A DNA stretch of 39,686 bases from an uncultured Granulosicoccaceae bacterium (lineage in GTDB: Bacteria > Pseudomonadota > Gammaproteobacteria > Granulosicoccales > Granulosicoccaceae): positions 1-39,686 of the forward strand of contig CALKXD010000273.1 of the NCBI GenBank assembly GCA_938003855.1, written 5' to 3'. The notes under the pieces are model-generated. The model did not search any database. It saw only the letters and a program-made list of their open reading frames with translations, and was not told the DNA's origin. How positions within the stretch are numbered: position 1 is the first letter of the stretch; every line of letters begins with the position of its first letter. Shown in pieces: positions 1-39,686 of the stretch. The translations under genes and the position numbers were made by a program.

Positions 1-1
1 G

Positions 2-271
2 CTACCGCGTTAAAAACGGAAACTCGTTAAATATCTGGATCGCATAGTCGAAAAGTTGCCGGCCACCCCATGGGATTACAAAAATTAATGTGATCATAAT
101 GGCAAGTAACTTTACGGCAAACGCGAGTGTTTGCTCCTGCAGCTGTGTCAGTGCCTGTATCAGGCTGACAAGCAGTCCGATAAGTGTTGCGACGATAATT
201 GGTGGCATCGATAGCAGCAACACGATAAGCAGGCCGGAGTTTGCGTAATAGATCAGGGTTTCTTGAGTCAT
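2..271 (-). CDS. sctS: T3SS export apparatus protein SctS (YscS/HrcS/FliQ family)
   Basis: This is an 89-residue export-gate subunit of the inner membrane, which assembles with SctR and SctT into the helical core of the type III secretion channel. The sequence shows two hydrophobic helices, about residues 12-38 and 49-70. They are joined by the family's short polar loop (QALTQLQEQTLAF), and the protein ends just after the second helix. That is the usual FliQ/SctS length and layout. The ATG at 271 is preceded by AGGGA seven bases upstream, a good ribosome site. It follows sctR with a 13-base gap on the same strand and is the last complete gene at the left edge. Position in a run of sct genes separates it from flagellar FliQ. 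Confidence 0.95.
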   Translation of the reverse strand: MTQETLIYYANSGLLIVLLLSMPPIIVATLIGLLVSLIQALTQLQEQTLAFAVKLLAIMITLIFVIPWGGRQLFDYAIQIFNEFPFLTR

Positions 272-284
272 TTAACTGTCCCTG

Positions 285-941
285 TTAGCCGGCGTAACTT
301 AGAACCAGACCATGGATGAGTCGAGTCCAGCCATCAATCACCACAAACAGAAATAACTTGATAGGCAGTGAGATGGTTAACGGGGACACCATGATAGCGC
401 CTAGAGCGATCAGGATATTTGAAACGACCAGATCAATGATAATAAATGGCAGGAAAACCAGAAAGCCGATTTCAAATGCTCTGGTGAGCTCGGAAACTAT
501 AAACGCTGGTATCAGGATAGAAAGATCATCACTTCTCACATCGGCCCGGGCATTGTCTGACCACAGTTTGTCGGCAGCCTCCATAAAAAAAGCTCGCTCC
601 CTTTCACTGGCAAACGCAATTAGATAGTCCTTTACTGGTGCTTTTGCGTCATCGTAGGCTACGCGCCAGTCTTCAATGCTTTGATAAGTCCGGCCCGGTG
701 TATCAAGTGAGTCCGTAACGTCACTGATTACCGGCTGCAGGATAAACAGTGAGATAGTAATCGCGACCGCATAGATGACAATGTTTGGTGGCACTTGCTG
801 CAGCCCTAGAGCATTCCTCAATAGCAGCAGGACCACGGTGATTTTGGCATAGGCGGTAACCATGACAGCGGCAAATGGCACAATGGCAACACCGACCAGC
901 AGTATTATGAAGGAATACGGATCTGGCAGCAGTTCATTCAT
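285..941 (-). CDS. sctR: T3SS export apparatus protein SctR (YscR/HrcR/FliP family)
   Basis: This 218-residue integral membrane protein forms the core of the export gate with SctS and SctT. The first helix spans about residues 10-45 (IILLVGVAIVPFAAVMVTAY, then KITVVLLLLRNALG). A second follows near residues 55-75, then a central periplasmic stretch of roughly 80 residues. Two C-terminal helices carry the family segments ILIPAFIVSELTRAFEIGF and MVSPLTISLPIKLFLF. Length matches the family at about 215-220. Its ATG overlaps the sctQ stop in an ATGA arrangement, which indicates translational coupling. There is no N-terminal cleavable signal like that of many FliP proteins, and the neighbours are all T3SS genes, so the injectisome paralogue is favoured. 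Confidence 0.96.
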   Translation of the reverse strand: MNELLPDPYSFIILLVGVAIVPFAAVMVTAYAKITVVLLLLRNALGLQQVPPNIVIYAVAITISLFILQPVISDVTDSLDTPGRTYQSIEDWRVAYDDAKAPVKDYLIAFASERERAFFMEAADKLWSDNARADVRSDDLSILIPAFIVSELTRAFEIGFLVFLPFIIIDLVVSNILIALGAIMVSPLTISLPIKLFLFVVIDGWTRLIHGLVLSYAG

Positions 942-1171
942 GCAGCAAGCTCATCAATGCTGACAACGAGTCGGTTATCGATTTCGACTATGCGCCCATG
1001 GGCAATCAGCTGTTTATCTGCGTAGACACCAATGGGTGAGCCAGGCACCTTTACATCAATGGATGTACCGGCCTTCAGATCAGCTGCATCTTGCTGTGTT
1101 ATCCGGGTTTCACCGTAAATCAGGCTGAGTTGTATCTCATCTGGACCGGGCTCTGCGAAGTTAGGTTCCAT
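938..1171 (-). CDS. Possible internally initiated short form SctQ-C (SpoA domain only)
   Basis: This is an alternative translation product within sctQ. The ATG at 1169-1171 (codon 259) is in frame and has AGGA four bases upstream. Translation from it gives 77 residues, almost exactly the C-terminal SpoA domain. Short C-terminal forms made by internal initiation are known for YscQ, Spa33 and SsaQ, and in Pseudomonas syringae the two parts are separate genes. The assignment is inferred from the ribosome-site spacing and domain boundary, not proven. Confidence 0.5.
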   Translation of the reverse strand: MEPNFAEPGPDEIQLSLIYGETRITQQDAADLKAGTSIDVKVPGSPIGVYADKQLIAHGRIVEIDNRLVVSIDELAA

Positions 1172-1945
1172 CGTTTCCTGGAGTTCTGACGTAAGATGTA
1201 TTTGGTTGACTTGCAGACTTCCTGCCGCATTCTGTCCATTTTCCAGTAAAAGTGTGACGAAATTCGCCTGTAGCAATGTTTTATCAACAATAAGACAGTC
1301 TTCCGGCTCAAGACTGGCGAGGGCATCACGGGTGATGTTCACCATGCCGTACAGACATTGTGCAGTGAGTAAGTCGCTCGCGCTGTCCCCGGTGATTACC
1401 GGCTCTTCATGAGCCAGTAGCCGACAAAGGCTAGACAGGGTTGCGGTGCCAATTCTCAGGCCCAGTGGATAGCTCATGCCGTCGGCGTCTTCTATTTCAA
1501 ACCCGAATAGATGGAAGTCCGGCTGGGAGCGGTTGGCAAAGATACGGGCAGCGGCGATGGCAGTGGTGCTGTCATAGGCGTGGCTGACGACAAGTCTGGT
1601 ATCGGATTTCGCTTCTATCGCAGCCAGCAAATCACTGAGTATGGCCTCGAAAAACAACCCTCGGTAGGCGTCCGGTACGTCAATCAGGGCTATATCTGCG
1701 TGTTGAGCGCTTAGGTTTTTAATGAGTTGTCCCGGTGCTTCAACCCAGGCCTCTGCGCCATCTATAGTCAGCGCAAAAACGATAGGGTGGCTGGCGCGGT
1801 CGGTAGCGGCGGGGCCGGTGATTTTATACCTCGAATCGCCAATGAAAAATTCGTTTTCTTGTTGGCTACCGTGTAACCAATCGAGGAGATCTTCCTGATT
1901 TGATTGTTCGAACGGAAGTTTGGTCGGAAGAGTCTGTTGAGTCAT
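938..1945 (-). CDS. sctQ: T3SS sorting-platform / C-ring protein SctQ (YscQ/HrcQ)
   Basis: This 335-residue cytoplasmic sorting-platform protein corresponds to flagellar FliM/FliN. The last 70 or so residues form a SpoA (surface presentation of antigens) domain, from DEIQLSLIYGETRIT through VPGSPIGVYADKQLIAHG to the acidic end. The N-terminal part is poorly conserved, as usual for SctQ, and has a possible second SpoA-like fold near residues 140-230. The start at 1945 lies 11 bases after the sctO stop. An in-frame ATG at codon 259 (1169-1171) is preceded by AGGA at four bases and could give a separate 77-residue SpoA-only product, listed separately. SctQ interacts with SctL and SctK encoded nearby. 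Confidence 0.9.
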   Translation of the reverse strand: MTQQTLPTKLPFEQSNQEDLLDWLHGSQQENEFFIGDSRYKITGPAATDRASHPIVFALTIDGAEAWVEAPGQLIKNLSAQHADIALIDVPDAYRGLFFEAILSDLLAAIEAKSDTRLVVSHAYDSTTAIAAARIFANRSQPDFHLFGFEIEDADGMSYPLGLRIGTATLSSLCRLLAHEEPVITGDSASDLLTAQCLYGMVNITRDALASLEPEDCLIVDKTLLQANFVTLLLENGQNAAGSLQVNQIHLTSELQETMEPNFAEPGPDEIQLSLIYGETRITQQDAADLKAGTSIDVKVPGSPIGVYADKQLIAHGRIVEIDNRLVVSIDELAA

Positions 1946-1956
1946 ATCGGCCGTGC

Positions 1957-2436
1957 TCAGGGTTGTGGTTGTGACTGGGCGGCGGGGATTTCCTCTACCT
2001 TCTTCTCTTCATTGCGTTCTTGATCTTTTCGGGTCTGTTCATTCTGGTTTTCCAGTAAATGTTCAAACTTCTGTACTCCGCGTGCTTCGTTCAGTCGTGC
2101 GGCACGTGCTTCTTCCCAGGCTTTGGCCTGTTGGCTGGTGCTGTTTTGAGCTTTGGTTAATTGCTGTGACTTTGCCTGAACCTGCTCCGCCATCCGCAGT
2201 ATCTCGGCACGGTTTTTTTCCAGTGATAACCGGTCGGTTTCTATACCTGTACTCGTGGAGTAGATTTCCTGTTGGCGCGTGCTTTTGTACTCTGAATAGG
2301 AGTTGAGGTCTTGCTGTGCCTCTGCCTCGCGTGATTTGGCCTCCTGCAGTCGTTCTTTTTCTTTGTTCGCACGCAGTGTTTTTGTTAGTTCGCGCTGGCG
2401 TCGAATTTTTAACAACTCTTTGTACTGTTCACTCAT
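1957..2436 (-). CDS. sctO: T3SS stalk protein SctO (YscO-like, coiled coil)
   Basis: This 159-residue protein is strongly charged and almost wholly predicted helical, with two long heptad-bearing stretches (about residues 5-50 and 65-130) and a Pro/Gln-rich tail. It matches the YscO/FliJ family in size, charge and position directly after sctN. FliJ/YscO is the coiled-coil stalk that inserts into the ATPase hexamer and links it to the SctV ring. The start ATG overlaps the sctN stop by four bases. The family has little sequence conservation, so synteny is the strongest support. The gene expected next, sctP (needle-length ruler), is absent: only 11 bases separate sctO from sctQ. Confidence 0.85.
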   Translation of the reverse strand: MSEQYKELLKIRRQRELTKTLRANKEKERLQEAKSREAEAQQDLNSYSEYKSTRQQEIYSTSTGIETDRLSLEKNRAEILRMAEQVQAKSQQLTKAQNSTSQQAKAWEEARAARLNEARGVQKFEHLLENQNEQTRKDQERNEEKKVEEIPAAQSQPQP

Positions 2437-3791
2437 GATTGCAGCTGCATCAGATCGTTCATTGATTGTTCAAAACTGTACAGGTCAGAGACGGGTTGTC
2501 TGAGGAAATTCATGATGAGTTCACGCTTTGCTATCGCTTCATCTGCCAATGGGTCAGAGCCGTTGGCGTACTCTCCGACTTTCAGTAGAAGTTCTATGTC
2601 GTCGTATTTTGCGAGCAATCGCTTCACGTGTGAGGCAGCCTCTGCGTGCTCGTAGTTGATCACTGATCCCATAACGCGACTGTCAGATTTCAATATATCA
2701 ATGGGCGGGAAGTTGCCCTGCTGCGAGAGTTTTTTCGACAGCACAATGTGTCCGTCTACTAATGAGCGCATTTCATCGGCAATGGGCTCGTCGAGATCGT
2801 CTCCCTCCACCAGAACCGTATAGAATGCAGTGATAGAACCGCTGTTAAATTTACCGGCTCGTTCTACGAGTTGCGGCATTGCGGCAAACACTGACGGTGG
2901 GAAGCCCCTGCGTGTTGCGGGTTCTCCGGCAGCCAGGCCAACCTCTCGCAACGCTCTTGCGAATCGCGTGACGCTGTCCATTAATAGCAGCACCCGATTA
3001 CCCTGATCAGCAAAGTACTCGGCAATAGTTGTTGCGGCGTGGGCGGCTTTGATGCGTTCCATGGCGGGTTTGTTGGAAGGCGAAGCGACAACCACAGTGC
3101 GCTTCATGCCTTCCTCGCCAATGTTCTGGTAAATAAAATCCCTGACCTCGCGACCGCGTTCACCAATGAGGCCGATCACGATGACATCTGCCGCTGTGCC
3201 TCGGGCGATAGAACCTAGCAGAGTCGACTTCCCACCCCCCGCTGCGGAGAAGATACCGAGCCTTTGCCCTTCGGCACAGGTTAATAATGAGTCTATAGAA
3301 CGTACACCGACCGGTAGCACTTGGTCGATCATCGGCCGTTGCATGGGATCGGGAGGGTTGCGTATCAAGGAGTAATAGTCGTGTACCTCCAGTGGCCCGC
3401 GCGGGTCGTCATAGCTGACTTCACCGAAGCCATTGAGCACCCTGCCGAGTAGGTCCGATCCAACGGCGACCATCTGTGCATTACGTGTTCTGATGACTTC
3501 CGAGCGAGTAGAAAGACCGCGGATATCGCCGAACGGTGTCAGCAATGCCATCTCTTCTGAAAAGCCGACTACCTCTGCGTACAGTTCCACATTGGTTTCA
3601 GCGTCTCGCAACAGGCAGATTTCACCCAGCGTTGCGTCCGGGCTGATGGCATGGATCATAGTCCCGACGATTTTTGAGATGCGACCATTATGTTCGAGGG
3701 TTTCAACCGACTCGATGGTGTTGCTTAAGCGAGTACGCAAGTCACCGAGGTTCTCTTGTTGACTGTCTGACATCTGCTTAGCTGCATCCAC
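2433..3791 (-). CDS. sctN: T3SS ATPase SctN (YscN/HrcN/FliI family)
   Basis: This 452-residue hexameric ATPase unfolds and hands substrates to the export gate. The N-terminal beta-barrel covers about residues 30-105. The Walker A motif AAGGGKST lies at residues 183-190, the catalytic-glutamate segment GLIGERGREVRDF at about 207-219, and Walker B (LLLMD) at about 268-272. An arginine-rich segment ATRRGFPPSVF follows in the usual place, and the C-terminal substrate-recruiting domain ends near LMQLQS. Residues 1-6 may be extra: a second Met at residue 7 begins a family-like N terminus. The gene sits six bases after the sctL stop and overlaps sctO by four bases. The GERGREV segment and context exclude an F1 beta subunit. 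Confidence 0.98.
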   Translation of the reverse strand: MDAAKQMSDSQQENLGDLRTRLSNTIESVETLEHNGRISKIVGTMIHAISPDATLGEICLLRDAETNVELYAEVVGFSEEMALLTPFGDIRGLSTRSEVIRTRNAQMVAVGSDLLGRVLNGFGEVSYDDPRGPLEVHDYYSLIRNPPDPMQRPMIDQVLPVGVRSIDSLLTCAEGQRLGIFSAAGGGKSTLLGSIARGTAADVIVIGLIGERGREVRDFIYQNIGEEGMKRTVVVASPSNKPAMERIKAAHAATTIAEYFADQGNRVLLLMDSVTRFARALREVGLAAGEPATRRGFPPSVFAAMPQLVERAGKFNSGSITAFYTVLVEGDDLDEPIADEMRSLVDGHIVLSKKLSQQGNFPPIDILKSDSRVMGSVINYEHAEAASHVKRLLAKYDDIELLLKVGEYANGSDPLADEAIAKRELIMNFLRQPVSDLYSFEQSMNDLMQLQS

Positions 3792-3797
3792 TCTGAT

Positions 3798-4418
3798 TCA
3801 ATTCCCGTTATGGAAGGCGAAATTGCGTTGTAGTATGTCGAGCTGCGCATCTAGGCTGGCGCGAGTTATTCCGCGTTGCGTCTGTATGATGCAGTCTGTG
3901 GTCGACAAGGTCTGATCGGCGATGATTGTTACCGATGAGGCGTCATAGTTTGTGTCGGCCAGTTTATTATTCAGGCTGACGCGAGTGTATTCAGCCATGT
4001 CCGGGTGAATTTTGATGGTGATCTGTCGTTCTTCGCGGAAGCGTTCGAAGGCCTTGGTCACGATTGCTGCAATGCGTTCTTTTTCAGGTAATTCGTCTAT
4101 AACCTTACGAGTAGTTGCAACCACCAGATTGAGGAAGTCCGGTTCCAGTTCTCGCAGTTGCTGGTTGACCAGAGCGGAAACACTGATGTCTTGTTCTACT
4201 CTTTCGCGTTCTGCCAGTTTTGTTGCGTTGTCGTAGGCCTCCTGATGAACCCGCACCGCGTCTTCACGTGCTTTGGCGACAATGTCTTTCGCTTCTGCCT
4301 TGGCAGCTTGCAGATAGGCTGCCCCCTCTGTCCAAAGTGAGACATCTTTTGCTTTGACAACATTGCCTTGCGGTTCGAACCTGGGAGTACCGTCTAGTTT
4401 TTCTTCGTGTTCAGGCAT
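3798..4418 (-). CDS. sctL: T3SS ATPase regulator SctL (YscL/HrpE/FliH family)
   Basis: This 206-residue protein (from the chosen start) is the peripheral stator that connects SctN to SctQ. The first part is a long charged helix (AAYLQAAKAEAKDIVAKARED) like the b-subunit-type stalk of FliH and YscL. The C-terminal part (about residues 95-206) is the globular NolV/HrpE-type domain, ending in the family-like segment DCIIQTQRGITRASLDAQLDIL. The frame is open to 4553, which would give 251 residues, but the extra 45 residues lie entirely inside sctK, have no family resemblance and lack a better ribosome site. The ATG at 4416-4418 gives the usual family length. No strong Shine-Dalgarno is visible, so coupling to sctK, which it overlaps by 25 bases, is likely. 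Confidence 0.9.
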   Translation of the reverse strand: MPEHEEKLDGTPRFEPQGNVVKAKDVSLWTEGAAYLQAAKAEAKDIVAKAREDAVRVHQEAYDNATKLAERERVEQDISVSALVNQQLRELEPDFLNLVVATTRKVIDELPEKERIAAIVTKAFERFREERQITIKIHPDMAEYTRVSLNNKLADTNYDASSVTIIADQTLSTTDCIIQTQRGITRASLDAQLDILQRNFAFHNGN

Positions 4419-5092
4419 ATAGGTACGAATTTCTCTGCGGCTAATTTGAGAGCATGCAAGCCCGTTGTGGAGGCTGTGGCATTGATGAATAGCTTTTTTG
4501 GAAACCTGAGTTTGACTCGTGTTGCCAATCCTGCTGGTAGCTGATTTAACCACTCCCTTAAGAGGGATATAGAGTCTTTCTCGAGTAACAAAAGAAATTG
4601 ATGAAACTTTGGTGTTACATCGTGTTCAACCGAATTCTCATGGCTCTGTAAAGCAAACTCGAAGCCATCCTGTCCAACAAGATTTGCAATTTTATGCGCT
4701 TCGGTGCCGTCAATGAAGCGCCGCGCAATTATATTATGCCTCGACAAGGTCGCTATACGACTAACCCGTAACAGATCTTTGCTATCCAGCAAAGCGAGTT
4801 GCTGCAGCGGGCTTTGGAAGTCAAAGTGATACTGCTCGTGCAAGCGATACGAATTAGAAATCACATCGGATAGTCGTTGCTTTGATCTTGGGTGAGCCAG
4901 TAAAAACTTGGCGAGCTTTTCGGATGGGCCGTTTTCGTCGAGACTGAGGTACTGATGGTGTGCGTAATTCCCAGGTGAGAAATTAAACTCCAGCACTGTG
5001 TTCTTCAGTGTTGATGGTATATTTTTTACGGCTTCGAGTTGATCGGCATCAAGCTGTTGATTAACCATGGAGGGCGTTATCCGCTGTGTCAT
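4394..5092 (-). CDS. sctK: T3SS sorting-platform accessory protein SctK (YscK-like)
   Basis: This 232-residue cytoplasmic protein is placed between sctJ and sctL, as yscK is. SctK forms the outer pod contact between SctQ and the inner ring protein SctD. The N-terminal segment EFNFSPGNYAHHQYL fits the conserved start of the YscK family (Phe-x-Pro followed by Tyr/His). The middle holds a leucine-rich helical part (QQLALLDSKDLLRVSRIATL). The gene is visibly AT-rich: the 60 bases at 4561-4620 contain only 20 G or C. It overlaps sctL by 25 bases at its 3' end. The ATG at 5092 lacks a clear Shine-Dalgarno. A second Met at residue 9 is possible. Confidence 0.85.
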   Translation of the reverse strand: MTQRITPSMVNQQLDADQLEAVKNIPSTLKNTVLEFNFSPGNYAHHQYLSLDENGPSEKLAKFLLAHPRSKQRLSDVISNSYRLHEQYHFDFQSPLQQLALLDSKDLLRVSRIATLSRHNIIARRFIDGTEAHKIANLVGQDGFEFALQSHENSVEHDVTPKFHQFLLLLEKDSISLLREWLNQLPAGLATRVKLRFPKKLFINATASTTGLHALKLAAEKFVPICLNTKKN

Positions 5093-5170
5093 TAACCGTT
5101 GTCGTACAAAATCTGTGCAAGAGACGCTGTTTAGATCCTATCGGGTTTCACAGCGTCAATGCGCATCGGG

Positions 5171-6001
5171 CTATCTTGCGTAGGTCCGCGGGTTTCCTGA
5201 GCGGCCAAACAACAGAAAAATCAGAGTCAGGATAGCCATTATTGCTAATCCGCCCAGTATATACAGTGTTAGAAGCAGTGAGTTTGCGCTTTGCTTGTGA
5301 ACTAAAAAGCCTGCAACCTTTGTAAAGCTATTTGCTGCTATTTCATTGTTCATAGCTGCGCTGCCGCCATCACTAGGGCCGTCTAGAGTCAGTGCTGCCA
5401 TCGATGAAGTGGATTTCATCGGTTCGGCATCATCGGCGGGAAACAGGGCAACAGATACTTTGTCGTATACCAAGCCTTCGACACTGTTAGTGACTAAAAG
5501 CTTGATTTGCGTCGACAGCTTACTGACGCTTGCTCCCGGACGATGTCGAATAAAAACCGAGGCTGAGGAGGGGATGTTTCTCTCGAGTGGGGAAAAATTC
5601 TCTGGCAGCACAACCTGTACTCTTGCCTGCAGCACCCCGTCGATTTGGCTGATAGTGTCTGAAAGCTCCTGGCTTAGCCCGTAGGCAAAGCGTGCGCGTT
5701 CTTCCATCGGGGACGATATCAAGCCGTCCTTCTTGAAGATTTGACCGATATTCTCGAACTGAGCGCGTGGCAGGCCGTTGCGTTTGAGTAACGAAACGGC
5801 CTCTGCGAATTCTCCTTCCTCGACAAACAGCGTGCTTGTTTTGTCTTTGCTTACTTCTTTGCTGCTGGAAATGCCGTTGTCGATCAGAACAGCGAGCATC
5901 TCATTGACCTCGCGTTCTGACAGGCCGGTATACAGTTCCGTCTTGCAAGCGACCAGCAACAGCGTTGTGCATGCCAGCAGTAAGACTTTATGGAAGGACA
6001 T
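5171..6001 (-). CDS. sctJ: T3SS inner-membrane ring lipoprotein SctJ (YscJ/HrcJ)
   Basis: This 276-residue protein forms the inner of the two inner-membrane rings of the basal body. A type II signal peptide is clear: a short basic start, a hydrophobic run and the lipobox LVAC with Cys19. Two periplasmic ring-building domains follow (about residues 22-75 and 95-180), with the family motifs LSEREVNEM, NGLPRAQFENIGQIF and GVLQARVQVVLPE. One C-terminal membrane helix covers about residues 242-265, ending in a short basic tail. The ATG at 6001 has GGGGA about five bases upstream. It sits 20 bases after sctI. The 78-base gap to sctK is the largest inside the operon. Confidence 0.97.
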   Translation of the reverse strand: MSFHKVLLLACTTLLLVACKTELYTGLSEREVNEMLAVLIDNGISSSKEVSKDKTSTLFVEEGEFAEAVSLLKRNGLPRAQFENIGQIFKKDGLISSPMEERARFAYGLSQELSDTISQIDGVLQARVQVVLPENFSPLERNIPSSASVFIRHRPGASVSKLSTQIKLLVTNSVEGLVYDKVSVALFPADDAEPMKSTSSMAALTLDGPSDGGSAAMNNEIAANSFTKVAGFLVHKQSANSLLLTLYILGGLAIMAILTLIFLLFGRSGNPRTYAR

Positions 6002-6021
6002 TCAGTTCCCCGTTACCTAAG

Positions 6022-6570
6022 TTATTGCCCGCGTAGCAGCATGTCGAGATTTCTGGCAGAGCGTCCGGCAATGCCTGCCAGAAGTTCTTCCTCAACCACT
6101 GCTCTACCGACATCGAATTGTAAGCGAAGTGTTTCGCGCATTCGTTCGTTGTGATTGTTCATCAACTCCTGCAATTGTTCGGATTGGCTTGGATTGGTGC
6201 CAAAGTCGATTGAGTTGGAGGAGTCAACCTGCGATGTTGACGGCAACATCTGGGCCATATTGGTGTGATCCGGATCGTAGGGGGCAGCATTCTCGTTGGC
6301 GCTGGCTCCGCGTCCGCTGAGTTCCTGCATGCGGGTCTGAACCGGGATCATCACGGCCTTGTGATTTTTTTGCATGTCGGACACGCGAGAGAAAAATCGC
6401 TCACTTAACGTAGCGGGGTTATCGAGACCGGACGGTCGGGCTTGCTCACTGGTTGATCCGTTGCGAACCAAATCGCGGAATGCATCGACCTGCGCTCTTT
6501 GGGCGTCAAGGCTCTGTGGCGTTGCCTGCTGAGTAGCCTGGCGAATGGCGGAAATGCTATCGATGGTCAT
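6022..6570 (-). CDS. sctI: T3SS inner rod protein SctI (YscI/HrpB type)
   Basis: This 182-residue early secreted substrate forms the inner rod that joins the export gate to the needle. The C-terminal 45 residues carry the recognisable part: a helix (RMRETLRLQFDVGRAVVEEE) followed by the polymerising tail ending ARNLDMLLRGQ, which resembles the YscI ending. The N-terminal two thirds are Gln/Ser-rich and less structured, and longer than in YscI (115 residues). The ATG at 6568-6570 has AGGG eight bases upstream and is preferred over an in-frame TTG seven codons earlier. It is the first gene of the compact sctI-J-K-L-N-O-Q-R-S run. Confidence 0.88.
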   Translation of the reverse strand: MTIDSISAIRQATQQATPQSLDAQRAQVDAFRDLVRNGSTSEQARPSGLDNPATLSERFFSRVSDMQKNHKAVMIPVQTRMQELSGRGASANENAAPYDPDHTNMAQMLPSTSQVDSSNSIDFGTNPSQSEQLQELMNNHNERMRETLRLQFDVGRAVVEEELLAGIAGRSARNLDMLLRGQ

Positions 6571-6869
6571 TGTGCTTACCCTGAAGTTCAATTGGTATAA
6601 GCGGGGTATCGGCCATGAGTTGACAACATGGACTGCACCGAGGCTGTTTTGCGGTGCTGTATTATTGTGGGATCTGTCGCCGGATCAGGCTGGCGGGAAG
6701 CCACCACAAGGCGATTGTTGGTTTAGGTTGATTGCACTCAAATAATTGATAAAAAAGGGGAAAATAATTATTTTTTGTTGGTTTGAGTGCGTTTGCCTGA
6801 GCGGGATACTGCCGGCATTCCAGTGACGCTTCCGGGGCCCGCTCGATCTGCCACGTGCACCCAATGGAG
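6571..6869. promoter_or_regulatory. AT-rich regulatory spacer upstream of sctI, with inverted repeat
   Basis: This 299-base gap separates the sctG-like gene from sctI; both are on the minus strand. It holds a perfect 9-base inverted repeat, GCACTCAAA (6734-6742) and TTTGAGTGC (6782-6790). The two arms flank a 39-base core that is nearly all A and T (7 G/C in bases 6741-6780). Inside the core, AATAATT (6741-6747) pairs with AATTATT (6766-6772). There is no T-run after either arm on either strand, so it is not an intrinsic terminator. An operator for a T3SS regulator, or an H-NS-like silencing site, is a reasonable inference. I did not find a convincing sigma-70 promoter or an HrpL-type box. 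Confidence 0.5.
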
Positions 6870-7241
6870 CTAACTGTTGAAAAGTGACGATGCCATCGTG
6901 TTTACGATACCGGACTCGCTTCCGCCAGTGGTTGCCGCCAGTTGTTCTGCCTCTTCGTTTCGGCCACTCAGAAAAAGAGCCAGCATTAAGATCGCTTTAG
7001 CTTCGTCGGTGTTGTCGGTGCACTGACTAATGCACGAGTTCAGGATGTCGATCGCGCCGTCAAAATTACCACGATTCATGTGTGTGATAGCGTAACCGAT
7101 TGCACCTGCCGAATTGTCCGGATAGAGTAAGGTGAGGACCTCGAAAATCGGCTCGACATCGTCGCCGGTTCCATACATGACTGAGGCATATCCGATTTCA
7201 GTCAGGGTTAATATATCGTTGTCGTCGAGTTGCGTTGCCAT
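6870..7241 (-). CDS. T3SS-associated TPR-like protein (SctG/YscG or HrpB1-like chaperone)
   Basis: This 123-residue, mostly helical acidic protein resembles tetratricopeptide units: GYASVMYGTGDDVEPIFEVL, then AGAIGYAITHMNRGNFDGAI, then AKAILMLALFLSGRNEEAEQL. This three-repeat layout is typical of YscG, the co-chaperone that keeps the needle subunit soluble, and of the HrpB1/HrpK family. In Yersinia yscG lies just before yscH-I-J-K-L, which fits its place before sctI. No needle gene (sctF) or sctE is adjacent, so its partner is not visible. The ATG at 7239-7241 is preferred: an upstream TTG at 7277 has no ribosome site. The next gene upstream is the unrelated maeB, so this marks the border of the T3SS cluster. 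Confidence 0.6.
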   Translation of the reverse strand: MATQLDDNDILTLTEIGYASVMYGTGDDVEPIFEVLTLLYPDNSAGAIGYAITHMNRGNFDGAIDILNSCISQCTDNTDEAKAILMLALFLSGRNEEAEQLAATTGGSESGIVNTMASSLFNS

Positions 7242-7345
7242 TGAGTATGCTCTCGTTTTTTGTGCAACCTGGGCCAAATCATAGGAGGTCGGCCAGGTAA
7301 ATGTCCCGATCCAGCGTTACTGTTGTTTTGTCAAAGTGTACACCG

Positions 7346-9628
7346 TTATGTCTGCGATAGGTTGTGATCAATTGCTTCGGCTGCCGCGACGGCGCACATA
7401 TTTACGATACCTCTGACGGTGACGGCTTCGGTGAGTACGTGCGCTGGTTTATTGAGCCCGACCAGCATAGGGCCGACCGGCAGCCCGTCACCAAACACTT
7501 TAACCATATTATAGGCTATGTTGGCGGTATCCAGATTTGGCATCACCATCAGATTGGCGGAACCGGAATAAGCCGAGTTGGGAAATATGCGATCACGCAC
7601 TGATTCCCACACTGCGGCATCGGCATGCATTTCACCTTCCACGGGTAGTTCGGGGTGGTTGCGTTCTATCAGTTCCCGGGCGCGGCGCATTTTTTTAGAG
7701 CTTTTATTGTCGCGGCTGCCAAAGTTGGAATGAGAGAGAAGTGCAATTTTGGGTGTCATCCCGAATCGCTGAACCACGGTAGATGCGAGGGCGGCGGTTT
7801 CGGCGATGTGTTCAGCAGATGGCACGACGCTTACATGAGTATCGGTGAGAAAAAATGTACCTGATTGAAGGATGAGTAGGATCACTGCCGAGCAATCAGA
7901 AACATTCTCGCGCAAGCCGACAATGTTTTTCACGTAGTTAAGGTGGCGTACATAGGCGCCTTCGGTGCCGCAAATTAATGCATCAGCATGACCCATTGTG
8001 ACCATCAGGGAGGCCAGTGCCGTGTTGCGAGTCCGCACAACGGCCCGGGCGTAGGCGGGTGTCACTCCGTTGCGTGCCGTGTGCGCGTGGTAGGCGTCAG
8101 CGTAGTTGTTTTCGTCGGGGTTGTTCATCGGGTCGATTATGGTGATGTCCTTGCCCGGGATCAGTCGCAGGCGAAATGACCGGATGTTCTCTTCAATGAC
8201 AGTGGGTCTGCCAAGCAGGATCGGTTTGCAGATGCCGTCGTCGACAAGAACCTGCACCGCGTTGATAACGCGTCGCGATTCGCCTTCAGCAAAAACCACT
8301 CGCTGTGGTTTTGACATCGCTTTTTCGAATACCGGCTTCATTACCATGCCTGACTTGAAAACAAAATCCCGCAGTCGGTTGCGATACTCGGTAAAGTCTT
8401 TTATCGGGCGGGTGGCCACGCCGCTGTCAATCGCCGCCTTTGCCACCGCTATTGGTACCGTGGTCATTAGTCGCGGGTCAAATGGTTTCGGGATCAAATA
8501 GTCACGACCGAAGCTGAAAGAGGTGTCGCCGTAGGCTGAGGCCACGACATCCGATACCTCACGTGTGGCGATTTCGGCTATCGCCTCCACGGCGGCCACT
8601 TTCATCTCCTGATTGATAGTCGTCGCACCAACATCCAACGCGCCTCTAAACAGGAACGGGAAGCATAATACGTTGTTTACCTGATTGGGGTAGTCGGAGC
8701 GGCCGGTGGCGACGATGGCGTCGGGGCGAGTTTCGGCAACAAGCTCTGGCATGATCTCAGGGATCGGATTGGCTAACGCGAAGATCAATGGTGTTCTGGC
8801 CATAGATTTTACGTGATCGGCCTTCAGAACGCCTGCAGCCGACAGACCAAGAAAAATATCGGCACCCGGGATGACATCTTTTAATTGCCGGGCCCCGGTA
8901 TCCTGTGCATAGCGACTTTTATACTCATCCATTTGCTCGGTGCGGTTCTGGTAAACCACCCCGACAATATCGACGACGGTTATATTGCTTTTCTTTAAGC
9001 CCAGTGCGACAAGTAAGTCCAGACAAGCCAACGCTGCAGCACCGGCGCCTGAGCAAACCAGGCGCACATCTTTTATTTCTTTTTCAGCAACACGCAAGCC
9101 GTTGGTTATAGCGGCCGCAACGGTGATGGCCGTGCCGTGCTGATCGTCATGGAAAACCGGGATGCTCATTCGTTCGTTTAACTGTCTCTCGATTTCAAAG
9201 CATTCCGGTGCCTTGATGTCTTCGAGATTTATGCCGCCAAAGCAGGGCTCCATCAATGAGACGGCGTCAACAAATCGGTCAACATCAGTGGTGTCCAGTT
9301 CCAGATCAAATACATCGATGTCGGCAAACTTTTTAAACAGTACCGCCTTGCCTTCCATTACCGGTTTGGATGCCAGTGGCCCGATCGAGCCCAGGCCTAA
9401 AACAGCAGTACCGTTGGTGATAACACCGACCAGGTTGGCTCGAGCTGTCAGGTTTGCCGCTTGGGCAGGGTCTCGCACAATTTCTTCGCAGGCCACGGCC
9501 ACGCCCGGAGAATAGGCTAATGCGAGATCGCGCTGGTTGACCATGTTTTTGGTCGCGCTGATTTCAAGCTTGCCGGGCTTCGGGTACCGATGGTAGTGGA
9601 GCGCTGCATCGCGCAGTTCGTCAGCCAT
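7346..9628 (-). CDS. maeB: NADP-dependent malic enzyme with phosphotransacetylase-like domain
   Basis: This 760-residue fusion converts L-malate to pyruvate and CO2 with reduction of NADP. Residues 1-430 or so are the malic enzyme part: the N-terminal catalytic segment ([14 protein letters not shown]), [20 protein letters not shown], the metal site [12 protein letters not shown], and the nucleotide-binding loop [15 protein letters not shown]. The remainder is a phosphotransacetylase-like domain ([11 protein letters not shown] to the end), usually regulatory in MaeB and not an active acetyltransferase. Length matches E. coli MaeB (759). It lies 127 bases downstream of lpdA on the same strand, joining malate oxidation to the pyruvate dehydrogenase genes. 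The spacer has A/T-rich -10-like bases (TATATT) but no convincing -35. Confidence 0.97.
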
Positions 9629-9755
9629 GTGGGTTATGAGCTCTGTAATGAAAGGGGGAGGGGCCTTGGCAGGTAAATTTGTTCTGGAAAAATATACCGT
9701 ATTAATGGATCTTTGAGGCTATCAACATGCGTCGTATCGTCGGGTGTCCGTGAGG

Positions 9756-11477
9756 TTAGTTTTTGGGCGCGTAAATATCAGTGCAAGTGCCCTCTGCCAC
9801 TTCACAGGCAAAATTCAGGGTTTCTGAGAGTGTCGGGTGCGGATGTACGCTCAGGGCGATATCTTCGATATCTGCACCCATCTCAAGTGCCAATACCGCT
9901 TCGGCAATTAATTCGCCGGCGTTAACACCGACCATGCCGGCGCCTAGCACCTGCTTGGTGGTGGGATCGAGTAGAACCTTGGTGAGTCCTTCGCTGCGTG
10001 CCATGCTCAATGCCCGTCCGCTGGCGGCCCAGGGGAAAACACCTTTTTCGTAAGGGATATTGTCTGCCTTGGCTTGTGTTTCAGTAAGGCCCATCCAGGC
10101 TATTTCCGGGTCGGTATAGGCAACTGACGGGATCGTTCTGGCGTCGAAAAAGGATTTCTTTCCGGCAATTACTTCTGCGGCAACCTTGCCTTCGTGGGTG
10201 GCTTTGTGGGCAAGCATTGGTTGTCCGACCACATCACCTATCGCGAATATGTTGGAGACGTTGGTTCGCTGCTGCTTATCTACCGGTATAAACCCACGTT
10301 CATCCACGTGCACACCGGCTTTTTCAGCGGACAGTGAAGCACCATTCGGGCTTCGACCTACTGCTAGTAACACACGATCAAACGTGTCTTGCTCCGGGGC
10401 TTTTCCGCCTTCAAACCAAACATTCAAGCCGGCCTCGGCGGGCTCCATTTTGGTGACACGTGAACCGGTAAATATATTTTCAAAAAGTTTGCCTACGCGT
10501 TTCTGGAAGGGGCGTACCAGATCGCGGTCACAGCCTGGGATCAGTGTGTCGGAAAGTTCAACGACGGTGACTTTGGTACCGAGAGCTTGATACACGCAGC
10601 TCATTTCAAGGCCGATAATACCGCCGCCGATGACCAGCAGGCGCTTTGGAATATCCTGTAGTTTCAGTGCGCCTGTAGAATCGATCAGTCGTTCATCGTC
10701 ATAAGGGAAGCCCGGAATTTTTGATACTTCAGAGCCGGCCGCAATGATCGCGTGCTTAAAGCGAATGGTCCTGGTTGTTTCTCCGGTCAGTTGCAGCTCG
10801 GTGGGCGATAGAAAGGTTGCTTCGCCGTGAGCGACTGATACATTGCGCTGTTTCGCCAGTCCTTTGAGTCCGCCGGTCAGTTTGTTGATCACGCCGTCTT
10901 TAAATGCACGTAGTTTGTCGATATCGATAACCGGTTCGCCAAAACTGATGCCATGGGCAGCCATTTCCCGGGTTTCGTTGATAATCTGGGCGCTGTGCAG
11001 CAGGGCTTTGGAAGGAATGCAGCCAACGTTCAGGCAAACCCCTCCTAGATCGGGATAGCGTTCGATGAGAAGCACTGACAGACCCAGGTCAGCGGCGCGG
11101 AAGGCCGCGGTATAACCACCGGGGCCGGCACCGATGACCACGACGTCAGCGTCGGTTGAGCCGGCTGTTGTGGATGCCGTAGTTGCTGCTGCTGGAGTGT
11201 CAGTGATTGGCGTCGGGCTGGCTGGTGTCTCTGCGTCGGCGGCATCAATGATGACAACGGCGCTGCCTGTGGATATGCGATCACCGACCTTCACCAGCAC
11301 CGAGGTAATTTCGCCGGCGACCGGTGAAGGTATCTCCATGCTGGCTTTGTCGCTTTCGACGGTGATCAATGATTGGTCATAGGAGACAGTGTCACCAACC
11401 GCTACCAGTATTTCTATGATTTCGACGTCTTTGAAGTCACCGATATCTGGTACTTCAATGGTGGTGAGGTTAGTCAA
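9756..11477 (-). CDS. lpdA: Dihydrolipoyl dehydrogenase (E3) with N-terminal lipoyl domain
   Basis: This 573-residue flavoprotein re-oxidises the dihydrolipoyl group of pyruvate dehydrogenase and passes electrons to NAD. Residues 1-80 form a lipoyl domain with the modified lysine in ESDKASMEIP. An Ala/Thr/Pro-rich linker follows to about residue 110. The FAD-binding GAGPGGYTAAFRAADLG then leads to the redox-active disulfide GGVCLNVGCIPSKALL, the NAD-binding GGGIIGLEMSCVY and the C-terminal interface with HPHPTLSE. Translation starts with TTG at 11475-11477, supported by GGAG six bases upstream. It follows aceF by 72 bases and ends the aceE-aceF-lpdA cluster. The lipoyl extension is absent from E. 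coli Lpd but known in several other proteobacteria. Confidence 0.97.
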   Translation of the reverse strand: MTNLTTIEVPDIGDFKDVEIIEILVAVGDTVSYDQSLITVESDKASMEIPSPVAGEITSVLVKVGDRISTGSAVVIIDAADAETPASPTPITDTPAAATTASTTAGSTDADVVVIGAGPGGYTAAFRAADLGLSVLLIERYPDLGGVCLNVGCIPSKALLHSAQIINETREMAAHGISFGEPVIDIDKLRAFKDGVINKLTGGLKGLAKQRNVSVAHGEATFLSPTELQLTGETTRTIRFKHAIIAAGSEVSKIPGFPYDDERLIDSTGALKLQDIPKRLLVIGGGIIGLEMSCVYQALGTKVTVVELSDTLIPGCDRDLVRPFQKRVGKLFENIFTGSRVTKMEPAEAGLNVWFEGGKAPEQDTFDRVLLAVGRSPNGASLSAEKAGVHVDERGFIPVDKQQRTNVSNIFAIGDVVGQPMLAHKATHEGKVAAEVIAGKKSFFDARTIPSVAYTDPEIAWMGLTETQAKADNIPYEKGVFPWAASGRALSMARSEGLTKVLLDPTTKQVLGAGMVGVNAGELIAEAVLALEMGADIEDIALSVHPHPTLSETLNFACEVAEGTCTDIYAPKN

Positions 11478-11549
11478 TCCCGTCTCCGGTGGTTGTTTGT
11501 GCAGTATCAGGTTGTAGGTATCGTCGTGCGTGTTGCTTGCTTATACGGT

Positions 11550-13181
11550 TTAGTAAAGGAGCATTTTGCGGATATCTCCGATCACTTTGCAATAGTGCGC
11601 CATGAAGCGAGCGCCGTTAGCGCCGTCAATGACACGATGATCGTAGGTGAGGTCTAGAGGACACATGAGCCGCGGAACAAACTCTTTGCCGTCCCACACC
11701 GGTTGCATTTTCGCACGGGTAATACCCAGGATGGCAACTTCCGGTGGATTAACGATTGGCGTAAATGCGCTGCCCCCGATACCACCAAGACTGGATATAG
11801 TCATGCTGGCGCCCTGCATTTCTGCGGGTTTGAGTTTTTTCGCACGCGCACGGGTGCTGAGGTCGGTCATTTCTTCGGAAAGCTGATAGATACTTTTCTG
11901 ATCGACTTTCGTCAGCACGGGAACAACCAGCCCGCCAGGGGTATCCACAGCGATACCGATATTGAAATACTTTTTATAGAAAACCGATTGACCATCGGCG
12001 GACAGCGATGAATTAAAGCGTGGGAACTCTTTTAGTGTTGCAGCTAATGCCTTGACGTGAAACACCAGTCCGGTAACACGGATATCGCGATCAGCGGCCT
12101 CGGTTTTTATCGATTGACGGAATGCTTCCAGTTCAGTGATATCGGCTTCGTCGTGATGCGTAACCATTGGCAGGTTAAGCCAGGCGCGGTGCAGGTTTTC
12201 GGAAGTTAGAACGTTAATGCGAGTCATTTCAACGCGTTCAACTTCACCAAACTGACTGAAATCTACTTCCGGAATTGGCGGAATCGCACCACCGGTCGTG
12301 TGTCGACCTGCTGTGCCATAGGCCGTGCCGGCTGAGCTCATCGCCGATTTTACAAACTGCTCGACATCGGTTTTTAGAATCCGGTTTTTTCTGCCACTGC
12401 CGGTCACCAGTGAAAGATCGACTCCCAAATGCCTTGCAAACTTCCGAATCGCCGGGCTGGCGTGGGCTTTCCGGTACGATTCGCCGGCAATTTTGTGCGT
12501 TGGTGAGGCGGTTGATTGAGGTTTGTTTTGCGCGGAAGGCGCGGTTGATGGCGTGGGGGCCGGGTCTGTGGCAGGGGCGGGCGAGACCGTTTTTGGCGTC
12601 GGTGTCGGCGTTTTTTCGCCGCTGCTGGCGATATTCAATATCACATCGCCTTTCGATAACCGGTCACCTACCGCCACTGCAATTGTTTCAACTGTGCCGG
12701 CGGCGGTGGAGGGAATCTCCATGCTCGCCTTGTCACTCTCGAGGGTAATCAGTGACTGGTCCAGAGTGACGATATCCCCGGCCGCTACCAGGAGCTCGAT
12801 CACTTCTATTTCTTCAAACTCACCAATGTCGGGCACCACTACGGCGACCGAGGTTGTGGCGGTTGTGGTCGACGGAGTCGCCGCTGTCGGGCTGGCTGCA
12901 GCAGGTGTCTCTTTTGCCTCAGTGGTTGCCACACCGTCTTCAACAACGGCAAGTGTTGCTATGAGGTCTCCCTTCGATACTTTGTCGCCAACGTTGACGA
13001 CGATCTCTGTGATGCTGCCGCTGTGCGTGGAGGGAATCTCCATGCTGGCTTTATCGCTCTCTAGTGTTATCAGCGATTGGTCAGCGTCGACAACATCACC
13101 GGAGGCGACCAGTACCTCGATAATTTCAATGGTGTCAAAGTCACCGAGATCCGGGACGCGAATTTCAATTGGATTAGCCAT
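11550..13181 (-). CDS. aceF: Pyruvate dehydrogenase E2, dihydrolipoyllysine acetyltransferase
   Basis: This 543-residue core of the pyruvate dehydrogenase complex transfers the acetyl group to CoA. Two lipoyl domains (about residues 1-80 and 113-192) each carry ESDKASMEIPS. A Pro/Thr/Ala-rich linker follows, then the peripheral subunit-binding domain ASPAIRKFARHLGVDLS to DVEQFV near residues 240-275. The catalytic domain ends with DLTYDHRVIDGANGARF, holding the active-site His of the HRxxDG motif. E. coli has three lipoyl domains; two is also common. The ATG at 13181 has GGAG six bases upstream and lies 17 bases after aceE. Confidence 0.98.
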   Translation of the reverse strand: MANPIEIRVPDLGDFDTIEIIEVLVASGDVVDADQSLITLESDKASMEIPSTHSGSITEIVVNVGDKVSKGDLIATLAVVEDGVATTEAKETPAAASPTAATPSTTTATTSVAVVVPDIGEFEEIEVIELLVAAGDIVTLDQSLITLESDKASMEIPSTAAGTVETIAVAVGDRLSKGDVILNIASSGEKTPTPTPKTVSPAPATDPAPTPSTAPSAQNKPQSTASPTHKIAGESYRKAHASPAIRKFARHLGVDLSLVTGSGRKNRILKTDVEQFVKSAMSSAGTAYGTAGRHTTGGAIPPIPEVDFSQFGEVERVEMTRINVLTSENLHRAWLNLPMVTHHDEADITELEAFRQSIKTEAADRDIRVTGLVFHVKALAATLKEFPRFNSSLSADGQSVFYKKYFNIGIAVDTPGGLVVPVLTKVDQKSIYQLSEEMTDLSTRARAKKLKPAEMQGASMTISSLGGIGGSAFTPIVNPPEVAILGITRAKMQPVWDGKEFVPRLMCPLDLTYDHRVIDGANGARFMAHYCKVIGDIRKMLLY

Positions 13182-13198
13182 GATTGTCTCCGCGCCGC

Positions 13199-15862
13199 CT
13201 ATACCGTAACCGGATTCGGTTTATCTGAATCGATCCCGTACTTTTCGATCGCCTGACTGACCACGCTAGCTTCTATAGTTCCCTGTTCGTGCAGACTAAG
13301 CAGTGCGGCTACGACCACGTAACGGCGGTCTACTTCGAAGAAGTCGCGAAGTTTCTCACGAGTGTCAGAACGTCCAAAGCCATCGGTGCCGAGAACCTTA
13401 TAGGTGGTTGGGATAAACTCACGGATACCATCAGCGACCGCTTTCATGTAGTCGCTGGAGGCGATGACTGGATTGGTGTTGTCCCCCCCAAGTACCTGGT
13501 TCACATAAGGTTGTTTCGGCGTCGCTTCCGGGTTCAGTCCATTCCACCGGACACACGATAGACCGTCGCGTCGCAGCTCGGTGAAACTGGTGACGCTGAA
13601 GATGTCTGCGCCGATGTCCCAATCACTCAGCAGCAGATCTGCAGCGGCAATTACTTCACGTAAAATCACACCCGAGCCAAGCAGGTTAACACGGTGCTTT
13701 GCTTGCTCGCCGATGCTTGACAGCTTGTACATGCCCTTGACGATACCGTCCTCTACGCCTTTAGGCAGTGCCGGCTGGTGATAGTTTTCGTTCATCACGG
13801 TAACGTAGTAGAAGACATCTTCCTGATTCTGCATCATACGGCGCATACCATCGTGAATTATAATCGCGATCTCGTAGGCGTAGCACGGGTCGTAGCAGAT
13901 GCAGTTGGGGATAGTACTAGCCAATAGATGGCTGTGGCCGTCCTCGTGCTGCAGGCCTTCCCCATTCAGTGTCGTCCGGCCGGCGGTGCCACCGATCATA
14001 AAGCCGCGTGCGCGCATATCGCCCGCCGCCCAGGCAAGATCACCGATGCGCTGAAATCCAAACATTGAGTAATAGACAAAGAACGGAATCATGTTGACGC
14101 CATGCGTACTGTAAGCAGTCGCGGCGGCAATCCATGATGACATGCTGCCGGCTTCAGTAATGCCTTCCTCGAGGATTTGCCCGCTCTTGTCTTCTTTGTA
14201 GAACATCACCTGATCACGATCTTCCGGTGTATAGAGCTGGCCGACAGATGAGTAGATTCCCAACTGTCTGAACATACCGTCCATGCCGAATGTCCGAGCT
14301 TCATCGGGTACGATTGGCACCACATTTTTACCGATGTTTTTGTCGCGTGTGAGGATGGTCAGCATGCGAACAAACGCCATGGTGGTTGAAAGCTCGCGAT
14401 CGCCTGAATCCTTTAGCAACGGATCAAAGGTGTCGAGCGGTGGTATCTCCAGCGGGGCAGCAAATTTTTTGCGTTGAGGCAGGTAACCACCAAGCGCTTC
14501 ACGGCGTTCTTTCAGATAGTTGAGCAGCTCGCTGTTAGCTTCGGGTTTGCTGTATTCCAGGTTTTCAACCTGCTCATCGGTAAGCGGTATGTTGAACCTG
14601 TCTCGCATATTCATCAAAGAGTCGAGCGGCATTTTTTTCTGTTGGTGAGTGGCGTTGGTGCCTTCGCCTGATTCACCCATGCCGTAGCCTTTTACGGTTT
14701 TCATCAAGATAACCGTTGGCTGTTCCTTGTGGTTGGTGGCGCTGTGGTAGGCGGCGTAAATTTTGTGCGGGTCGTGGCCGCCGCGATTTAGGCGCCAGAT
14801 ATCTTCGTCGGACAGCTTCGATACCATTGCCGCGGTTTCCGGATACTTGCCGAAAAACTTTTCGCGGGTATATGCACCGTCTTTGGCCTTGAAGTTTTGG
14901 TATTCGCCATCAACCGTCTCAAGCATGAGTTGCTTGAGTTTGCCGTCGTGATCTTTGGCCAGCAGTGGATCCCAGTAGGATCCCCAGATCACTTTGATCA
15001 CATTCCAGCCAGCACCGCGAAATACACCTTCGAGCTCCTGGATAATTTTTCCGTTACCACGTACCGGACCGTCCAGACGTTGCAGGTTGCAGTTGATGAC
15101 GAAGGTCAGGTTGTCGAGCTTTTCACGACCGGCCAGCGATATAGCACCGAGTGACTCGGGCTCGTCCATCTCGCCATCGCCCATAAAGGCCCACACCTGC
15201 CGGTTGTCTGTCCGGGTCATGCTGCGGTCGTGCAAATACTTCATGAACCTGGCTTGATAGATGGCCATGATGGAGGTCAAGCCCATCGAGACCGTTGGGA
15301 ACTGCCAGAAGTCAGGCATCAGGTAGGGGTGGGGATAGGATGACAGGCCTTTGCCATCAACCTCTCTGCGGAAATTGTCGAGATCTTCTTCAGATAGTCG
15401 TCCTTCCAGGAAAGCCCGGGCGTAGATACCCGGTGCGGAATGTCCCTGAATGAACACCAGATCACCGCCGGAATCCGGCCCCGGTGCGCGAAAGAAGTGA
15501 TTGAAGCCGACATCATAGAGAGTTGCCGCGGAAGCAAAGCTTGCGATATGCCCGCCCAGATTAGAGCCCTCGCGGTTGGCTCTGAGTACCATCGCCGTCG
15601 CATTCCACCGGATCATCGAGCGCAATTGATGCTCTATCTCATGATTGCCCGGGCTGATTGCCTCGAGGTGAGGCGGTATGGTGTTGATGTAAGCCGTCGA
15701 AGCACTGTATGGCAAGTTGGCACCGGAGCGTCGGGATTGATCAATCAAGGCCTCGAGAATGAAATGAGCACGCTCCGGACCCTCGTGCTCGATGATCGCG
15801 TCGAGCGCCTCTAGCCATTCGCGGGTTTCCTGAGGATCGTTATCTTCTAATTGTCGCATCAT
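13199..15862 (-). CDS. aceE: Pyruvate dehydrogenase E1 component, homodimeric type
   Basis: This 887-residue thiamine-diphosphate enzyme decarboxylates pyruvate and acetylates the lipoyl group of AceF. The ThDP/Mg motif is seen as GDGEMDEPESLGA followed by NCNLQRLDGPVRGN. The substrate-channel region HEDGHSHLLAS and the C-terminal half with FFVYYSMFGFQRIGDL match homodimeric AceE. The frame is open upstream to 16075, but the added residues are not family-like. The two adjacent ATGs at 15857-15862, with GAGG just before them, give 886 or 887 residues, the E. coli length. It is the first gene of the aceE-F-lpdA operon. No pdhR gene and no recognisable PdhR operator are present in the 258 bases upstream. 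Confidence 0.97.
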   Translation of the reverse strand: MMRQLEDNDPQETREWLEALDAIIEHEGPERAHFILEALIDQSRRSGANLPYSASTAYINTIPPHLEAISPGNHEIEHQLRSMIRWNATAMVLRANREGSNLGGHIASFASAATLYDVGFNHFFRAPGPDSGGDLVFIQGHSAPGIYARAFLEGRLSEEDLDNFRREVDGKGLSSYPHPYLMPDFWQFPTVSMGLTSIMAIYQARFMKYLHDRSMTRTDNRQVWAFMGDGEMDEPESLGAISLAGREKLDNLTFVINCNLQRLDGPVRGNGKIIQELEGVFRGAGWNVIKVIWGSYWDPLLAKDHDGKLKQLMLETVDGEYQNFKAKDGAYTREKFFGKYPETAAMVSKLSDEDIWRLNRGGHDPHKIYAAYHSATNHKEQPTVILMKTVKGYGMGESGEGTNATHQQKKMPLDSLMNMRDRFNIPLTDEQVENLEYSKPEANSELLNYLKERREALGGYLPQRKKFAAPLEIPPLDTFDPLLKDSGDRELSTTMAFVRMLTILTRDKNIGKNVVPIVPDEARTFGMDGMFRQLGIYSSVGQLYTPEDRDQVMFYKEDKSGQILEEGITEAGSMSSWIAAATAYSTHGVNMIPFFVYYSMFGFQRIGDLAWAAGDMRARGFMIGGTAGRTTLNGEGLQHEDGHSHLLASTIPNCICYDPCYAYEIAIIIHDGMRRMMQNQEDVFYYVTVMNENYHQPALPKGVEDGIVKGMYKLSSIGEQAKHRVNLLGSGVILREVIAAADLLLSDWDIGADIFSVTSFTELRRDGLSCVRWNGLNPEATPKQPYVNQVLGGDNTNPVIASSDYMKAVADGIREFIPTTYKVLGTDGFGRSDTREKLRDFFEVDRRYVVVAALLSLHEQGTIEASVVSQAIEKYGIDSDKPNPVTV

Positions 15863-16057
15863 TGCCTCATGGCGATTGGACGGCCTGGATCGAGGTCCGT
15901 CACGGGTTTTACGGTCAGCAGGCAGGTATTGCCTCGACGTATATTTTGAGTGTAGTTTGCGGGGAGTAATCCGCAGATTTTCGGGTGAATTTCGGGCAGA
16001 CCCCTTTTGCGCAGAGGTGGTAGACGATGTCACTGGTTGTCTGAACCGCGTTGCAGA

Positions 16058-16063
16058 ATTATA
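16058..16063 (-). promoter_or_regulatory. Possible -10 element upstream of aceE
   Basis: Read on the minus strand this is TATAAT, a consensus -10, about 195 bases before the aceE start. The bases 16-18 positions further upstream do not form a good -35 hexamer, so this is a weak candidate. If used, it would leave a long untranslated leader before aceE. Confidence 0.35.
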
Positions 16064-16120
16064 ACTTATAAGCAAACTTGAGTAGTTAACTGCTCGGAAA
16101 TGCTAACCGCTACGCAAAAG

Positions 16121-17416
16121 TTAAACCACTGAAGCCAAAATGTACTGCCCGCTGGTATCGCTGTCGTTTAGTACACATCGGCGAATACTGTTTGGTAGGG
16201 CGCTCGAAGCCAGGTCTGTTTGGTCCGCGACAACCGCTACGCGTGTGTAGTTTGCTGTGTAGCCAAAGATTTTATTCGGATCCCGGGCAGTGACTCCTTC
16301 CCACAGCACCTCTGCCTCTTGACCCACCTGGCGCTGCATAAATTCGCCTTTCTGCGTTGCGGCCAATGCATGGAGCTCCCGACTGCGGCGCTGTTTTAAC
16401 GGCTCGGCAACAGGATCGGGCATGTTGGCGGCTTTGGTGCCTGCGCGGGGTGAGTAGCTGAACACGTGGATGTGGCCGAAGCCGGTGGCGCGAACGAAGT
16501 CGAGGGACTGCTGCCACTCTGACTCTGTTTCTCCGGGAAATCCGACGATTATGTCGGTGGTGACGTTGAATTCGGGGTGAAGTTCACGTGCCTGCCGAAC
16601 CAGATCAGCGAATTCGCTGGTGTGGCAGCGCCGCGACATACGGCGCAGTACGGTGTCAGACCCGCTTTGAATTGGCAGGTGCATGTGAGGCATCAGCCTT
16701 GGATTGTCGAACATCGAAAAGAAACCTTCGCCGAGATCCCAAGGTTCAACGGATGCAAAGCGCAAACGTGGCACTGATGTGCTCTTTAGAATCTCAGTGA
16801 CCAGTTCGGTGAGGTTGCTGCCGATGTCAGAGCCGTAGCCGCCGACGTGGACCCCTGTGATCACCGCTTCTTTTATGCCAGTACGTTCTAATTCATTGAT
16901 CTGATTTACTATATCGGTGACAGACCGGCTTTTTTCTTCGCCACGTGCAACGGTGACAATGCAGTAGCTGCAGCGGTAGCGACAGCCATCCTGCACCTTA
17001 ATAAACGCGCGGTGGCGATTGCGTGCAAACAGCGCGGATTCGTTGGGTAATGTGGCACCTTCCGGCATAATCGGGATGTTCCAGCGATTGTTTACCCGTT
17101 TCACCAGCTGATCTTTGTCTTTATTATCGACCAGCATGTCGACGCCCAGGTCGGCTGCGCTGCCGGATTCACCGGTCGACACAAAGCAGCCGCTGACAAC
17201 CATTTTGCTGTGCGGGTTTTCGCGTCTGAGCCGGTTGATCATTTTGCGGGATTTTTTCACCGCTTCACGGGTCACCGCACAGGTGTTAAGGACGGTCAGG
17301 TCGGCCTGCTCAACGTCATTAACCAAGGCGTGGCCGGCTTGTTGAAACTCTAGTGCCCAGCTTTCGAGCTCTGCTTCATTGAGGCGGCAGCCGAGCGCTT
17401 TTAAATGAATATTCAA
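16121..17416 (-). CDS. mtaB: MtaB-type tRNA methylthiotransferase (MiaB family radical SAM)
   Basis: This 431-residue radical SAM enzyme has the order typical of the methylthiotransferase family. The N-terminal domain with cluster cysteines is seen at ALGCRLNEAE (Cys10), LNTCAVT and VVSGCF. The radical SAM domain has CRYRCSYC, a CxxxCxxC cluster site. A C-terminal TRAM-like region follows. The N terminus and the VTREAVKKSRKMIN segment fit MtaB (YqeV), which adds a methylthio group to N6-threonylcarbamoyladenosine 37 of ANN-decoding tRNAs. Both MiaB and RimO differ in these parts. The start is TTG at 17414-17416; no ATG or GTG is available before the in-frame stop upstream, and the ribosome site is poor. 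It diverges from the gene at 17486. Confidence 0.88.
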   Translation of the reverse strand: MNIHLKALGCRLNEAELESWALEFQQAGHALVNDVEQADLTVLNTCAVTREAVKKSRKMINRLRRENPHSKMVVSGCFVSTGESGSAADLGVDMLVDNKDKDQLVKRVNNRWNIPIMPEGATLPNESALFARNRHRAFIKVQDGCRYRCSYCIVTVARGEEKSRSVTDIVNQINELERTGIKEAVITGVHVGGYGSDIGSNLTELVTEILKSTSVPRLRFASVEPWDLGEGFFSMFDNPRLMPHMHLPIQSGSDTVLRRMSRRCHTSEFADLVRQARELHPEFNVTTDIIVGFPGETESEWQQSLDFVRATGFGHIHVFSYSPRAGTKAANMPDPVAEPLKQRRSRELHALAATQKGEFMQRQVGQEAEVLWEGVTARDPNKIFGYTANYTRVAVVADQTDLASSALPNSIRRCVLNDSDTSGQYILASVV

Positions 17417-17485
17417 TCGATGGAACCAGTAATTAATGCGGACGTATAGTAGCAGCTTGCCTCCCGGTGTTCGCGGTCAAAAAGC

Positions 17486-18235
17486 ATGGCCGTGATCTGG
17501 CAGAAAAAAGTGTCGGCAAACCACTATGAGGTGCGGACAGCCGGAAATTCCGTTCGGTTATATAAAAATGGTGTTTTCCACTCGCAGTGGAATGACCAGA
17601 GACCATTGTCGAACGGGGTCTGGGATCTGTTGTTTCTGCCAGCTCTGTTTTATCCGGTACAGCGTGTCAAGCGGGTGTTGGTGCTGGGCGTCGGTGGCGG
17701 CGCAGTAATTAATCAGTTTTCCTGTTTGCTCCAGCCGGAGACAATTATCGGGGTGGAGCTTGATCCCGTGCACCTGATGGTTGCCCGTCGATTCTTTGGC
17801 GTCAATGGCAACGCGGTGGAATTGGTGGAGGCCGATGCGCTGAGTTGGCTGGCAAATTATCGTGGTGAGAAATTCGATATCATTATTGAGGATCTGTTCA
17901 CCGAAGTAGATGGCGAGCCTGTGCGGGTGGCACCTGCCGGTGAAGCATGGCTTTCGGCGCTACTCAGTCACCTGCAACCCCACGGCAGTCTGGTTATCAA
18001 CTTTGAAGATGCAGCGCAAATGCGAAACAGTACGCCGCCTTATCTTGCCTGCAAGGGTGAGCGCCCTGATGCCAGATTCCGGTTTACACAACCCAGCTAT
18101 GGCAACAGTGTCTGTGCGTTCATGGGGCAGGAGGGTTCTGTGCCGTGGCTGAGAAAGCAACTTGATGTTGCTCTCGCGCCGTATCCTGCCTGCCGCGCGA
18201 CCGGGCAGAAGTTTAAAATCAGAAGAGTCAAATAA
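17486..18235 (+). CDS. Spermidine-synthase-like SAM-dependent methyltransferase-fold protein
   Basis: This 249-residue protein has the Rossmann fold used by spermidine synthases and methyltransferases. The glycine-rich motif I is RVLVLGVGGGAVINQF at about residues 62-77, the acidic end of strand 2 is IGVELDP near 88-94, and FDIIIEDLF occupies the motif IV position. It has a short N-terminal beta-rich part, as in SpeE-like proteins, but lacks the normal SpeE catalytic Asp-rich loop. A polyamine-synthase role is therefore doubtful and the substrate is unknown. It is divergent from mtaB across 69 bases. The ATG at 17486 has no strong ribosome site. Confidence 0.7.
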   Translation: MAVIWQKKVSANHYEVRTAGNSVRLYKNGVFHSQWNDQRPLSNGVWDLLFLPALFYPVQRVKRVLVLGVGGGAVINQFSCLLQPETIIGVELDPVHLMVARRFFGVNGNAVELVEADALSWLANYRGEKFDIIIEDLFTEVDGEPVRVAPAGEAWLSALLSHLQPHGSLVINFEDAAQMRNSTPPYLACKGERPDARFRFTQPSYGNSVCAFMGQEGSVPWLRKQLDVALAPYPACRATGQKFKIRRVK

Positions 18236-18315
18236 ATGGCGAAATAGTGTTTCGCTAGTGGACAATTAACCAAATTTGACGCCCGACAACGCACTTACTA
18301 ACCAACTTGTTAGGG

Positions 18316-18321
18316 TATAAT
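18316..18321 (+). promoter_or_regulatory. Probable -10 box of the promoter for the giant coiled-coil gene
   Basis: TATAAT at 18316-18321 lies 106 bases before the ATG at 18427. The base run CTTACT at 18294-18299, 16 bases upstream, could act as a weak -35. The rest of the 191-base gap (18236-18426) contains an AAGAGGA ribosome site just before the start and a small 6-base hairpin GCGAAA/TTTCGC at 18239-18255 without a T-run. Confidence 0.5.
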
Positions 18322-18426
18322 GGCGCTGATGTGAGTACGGCAATCTGTTGATTGGCCGCTGCGAAATGCCAGCCAGATTCGGTTGGCGGCAGTCACTTAG
18401 CAGTACTATTTCAAGAGGATTTGTAA

Positions 18427-21400
18427 ATGGCTGACAACCAGCAAGATGACAGGAAAACACTGCGCGACGGGCACGCGGTCTATCGCGAAGATATTCGCGA
18501 CAAACATTTGCTGCCAGATGAGCCAAATGTCCGTAAATCCCTGAAATACGGGGCGGTTGGTTTATTGGGTATCGGGGTTGTCGGCATGTGGTCTGGCAAC
18601 GTGCAGCGCGAAGGCCAACTAGCAGAGATCTCAAGAGAAAAAGCACAGGTTGACAGTGAGGTAGTACAGCTGACGAGCACTCTGGACGAAGCAACTGGAA
18701 AAGTTGAAGACTACCAAGCGCAAATTGCAGAATTGAAAAAACAAGTTCAGAGCGCGACAGCAAAGCTCGAAGAGACCGTATCGGACCGTGACTCAAAGCT
18801 GGCCGAGGCTGGAGAGCAGGTGGCGGTTTTGGAACAGCAGATTGTCGAGAAAGAGACAGCGATAACCGAATTGCAGGGTTTGCAGTCATTGGTTGAATCG
18901 CAAATCGGACAGATTTCCGAGCTGGAAGCGATAAAAACGGAGGCCGTCACTGAGATCACATCTCTACGCAGAAAAACGTCTGTGGTGGATTCCCTGCAAG
19001 CGGAAATTGCTGAGCTAACCACCGCGCGCGGTGCCATGGAATCGCGGCTGGTTGATATCGACACGCGTTCGATTGATCTGGCTGAGCGAACGAACACAGT
19101 GACACAAGAACGCGATGATGCCTTGCAGAAACTTGCTGAACTTGATGCAGAAAAGCAAGGAATGGTGTCTGAGCTTGGAATGCTGCGTTCAAGCCTTGCG
19201 GATGGGGCTGAAGCGGCCGACACCCTGAAGCAATCCTATGCTGACCTCGAAGCACAGTCGAACGGGAAATTGTATGAGCTGGAAGGCCAAATCACCGCTC
19301 TGACGGAGGAGTTAGGCGACGGTGAGGCGAAACGAGAAAATCTGCAAAAAAAAGTGGCGGAGCTCAATCAGCAACTTGACGGGATCACCGCAGAAAAGAA
19401 TTCGCTGCAGGCTGAGCTGGCCAGTGGCACGACCCAGATTCAGGTGCTGGGCGCTGAGCGGGATTCTCTGGCCGAGGCACTGGCCACACAGAAGCTTCAA
19501 AGCGCCAACAAAATCGAGGAAGCCGTTGCATCATTTGGTCTGATGTCGACTGAACGGGATGGACTGCAGCAGCAACTGTCGTTGGTCAGTGGCGAGTATG
19601 AAAGCAGCAAAAAGGCGGCAGAAGGTACCATTGCGGATCTTGAAGGCGAGGTTGATGCGCTTAGCAAAGAAGTCGTTAATTTAACGCAGGCGCGTGATGC
19701 GCTGAAGGCAGAAAAAGCCCAGGTTGAGTCTGACCTGGCTGCTTTGTCAGAAGACAGTGAAACTCAGATCGCCTCTTTGACCTCGGAGCGGGATGCGGTG
19801 GCGGGTAACCTTGAGGCATTACAAGCAGACAGTTCCGGCCAGATCAACGAACTGCAATCTCAGGTTAATGGTTTATCGCAGCAAGTGGCTGACCTGACTT
19901 CAGCGAAAGATGTGCTTATCGAAGAAAAAACCAAGGTTGAAACAGATCTCGCTACCTTGATCGAGGAAAGCTCAGGCCAGGTGTCTGCTCTGACATCAGA
20001 GCGTGACGGGATCAGCGACAAGCTTGATCTGTTGCGCGGCGAAAGTTCAGTGAAAATTTCGGGTCTCGAAGATCAGGTGGGCGGCTTGACTCAGGAGGTA
20101 GCCGAACTCACGGCGGTTAGAGATGCACTGAAAGCAGAAAAAACACAGGTTGAGACTGAGCTTGCAGCGCTGCGCGACAGTAGCACTGCGAAAATAACCG
20201 GTCTTGAAGAGCAGGTAGATACACTTTCGCAAGAAGTCGCCTCTCTGGCGGCAACGCGCGACAGCTTGACGGCTGAACAAACCAAAATCGAAGCGGAACT
20301 GGCATCGGTAACGGAGCAGAAGGTGTTAGCAGAGACAGAGCTGACCTCTTTGGCTGATAGCAGTTCCGGTCAAATCACCGCACTGGCAGCCGAGCGCGAA
20401 GATATTGCGGGTCGATTGCAATTGTTAACTGAAGCCAGTGGATCAGAAATTACCGGATTACGCGCGCAGGTCACTGATCTGACCGGGCAGGTTTCTGATC
20501 TTTCGGCGCAACGTGACACCATGGTCGCCGAACTTGAAGCGTTGCAGGATGAAAAGCAGAAGCTGGCAGCAGAAAGCGAAAGTAAACTTGGATTATTTCA
20601 GGCTGATGTCATGCAGCTGACCAAAGAACGTGACGACATGACTTCACGGTCTGATGCCTACCGTGCTGAGACGCAGGCGACTCTGGCGATGCTGGAGTCA
20701 GATATTGATGACTTAAACGGGCAGATAGAAACACTGGCAGCTGAGCGCGGGGCGCTGGAAAAACGCAACCTCGAAGGTGAGCAGTCTCTGGCAGATCTGC
20801 GTGGTGAACGGGATGTGATTCAAGCGCGTCTGGACGAACTCGCCGCGAGTGGCTCAGAAAAAATAGAGAGCTTGCAGGGGCAGATTGCATCGATGGAAGG
20901 AGAGCTCTCGGATTTGACCGCGGAACGTGATCGGCTCAATACTGACTTACAAGCTGCTGCAGAGAACAACTCGTTGCTCAGTAGCTCACGCGATATGGTG
21001 AGCAGGGAGAAATCGCTGCTGCAGGGAATCGTCGACAGTGAGCGGGCCGCCGGTCAAGAAAAGAGAGTACAGCTGGAAGAGCAGGTGGCTGCCCTGAACA
21101 CAGAGCTCAGCGCCGTCAAAGCCAGTGAGCAGGAGGCCGCAGCGCAGGTGGCCGATATGGACCGCCAACTCAATGAAATGAGGCTGGCAAGAGATTCTGT
21201 CGCCACAGAGCGCAACGGTTTGTTTTCGCAAATACAGAGCAGTCAAGCGCAGATTGGTGAGTTGGACAGTTTACTGGCCGATCTGAACCTTCGTCTAGCC
21301 AGCGATGCCGAGCAGCGCTCTTCGTTGCAACAGGAGCTGGATGGTTTAAAGCTGGAAAATTCCCAGCGTGTAGCTTCGTTACAGGCCACAGTGGATGAGC

Positions 21401-23070
21401 TAAGTAATCAGAATTCGACCATTCTGGAAGACCGCGCAGCTATGGAGGCAAAGCTCAATGCTGCGCTGGCTGACAGTACCAATGCCTCTACCGCGCTGGA
21501 AGCACAATTGCTGGAGGTGTCTCAGCGTCGGGATGCTCTGTTGGCAGAGTTGGAAAGCCTCAACGCCGACAATTCAGCAACGCTTGATAAACTGAACGGT
21601 GATCTTGGTGCCTTGACTCAAGCAAAGGCAGCCGCGGACAAGGAGCTTGCCGAGGTGGTGGCGGCCAAGTCGGCGGTTGAGGGCGAACTCGCCGATGCGT
21701 TAGCTGCCAGGACAGCTATTGAGGGTGAGCTTGCCGATGCTGCGCAAGCCAAAGCGGCGGTTGAGAGTGAGCTCGCCGGTGTAACGGAGGCTAAGGTTGC
21801 GTTGGAAAGCGAGCTTGCCAGTGTCACTGATGCGAAGGCTGCTGTAGAGAGTGAACTTGCCGGTGTTGCAGAGGCTAAGGTTGCCCTGGAAGCTGAACTT
21901 GCCAGTGTCACGGAAGCCAAGGCTGCCGTAGAGAACAACCTTGCCAGTGTCACAGCTGCCACGGCTGCGGTGGAGAGTGAGCTTGCACGTATGGCGGCAG
22001 CACAGACTGCTGTTGAGAGTGATTTGGCCGGTGTGGTCGATGAGAAAGCAGGGCTTGATGCCGACTTTGCAGCGCTGGCCGCAGAGAAAGCCGCAACCGA
22101 AGCTGAGCTTGCCGGGCTGGTGGAAGCTAAGGCGGGGCTCGACGCTGAACTTGAAGCGGCACTCAGCAAGGCCACGGAGCTTGCTGCAACCGGAAAAAGT
22201 CTTGCCGAGGAACGGGACTACCTGCTTGGTTTACTGGATAATGAGCGAGATTTGCTGCACGCAGCAACGACAGACAAGGAAGCTCAGAGTGAGCGTATCG
22301 CTGACCTGGACGGCGAGCTTGTTGCGCTCAAGGGCGAGCTTGAAACTGCCCGGGCAGCCAGCGAGCAACGTGGTGATCAGACACAGATGCTTGAAACTCA
22401 GGTAGATAAATTTGAGGGACAAATTGACAAGCTGAACACGCAGCTGTCGGCGCTGTCTGAGTCGCGGGATGCAGCACGACGAGAGCTTGATGATTTACGT
22501 AGTAATCTTGACAACGCGGAAGAGCAGTTAATTAGCTCGCGTCGTGAGATTGATCAGTTGATGGCGGTGAAAGTATCAACTGAAGATAAGTTACGCGCCG
22601 ATCAGGTAAGAGCGATCGATGTTGGTGAGTCTGTGACAACGAGCTTGCTGGATGCGGGTGTTAACGATGCTACGGTGCGGGTAAGAAGTGATAATTCGAT
22701 CGGTATTCGAGTCGCCAGTGGCAGCTTGTTTACGACGGGAAGTACAACGGTGAGTCCCGAAGGACAATCGGTGCTGGGTATCGTTGGTGACACGATCGGT
22801 GGTTATGATGACTACGGCATTCGTGTTGAAGGCCACACTGACAACATCCCCATAGGTGAAGCACTGGCACAGGTCTACAAGAGCAACTGGGAACTATCGG
22901 TGGCGCGGGCTGCGTCAGCGGTTCGGTATCTGAGCAGTCAGGGCGGGATCGAAGCCAATCGTATGTCTGCGGTAGGTTTTGGCGAGTACAATCCCGTGGC
23001 CGATAATGAGACCGATGCCGGTCGCGAGCAGAACCGTCGTGTCGAGATAGTGCTTTACCCGAGACGATAG
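18427..23070 (+). CDS. Giant membrane-anchored coiled-coil protein with MotB/OmpA-type peptidoglycan-binding domain
   Basis: This 1547-residue protein starts with about 40 polar cytoplasmic residues, then one membrane helix at about 41-55 (GAVGLLGIGVVGMW). There is no cleavable signal. Residues 60-1400 or so are an almost unbroken heptad-rich coiled coil of Glu, Leu, Ala, Gln and Ser. The last 130 residues are an OmpA/MotB domain: VEGHTDNIPI with Asp1472, SNWELSVARAASAVRYL with Arg1494, and GFGEYNPVADNETDAGREQ, the pattern that holds the peptidoglycan peptide. The inferred layout is cytoplasmic N terminus, periplasmic rod and wall-bound C terminus. The coil contains two repeat families, listed separately. 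A good ribosome site (AAGAGGA) precedes the ATG. Its function is unknown; envelope spacing, anchoring of a large machine or cell-shape work are guesses. Confidence 0.9.
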   Translation: MADNQQDDRKTLRDGHAVYREDIRDKHLLPDEPNVRKSLKYGAVGLLGIGVVGMWSGNVQREGQLAEISREKAQVDSEVVQLTSTLDEATGKVEDYQAQIAELKKQVQSATAKLEETVSDRDSKLAEAGEQVAVLEQQIVEKETAITELQGLQSLVESQIGQISELEAIKTEAVTEITSLRRKTSVVDSLQAEIAELTTARGAMESRLVDIDTRSIDLAERTNTVTQERDDALQKLAELDAEKQGMVSELGMLRSSLADGAEAADTLKQSYADLEAQSNGKLYELEGQITALTEELGDGEAKRENLQKKVAELNQQLDGITAEKNSLQAELASGTTQIQVLGAERDSLAEALATQKLQSANKIEEAVASFGLMSTERDGLQQQLSLVSGEYESSKKAAEGTIADLEGEVDALSKEVVNLTQARDALKAEKAQVESDLAALSEDSETQIASLTSERDAVAGNLEALQADSSGQINELQSQVNGLSQQVADLTSAKDVLIEEKTKVETDLATLIEESSGQVSALTSERDGISDKLDLLRGESSVKISGLEDQVGGLTQEVAELTAVRDALKAEKTQVETELAALRDSSTAKITGLEEQVDTLSQEVASLAATRDSLTAEQTKIEAELASVTEQKVLAETELTSLADSSSGQITALAAEREDIAGRLQLLTEASGSEITGLRAQVTDLTGQVSDLSAQRDTMVAELEALQDEKQKLAAESESKLGLFQADVMQLTKERDDMTSRSDAYRAETQATLAMLESDIDDLNGQIETLAAERGALEKRNLEGEQSLADLRGERDVIQARLDELAASGSEKIESLQGQIASMEGELSDLTAERDRLNTDLQAAAENNSLLSSSRDMVSREKSLLQGIVDSERAAGQEKRVQLEEQVAALNTELSAVKASEQEAAAQVADMDRQLNEMRLARDSVATERNGLFSQIQSSQAQIGELDSLLADLNLRLASDAEQRSSLQQELDGLKLENSQRVASLQATVDELSNQNSTILEDRAAMEAKLNAALADSTNASTALEAQLLEVSQRRDALLAELESLNADNSATLDKLNGDLGALTQAKAAADKELAEVVAAKSAVEGELADALAARTAIEGELADAAQAKAAVESELAGVTEAKVALESELASVTDAKAAVESELAGVAEAKVALEAELASVTEAKAAVENNLASVTAATAAVESELARMAAAQTAVESDLAGVVDEKAGLDADFAALAAEKAATEAELAGLVEAKAGLDAELEAALSKATELAATGKSLAEERDYLLGLLDNERDLLHAATTDKEAQSERIADLDGELVALKGELETARAASEQRGDQTQMLETQVDKFEGQIDKLNTQLSALSESRDAARRELDDLRSNLDNAEEQLISSRREIDQLMAVKVSTEDKLRADQVRAIDVGESVTTSLLDAGVNDATVRVRSDNSIGIRVASGSLFTTGSTTVSPEGQSVLGIVGDTIGGYDDYGIRVEGHTDNIPIGEALAQVYKSNWELSVARAASAVRYLSSQGGIEANRMSAVGFGEYNPVADNETDAGREQNRRVEIVLYPRR
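19630..20448 (+). repeat. Coding repeats of about 71 residues within the giant coiled-coil gene
   Basis: Four related consecutive segments encode residues 402-472 (71), 473-543 (71), 544-589 (46) and 590-674 (85). Each begins with a pattern like I-x-x-L-x-x-Q/E-V-x-x-L-S/T-Q-E/Q-V-x-x-L and continues with R/K-D-x-L-x-x-E-x-T/A-K/Q-V/I-E-x-x-L. The third lacks the terminal 25 residues containing TSERD. The fourth has 14 extra residues, equal to the unit of the second repeat family. A fifth, weaker start (ITGLRAQVTDLTGQV) begins at residue 675. Confidence 0.8.
21619..22164 (+). repeat. Thirteen tandem 42-base (14-residue) coding repeats
   Basis: Thirteen in-frame units of exactly 14 residues cover residues 1065-1246, each close to the form x-AK-A-A-V-E-S-E-L-A-x-V-x. 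Two heptads per unit keep the coiled-coil register. Units 5-8 alternate between EAKVALESELASVT-like and AKAAVESELAGVA-like forms, so a 28-residue (84-base) higher-order duplication is visible. The DNA is also alike between units, which suggests recent expansion. Confidence 0.9.
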
Positions 23071-23101
23071 CGTGCTTCTGTGATGCAGAGGCGATTGTAC
23101 G

Positions 23102-23139
23102 GCGAGAGACAGGGATGGGCCTGTCTCCGCTGTTTATCT
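23102..23139 (+). terminator. Probable intrinsic terminator after the giant coiled-coil gene
   Basis: The stem is GAGACAGG (23106-23113) pairing with CCTGTCTC (23120-23127) around a six-base loop. It is extended by GCG/CGC (23102-23104 and 23128-23130) with one bulged A, and followed by TGTTTATCT. It lies 32 bases after the stop codon. The T-tract is interrupted, so termination may be partial. Confidence 0.6.
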
Positions 23140-23161
23140 AATAGTCGAGACCGGCGAGTTT

Positions 23162-23752
23162 ATGCGCATACCTCTGTTCCCGTTGTCCAGCATTGTTTTG
23201 CCTGGCGGATTGCTGCCGCTACGCCTGTTTGAGCGGCGTTATCTGGATATGGTGCGGGACTGTTTCCGGCAACAGTCTGGTTTCGGTGTGTGCCTGGTCA
23301 AGCAAGGCGGGGAGGTGGGCGATGCTGCGTTGCCTTATCCATGTGGAACCCTGATAAAAATAATTGACTGGGATCAGGATGACGGTGGTTTGCTGAACAT
23401 TGTTGTGCAGGGTGAGCAGAAATTTCGAATCACCGAAACCAGCGTTGACGACGCTCAACTGCTGTCTGGTGAGGTCGAGCTTCTGCCTCTCGAGGTACCG
23501 GCGCCAGTGCCTGATGATCTCTCCTACCTGCAGGACTCCATGCAGCAGATTCTGCGACAGGTCGCACCGTCAATTGAGTATCAGCAACCGCAGTTTGATG
23601 ATGCGTTGTGGCTGGGTAGTCGCTATGTTGAGTTACTGCCGGTGCCAGGGGATGTCAAACACGAGTTGGTGGCGATGAATGATCCTGTAGGTCGGCTCAG
23701 ATCGATTGCAGATTTAATGGCTGCATTTTCAGTGGCGGTGCAAGACTCCTGA
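23162..23752 (+). CDS. Stand-alone Lon substrate-binding (LON N-terminal) domain protein
   Basis: This 196-residue protein matches the N-terminal domain of Lon protease without any ATPase or protease part. It opens with IPLFPLSSIVLPGGLLPLRLFERRYLDMV, the family signature, and continues with the beta-rich core (GTLIKIIDWDQDDGGLLNIVVQGEQKF) and a helical C-terminal part. Such proteins are common in proteobacteria and their role is not well defined; binding of unfolded protein or a partner is presumed. It begins 91 bases after the giant gene, beyond the terminator, and converges with argA across 24 bases. Confidence 0.88.
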   Translation: MRIPLFPLSSIVLPGGLLPLRLFERRYLDMVRDCFRQQSGFGVCLVKQGGEVGDAALPYPCGTLIKIIDWDQDDGGLLNIVVQGEQKFRITETSVDDAQLLSGEVELLPLEVPAPVPDDLSYLQDSMQQILRQVAPSIEYQQPQFDDALWLGSRYVELLPVPGDVKHELVAMNDPVGRLRSIADLMAAFSVAVQDS

Positions 23753-23776
23753 CCAGTGATGCGGGTGGCGCTGTTG

Positions 23777-25144
23777 CTATTGCAGATCCAGTGTATAGAG
23801 CTTTGAGCCCCGGTTGGATTGGTCGCATAAATTGTTGCGAATGTCTGGTAGCTGCTGCAGGTCAGCCGGTACAAAACCTTGCTCACGAAACCAGTGGCCA
23901 CTGCGCGTGGTGAGTGCGAAAAGGCTGATGCAGTGCATTTTTCTAGCGGCCTTTATCAGGTACTGAACCAGTTCTGCAGCCTTTCCGCTGTCGCGAAATT
24001 TAGGGTGTACGGCAAGGCAGCCGAGTTCTGCTTGATTGTCGTAGACAGTCAAGCTGGCGCACCCCATGACACTGCCATCGCGTTCGGCGACAATAAACTC
24101 TGCCAGCTGTCTTTCGAGATCCTGCTTTGAGCGGTTGCGCAGTGTGCCATCGTCAATGAGCGGTTGGATCAATTGCATGATACCAGCAACATCACGATTG
24201 CTGGCGGGGCGAATGGTGTCGTAAGAGCCGGAGTCGACCAGCAGCCCGCTGCCGTCGCGAGTAAGTAGCTCCTTTAAAAGAGCACCATCTTGCTCGCTAC
24301 TGACGATGTGGCATCTTTTAACACCATTGCGACAAGCGTGCAGAGAGCGCTCGATTATAGATTGAAGCGGTAGCAGCGACTCTGGTAGGGATTGTGCCGA
24401 AAAGGAGGAATCAGTGGCTGAAATTTCACGCAGTGCGAATGCTTTATCGGCAGATTGGCAGGTGGCATCCTGGTGAAGAAAGATCAGTTTTTCAGCGTTC
24501 AGATCGATGGCCGCCTGTAGCGCGACATCTTCGGCATGCAGGTTAAACAACTCTCCGGTAGTGGAGTAACCTATCGGCGACAGCAACACCACCATACCGT
24601 TGTCAAGTAACTGCCGGACCTTGCTCTTGCGGAATTTTCTGACTTCACCGGTATGACAGTAGTCGATACCAAGGCGTATGCCGTAGGGTTTCGCAACGAC
24701 AAAATTACCGCTGCAAACGGTCACCTGCGCCCCTGACATCGGTGTGTTTGGCAGGCCGGAGGAGAATGCGGATTCAATCTGGCAGCGAATTTTACCTAAG
24801 GCAGCGTGTAAAGCCGGCAGTACAGTGCTGTCTGTGATGCGAACTTTGTCGCTGCTGGCCACCGCAGGTTGATCTGCGAGGGCGGGTGGACCGAAGTGTG
24901 CTTCGATTCCGCTTGCCGTCATCTCCGCATCGATTTGCGGGCGCATGCCGTGGACCAGTACCAGTCGAACACCCATATGACTGAGCAGCGTCAGGTCGTG
25001 GATGAAGCTTGCAAACCCCGCGCTATTGAGTAGCTCCCCGTTAAACCAGATCACCAGCGTACTGTCGCGATGCGAATTGATGTACGGCGAGGTATGGCGC
25101 AGCCAGTGGATAGGGAAATCGGTGCTGCCTTGATCTGACGTCAT
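23777..25144 (-). CDS. argA: Amino-acid N-acetyltransferase (N-acetylglutamate synthase)
   Basis: This 455-residue enzyme catalyses the first step of arginine synthesis, acetylating glutamate with acetyl-CoA. Residues 1-295 or so form the amino-acid-kinase-like domain that binds arginine for feedback control (WFNGELLNSAGFASFIHDLTLL, LVLVHGMRPQID, GMVVLLSPIGYSTTGELFNL). Residues 305-455 are the GNAT acetyltransferase domain, with DVAGIMQLIQPLIDDGTLRNRS, VMGCASLTVYDNQAELGCLAVHP and the CoA-binding FRDSGKAAEL. Domain order and length are those of the classical gammaproteobacterial ArgA. The ATG at 25144 has no strong ribosome site and no clear ArgR box was seen upstream. Confidence 0.96.
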   Translation of the reverse strand: MTSDQGSTDFPIHWLRHTSPYINSHRDSTLVIWFNGELLNSAGFASFIHDLTLLSHMGVRLVLVHGMRPQIDAEMTASGIEAHFGPPALADQPAVASSDKVRITDSTVLPALHAALGKIRCQIESAFSSGLPNTPMSGAQVTVCSGNFVVAKPYGIRLGIDYCHTGEVRKFRKSKVRQLLDNGMVVLLSPIGYSTTGELFNLHAEDVALQAAIDLNAEKLIFLHQDATCQSADKAFALREISATDSSFSAQSLPESLLPLQSIIERSLHACRNGVKRCHIVSSEQDGALLKELLTRDGSGLLVDSGSYDTIRPASNRDVAGIMQLIQPLIDDGTLRNRSKQDLERQLAEFIVAERDGSVMGCASLTVYDNQAELGCLAVHPKFRDSGKAAELVQYLIKAARKMHCISLFALTTRSGHWFREQGFVPADLQQLPDIRNNLCDQSNRGSKLYTLDLQ

Positions 25145-25335
25145 GGTAGTAATGTATCACTGAGAATTAGTTCGTGCGTCACCTGCGACGCGGTATTTTC
25201 TCCGAGATCAGCCCGATTGGTGTTGTTTCGGCCTATCAAGAGGGGTTTTCACCAGACAATCATACGATAACGGAACCATAAGCATGCAATGGGGTTCTAA
25301 TTTTCGTTGAGTGGACTTCTTCTGCACACGGACGC

Positions 25336-25362
25336 TTGCGATTCTGTCGTCGACGCTATACT
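25336..25362 (+). promoter_or_regulatory. Possible promoter of the Deg7-like protease gene
   Basis: TATACT at 25357-25362 resembles a -10 box. TTGCGA at 25336-25341 could be the -35, with a short 15-base spacer. It lies about 70 bases before the proposed TTG start. The rest of the 288-base gap between argA and this gene (25145-25432) shows no other feature that I can support. Confidence 0.4.
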
Positions 25363-25432
25363 TGTAAGGCCGATGTCGGGTAACCGCTATAGTGGGTGGC
25401 TCCGGTGTCACTGACTCATCCTGGATAAACTT

Positions 25433-28255
25433 TTGCGAAAATTAAAATTGGGCTTTCTGGTGTTTTCCCTGGCGCTTGCCGTGTTACCTGCTCGTGCGCA
25501 GGAGGCCAGTGTTGAGTGGTCGGGGGTAATCGCCAAAGCGGTGCCTTCGGTGGTGTCTTTGCAGATCTCCTATGTGCGCGATTTTGTTGAAGCGGATCAA
25601 GGGGTGAGTTCTGCAACCGGGTTTGTGGTCGATGCCGAAAAGGGCATAATTTTGACGAACCGGCATGTGGTTGGTGCCGGTCCGGTTGCCATCACCGCGA
25701 CCTTTCAAAATCTCGAGCGAATAGACGTGGTTCCGCTGTACCGGGATCCGGTGCATGATTTTGGTTTTTTGCGGTATGACCCCAATGAGCTAAAACGTAA
25801 TGCGCCTGAGTCATTGACGCTTAACCCGGCGGGTGCGGCGGTTGGGACCGATATACGTGTGATAGGCAGTGATGGTGGTGAGCAGTTGTCAATTCTGGCG
25901 GGAACGATAGCGCGCGTCGATCGGCGTGCTCCGAATTATGGTCGCTATGGCCACAATGATTTCAATACCTTTTATTTGCAGGCGGCTTCGTCAACGTCTG
26001 GTGGATCCTCCGGCTCTCCGGTGCTGAATCAATCAGGAGAAGTCATTGCTTTAAATGCTGCGGCAAACAGCAGCACGGCAAGCAGTTTCTTTCTGCCGCT
26101 GGACAGAATTAAATACGCGCTGGAAAAACTCCAGGCGGGTGAGCCTGTCGCACGCGGTACTGTGCAAACGGTATTTGAGCAGCGTCCGTTTCGGTTGCTG
26201 AGCCGGTTGGGGTTGAGTGACGATGTTGCACAGCGTATCCAGCAGGAGTTTCCGCAAAGTAACGGCATGCTGCTGGCCAGGCAAATACTGGTCGGTGGTG
26301 TTGCTGAACAGAGTCTGCAGGAAGGGGATATTCTGCTGGCGATCAACGGTCAGCCGGTCCCCGAATTTATTCGCCTGGCGGAGATTCTGGATTCGTCGAT
26401 TGGAAAGGAGATCGAGTTTTCTGTCATTCGACAAGGGCAGACGGTGGTCGAGAAAGTTGTTGTGCAGGATATGGAGTCCCTGCAACCCAGGCGACTGGTG
26501 GAGTTGGGTGGATCGGTTTTCCATAATGTTTCCGTGCAGCGAGCGCGTGGCATGAATCTGCCGCAGCGTGGTGTGATCGTGGCCAAATCCGGTTATGAGT
26601 TTGCCCGGGCAGGTGTGCCTCGTGATGCACTGATCACTGAGCTGAATGGACTGCCGGTCAACACCGTAGAAGACTTACTGGAGACAATCCGCACAGCCAC
26701 CGGAAGCACCGAGTGGCGGCTGCGCTTTATAGAGCCGGGTAGAGAGTTTACTTCGGCTGTGGCGCGTGTCGATATCAATAGTAAATGGTTTGGTGCAAAA
26801 ACCTGTGATCAGCGCGATGACGTCCGTTTCTGGGCGTGCGAGGCTGTGGAAGTGTCGGAAAGTAGTGAACCCCCAAAGCCACTCACCAACGTTGTATTGC
26901 CCGGCTATAAAGATCCACGTATTCAGGCCGTAGCGCCCTCGTTGGTGCGATTGTCGTTTGATATACCGCATGCGGTTGATAACGTTTATGCCAAGAGTTT
27001 TAGTGGAGTAGGCTTGATCGTTGATGCAGAGCGAGGGCTGGTGGTTACGGATCGAAATACTGTGCCTATTGAGTTGGGTGATCTGGAAATGACTTTTTTC
27101 TCAACCTACAAAATACCCGGGCGAGTTGCGTATTTACATCCTTTGCACAATATAGCGTTGCTGGAATACGACCCGTCATTGCTTGGTGATGTGACGATAA
27201 AACCGTTGCCATTGGCGGACAGCTTTCCTGCGCTGGATAACCCGCTCGAGTTAATTGGTTATCGAAATGACGGCACTATTCGAAAGCAAAATGTACCGAA
27301 TCCCTCTGAAGTAACTTTGTACTTCAGTCTTCCGCAGCTGTCTCGCTTCCAGCAAGTGCCGATTGATGTTCTCAGTGTCGCGCTGCCGGGTCCGACCCTG
27401 GGTGGTCCGCTGGTCGATGGGGATGGCGTTGTGCAGGCGTTGTGGCAGAGTTTTGCCTATCAGGACGGTGACGATATCAAGGAAGCTGAGTGGGCAATGC
27501 CCGCTGCAATGGTGCGCAGAGTGGTTGAGCAATATTTGAGTGAAAAGCCGTTTTATGTTGCCCCGGCGATGTTCCAGTACAAGTCGCTTGATCTGGCCAG
27601 AGAGCAAGGCCTGGCGGACGAATGGATTGCAAAAATAGCGGCGTCAGGTGTCGAGCATCGGCGCGCTATTTCAATTAGTCAGGTCGTCGGTACAGCTGCT
27701 AATTCGCTTAAGACCGGGGATATACTTCTTGACGTTGATGGGCAGCTGCCATCTACTCTGAGTGAACTTGAAGCGCTGTTTCAAAGGGAGCGCGTCAGTG
27801 TGCTGGTGCTGCGCAACGGGCAGGAAATCAGTGTGGAAGTCACCCCCATTGAGCATGCCCGGCAGGGTACCGACCGGGCTCTCCTCTGGGCTGGGTCTCT
27901 GATTCAGGAAGCGCACTTTGAGCTGGGGTATCAGCGTGGCAACATTACCGAAGGAGTCTTCATCAGCGGCACTCTGAGCGGTTCTCCTTCGATCCAGGAT
28001 CGGCTCTACCGCAATCGATTTATTGTCGCTGTTGAAGGTGTACCGATAGCTTCTATCGACGACTTTATCTCCGAGGTTGCTAAGAAAGATCCAGCCGATC
28101 CTGTGCGTCTCACGGTGGTTGCAATGAACGGTTATCGTTCGGTGGTCAGTATTCAGCCTGAGTATAATTTCTGGCCGACCACGGAACTCTGGCGAACGGA
28201 TTCCGGCTGGCAGCGAAGAAATCTGAATCCGGATACCGTGGCGGTTGTAGATTAG
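25433..28255 (+). CDS. Periplasmic Deg7/Nma111-like protein: active and dead trypsin-type domains plus PDZ domains
   Basis: This 940-residue protein begins with a Sec signal peptide: basic RKLK, a hydrophobic run, and cleavage likely after ARA at residue 22. Domain 1 (about 30-235) is a DegP-type protease with a full triad: His78 in TNRHVVG, Asp109 in VHDFGFL and Ser193 in GGSSGSP. Two PDZ-like domains follow (about 255-345 and 355-445). Domain 2 (about 497-705) has the same fold, but the triad positions are Asn542, Asn573 and Leu656, so it cannot be catalytic. Two more PDZ-like segments end the protein. This is the layout of plant Deg7 and yeast Nma111. Translation starts with TTG at 25433, with GGA seven bases upstream. 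The likely role is periplasmic protein quality control. Confidence 0.85.
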   Translation: MRKLKLGFLVFSLALAVLPARAQEASVEWSGVIAKAVPSVVSLQISYVRDFVEADQGVSSATGFVVDAEKGIILTNRHVVGAGPVAITATFQNLERIDVVPLYRDPVHDFGFLRYDPNELKRNAPESLTLNPAGAAVGTDIRVIGSDGGEQLSILAGTIARVDRRAPNYGRYGHNDFNTFYLQAASSTSGGSSGSPVLNQSGEVIALNAAANSSTASSFFLPLDRIKYALEKLQAGEPVARGTVQTVFEQRPFRLLSRLGLSDDVAQRIQQEFPQSNGMLLARQILVGGVAEQSLQEGDILLAINGQPVPEFIRLAEILDSSIGKEIEFSVIRQGQTVVEKVVVQDMESLQPRRLVELGGSVFHNVSVQRARGMNLPQRGVIVAKSGYEFARAGVPRDALITELNGLPVNTVEDLLETIRTATGSTEWRLRFIEPGREFTSAVARVDINSKWFGAKTCDQRDDVRFWACEAVEVSESSEPPKPLTNVVLPGYKDPRIQAVAPSLVRLSFDIPHAVDNVYAKSFSGVGLIVDAERGLVVTDRNTVPIELGDLEMTFFSTYKIPGRVAYLHPLHNIALLEYDPSLLGDVTIKPLPLADSFPALDNPLELIGYRNDGTIRKQNVPNPSEVTLYFSLPQLSRFQQVPIDVLSVALPGPTLGGPLVDGDGVVQALWQSFAYQDGDDIKEAEWAMPAAMVRRVVEQYLSEKPFYVAPAMFQYKSLDLAREQGLADEWIAKIAASGVEHRRAISISQVVGTAANSLKTGDILLDVDGQLPSTLSELEALFQRERVSVLVLRNGQEISVEVTPIEHARQGTDRALLWAGSLIQEAHFELGYQRGNITEGVFISGTLSGSPSIQDRLYRNRFIVAVEGVPIASIDDFISEVAKKDPADPVRLTVVAMNGYRSVVSIQPEYNFWPTTELWRTDSGWQRRNLNPDTVAVVD

Positions 28256-28307
28256 TCGCATGGCGGTCGCTGTTGTCTCGGCCTGCACAAGCTCGTAAAA
28301 TTCGAGG

Positions 28308-29582
28308 ATGAATCAAACCGTAAAGATAGCGCAAACCGCCGACGTTATTGTTGTGGGTGGCGGCATGGTTGGCGGGTTAACGGCAGCGGCATTTGCGCGT
28401 TGTGGTCTCGAGGTGACGGTGTTGGAAAAGCGGCTGCCAGCCCCGTTTTCAGTCGAGCAGCACGATATCCGTGTGTCGGCAATAAGCTATGCCACTGAGC
28501 GTATGTTCGAGGCGGTCGGTGCATGGGAGGCTATGCGTGCTATGCGCGTCTGCCCGTTCAGGCGTATGTTGGTTTGGGATAGACTGTCGGAGGCCAGCAC
28601 TTTGTTCGACAGTAAAAAGATTGATCAGGATTGGTTGGGACATATCGTTGAGAACCGGGTAATCCAATCGGGATTATGGCAGTGCCTGCAAGAACTTCCG
28701 AATGTACGGTTGATGTGCCCGGCAAGCTTGCAGTCACTGAGTATCGATGACAATCAGGCGCGGATTCAGCTCGATTGTGGTTTTACATTGACTGCGCCAT
28801 TGATTATCGCAGCCGATGGAGCGCAGTCTCTGGTTCGAGAACTGGCTGGTATTGATGTCGACGGTGAGAGCTATGCGCAGCACGCACTGGTAGCAACGGT
28901 CACTACAGAGTCGTCCCAGCAGGACATCACCTGGCAGCGTTTTACTCCCGAGGGTCCGCAGGCGTTTTTGCCCTTGTGCGGTAATCGCGCATCGATGGTT
29001 TGGTACCAGAGTGCAGAGGTGGTTGCCGAGCTGAAGGAATTACCGGAACATGAATTTTTACAGCGGATGCAGGCCGAATTTCCCGACCGCCTGGCCAGGT
29101 TGCTGACCCTGGAGTCGCGTGGCAGTTTTCCGTTGCATTGGCAACAGGCAAAAAGCTATGTGGTGCCGCGCGTCGCTCTGGTGGGTGATGCGGCCCATTC
29201 AGTTCACCCGCTAGCAGGCCAGGGGGTTAACATGGGCATGCTGGATGCGGCAGCGCTGGTGGAATGTGTTATGGATCGATACCACGCTGGAGCTGATATC
29301 GGCAGTCTTCGCACGCTGCGTCGCTATGAGCGATGGCGCCGTGGCGAGAACAAGCTGATGATCAAACTGCTGGACGGAATTCACCACACCTTCCAGGATG
29401 ATGGTGATGCGGCAGGTGGAATGGAGCGCGCGGTGCTGAAGACTGCCCGGGCGGTTGCTTTGCGCGCTGCAGGCAACGTTGGACCGATCAACAAGCTTTG
29501 CATGCGTATGGCGATGGGCCTTGAAGGAGAATTGCCGGCTTTGGCGCGAGGTAGATTGCCGTTGCGTGAGATGCCGGCGTAA
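28308..29582 (+). CDS. ubiF: UbiF-type FAD-dependent hydroxylase of ubiquinone synthesis
   Basis: This 424-residue flavin mono-oxygenase belongs to the UbiH/UbiF/VisC/COQ6 family. The FAD-binding VVGGGMVGGLTAAAFARCGL is at residues 14-34. The middle contains AADGAQSLVRELAGI, the family's second flavin motif. The third, LVGDAAHSVHPLAGQGVNMG, lies near residue 290. The N-terminal stretch (PAPFSVEQHDIRVSAIS) and WQRFTPEGPQAFLPL are especially like E. coli UbiF, which adds the C6 hydroxyl of the quinone ring, so that paralogue is favoured over UbiH or UbiI. The start lies 52 bases after the Deg7-like gene. The stop codon sits in the loop of a GC-rich hairpin. Confidence 0.85.
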   Translation: MNQTVKIAQTADVIVVGGGMVGGLTAAAFARCGLEVTVLEKRLPAPFSVEQHDIRVSAISYATERMFEAVGAWEAMRAMRVCPFRRMLVWDRLSEASTLFDSKKIDQDWLGHIVENRVIQSGLWQCLQELPNVRLMCPASLQSLSIDDNQARIQLDCGFTLTAPLIIAADGAQSLVRELAGIDVDGESYAQHALVATVTTESSQQDITWQRFTPEGPQAFLPLCGNRASMVWYQSAEVVAELKELPEHEFLQRMQAEFPDRLARLLTLESRGSFPLHWQQAKSYVVPRVALVGDAAHSVHPLAGQGVNMGMLDAAALVECVMDRYHAGADIGSLRTLRRYERWRRGENKLMIKLLDGIHHTFQDDGDAAGGMERAVLKTARAVALRAAGNVGPINKLCMRMAMGLEGELPALARGRLPLREMPA

Positions 29583-29592
29583 CACGCCGGCA
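29572..29592 (+). terminator. GC-rich hairpin spanning the ubiF stop codon
   Basis: A perfect 8-base stem, TGCCGGCG (29572-29579) and CGCCGGCA (29585-29592), encloses a five-base loop whose first three bases are the TAA stop codon. There is no T-run on either strand after the stem, so factor-independent termination is uncertain. It may instead protect the 3' end or separate the two convergent genes. Confidence 0.45.
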
Positions 29593-29624
29593 GGCACATG
29601 AGAGGTGTTTAGCTTACCCGGTGA

Positions 29625-29795
29625 TCAGGCAGCTTTGGCAAGGTCGCGTGTCAGGTACTGGTAATTGCTGACGGCATCCGCCAGAATTTCCAGACTCGCT
29701 TGCAACGGGTGATTTTTAGACCGACCAGGACTGAATTTGTACTTCCGGAAAATATCCTGGGCGGCCTGGTACTCGGCTTCGCTACTTATTGTCAT
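29625..29795 (-). CDS. Small hypothetical protein, 56 residues
   Basis: This small gene is convergent with ubiF. The ATG at 29793-29795 is preceded by GGGGA at a good distance; a TTG four codons upstream is less likely. The protein is helical and basic-acidic mixed. The segment ISSEAEYQAAQDIF followed by ASLEILADAVSNYQ faintly resembles the N-terminal part of HigA-type antitoxins (nEeeY-x-x-A). There is no helix-turn-helix domain and no toxin gene beside it. I do not recognise it with confidence; the strong ribosome site is the main reason to regard it as real. Confidence 0.55.
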   Translation of the reverse strand: MTISSEAEYQAAQDIFRKYKFSPGRSKNHPLQASLEILADAVSNYQYLTRDLAKAA

Positions 29796-30060
29796 GTCTT
29801 TCCCCAAATATCGTGTGCGTCACGGGTACCACGCGGTGTGGTAACGCGATCGGTTTTATGGTTGTATTGCGAGCAGGTTGATACAGCCGATGAACTTGCT
29901 CGGCCACTGTTACGGCGGCGATGTATTTTTCTTTACTGGTATCGTATTCCTTTACCTAATTTCTACCGCGAGCGGTACACTCGTGTGACTTGCTGTCGTT
30001 TGGTAAAATGCAGCTAACGCCTTTATGTGGCCTCGATTTAACTCCTGCCAGAGCACCAAG
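29796..30060. promoter_or_regulatory. Spacer upstream of the 56-residue protein and rubrerythrin (divergent)
   Basis: This 265-base gap lies between two divergent genes. A small inverted repeat, TACCAC (29827-29832) and GTGGTA (29838-29843), lies about 32 bases before the minus-strand start and could be an operator. TAAAAT at 30004-30009 is a possible -10 for rubrerythrin, without a good -35. No Fur box or Irr (ICE) element was recognised. Confidence 0.3.
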
Positions 30061-30492
30061 ATGACCCTCAAGGGTAGTAATACAGAAAAAAATCTAAAAG
30101 CGGCTTTCGCACGAGAAGCACAAGCGAACAGACGCTATGTTTACTTTGCCTCGAAAGCCGAAATCGAAGGATTCAGTGATGTTGCTGTAGCGTTTCGTTC
30201 AGCCGCTGAAGATGAAACCGGGCATTCTTCCGGTCATTTGGAATACCTTGAAGAGTGTGGTGATCCGGTAACCGGATCGCCGTTCGGCGGCACTGTAGCT
30301 AATCTGAAAAGTGCCATCGCTGGCGAGACTTTTGAATTTGATACCTTCTACCCCGCAATGGTGCAGCAGGCACGGGAGGAGGGCCTCAATGACATTGCCG
30401 ACTGGTTCGAGACGCTGGCCAGAAGTGAGAAGGCGCATGCTGCAAAACTGCAGAAACTACTGGAAAAGATCGAGAGCGAAACTGCGGACTAA
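30061..30492 (+). CDS. Rubrerythrin-family diiron protein without rubredoxin domain
   Basis: This 143-residue four-helix ferritin-like protein reduces peroxide in related systems. The diiron ligands expected for the family are visible: Glu19 in AREAQANRRY, Glu52 and His55 in EDETGH, Glu89/Glu92 in the TFEFDTFYPAM segment, and Glu123 with His126 in RSEKAHAAKL. The usual C-terminal rubredoxin domain with CxxC pairs is missing, so it belongs to the short rubrerythrins and needs a separate electron donor. The frame is open 12 codons upstream, but the ATG at 30061 begins the family-like MTLKGSNTEKNL. An Irr-like regulator gene converges on it from 300 bases away, which suggests iron or peroxide control. 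Confidence 0.9.
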   Translation: MTLKGSNTEKNLKAAFAREAQANRRYVYFASKAEIEGFSDVAVAFRSAAEDETGHSSGHLEYLEECGDPVTGSPFGGTVANLKSAIAGETFEFDTFYPAMVQQAREEGLNDIADWFETLARSEKAHAAKLQKLLEKIESETAD

Positions 30493-30792
30493 TGATCCGC
30501 TAATAGCGTTGGCTTGGGGCCGCTGACTGGCGTACTGGCGTTGGCAGTTGCCAGTTAGGAATACGTTTTTTGCTTGCGTTGTAGAAGCCAAAACCAAGCT
30601 TCGTGGTCATTAGATGAAACAGTCACTGGCGGTCTGAACGCATCGCAAGTTCGCTTAACAGGACGCCAAAAACCAGCTGTCCTGTGTGCAGCACGGGATT
30701 TGACCAAGCGTGGCAAATGCTAAAGTTGGGGGCGGCAGCTTGCGGGCTTTTGCCGCAATCAACAACCTCATCTGCCCACAGCGTATTGCAGG
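30493..30792. other. Intergenic stretch between rubrerythrin and the Irr-like gene
   Basis: These 300 bases lie between convergent genes. ACTGGC (30534-30539) and GCCAGT (30550-30555) could form a weak 6-base hairpin, and a run of six T begins ten bases later at 30566. That is at best a poor terminator for rubrerythrin. No ORF with a good ribosome site and no other repeat was found. Confidence 0.3.
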
Positions 30793-31284
30793 CTATGTTT
30801 TTGAACTAACCCGAAGGACAAGATCCACGCTGGTGATTGATTCCTCCGGGGCGAGTTCTCTGAGCTTTGGAACAGCAAGTTGGATCGGGTCTATATCGCG
30901 GATTTCTCCAGTATCAACATTCAATATATGGTGGTGATCAGAGATATTGCTATCGAACAAAGTGCGTTGTGAATCGATAACAACTTCCCGTAGCATGCCT
31001 TGCTCGACAAACAGCTTTAGGGTGTTATACACCGTAGCTTTTGACACGTACGTATCGCCGAGATTAACCTGAACAAGCACGCTGTCAGCTGACAAATGCT
31101 GCCTGTGTTTAAACATGCAGCGGGCAATGGCCAGTCGTTGCCGGGTTGGATTGACCTGATGGTCGTGAAGGAGGCGAGCCAGTCCGGCATCCGTGTTCTC
31201 ATCCGTAGGGTTGCCACTATCGTCACCGTCTTTCACAAGCGTTATTCCCTGTTTGACTTGAGTTCTGAGGCTGGTCGTACTCAC
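30793..31284 (-). CDS. Fur-family transcriptional regulator, Irr/PerR-like
   Basis: This 163-residue metalloregulator has a variable, Asp-rich N terminus of about 30 residues, then a winged helix: HQVNPTRQRLAIARCMF and the recognition helix YVSKATVYNTLKLF (79-92). The dimerisation domain has a histidine cluster His117-119 (SDHHHI). The only cysteine is Cys56, so the structural CxxC zinc sites of Fur and PerR are absent, as in Irr of alphaproteobacteria. The segment TLFDSNISDHHHIL closely follows Irr's. Irr controls haem and iron genes and iron-storage rubrerythrin-like proteins elsewhere. The start is GTG at 31282-31284, with a weak ribosome site, so the exact N terminus is uncertain. Confidence 0.85.
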   Translation of the reverse strand: MSTTSLRTQVKQGITLVKDGDDSGNPTDENTDAGLARLLHDHQVNPTRQRLAIARCMFKHRQHLSADSVLVQVNLGDTYVSKATVYNTLKLFVEQGMLREVVIDSQRTLFDSNISDHHHILNVDTGEIRDIDPIQLAVPKLRELAPEESITSVDLVLRVSSKT

Positions 31285-31314
31285 CAGCGACGTTGCGGTT
31301 AGGGGTGTTGTATT

Positions 31315-31335
31315 TGCAACTTAATGATTATTGCA
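31315..31335. promoter_or_regulatory. Possible Fur-family operator between the regulator gene and rimO
   Basis: The AT-rich 21 bases TGCAA-N11-TTGCA form an inverted repeat, and the centre (TTAATGATTATT) matches 9 of 14 fixed positions of the 7-1-7 Fur box. It lies about 30 bases before the regulator start. It overlaps a possible -35 (TTGCAT, 31331-31336) of a plus-strand promoter with -10 TATAGC 17 bases on. Self-regulation and effects on rimO are inferences. Confidence 0.35.
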
Positions 31336-31538
31336 TCAACCGTCACGTGGGTATATAGCGAACCGAACATGCTTGTCGCTCTGATGTAACAAGCGGGAAA
31401 CTTTGCGTCGACAGGAGTCTCGAGTCAGGCGTTTGTGAGGCAAGTAGTGCTTATGCTGTGGAAGATGAAAAAAATGATCAATTAGCCTCTGCAACTCAAG
31501 TAAAGTACCCGCATTTCTTTACCGCCGGGCGTCAGATT

Positions 31539-32864
31539 ATGAGTAATTCGCAAAAAGTTGGTTTTGTCAGTCTTGGCTGCCCGAAAGCTCTGGTGGACTC
31601 CGAACGAATTTTGACCCAATTACGCATTGAGGGTTATGACATCGAACCTCAGTATGAGGGGGCCGATTTGGTTATTGTTAATACCTGCGGCTTTATTGAC
31701 AGTGCCATTGAGGAGTCGTTTGATGCGATTGGCGAGGCGTTGGATGAAAACGGCCGCGTAATCGTGACAGGGTGTCTGGGGGCTAAGCCGGGTGACATTG
31801 AAGCGCGCTTCCCTAAAGTTCTGGCAGTAACCGGGCCTCAGGCATACGAGGAAGTGATGACAGCAGTGCATCGGCATTTGCCACCGCGCAGCTACGATGC
31901 AAAGATTGACCTGGTGCCACCACAGGGCATCAAACTGACACCTAGACATTATGCCTACCTGAAAATATCAGAAGGCTGCAATCATAATTGCAGTTTTTGC
32001 ATTATCCCGTCCATGCGCGGGAAGCTCGTGAGCCGGCCGGCTGGCGATGTAGTAGCGGAGGCCGAGCGACTGGTGGCCTCAGGGGTTAAAGAATTATTGG
32101 TGATTTCACAAGACACGAGCGCTTATGGTCTCGATACCCGGTATGCCACTTCTTTCTGGAATGGTCGACCGGTGAAGGCACGCTTGAAAGAGCTGTGTGA
32201 AACGCTTGCCGGGTTCGGCGTTTGGGTGCGGCTGCACTACGTTTATCCCTATCCGCATGTCGATGATATTATCCCGCTTATGGCAGAGGGGAAAATACTC
32301 CCCTATCTGGATATTCCGTTTCAGCACGCCAGTGCGGGTATTCTCAAATCAATGAAGCGGCCGGCGGCCACTGAACGCAACCTCGATCGAATAGAGGCCT
32401 GGCGGAATATATGCCCGGATATCACCCTTCGCAGTACCTTTATTGTCGGATTTCCCGGTGAGACCGATGACGATTTCGACGAGTTGCTTGGCTTTCTGCG
32501 TGAGGCCCGTCTGGATCGTGTCGGTTGTTTTCAATACTCACCTGTCGAAGGGGCAGCCGCAAATGCACTGCCTGATCCCGTCGCGCCTGAAGTCTCGGAA
32601 GAGCGGTGGCACAGATTTATGGAAACTCAGGCTGAGATCAGTTCGCAGCGACTAAGCGAGAAAGTTGGCCGTACCATGCAGGTGCTGATTGACAGTTACG
32701 ATGATAACGGGGCGGCCATAGGCCGGAGCAGTGCCGATGCCCCCGAAATAGATGGGAGTGTAATTATCGAGCACCCACCGACCGGAATTGGCATCGGTGA
32801 CTTCCATACGGTTAAAATAACCGGGTCGGGTGATTATGACTTGTGGGCTGAGATTGCGCGGTAG
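31539..32864 (+). CDS. rimO: Ribosomal protein S12 methylthiotransferase RimO
   Basis: This 441-residue radical SAM enzyme adds a methylthio group to an aspartate of ribosomal protein S12. The N-terminal [30 protein letters not shown] and [10 protein letters not shown] segments bind the auxiliary iron-sulfur cluster. The radical SAM site is CNHNCSFC. The C-terminal TRAM domain (from about residue 370) ends in [10 protein letters not shown]. The frame is open to a GTG at 31458, but the ATG at 31539 gives exactly the E. coli length. It is the second methylthiotransferase in the window, after mtaB, and the signature motifs clearly separate the two. Confidence 0.97.
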
Positions 32865-32877
32865 TCAATAGATGAAT

Positions 32878-33288
32878 TCAGCCTTCGATGGTGATATCGC
32901 GTCTGGCTGTGGACAACGACACAGTGAATCCGGCAATCACATCAACGAGTGAAAGCAGTGTCAGGATCAGAAATGTCGCTGATCCCATCTCACGGACAAT
33001 CAACAACTCCACTAGAAACACAACAAATACGCAGAGCGACAGTACGTGATCCAGCAGGGCTTGATAGGTGGCTCGGGTCGATTTGAGAATCTCTATATAG
33101 AGTATGGCGATCCCCACCAGGACGAAGAGAATATTCCATGTGATGGTGAGCGTAGCACCGGATGACGGGATCTCAAATGAGGCGATTGTAGAGTCCGGAA
33201 TGTAGTCCTCGGGTGTGCTGAGGAAAATAATCAGGTTGTAGGAAAACAGCAGAAGCATGTTTAGCGGAATCGAAAGCAGGGTTTTCAT
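32878..33288 (-). CDS. Small integral membrane protein, unknown function
   Basis: This 136-residue protein has four likely membrane helices, at about residues 6-24, 49-66, 80-97 and 103-124. A short charged C-terminal tail (TARRDITIEG) follows. No motif is recognised. It follows the J-protein gene by 12 bases on the same strand, so the two are very likely co-transcribed, and a partner role for the J-protein is possible. It converges with rimO across 13 bases. Confidence 0.75.
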   Translation of the reverse strand: MKTLLSIPLNMLLLFSYNLIIFLSTPEDYIPDSTIASFEIPSSGATLTITWNILFVLVGIAILYIEILKSTRATYQALLDHVLSLCVFVVFLVELLIVREMGSATFLILTLLSLVDVIAGFTVSLSTARRDITIEG

Positions 33289-33300
33289 CGGCGGCTCAAC

Positions 33301-34041
33301 TCACTTGTTTAACTCAGCTAAAAGCCGATCCTTGGCCTGATTTACGCGGGTCGCGAGATAGTCGTTTCCACCTTTGTCGGGATGTAATTTTGTCATCAGG
33401 GTTCGATGTGCGCGTGTGATTTCTGCTTTGCTCGCACCGGGGGATAGCCCCAGAATATTCCATGCATCATCCAGCGAAATGCCTGCTTCTTCCGCGGGTG
33501 TCGACTGTTGGCCCGCTCCGGCCCAATGCTGAGCAGCTTCAGGGTGTACCTTTTGAATGTAGGCGTCCAGTAAACGAACCGCTTCCGGGTCCTTTTTTAT
33601 GCAAAACTCGTAAAAGTGCTCGAGCTCAGTCAGATTGAGTGAGGACAGGGTTCTACCAGCAAATGATCCGCTGGTGATTGAACCGTCAATTTGACCGGTT
33701 TGGTGGTCAAGGGTCATCGCAAGTGTGGCCGTGGTGACACGGGAAGCACCTGCAGTGGAATGCTGCTGAGCTCCGCTGCGATGCAGAAATTGCCGAATTT
33801 GCGGATAAAAACGCATCAGCAGCGGCGCGACCCGCCAGGCTGCAGCCACCAGGCCACCGATTAACGCGAAGATCGCGTTCGCTCTGCCGGTAGCGACAGC
33901 CAGCAATACAATCGCAAACAACAGTATCAGCGCGGGTTTCACCAGCCCTTTCGGGCCTTGGCTAATGAGTTTTTTACCGTACAGGTGGTACAGCAAATAA
34001 CCCACGCCGAAAAGGATCAACAGAAATATGAATCTGGTCAA
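33301..34041 (-). CDS. Membrane-anchored J-domain protein
   Basis: This 246-residue DnaJ-type co-chaperone has two hydrophobic segments near the N terminus (about 3-20 and 36-50) and a third less sharp one at about 55-70. A hydrophilic middle follows (GQIDGSITSGSFAGRTLSSL), with a C-terminal J domain in the last 65 residues: DDAWNILGLSPGASKAEI, and the HPD motif in TKLHPDKGG. The layout, J domain at the C terminus facing the cytoplasm, resembles mitochondrial Pam18-like and alphaproteobacterial membrane J proteins more than DnaJ itself. It should recruit DnaK to the membrane. The start is TTG at 34039-34041 with no good ribosome site, so the N terminus is uncertain. Confidence 0.82.
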   Translation of the reverse strand: MTRFIFLLILFGVGYLLYHLYGKKLISQGPKGLVKPALILLFAIVLLAVATGRANAIFALIGGLVAAAWRVAPLLMRFYPQIRQFLHRSGAQQHSTAGASRVTTATLAMTLDHQTGQIDGSITSGSFAGRTLSSLNLTELEHFYEFCIKKDPEAVRLLDAYIQKVHPEAAQHWAGAGQQSTPAEEAGISLDDAWNILGLSPGASKAEITRAHRTLMTKLHPDKGGNDYLATRVNQAKDRLLAELNK

Positions 34042-34162
34042 GAGAGTGTGTCGTGAGTGCGAAACTGCAGTGTACTTAAAAAAGCGGCTTTGTTGCAGAT
34101 TGATGCAGCGCTAAACCGGTAATTTTAACGATTGCAATTTACAGCGGTGCAATTGTGTGGTT

Positions 34163-34168
34163 TATAAT
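34163..34168 (+). promoter_or_regulatory. Probable -10 box very close to the VWA gene start
   Basis: TATAAT at 34163-34168 ends six bases before the ATG at 34175. TTTACA at 34138-34143 may serve as -35, with a long 19-base spacer. If this promoter is used, transcription would begin at or next to the start codon and the mRNA would be leaderless. Confidence 0.45.
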
Positions 34169-34174
34169 GGTGTC

Positions 34175-34885
34175 ATGACTAAAAGCGACAGCGGCAAGCT
34201 GCGAAAGTCTGGTGAAACCACCAGTGTTGATGGCTTTCTGCGTCAACTGGAAGCAACACCGCAGCGACCTGCTCGTGATGGGCGTCCCGGTCGTCTCATT
34301 TTCGCGATGGATGCGACGGCGAGTCGAGCGCCCACTTGGGATATGGCGTGTCACCTTCAAAGCCAGATGTTCAGCGAAACCGGGGCGATTGGACCGCTGG
34401 ACATCCAGTTGGTATTTTTTAGAGGATACAAGGAGTGTAAGGCATCGAAATGGGTCGGCTCTGCCGGCGAAATGCTGCGCTTGATGCGTTCTGTTCAGTG
34501 TCTTGCCGGCAGAACGCAGATTGAGCGTGTCATTAAACACGCATTGCACGAGGTAAAAACAACCGAAGTCGATGCAATTGTATATGTCGGTGACAGTTTT
34601 GAAGAGCAGATTGACGTCGTTGGTGAGTTGGCTGGTGAACTGAAGCTCAGGAAGTTGCCGATGTTTTTGTTTCAGGAAGGGAACAATTTCAGTGCGAGCG
34701 ATGCTTTTCGGCAGTTGGCTATCTTGAGTGGCGGCGCGCACTGTTCGCTCGATCAGAATAGTGCATCTCAACTCGGAGAATTACTGACAGCTGTCGCTGT
34801 TTTTGCCGCTGGCGGGAGATCTGCGCTGGATGCCTACGGGAAAGTCTCTGGTCCTTTGACCCGGAGACTGCTGGCACAACTATAG
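34175..34885 (+). CDS. VWA-like domain protein
   Basis: This 236-residue cytoplasmic protein has a von Willebrand factor A-like fold. The first strand and metal-site motif is LIFAMDATASRAPTWD (DxTxS, MIDAS-like), with a second strand near LDIQLVFFRG and a later AIVYVGDSFEE. The C-terminal half ends in a helix-rich part. Related proteins occur beside J-domain genes in alphaproteobacteria, in my recollection. It is divergent from the J-protein gene across 133 bases. The ATG at 34175 gives a family-like N terminus; an upstream GTG-like start at 34157 is less likely. Function is not known. Confidence 0.7.
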   Translation: MTKSDSGKLRKSGETTSVDGFLRQLEATPQRPARDGRPGRLIFAMDATASRAPTWDMACHLQSQMFSETGAIGPLDIQLVFFRGYKECKASKWVGSAGEMLRLMRSVQCLAGRTQIERVIKHALHEVKTTEVDAIVYVGDSFEEQIDVVGELAGELKLRKLPMFLFQEGNNFSASDAFRQLAILSGGAHCSLDQNSASQLGELLTAVAVFAAGGRSALDAYGKVSGPLTRRLLAQL

Positions 34886-35066
34886 GCAATACAACGAGTT
34901 TACACTTAGATTGCAGCTAGATTTACTGCCTATCTCGAAGTCACTTTAAGATTAGTAGCTGCGGCGTTGTGACTCGCTTTGACGAGTCGAGGTACGGCAA
35001 GCTACTATTGCGAGTTAAGTCGCAAGATTGGAGGGGTGCGGCGATTGCGAATACAGGGAGGTTGTC

Positions 35067-35183
35067 GTGGCAAAGCTAGTTGTATCAAGAGCATGGATGC
35101 AGATTGGTGAGTCTATAGTCTCCCCGGGGATGATGATTTTTTACAGTTCGTTCAGAAATCTGAACACATATCACTGTAATTAA
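35067..35183 (+). CDS. Candidate 38-residue small ORF / leader peptide
   Basis: It starts with GTG at 35067, with AGGGAGG (35055-35061) ending five bases upstream, the best ribosome site in this region. The 38 residues include a hydrophobic Met-rich middle (ESIVSPGMMIFYSS) and end in TYHCN before TAA. It is too short to recognise. The nested inverted repeat at 35141-35179 covers its last 13 codons, so translation of this ORF and folding of that RNA would exclude each other. It may be a leader peptide, a small protein or chance. Confidence 0.4.
   Translation: MAKLVVSRAWMQIGESIVSPGMMIFYSSFRNLNTYHCN
35141..35179. repeat. Nested double inverted repeat
   Basis: Outer arms are TTACAGT (35141-35147) and ACTGTAA (35173-35179); inner arms are GTTCAG (35150-35155) and CTGAAC (35160-35165) around AAAT. 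Both pairs are perfect, giving 13 base pairs with an asymmetric internal loop (2 and 7 bases). There is no T-run afterwards, so a simple terminator is unlikely. Confidence 0.7.
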
Positions 35184-35315
35184 TACATCCTCACGTTAAG
35201 CTGGTCGGGTGAGACAAAAGATTTGATCTCGCTGTGAATTCAATAGAACGACGCCAGGGTTCAAGCGGAATTTTGTGCGTTACCTACAGTGAACTTACCA
35301 AAAGGTAGTAGTTAG

Positions 35316-37808
35316 ATGAGTGAGACCTCAGCCAGTGACGTCCGGCAAGCTGAAAGGTTCAGGGACGACACATCAAATCGTGGAGAAGATGCAGTCGATT
35401 TGCGCGGCATCATAATCACGCTACGCAAGTATAAGTGGCCTATTATACTTACAACGGCACTGGCAACGGCAGTCACCGCGTTGGTTGTGTCGAGCATTAC
35501 TCCCGAATATCGTTCGACAGCAACTCTGTTGTTTGAAGACGGTCAGTCCAAAACCGGGTTCGAAAACCCCTTTGTGGAGTTTGGTCAATCAAAGCAGGAC
35601 ATCCAGACCCAGGTTGAGGTGCTTAAGTCACGTACCCTCGCTGAGCGTGTGGTTGCTGAGCTGAATCTAAAGGAGCATTGGGAGTACAACAGCCAATTGC
35701 CGGTTCCGGATCAGTACCGAGACGCCGGGCCTCTGGCTCAGGTTAAAGACCAGGTGAAGGCACTGTTGCCAGCCGGCCAGACTGACGAAGCTGATTTACT
35801 GGCTGCTGATGAGCAGTACCTTCGCGATCAAATGGTACGCAAGCTGATGCGCCGGACCAGTGTGTTTCCTCTCAAGCAGACTAATCTGGTTCAAGTGAGT
35901 GTCGATGGCGTTGACAGGGCTCTGGCAACGAAAATCGCGAATGGCATGGGCTACGCCTACGTCACTTACCAGCTTGAGCAATCGGATGGCCGGAATTCTG
36001 AAGCAAAGGCCTTTTTGCAGGAAAAGGTCGATGAGTTAAAGGTAAAACTCGATCAGTCTGAGCAGTCCCTGCTTGCCGAGAGACGCCGGGTGGGTATCAG
36101 TGGCGATGGCGGTGATTACCTCAATCAAACGATTGCGTTATTCAATAATCGCCTGGTGGATGCCAAGACCAACCTGGAGGTGGCTCGCATACAGTGGAAT
36201 GAAGTGAGAGGCGTGCAAGCTGCTGGGCCGGTATCCAGCGGGCAGGTTACCTTGTCAGAGGTTGGAGCCGGTGAATCTCCCAGCGCAATTCAATATCAGT
36301 ATGTCGGTACAGCGGCTGAGGTTTTGCCTGTCGTTGATTCTAATCCGTTGGTTCAGCGCAATAAGCAACTGGTGCAGGAGAGCCGTCGACAGTTGGACGA
36401 ACTGAGTAACCGCTATGGTCGCAAACATCCCAGGGTGGTAGACGCACTGTCAAATTTCGAAACAGCGACTGCCAATCTTGATCGGCAGATAGCAAATGTT
36501 ATTTCCTCAACTGAAAAGCAGTTTCTGGCAGCTCAGCGACAAGTTCAGTCTATCGAAGCGGATATTCGTCGAGAAGAACAAAAGCAATATGGCTTGAGTG
36601 AAGGGCGAGTTGCAATCAAAGAGGTAGAACTTACGCGTGATGCCACGAAGCGCTACTACGAAGAGGCGCTGTCAGAACTGCGGGATTACCAGGAAAAGAA
36701 TCTCCAGACCGTACCAATGTCTATCTCTGATTTGGCAGCGATTCCGGAAACGCCGGTTCGACCTAAGAAAACACTGATGGTCATGCTGGGTTTCCTCCTC
36801 AGTCTGTTTGGAATATCGGCAATACTGTTTGCCTATGAAAGCATGAAAGAAACCGTGCAAGGCATTAACGACGTCGAAAAGAAATTAGGCATACCTGTCT
36901 TTGGTATCGTGCCGGTGGTCAAGGGCGGTTTGTTCGGCAAAAAGACGGTGCCGTTGATTCCAGGTGAGTTTGAAGACAAGCGAGGCGCATTCGAAGAAGC
37001 GATACGTACTATTCGTACCAGTGCCACTGTGTCTGATCTGGAAGAGCATCAGCAGGTCATTATGGTGACGTCATCGGTCCCGGGTGAAGGTAAGTCTACT
37101 GTGGCGAGCAACCTGGCTTACTCAATGTCTAAGCTGGAAAATGTCGTGTTGATCGAAGCGGATATGCGTCGGCCTGGTTTGGGTAGAGCGCTGGGCATCA
37201 AGAGTCACGGCCTCTCTGATTTGCTGGAAGGCGAAGCCTATCTGGAAGATTGCATGCGCTTTGATGCGATCGGCAAGCTTGACATCATTCCGGCCGGCCG
37301 AATTCCTGAAACCCACCTTGAGCTTCTGGCATCGCCTGAATTTGCTGAACTGATCGACTTGTTGAAGTCCAGATACGATCGTATCGTTATCGATCTGGCA
37401 CCGGTTCAAGCTGTTAGTGATGCGATTGTTGTGGGTAAGTATGCTGATTCAGCGATCTATGTCGTGAAGGCTGACAGCACGGCAATGCCGGTGGTACAGC
37501 GCGGTGTAGACAGGCTGCGGGAAGTCGGTATCAACGTCGCAGGCGCGGTTATATCGCAGGTTGATCTCAGCAAAGTGGCCTCCTACGGTGGGGATTACTA
37601 CTACCAGGGTTACTACGATTACTACGGTTACGGTGATGCAACCAGCAAGCCGCGTAACCGGCAGAAAAAGGCATTGCTGCGAGATGACAATACCTTTGCC
37701 GAGAAGTCCAGGCGCCGGGAAGAGAAACGAGATGCGAAGAAAATCTCTGATCTTCGGGATCGACGCGAAAGGCGTGATCCGTCAATCGGTGACGATACAG
37801 TCGCTTAG
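35316..37808 (+). CDS. Wzz/BY-kinase polysaccharide co-polymerase (Wzc-like tyrosine autokinase)
   Basis: This 830-residue inner-membrane protein controls chain length and export of exopolysaccharide. The first membrane helix is at about 41-60, a long periplasmic Wzz/GNVR part with coiled coil follows (ELSNRYGRKHPRVVDAL), and a second helix lies at about 486-508. The cytoplasmic kinase has Walker A (PGEGKST, Lys593), Walker A' (EADMRRP, Asp616) and Walker B (IVIDLAP, Asp693). A tyrosine cluster at 757-772 contains nine Tyr. Unusually, 56 more residues follow, rich in Arg and Lys (19 of 56). It converges with manC, which supplies GDP-mannose. The matching outer-membrane exporter is not in the window. 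Confidence 0.95.
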   Translation: MSETSASDVRQAERFRDDTSNRGEDAVDLRGIIITLRKYKWPIILTTALATAVTALVVSSITPEYRSTATLLFEDGQSKTGFENPFVEFGQSKQDIQTQVEVLKSRTLAERVVAELNLKEHWEYNSQLPVPDQYRDAGPLAQVKDQVKALLPAGQTDEADLLAADEQYLRDQMVRKLMRRTSVFPLKQTNLVQVSVDGVDRALATKIANGMGYAYVTYQLEQSDGRNSEAKAFLQEKVDELKVKLDQSEQSLLAERRRVGISGDGGDYLNQTIALFNNRLVDAKTNLEVARIQWNEVRGVQAAGPVSSGQVTLSEVGAGESPSAIQYQYVGTAAEVLPVVDSNPLVQRNKQLVQESRRQLDELSNRYGRKHPRVVDALSNFETATANLDRQIANVISSTEKQFLAAQRQVQSIEADIRREEQKQYGLSEGRVAIKEVELTRDATKRYYEEALSELRDYQEKNLQTVPMSISDLAAIPETPVRPKKTLMVMLGFLLSLFGISAILFAYESMKETVQGINDVEKKLGIPVFGIVPVVKGGLFGKKTVPLIPGEFEDKRGAFEEAIRTIRTSATVSDLEEHQQVIMVTSSVPGEGKSTVASNLAYSMSKLENVVLIEADMRRPGLGRALGIKSHGLSDLLEGEAYLEDCMRFDAIGKLDIIPAGRIPETHLELLASPEFAELIDLLKSRYDRIVIDLAPVQAVSDAIVVGKYADSAIYVVKADSTAMPVVQRGVDRLREVGINVAGAVISQVDLSKVASYGGDYYYQGYYDYYGYGDATSKPRNRQKKALLRDDNTFAEKSRRREEKRDAKKISDLRDRRERRDPSIGDDTVA

Positions 37809-37817
37809 GTAGTTCTG

Positions 37818-37840
37818 CAGGCTGGCCAACGGTCAGCCTG
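37818..37840 (+). other. Secondary hairpin after the BY-kinase gene
   Basis: CAGGCTG (37818-37824) and CAGCCTG (37834-37840) form a perfect 7-base stem with a nine-base loop, directly followed by TTT. It lies ten bases after the stop and just before the main terminator. It may assist termination or protect the mRNA end. Confidence 0.5.
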
Positions 37841-37855
37841 TTTGAAAGGTGTTTT

Positions 37856-37885
37856 AAAAAAAAGCCGCTTACAGCGGCTTTTTTT
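37856..37885. terminator. Bidirectional intrinsic terminator between the BY-kinase gene and manC
   Basis: A-rich bases (37856-37863) lead into AGCCGCT (37863-37869), a three-base loop, then AGCGGCT (37873-37879) and a run of T to 37885. The A-tract and T-tract make it work on both strands, as expected between two convergent genes. Confidence 0.92.
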
Positions 37886-37907
37886 GTGGGATGAACTTGC
37901 GGGCCCG

Positions 37908-39326
37908 CTACTCTGGAGCTCGGCCGTATACATCGTCGAATCGCACAATGTCGTCTTCACCAAGGTAGCTGCCGGATTGAACCTCTATCAATTCCAGGGG
38001 GATTTTGCCTGGATTCTCTAAGCGATGTGTAGCCCCCAGAGGAAGATAGGTTGACTGATTTTCCGTGAGCATTATTTCATCGTCATCGCACGTTACAATG
38101 GCGGTGCCCTCGACAACAACCCAATGCTCGGCGCGGTGATGGTGCTTCTGCAGTGAGAGCTTTGCGCCGGGCTTAACCGTGATTCTTTTGACCTGAAAGC
38201 GTGTGCCCAGATTGATCGTTTGATAGCTTCCCCACGGACGGAATACCTGCGTATGCGTGTCTGCTTCGCCTCGACCCGCTGTTTTAAGCATTAAGGCGAA
38301 TTTCTTAGCGTCTTGCGCGCTGGCGTTGTTGGTCACCAACACGCTGTCGCGAGTTTCAATGATTGATATGTTTTGTAGCCCGAGAGCGGCAACTAATCGT
38401 GAGCCTGCGTTGACATAGCAGTTTTCACTGTCGACAATCATCGTGTCACCGGTGGCAGCGTTACCGTGTTCGTCTTTTTCGCTGACAGCATGCACAGCGT
38501 CCCACGAGCCTATATCTGACCAACCGGCACGGAAGGGCACAACCATCGCGTTGCTGGCTTTTTCCATGACAGCATAGTCGACTGAAATATTATCACTGGC
38601 TGTAAAGGCCTCTTCTTCAACACGGATAAAATCCAAATCGGTTTCCGCGTTTGAGTAGGCCGCTGTACACGCCTTCAGCACACCGGGGGCATGTGTTTGC
38701 AATGCATCAAGGTAGGACTGAGCGCGAAATACAAACATCCCGCTGTTCCAGTAGTAGTCACCTGAGTCGACATATTTTTTGGCTGTTTCAGCATCAGGTT
38801 TTTCTTCAAAGTTGGCTATCTTGCTCACGCCGGATGATTCAGCTTTGATGTAACCGTAACCGGTTTCCGGTCGATCGGCGACAACGCCAAAAGTGACCAG
38901 AGCCCCGTCTTTGGCTGCCTCCATTGCCTCGGTAACGTGCTCGTTGAACTTGTCGTTGTCCTCAATGATGTGGTCAGCAGACAGAACCGTCAGCATGGCT
39001 TCCGGGTTCAGTTGTAGCGCGTGGAGGGCTGCAAGAGCGATGGCGGGGGCCGTGTTACGCGCAACCGGCTCAAGAATGATCGACCCCTCTGAGTCAATTT
39101 CCCGCATTTGTTCGGCGGTTAGGAACCGATGTTCCTCATTACATACCACCAGCAGTTTCCCGCCACAGGCAGAGGTTGCCCGCCGGACTGTGTTCTGAAG
39201 CAGTGACTGGTCACTGCCAAGCTTCAGAAATTGTTTGGGATATAGCGATCTCGACAGCGGCCACAAGCGTGTGCCGGAACCGCCGGCTAAAATAACAGGA
39301 AAATTGGAACCCACAGATTCGTGCAT
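37908..39326 (-). CDS. manC: Mannose-1-phosphate guanylyltransferase / mannose-6-phosphate isomerase (type II)
   Basis: This 472-residue bifunctional enzyme makes GDP-mannose. The N-terminal nucleotidyltransferase has the signature LAGGSGTRLWPLSRSLYPKQF at residues 14-34 and EKPDAETAKKYVDSGDYYWNSGMF in the active site. The C-terminal cupin (about residues 350-470) is the type II phosphomannose isomerase, with RPWGSYQTI, LSLQKHHHRAEHW and EVQSGSYLGEDDIVR. It converges with the BY-kinase gene across the terminator, which marks an exopolysaccharide region using mannose or a GDP-mannose-derived sugar. The ATG at 39326 has only a weak ribosome site. AlgA/CpsB names also apply to this family. Confidence 0.95.
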   Translation of the reverse strand: MHESVGSNFPVILAGGSGTRLWPLSRSLYPKQFLKLGSDQSLLQNTVRRATSACGGKLLVVCNEEHRFLTAEQMREIDSEGSIILEPVARNTAPAIALAALHALQLNPEAMLTVLSADHIIEDNDKFNEHVTEAMEAAKDGALVTFGVVADRPETGYGYIKAESSGVSKIANFEEKPDAETAKKYVDSGDYYWNSGMFVFRAQSYLDALQTHAPGVLKACTAAYSNAETDLDFIRVEEEAFTASDNISVDYAVMEKASNAMVVPFRAGWSDIGSWDAVHAVSEKDEHGNAATGDTMIVDSENCYVNAGSRLVAALGLQNISIIETRDSVLVTNNASAQDAKKFALMLKTAGRGEADTHTQVFRPWGSYQTINLGTRFQVKRITVKPGAKLSLQKHHHRAEHWVVVEGTAIVTCDDDEIMLTENQSTYLPLGATHRLENPGKIPLELIEVQSGSYLGEDDIVRFDDVYGRAPE

Positions 39327-39686
39327 GACATGGTCTCTAATTAATGCTAAAGGGTAGTGGCAACAATCGTACCCTAACGGCCAGACTTTATGAAAATTCA
39401 GAGGGTTATTCGACGTGTCTGTAATACTTCTTAACTCTTTCTCGCCCGAACAAGATAGTTTTAGAAGCTAACAGAGGAACCGTAGAGCACTCTTATTTTC
39501 GCTGCACGGCGCGCCGTCCAGAGATTTTCAACGCAGGGGCCGAGTTAGCTAGTGCCCATCCAGAAACAAGCGCTACTGCGTACCACTCAGACACGCGATC
39601 TTTTGCCGACCACATGTAGTTACTTAAGAACAACTAAGCGCCTACATGTGGTAGGCAAAATCTCACGCACCTGAATGATCCTCGCG
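39327..39686. other. Gene-free right edge upstream of manC
   Basis: This 360-base stretch contains no ORF with a supporting ribosome site. It is AT-rich near manC (39370-39475). It includes a perfect 12-base palindrome ACGGCGCGCCGT at 39506-39517 and the longer imperfect inverted repeat at 39597-39664. No clear promoter for manC was identified. Confidence 0.4.
39597..39664. repeat. Imperfect 23-base inverted repeat at the right edge
   Basis: The left arm (39597-39619) and right arm (39642-39664) match at 20 of 23 positions. The inner 11 bases (ACCACATGTAG and its complement) are perfect and a TTTTGCC/GGCAAAA block lies outside one mismatch. The spacer is 22 bases. T-rich bases lie on the left and A-rich on the right, opposite to an intrinsic terminator. 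Confidence 0.8.

Follow-up and report, generated by a model that had tools for sequence, protein, structure and literature searches.

How is a coiled-coil protein accommodated in the periplasm, when its rod would be several times longer than the gap between the membrane and the wall? This question is raised by one gene in the window, that is, the whole stretch of 39,686 nucleotides analysed here, which comes from an uncultured Granulosicoccaceae bacterium (contig CALKXD010000273.1). A sequence-only reading had proposed an inner-membrane helix, about 1340 residues of coiled coil and a peptidoglycan-binding OmpA domain, and this anatomy was confirmed: the coil comprises about 1333 proline-free residues, and the C-terminal domain matches PF00691 (E-value 1.5e-16; 61 bits against the cutoff of 27.2; positions 1-98 of the 98-position profile). 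The gene, its domains and its flanking signals are listed below.

18316-18321, forward strand: TATAAT, -10-like and a weak candidate for an own promoter, 5' of the gene (direct sequence reading)
18413-18419, forward strand: AAGAGGA, Shine-Dalgarno-like (direct sequence reading)
18427-23070, forward strand: whole gene for membrane helix, giant coiled coil and OmpA domain, ATG start, 1547 residues (ORF call, Pfam, hydropathy, dN/dS)
18427-18546, forward strand: N-terminal tail, residues 1-40, predicted to be cytoplasmic, with conserved GHAVYREDIRDxHLLPDEPxxRKS (10-genome alignment)
18547-18600, forward strand: Gly-rich signal-anchor or transmembrane helix, residues 41-58 (hydropathy peak of the protein; conserved Gly-rich pattern)
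18613-22611, forward strand: coiled-coil rod, residues 63-1395, acidic, heptads with +4 stutters (composition, COILS-type scan, register analysis)
22726-23037, forward strand: OmpA-like domain, predicted to bind peptidoglycan, residues 1434-1537, motif SNWELSVARAxxAVRYL (PF00691)
23106-23127, forward strand: terminator-like hairpin 3' of the gene (the count of such sites is not above that in shuffles)

The open reading frame at 18427-23070 is real, under selection and family-wide. The TATAAT element is weak as a promoter because it is absent from the list of the promoter scan, which detected no promoter above chance. The encoded protein contains no Cys in all 1547 residues and no proline between residues 34 and 1443. 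For two orthologs of equal length, dN/dS was 0.03-0.09 in each of seven blocks spanning the whole protein, the ratios being rough because dS approaches or exceeds 1 in several of them; since every block gave such a low ratio, the coil is not a free-running filler. On these sequence comparisons, the giant protein is under strong purifying selection along its whole length, coil included.

Both ends of the protein carry features of attachment. The N-terminal block includes 18 invariant columns in the 10-genome alignment, and on reading the N-terminus no good signal-peptidase site was found. The helix that follows, YGAVGLLGIGVVGMW, is short, Gly-rich and weakly hydrophobic in the window species, and it could not be called a strong anchor from its own sequence alone because its Kyte-Doolittle 19-residue mean is only 1.25; the assignment is supported by the sister-genus proteins, which at the same locus and the same position have strongly hydrophobic anchors (1.9-2.3). 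At the other end, the motif N-x2-LS-x2-RA of the OmpA domain is invariant in seven orthologs, and the modelled C-terminal domain of an ortholog resembles MotB-type structures as well as the peptidoglycan-bound OmpA structures 3td4 and 3td5; the domain is thus predicted, from sequence and model, to be a peptidoglycan binder. Since this domain is closest to MotB-type domains by both sequence and fold, we considered an energised stator or force-transducing subunit of the MotB, TolA, TonB or ZorB type. This reading is extremely improbable, because the membrane helix carries no Asp, and indeed no acidic residue at all in the window protein or in the orthologs, because no MotA/TolQ/ExbB-like neighbour was found among the proteins scanned (the neighbours being MtaB, a SpdSyn-like protein, LonN, NAGS and an HtrA-like protein), and because the NCBIfam MotB-type models score far below cutoff; with neither acidic transmembrane residue nor partner, it was rejected. 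The same genome contains 32 OmpA-domain matches in all, and other proteins combining a coil with an OmpA domain have 1155, 960 and 559 residues and, in one case truncated at the end of its contig, at least 1692 residues.

The survey of relatives and neighbours suggested by the sequence-only reading identified a syntenic protein of variable length in 41 of the 48 Granulosicoccaceae genomes. It is present as a single copy per genome and belongs to either of two N-terminal types, type 1 in 13 genomes and type 2 in the 28 others, without overlap. The search with the type-1 N-terminal block detected 12 genomes besides that of the window, 11 from the same genus and one from a neighbouring genus; six type-1 orthologs are complete, at 1124-1754 residues, and were aligned with the window protein, the others being cut by contig ends. 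When 84,980 named species were scanned, with one genome representing each, the matches came from metagenome-assembled genomes of Granulosicoccaceae, and the closest was 'Chromatiales bacterium (ex Bugula neritina AB1)'. The type-2 proteins of the species scan start with MFRDFEKxPSKSSYQLKF or a variant thereof, carry a strong transmembrane helix and are encoded by open reading frames of 1057-1759 residues. Two genomes of another gammaproteobacterial family encode membrane helix-coil-OmpA proteins of 1173 and 1042 residues at other loci.

Wherever flanks were examined, the order of genes was PDH - MtaB - giant - [UbiX] - LonN - NAGS - HtrA, with neighbours named by sequence motif and position for the type-2 loci and by Pfam/NCBIfam for the window. 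The giant gene is at this same locus in the type-1 genomes with enough flank, and the order including UbiX was found in 8 of 8 type-2 loci examined, followed by UbiH after HtrA in those that extend so far; a complete 7.78-Mb genome is among them, and the giant-bearing family thus includes a species with a complete genome. In the window's own genus, a SpdSyn-like gene lies between MtaB and the giant gene, and UbiX is missing 3' of it; this spermidine-synthase-like gene (window 17486-18235) is absent from the sister-genus loci examined. A Granulosicoccus homologue beside a SpdSyn-like gene was looked for and not found, because in Granulosicoccus the giant gene occupies the MtaB-UbiX-LonN locus. 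The OmpA domains of each N-terminal type cluster together in the domain tree, and the two types do not form one group; since the deep branches are weakly supported, the argument for orthology rests on synteny, not on this tree. With the same locus, an N-terminal anchor, a coil of more than 800 residues and a terminal OmpA domain, the window protein belongs to the giant family. Phage or mobile origin is not supported, given the stable synteny with housekeeping genes. As for the surroundings, the HtrA-like protein of 940 residues (window 25433-28255), conserved in the neighbourhood, combines a trypsin-like domain with several PDZ domains, and genes of type III secretion or flagellar export type (FliP/SctR, FliN-like, ATPase, YscJ/FliF) are located at the left edge of the window near the PDH cluster (285-6001, reverse strand).

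In contrast to the fixed place, the length drifts. Among 29 members the coil spans 890-1580 residues, corresponding to about 130-235 nm across the relatives, and a basal genus of the Granulosicoccaceae has, at the same locus, a 524-residue open reading frame with the same layout. Length changes cluster in three zones of the coil, both ends being conserved, and include the following two repeat zones.

19630-20340, forward strand: internal repeats of 71 residues (213 nt), a hotspot of indels among the orthologs (repeat search, ortholog alignment)
21643-22153, forward strand: tandem repeats of 14 residues (42 nt), a zone of lineage-specific expansion (repeat search, ortholog alignment)

The latter 42-nt repeat is expanded differently in the nearest relative. 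This variation bears on two of the possible roles. A radial spacer, placed in a periplasm of unusual width or in an envelope protrusion (stalk, pole or blebs), has a precedent in Thermotoga Omp-alpha, of which a 316-residue coil holds the toga off by about 50 nm (PMC3387000), but a set length would be expected of a spacer, against the range of coils found among relatives; the open-access literature searched yielded no images of the envelope in this family, and we regard this role as improbable. A length varying freely between fixed ends, with anchors at both, would agree with a slack tether, a reserve cable normally folded loosely at hinges that holds the inner membrane to the wall when the two separate, as in plasmolysis, in the sea or in other habitats of changing osmolarity, or at division septa; a stiff coiled-coil rod is, however, poor material for slack, and the coil is under strong purifying selection, so that this role is also distinctly unlikely. 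That the same chromosomal place is kept throughout this family of marine bacteria while length drifts suggests a strap along the wall.

Whether the coil could form such a long rod was examined from its heptad pattern. In a COILS-type scan with a hand-entered matrix, P exceeded 0.5 for 86% of the stretch from residue 63 to 1397, whereas shuffled sequences of equal composition gave 6-17%. Leu occupies 53% of the d positions in residues 63-1057, and L, V, I, R or K the a positions, a dimer-like pattern. Among register shifts, 16 of 19 in the window protein and 98 of 138 across ten orthologs were +4 stutters, which leave a coiled coil continuous, and none across the orthologs was +5 or +6; in block-shuffled controls +5 and +6 shifts occur freely, these controls keeping native stutters inside the blocks and the ortholog rows not being independent. 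The coil indels in the closest ortholog pairs are nearly all 0 or 4 modulo 7 (7, 14, 42, 25 and 11 residues), with 191 as an exception, a test that is partly circular because alignment of heptad repeats favours gaps in multiples of 7. As far as such patterns can tell, the stutter-dominated shifts and the heptad or heptad+4 indels favour a rod. Its length as a single straight helix, put near 200 nm by the sequence-only reading, is about 198 nm by arithmetic (about 1333 residues at 0.1485 nm); this is a maximum, for a rigid rod without interruption, because the coil has weak spots with P below 0.5 (169-179, 258-278, 353-387, 515-540, 645-676, 857-867 and others). Such a rod is indeed too long for a normal periplasm, when compared with the inner-to-outer membrane spacing of about 30-32 nm in E. 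coli under hyperosmotic conditions (PMC8824477).

The coil might alternatively turn back at hinges (e.g., near 258-278, 515-540, 645-676 and 824-906) into an antiparallel bundle of about 25 nm, making an ordinary radial connector between inner membrane and wall. One weak spot is of particular relevance.

19174-19266, forward strand: weak coil spot and candidate hinge, residues about 250-280, adjoining a conserved LKQSYAxLE patch (COILS dip, one AlphaFold break)

This dip recurs in 9 of the 10 orthologs scanned, and the AlphaFold model of one ortholog breaks its helix at 241-245, equivalent to window residues of about 253-261, so that the spot may be a real hinge. The structure prediction that had been proposed for detecting hairpins did give breaks. 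For window residues 348-1547 (mean pLDDT 60), AlphaFold places more numerous breaks, and the helices between them measure about 92-186 residues (14-28 nm), whereas the 1124-residue ortholog (mean pLDDT 65) is modelled with helices 59-240, 246-486 and 499-988, the last a continuous 490 residues (73 nm). Both models are of low confidence, with pLDDT around 60 or lower counting against the breaks, their break positions mostly differ, and a dimer is not visible in them. Register shifts are mostly +4, against the arbitrary shifts expected at loops, and the 191-residue length change at one site between orthologs would ruin matched hairpins. Folding back is on balance unlikely.

Among the three options left by the sequence-only reading, i.e., folding back, lying along the wall or serving an unusual envelope structure, the second thus fits best with the +4 stutters and the free length variation, while the first is represented by the low-confidence AlphaFold breaks. 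We therefore prefer, with about an even chance of being correct, an inner-membrane-anchored and wall-bound structural strap lying tangentially in the periplasm, because the ends are fixed, length drifts, register is kept, and coils of 890-1580 residues misfit a set radial distance. In the arrangement that we infer, including its topology, dimerisation, tangential placement and structural role, the single signal-anchor helix would fix the N-terminal end in the inner membrane, the conserved tail of 40 residues would lie on the cytoplasmic side, the chain would leave the membrane as a long alpha-helical coiled coil, most likely a parallel dimer, and the OmpA-like domain would grip peptidoglycan, joining a point of the inner membrane to a point of the wall up to about 200 nm away. 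Because the coil exceeds the distance between membrane and wall several-fold, such a rod must run largely tangential to the cell surface. It would serve not as a radial spacer but as a passive cytoskeletal element of the periplasm, by which the envelope is stiffened or organised or wall growth is guided. The coil length would be tunable by gain or loss of heptad-compatible repeats in a few hotspots, with both ends fixed. More tentatively, and with less than an even chance, the family may represent a specific periplasmic cytoskeleton of membrane-anchored, wall-clamped rods of 130-235 nm along the wall, setting cell shape or mechanics, that evolved as the repeats of a short connector were expanded heptad by heptad. 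Counting against the strap are the helix breaks of the low-confidence AlphaFold models and the weak hydrophobicity of the anchor in the window species; except for the HtrA-like protease further downstream, the neighbours are not envelope-shape genes.

The possibility that the giant protein is a variant of a known family was not borne out, as it fits no curated envelope family tested, its OmpA domain apart. The score for the peptidoglycan-binding protein NF006542 (PRK09039 type) was 131.7, below the cutoff of 388, and that for the crescentin rod Rod_CreS (PF19220) was 27.6 bits, far below 100. Generic coil models of Pfam exceeded their cutoffs marginally (APG6_N 51.7/45, CENP-F_leu_zip 34.6/34.5, SHE3 30.7/30, FlxA 27.5/26.3), no single matched stretch passing alone, and these scores are read as coil composition, not membership. 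Neither an SLH domain nor an outer-membrane barrel or anchor as in SlpA/OmpM and Omp-alpha was matched by Pfam in the giant protein, and the lipobox cysteine of PapS type is absent, in line with its zero Cys. The sequence-only reading knew of no described role for this architecture; we likewise found no settled function for the giant family, and no relevant paper on a giant protein of this layout or on a Granulosicoccus envelope structure in the open-access literature searched, but the layout itself is known.

Among the known systems, crescentin, whose Rod_CreS model matches the giant protein with the weak score given above, shares the long rod domain, but is cytoplasmic. The CrvA/CrvB periskeleton of Vibrio, a periplasmic coiled-coil element that runs along the wall and curves the cell, is alike by description, although we know of no OmpA domain or membrane anchor therein. 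In Thermotoga Omp-alpha (OmpA1), a long coil rod likewise connects a membrane anchor to a domain that binds the wall, but with an SLH domain, an outer-membrane anchor and 316 residues (PMC3387000), against the OmpA domain, the inner membrane and about 1333 residues of the giant protein. Deinococcus SlpA/OmpM, trimeric with an SLH domain, an outer-membrane beta-barrel and a coil of about 28 nm (PMC9388160), has in common a coil linking membrane to peptidoglycan with length variable between species. PapS of Rhodospirillum rubrum, an OmpA-like wall binder as well, is an outer-membrane lipoprotein described as forming static arrays that set cell shape by obstructing elongasomes, no giant coil being mentioned in the part of that report consulted (PMC11369160). 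Similar in layout are proteins of about 380-470 residues in other gammaproteobacteria, which share the N-terminal hydrophobic anchor, the coil and the C-terminal MotB/OmpA-like domain; the giant protein has three to four times their length, consists almost wholly of coil and lacks stator residues. An extended rod would connect inner membrane and wall over a long range within the periplasm and would exceed the Thermotoga spacer about fourfold in length, and the natural length variants, together with the short syntenic form in another genus, make tests of length against function direct. The combination of anchor, coil and wall binder is thus already known, and what distinguishes the giant protein is its length, beyond all the precedents compared, and its family-wide conservation.

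Follow-up and report, generated by a model that had tools for sequence, protein, structure and literature searches.

Do bacteria possess full-length relatives of the tandem proteases Deg7 of plants and Nma111 of fungi? The question is raised by a gene in a 39,686-nucleotide stretch of DNA (the window, by which we mean the whole stretch that was analysed) from an uncultured Granulosicoccaceae bacterium, the genome of which comprises 6.8 Mb in 312 contigs. A sequence-only reading of the window had proposed that this gene encodes a secreted protein with the Deg7/Nma111 layout, in which the first protease domain keeps its catalytic triad and the second has lost it fully. Our analysis supports this interpretation and extends it, as the kinship with Deg7 and Nma111 seems, from the alignments and trees below, to be one of full-length descent and more than a similar layout. 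In the literature on Deg7, Nma111/Ynm3 and gammaproteobacterial HtrA, outside subscription journals and as far as the accessible text goes, we found no description of a full-length bacterial relative.

Domain layout and the two halves

Behind a signal-peptide-like start the protein runs protease-PDZ-PDZ-protease-PDZ-PDZ (Table 1). The proposed Deg7-like layout was thus borne out, as this is the order PD-PDZ-PDZ-PDia-PDZ-PDZ given for the 1097-residue AtDeg7 in the accessible part of PMC3473262. The six residues on which the sequence-only reading relied (H78, D109, S193, N542, N573 and L656) were all found at the positions it gave, in the translation and in the alignment. The protein also follows the general HtrA-type (S1) pattern, a trypsin-type domain with an H-D-S triad and then PDZ. 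All 29 relatives in the alignment carry Pfam PDZ_1 (E no higher than 0.001), and the presence of PDZ_1 in the window protein points to the Nma111/Deg7 family.

Table 1. Features of the tandem protease gene in window coordinates
Feature	Position	Strand	Basis
Deg7/Nma111-type tandem HtrA protease gene	25433-28255	+	940 aa, TTG start; ORF and translation, Pfam, 29-row alignment of relatives
Predicted signal peptide, residues 1-22	25433-25498	+	Sequence reading; hydrophobic N-terminus in 104/110 relatives
Protease domain 1, residues 28-236, intact triad	25514-26140	+	Pfam Trypsin_2 61-207; H/D/S in 110/110 relatives
Catalytic His78 codon	25664-25666	+	Translation, alignment of relatives
Catalytic Asp109 codon	25757-25759	+	Translation, alignment of relatives
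Catalytic Ser193 codon	26009-26011	+	Translation, alignment of relatives
PDZ 1, residues 240-345	26150-26467	+	Pfam PDZ_6 287-333, PDZ 284-312; limits from alignment, approximate
PDZ 2 (Pfam PDZ_1), residues 346-440	26468-26752	+	PDZ_1 350-421, E 1.3e-18, 67.2 bits, cut-off 28
Protease domain 2, degenerate, residues 490-706	26900-27550	+	Profile match to DegP, AlphaFold, DegP Z 19.6
Asn542 at catalytic His position	27056-27058	+	N in 101/109 relatives, H in none
Asn573 at catalytic Asp position	27149-27151	+	N in 105/109 relatives, D in 4
Leu656 at catalytic Ser position	27398-27400	+	L/F/V/Y/I/R/G in 109/109 relatives, S in none
PDZ 3, residues 707-806	27551-27850	+	hhalign profile match to PDZ 1, E 7.8e-25; Pfam PDZ_6 gives three stretches
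PDZ 4, residues 807-912	27851-28168	+	Pfam PDZ_2 831-895; hhalign match to PDZ 2, E 5.7e-14

The TTG at 25433 is the first possible start of the frame in the window, and no Shine-Dalgarno sequence was obvious by eye near it. Relatives at 80% down to about 40% identity keep the frame whole, and it is therefore far from chance. Read by eye, residues 1-22 consist of a basic start, a hydrophobic run and A-R-A preceding Q-E. A hydrophobic stretch (12-residue mean hydropathy of at least 1.8) lies ahead of domain 1 in 104 of 110 relatives, with the other 6 under the 1.8 line, as compared with 6.4% of random internal 60-residue stretches. Because most bacterial members carry this stretch, and it is absent from the provisional eukaryotic sequences used for comparison (see below), the bacterial protein is most likely periplasmic, and would share that compartment with DegP. 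Export is thus predicted, in line with the earlier claim of a secreted protein.

We compared the two halves of the protein by profile alignment with hhalign. Half 1 (residues 28-470) aligned with half 2 (490-925) over 422 columns with E 3.7e-45 and a score of 337. PDZ 1 paired with PDZ 3 and PDZ 2 with PDZ 4 (Table 1), and the cross-pairs were far weaker (PDZ 1 with PDZ 4, 1.6e-4; PDZ 2 with PDZ 3, 6e-5; PDZ 1 with PDZ 2, 5e-5). Against a profile of ordinary Deg proteases, which was built from 10 sequences and is thinner than the half profiles, half 1 scored 271 and half 2 scored 218, both below 337. These scores support, but do not prove, a duplication of the protease-PDZ-PDZ unit inside a Deg7/Nma111-type lineage; judging from the sequences compared, this three-domain unit had already doubled by the time the sampled members parted.

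The likeness of half 2, too, to DegP, and the presence of two other Deg proteases in the host genome, would also fit an ordinary DegP/DegQ-type protease that was recently duplicated and the second copy of which decayed, its likeness to Deg7/Nma111 being a convergence of layout. In a tree of single domains, however, 31 first domains, 31 second domains and 11 Deg rows formed three separate groups, and both Deg proteases of the host genome fell in the Deg group; neither domain grouped with ordinary Deg proteases, and on this tree we rejected a recent DegP duplication. Decay would, moreover, not keep a mostly conserved Asn/Asn pair in a domain that all 109 relatives spanning it carry in a dead form, and the best PDZ_1 match per genome was higher in long frames (39.6-85 bits) than in the Deg-sized frames listed (at most 37.8 bits). 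We regard such a duplicate as a most improbable source of the protein. In the profile search against the Do family (DegP/DegQ) that the sequence-only reading had suggested, the window protein scored 137.6 bits with the NCBIfam model TIGR02037, far under its cut-off of 416.2, and so falls outside that family.

The dead second domain

A profile of domain 2 from 96 relatives matched DegP chains (best E 1.8e-6), and an AlphaFold model of residues 484-706 reached a pLDDT of 92.4 and a pTM of 0.90. Each of the 50 best Foldseek matches listed for this model was either a protease of the HtrA/Deg type or Rv3671c, a protease of M. tuberculosis, and VIA-align placed it on DegP with Z 19.6 (188 residues, 2.9 Å). 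Judged by the model, domain 2 is an HtrA-type trypsin fold, as the sequence-only reading had held. The full-length AlphaFold model was of middling confidence (pLDDT 77.8, pTM 0.67; domain-1 loops 148-171 and 188-191 below 50), and the arrangement of the domains was therefore left uninterpreted. In the PDB, the best sequence match of the window protein was HTRA2 (E 8.6e-20) and the best fold matches were DegP/DegQ; the best stretches shown in the single-sequence search fall in the first half, and no tandem-type structure is among the matches listed in either the sequence or the fold search.

We aligned 110 members after the removal of copies, 109 of which span domain 2. The triad of domain 1 is H/D/S in all 110, and the His and Ser of the triad are missing from their positions in domain 2 in all 109. 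The former His position holds N in 101 members, D in 3, S in 3, T in 1 and Y in 1; the Asp position holds N in 105 and D in 4 (L080, L094, L102 and L115); and the Ser position holds L (39), F (28), V (18), Y (14), I (7), R (2) or G (1). Ranked by conservation, D540-R541-N542-T543-V544-P545, H569-P570 and H572-N573 all stand in the top 25 of the 217 positions of domain 2, and the former Ser position ranks 169. Since the Asn/Asn pair is well kept and the Ser position is not, the site is, as far as the alignment tells, non-catalytic yet under constraint. The claim of a fully lost second triad thus holds for the triad itself, but lost does not mean eroded here, the first two positions being conserved as Asn.

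The mean share of the commonest residue was 0.55 in domain 2 and 0.74 in domain 1, with the PDZ domains about like domain 2. For L146 (918 aa, genome G729) and L147 (900 aa, genome G721), both of family code f140, the profile match ends at about position 570; their second halves have diverged beyond the profile, and the dead half can therefore evolve very fast in one lineage.

By analogy with Deg7, the window protein is most likely a periplasmic quality-control protease, the dead half of which serves assembly. If it works as HtrA proteases do, the PDZ domains would present misfolded or damaged envelope proteins to domain 1, which would cleave the presented chains with an activity that depends on assembly. 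Domain 2 would not cut but would hold the complex together via trimerisation, the role reported from Arabidopsis: AtDeg7 is cited in the accessible text of PMC3473262 as trimerising through its inactive domain, and for Deg7 orthologues other than AtDeg7 an assembly role of this domain is treated there as unsettled in the plant literature. The conserved Asn/Asn site of domain 2 may be used for folding or binding.

This last point leads to the main rival to the assembly role, namely that the dead domain is mainly a regulatory module which binds a substrate or ligand in the conserved former active-site cleft. The high ranks of the D540-P545 run, H569-P570 and H572-N573, set against the low rank of the former Ser, speak for such a module, as does the fact that an assembly surface does not need a kept cleft. 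The conserved cleft residues may, however, be structural, and Deg7, the sole relative with a reported role in the accessible text of PMC3473262, trimerises by its dead domain. We consider a mainly binding role somewhat unlikely. Taken as a whole, the protein is probably related over its full length to Deg7 of plants and Nma111 of fungi, and would be exported to the periplasm, where a live domain 1 would cut envelope proteins and a dead domain 2 would serve assembly; its activity, location and trimerisation are predicted.

Distribution and genome neighbours

By sequence, the window protein belongs to a large family in the Gammaproteobacteria. Of 36 Granulosicoccaceae genomes, its own included, 34 encode it whole or in large pieces, and the two without it (G006 and G031) are drafts, 93% and 90% complete. 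Among 21 genomes from other families of the class, G052 alone has it. In a sample of the class, 24 of 369 genomes, belonging to 14 family codes, had a PDZ_1 match of at least 39.6 bits; 23 of these frames are 934-1088 aa long and one is 426 aa, and each of the 24 scores above 500 bits with the family profile. Named genome contigs yielded at least 425 relatives, 80 of which were retained. Their names include Granulosicoccaceae, Woeseiaceae, Steroidobacteraceae, unplaced Gammaproteobacteria and the isolate Peristeroidobacter agariperforans, together with one titled Actinobacteria and one titled Rhodospirillaceae, which are MAG labels as deposited and could mislead. In a sample of the phylum, 5 of 398 genomes matched at 1e-60, and the first 25 genomes listed were all labelled as its own or as 'same class'. 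Plasmid records gave no match at 1e-60, on which ground spread by plasmids was ruled out, and viral contigs gave no confirmed relatives.

In Granulosicoccaceae loci, argA, which is also the setting in the window, and a UbiH-like gene are conserved neighbours of the protease. In the 55 loci L058-L112, the flank genes of which were identified from one representative per cluster, two genes of glycine cleavage stand a few kb upstream of the protease, gcvT in 31 loci and gcvH in 33. As these two settings are unrelated, we claim no functional partner from the neighbourhood. A DUF255 thioredoxin-like gene lies downstream of the protease in 21 of the same 55 loci. Within the window, 18427-23070 (+) encodes a protein of 1547 aa that has long stretches resembling coiled coils and ends in an OmpA domain; the C-terminal part of this protein was matched near the protease in 23 loci. 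A stand-alone Lon substrate-binding domain of 196 aa, without ATPase or protease, is encoded by 23162-23752 (+) and is retained close to the tandem protease in 24 loci.

Probable kinship with Deg7 and Nma111

For direct comparison we used provisional sequences of yeast Nma111 (997 aa) and of AtDeg7 (At3g03380, Q8RY22; Deg clade III) that do not come from database entries and are approximate, the AtDeg7 length alone (1097) agreeing with print. With the provisional Nma111 the window protein aligned end to end, at 32% over 922 aa, and a Woeseiaceae relative reached up to 39%. The provisional AtDeg7 aligned with the window protein half by half, at 41% (448 columns) and 27% (482 columns). Identity to the provisional yeast and AtDeg7 sequences was 55.5% and 54.5% in domain 1, and 23.5% and 25.3% in domain 2. 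The dead site of the provisional AtDeg7 reads N/N/F, as it does in 25 of 109 bacterial relatives, and that of the provisional Nma111 reads R/N/C in an automatic alignment; catalytic residue numbers for Nma111 were not found in our search of the accessible literature. The provisional Nma111 carries two Pfam PDZ_1 copies with 191.8 bits, versus 85 for the best bacterial member listed, a high score that would be expected if the PDZ_1 model rests on fungal sequences.

In the domain tree, domains 1 and 2 of the provisional eukaryotic sequences each fell in the matching bacterial group. The domain-2 rows of this tree are long, and the branch joining the two eukaryotic rows was flagged as a possible long-branch join. 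On such a placement the duplication would be older than the divergence of bacterial and eukaryotic forms, and so would the loss of the second triad. The full-length tree, which is unrooted, paired the two provisional rows (91/97) among bacteria other than Granulosicoccaceae, the yeast branch being very long. A half-1 tree rooted on Deg proteases had no resolved base, and forcing its 31 bacterial rows into one clade lowered the log-likelihood by 7.98 (AU p 0.038). With two provisional, long-branched rows, we take this as a hint, and no more, that the eukaryotic forms are nested within Gammaproteobacteria.

We tentatively suggest, as one possible history, that the eukaryotic Deg7/Nma111 gene came from a gammaproteobacterium in which duplication, fusion and the death of domain 2 had already been completed in the periplasm; the signal peptide would then have been lost and the tandem protease redeployed in stroma and nucleus. 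Transfer might instead have run from a eukaryote to Gammaproteobacteria, which would then have fitted the gene with a signal peptide; such a history would suit the patchy occurrence of the gene in the class (24 of 369 genomes, 14 family codes). The bacterial members are, however, very diverse, and descent looks vertical within Granulosicoccaceae, given 34 of 36 genomes and the conserved argA and UbiH-like neighbours. Nor do the provisional eukaryotic rows stand outside all bacterial rows in the rooted half-1 tree, where a single bacterial clade costs the 7.98 log units given above. Transfer from eukaryotes to bacteria is thus distinctly unlikely.

According to a proposal in PMC3473262, a duplication and a fusion gave rise to Deg7, and the second domain then lost its activity. 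If the same protein, fused and dead in its second half, spans a set of Gammaproteobacteria, that event would predate the parting of the bacterial and eukaryotic forms, and would not have occurred within plants or fungi. The origin of Deg7/Nma111, a conserved plant and fungal stress protease, would then become a plain tree question. The bacterial members, the existence of which should be a moderate surprise to a specialist, may serve as proteins for solving the tandem architecture, and domain 2 would be a natural case of a protease domain that evolved into a non-catalytic component, the dead site of which is conserved.

The window protein has the protease and PDZ folds in common with DegP, DegQ, DegS and HtrA2, but these have a single protease domain, whereas the window protein has two. 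The layout of Deg clade III (Deg7/Nma111), two trypsin-type and four PDZ domains in about 1000 aa, is that of the 940-aa window protein; so is the pattern of an intact first and a mutated second triad, which recurs in 110/110 and 109/109 relatives, and so is the PDZ_1 at the second PDZ position, well above its cut-off (Table 1). The differences lie in place and detail. According to the accessible text of PMC3473262, Deg7 is located in the chloroplast stroma. Nma111/Ynm3 is described, partly in cited titles, as a pro-apoptotic protease of the nucleus or cytoplasm that also acts as a chaperone, whereas the shorter window protein has a start like that of a signal peptide. The dead site of the provisional Nma111, which has R, N and a non-Ser residue in place of His, Asp and Ser, differs from the N/N/L of the window protein. 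The window protein is, then, a member of the known Deg7/Nma111 family in an unexpected place, and no new kind of system.
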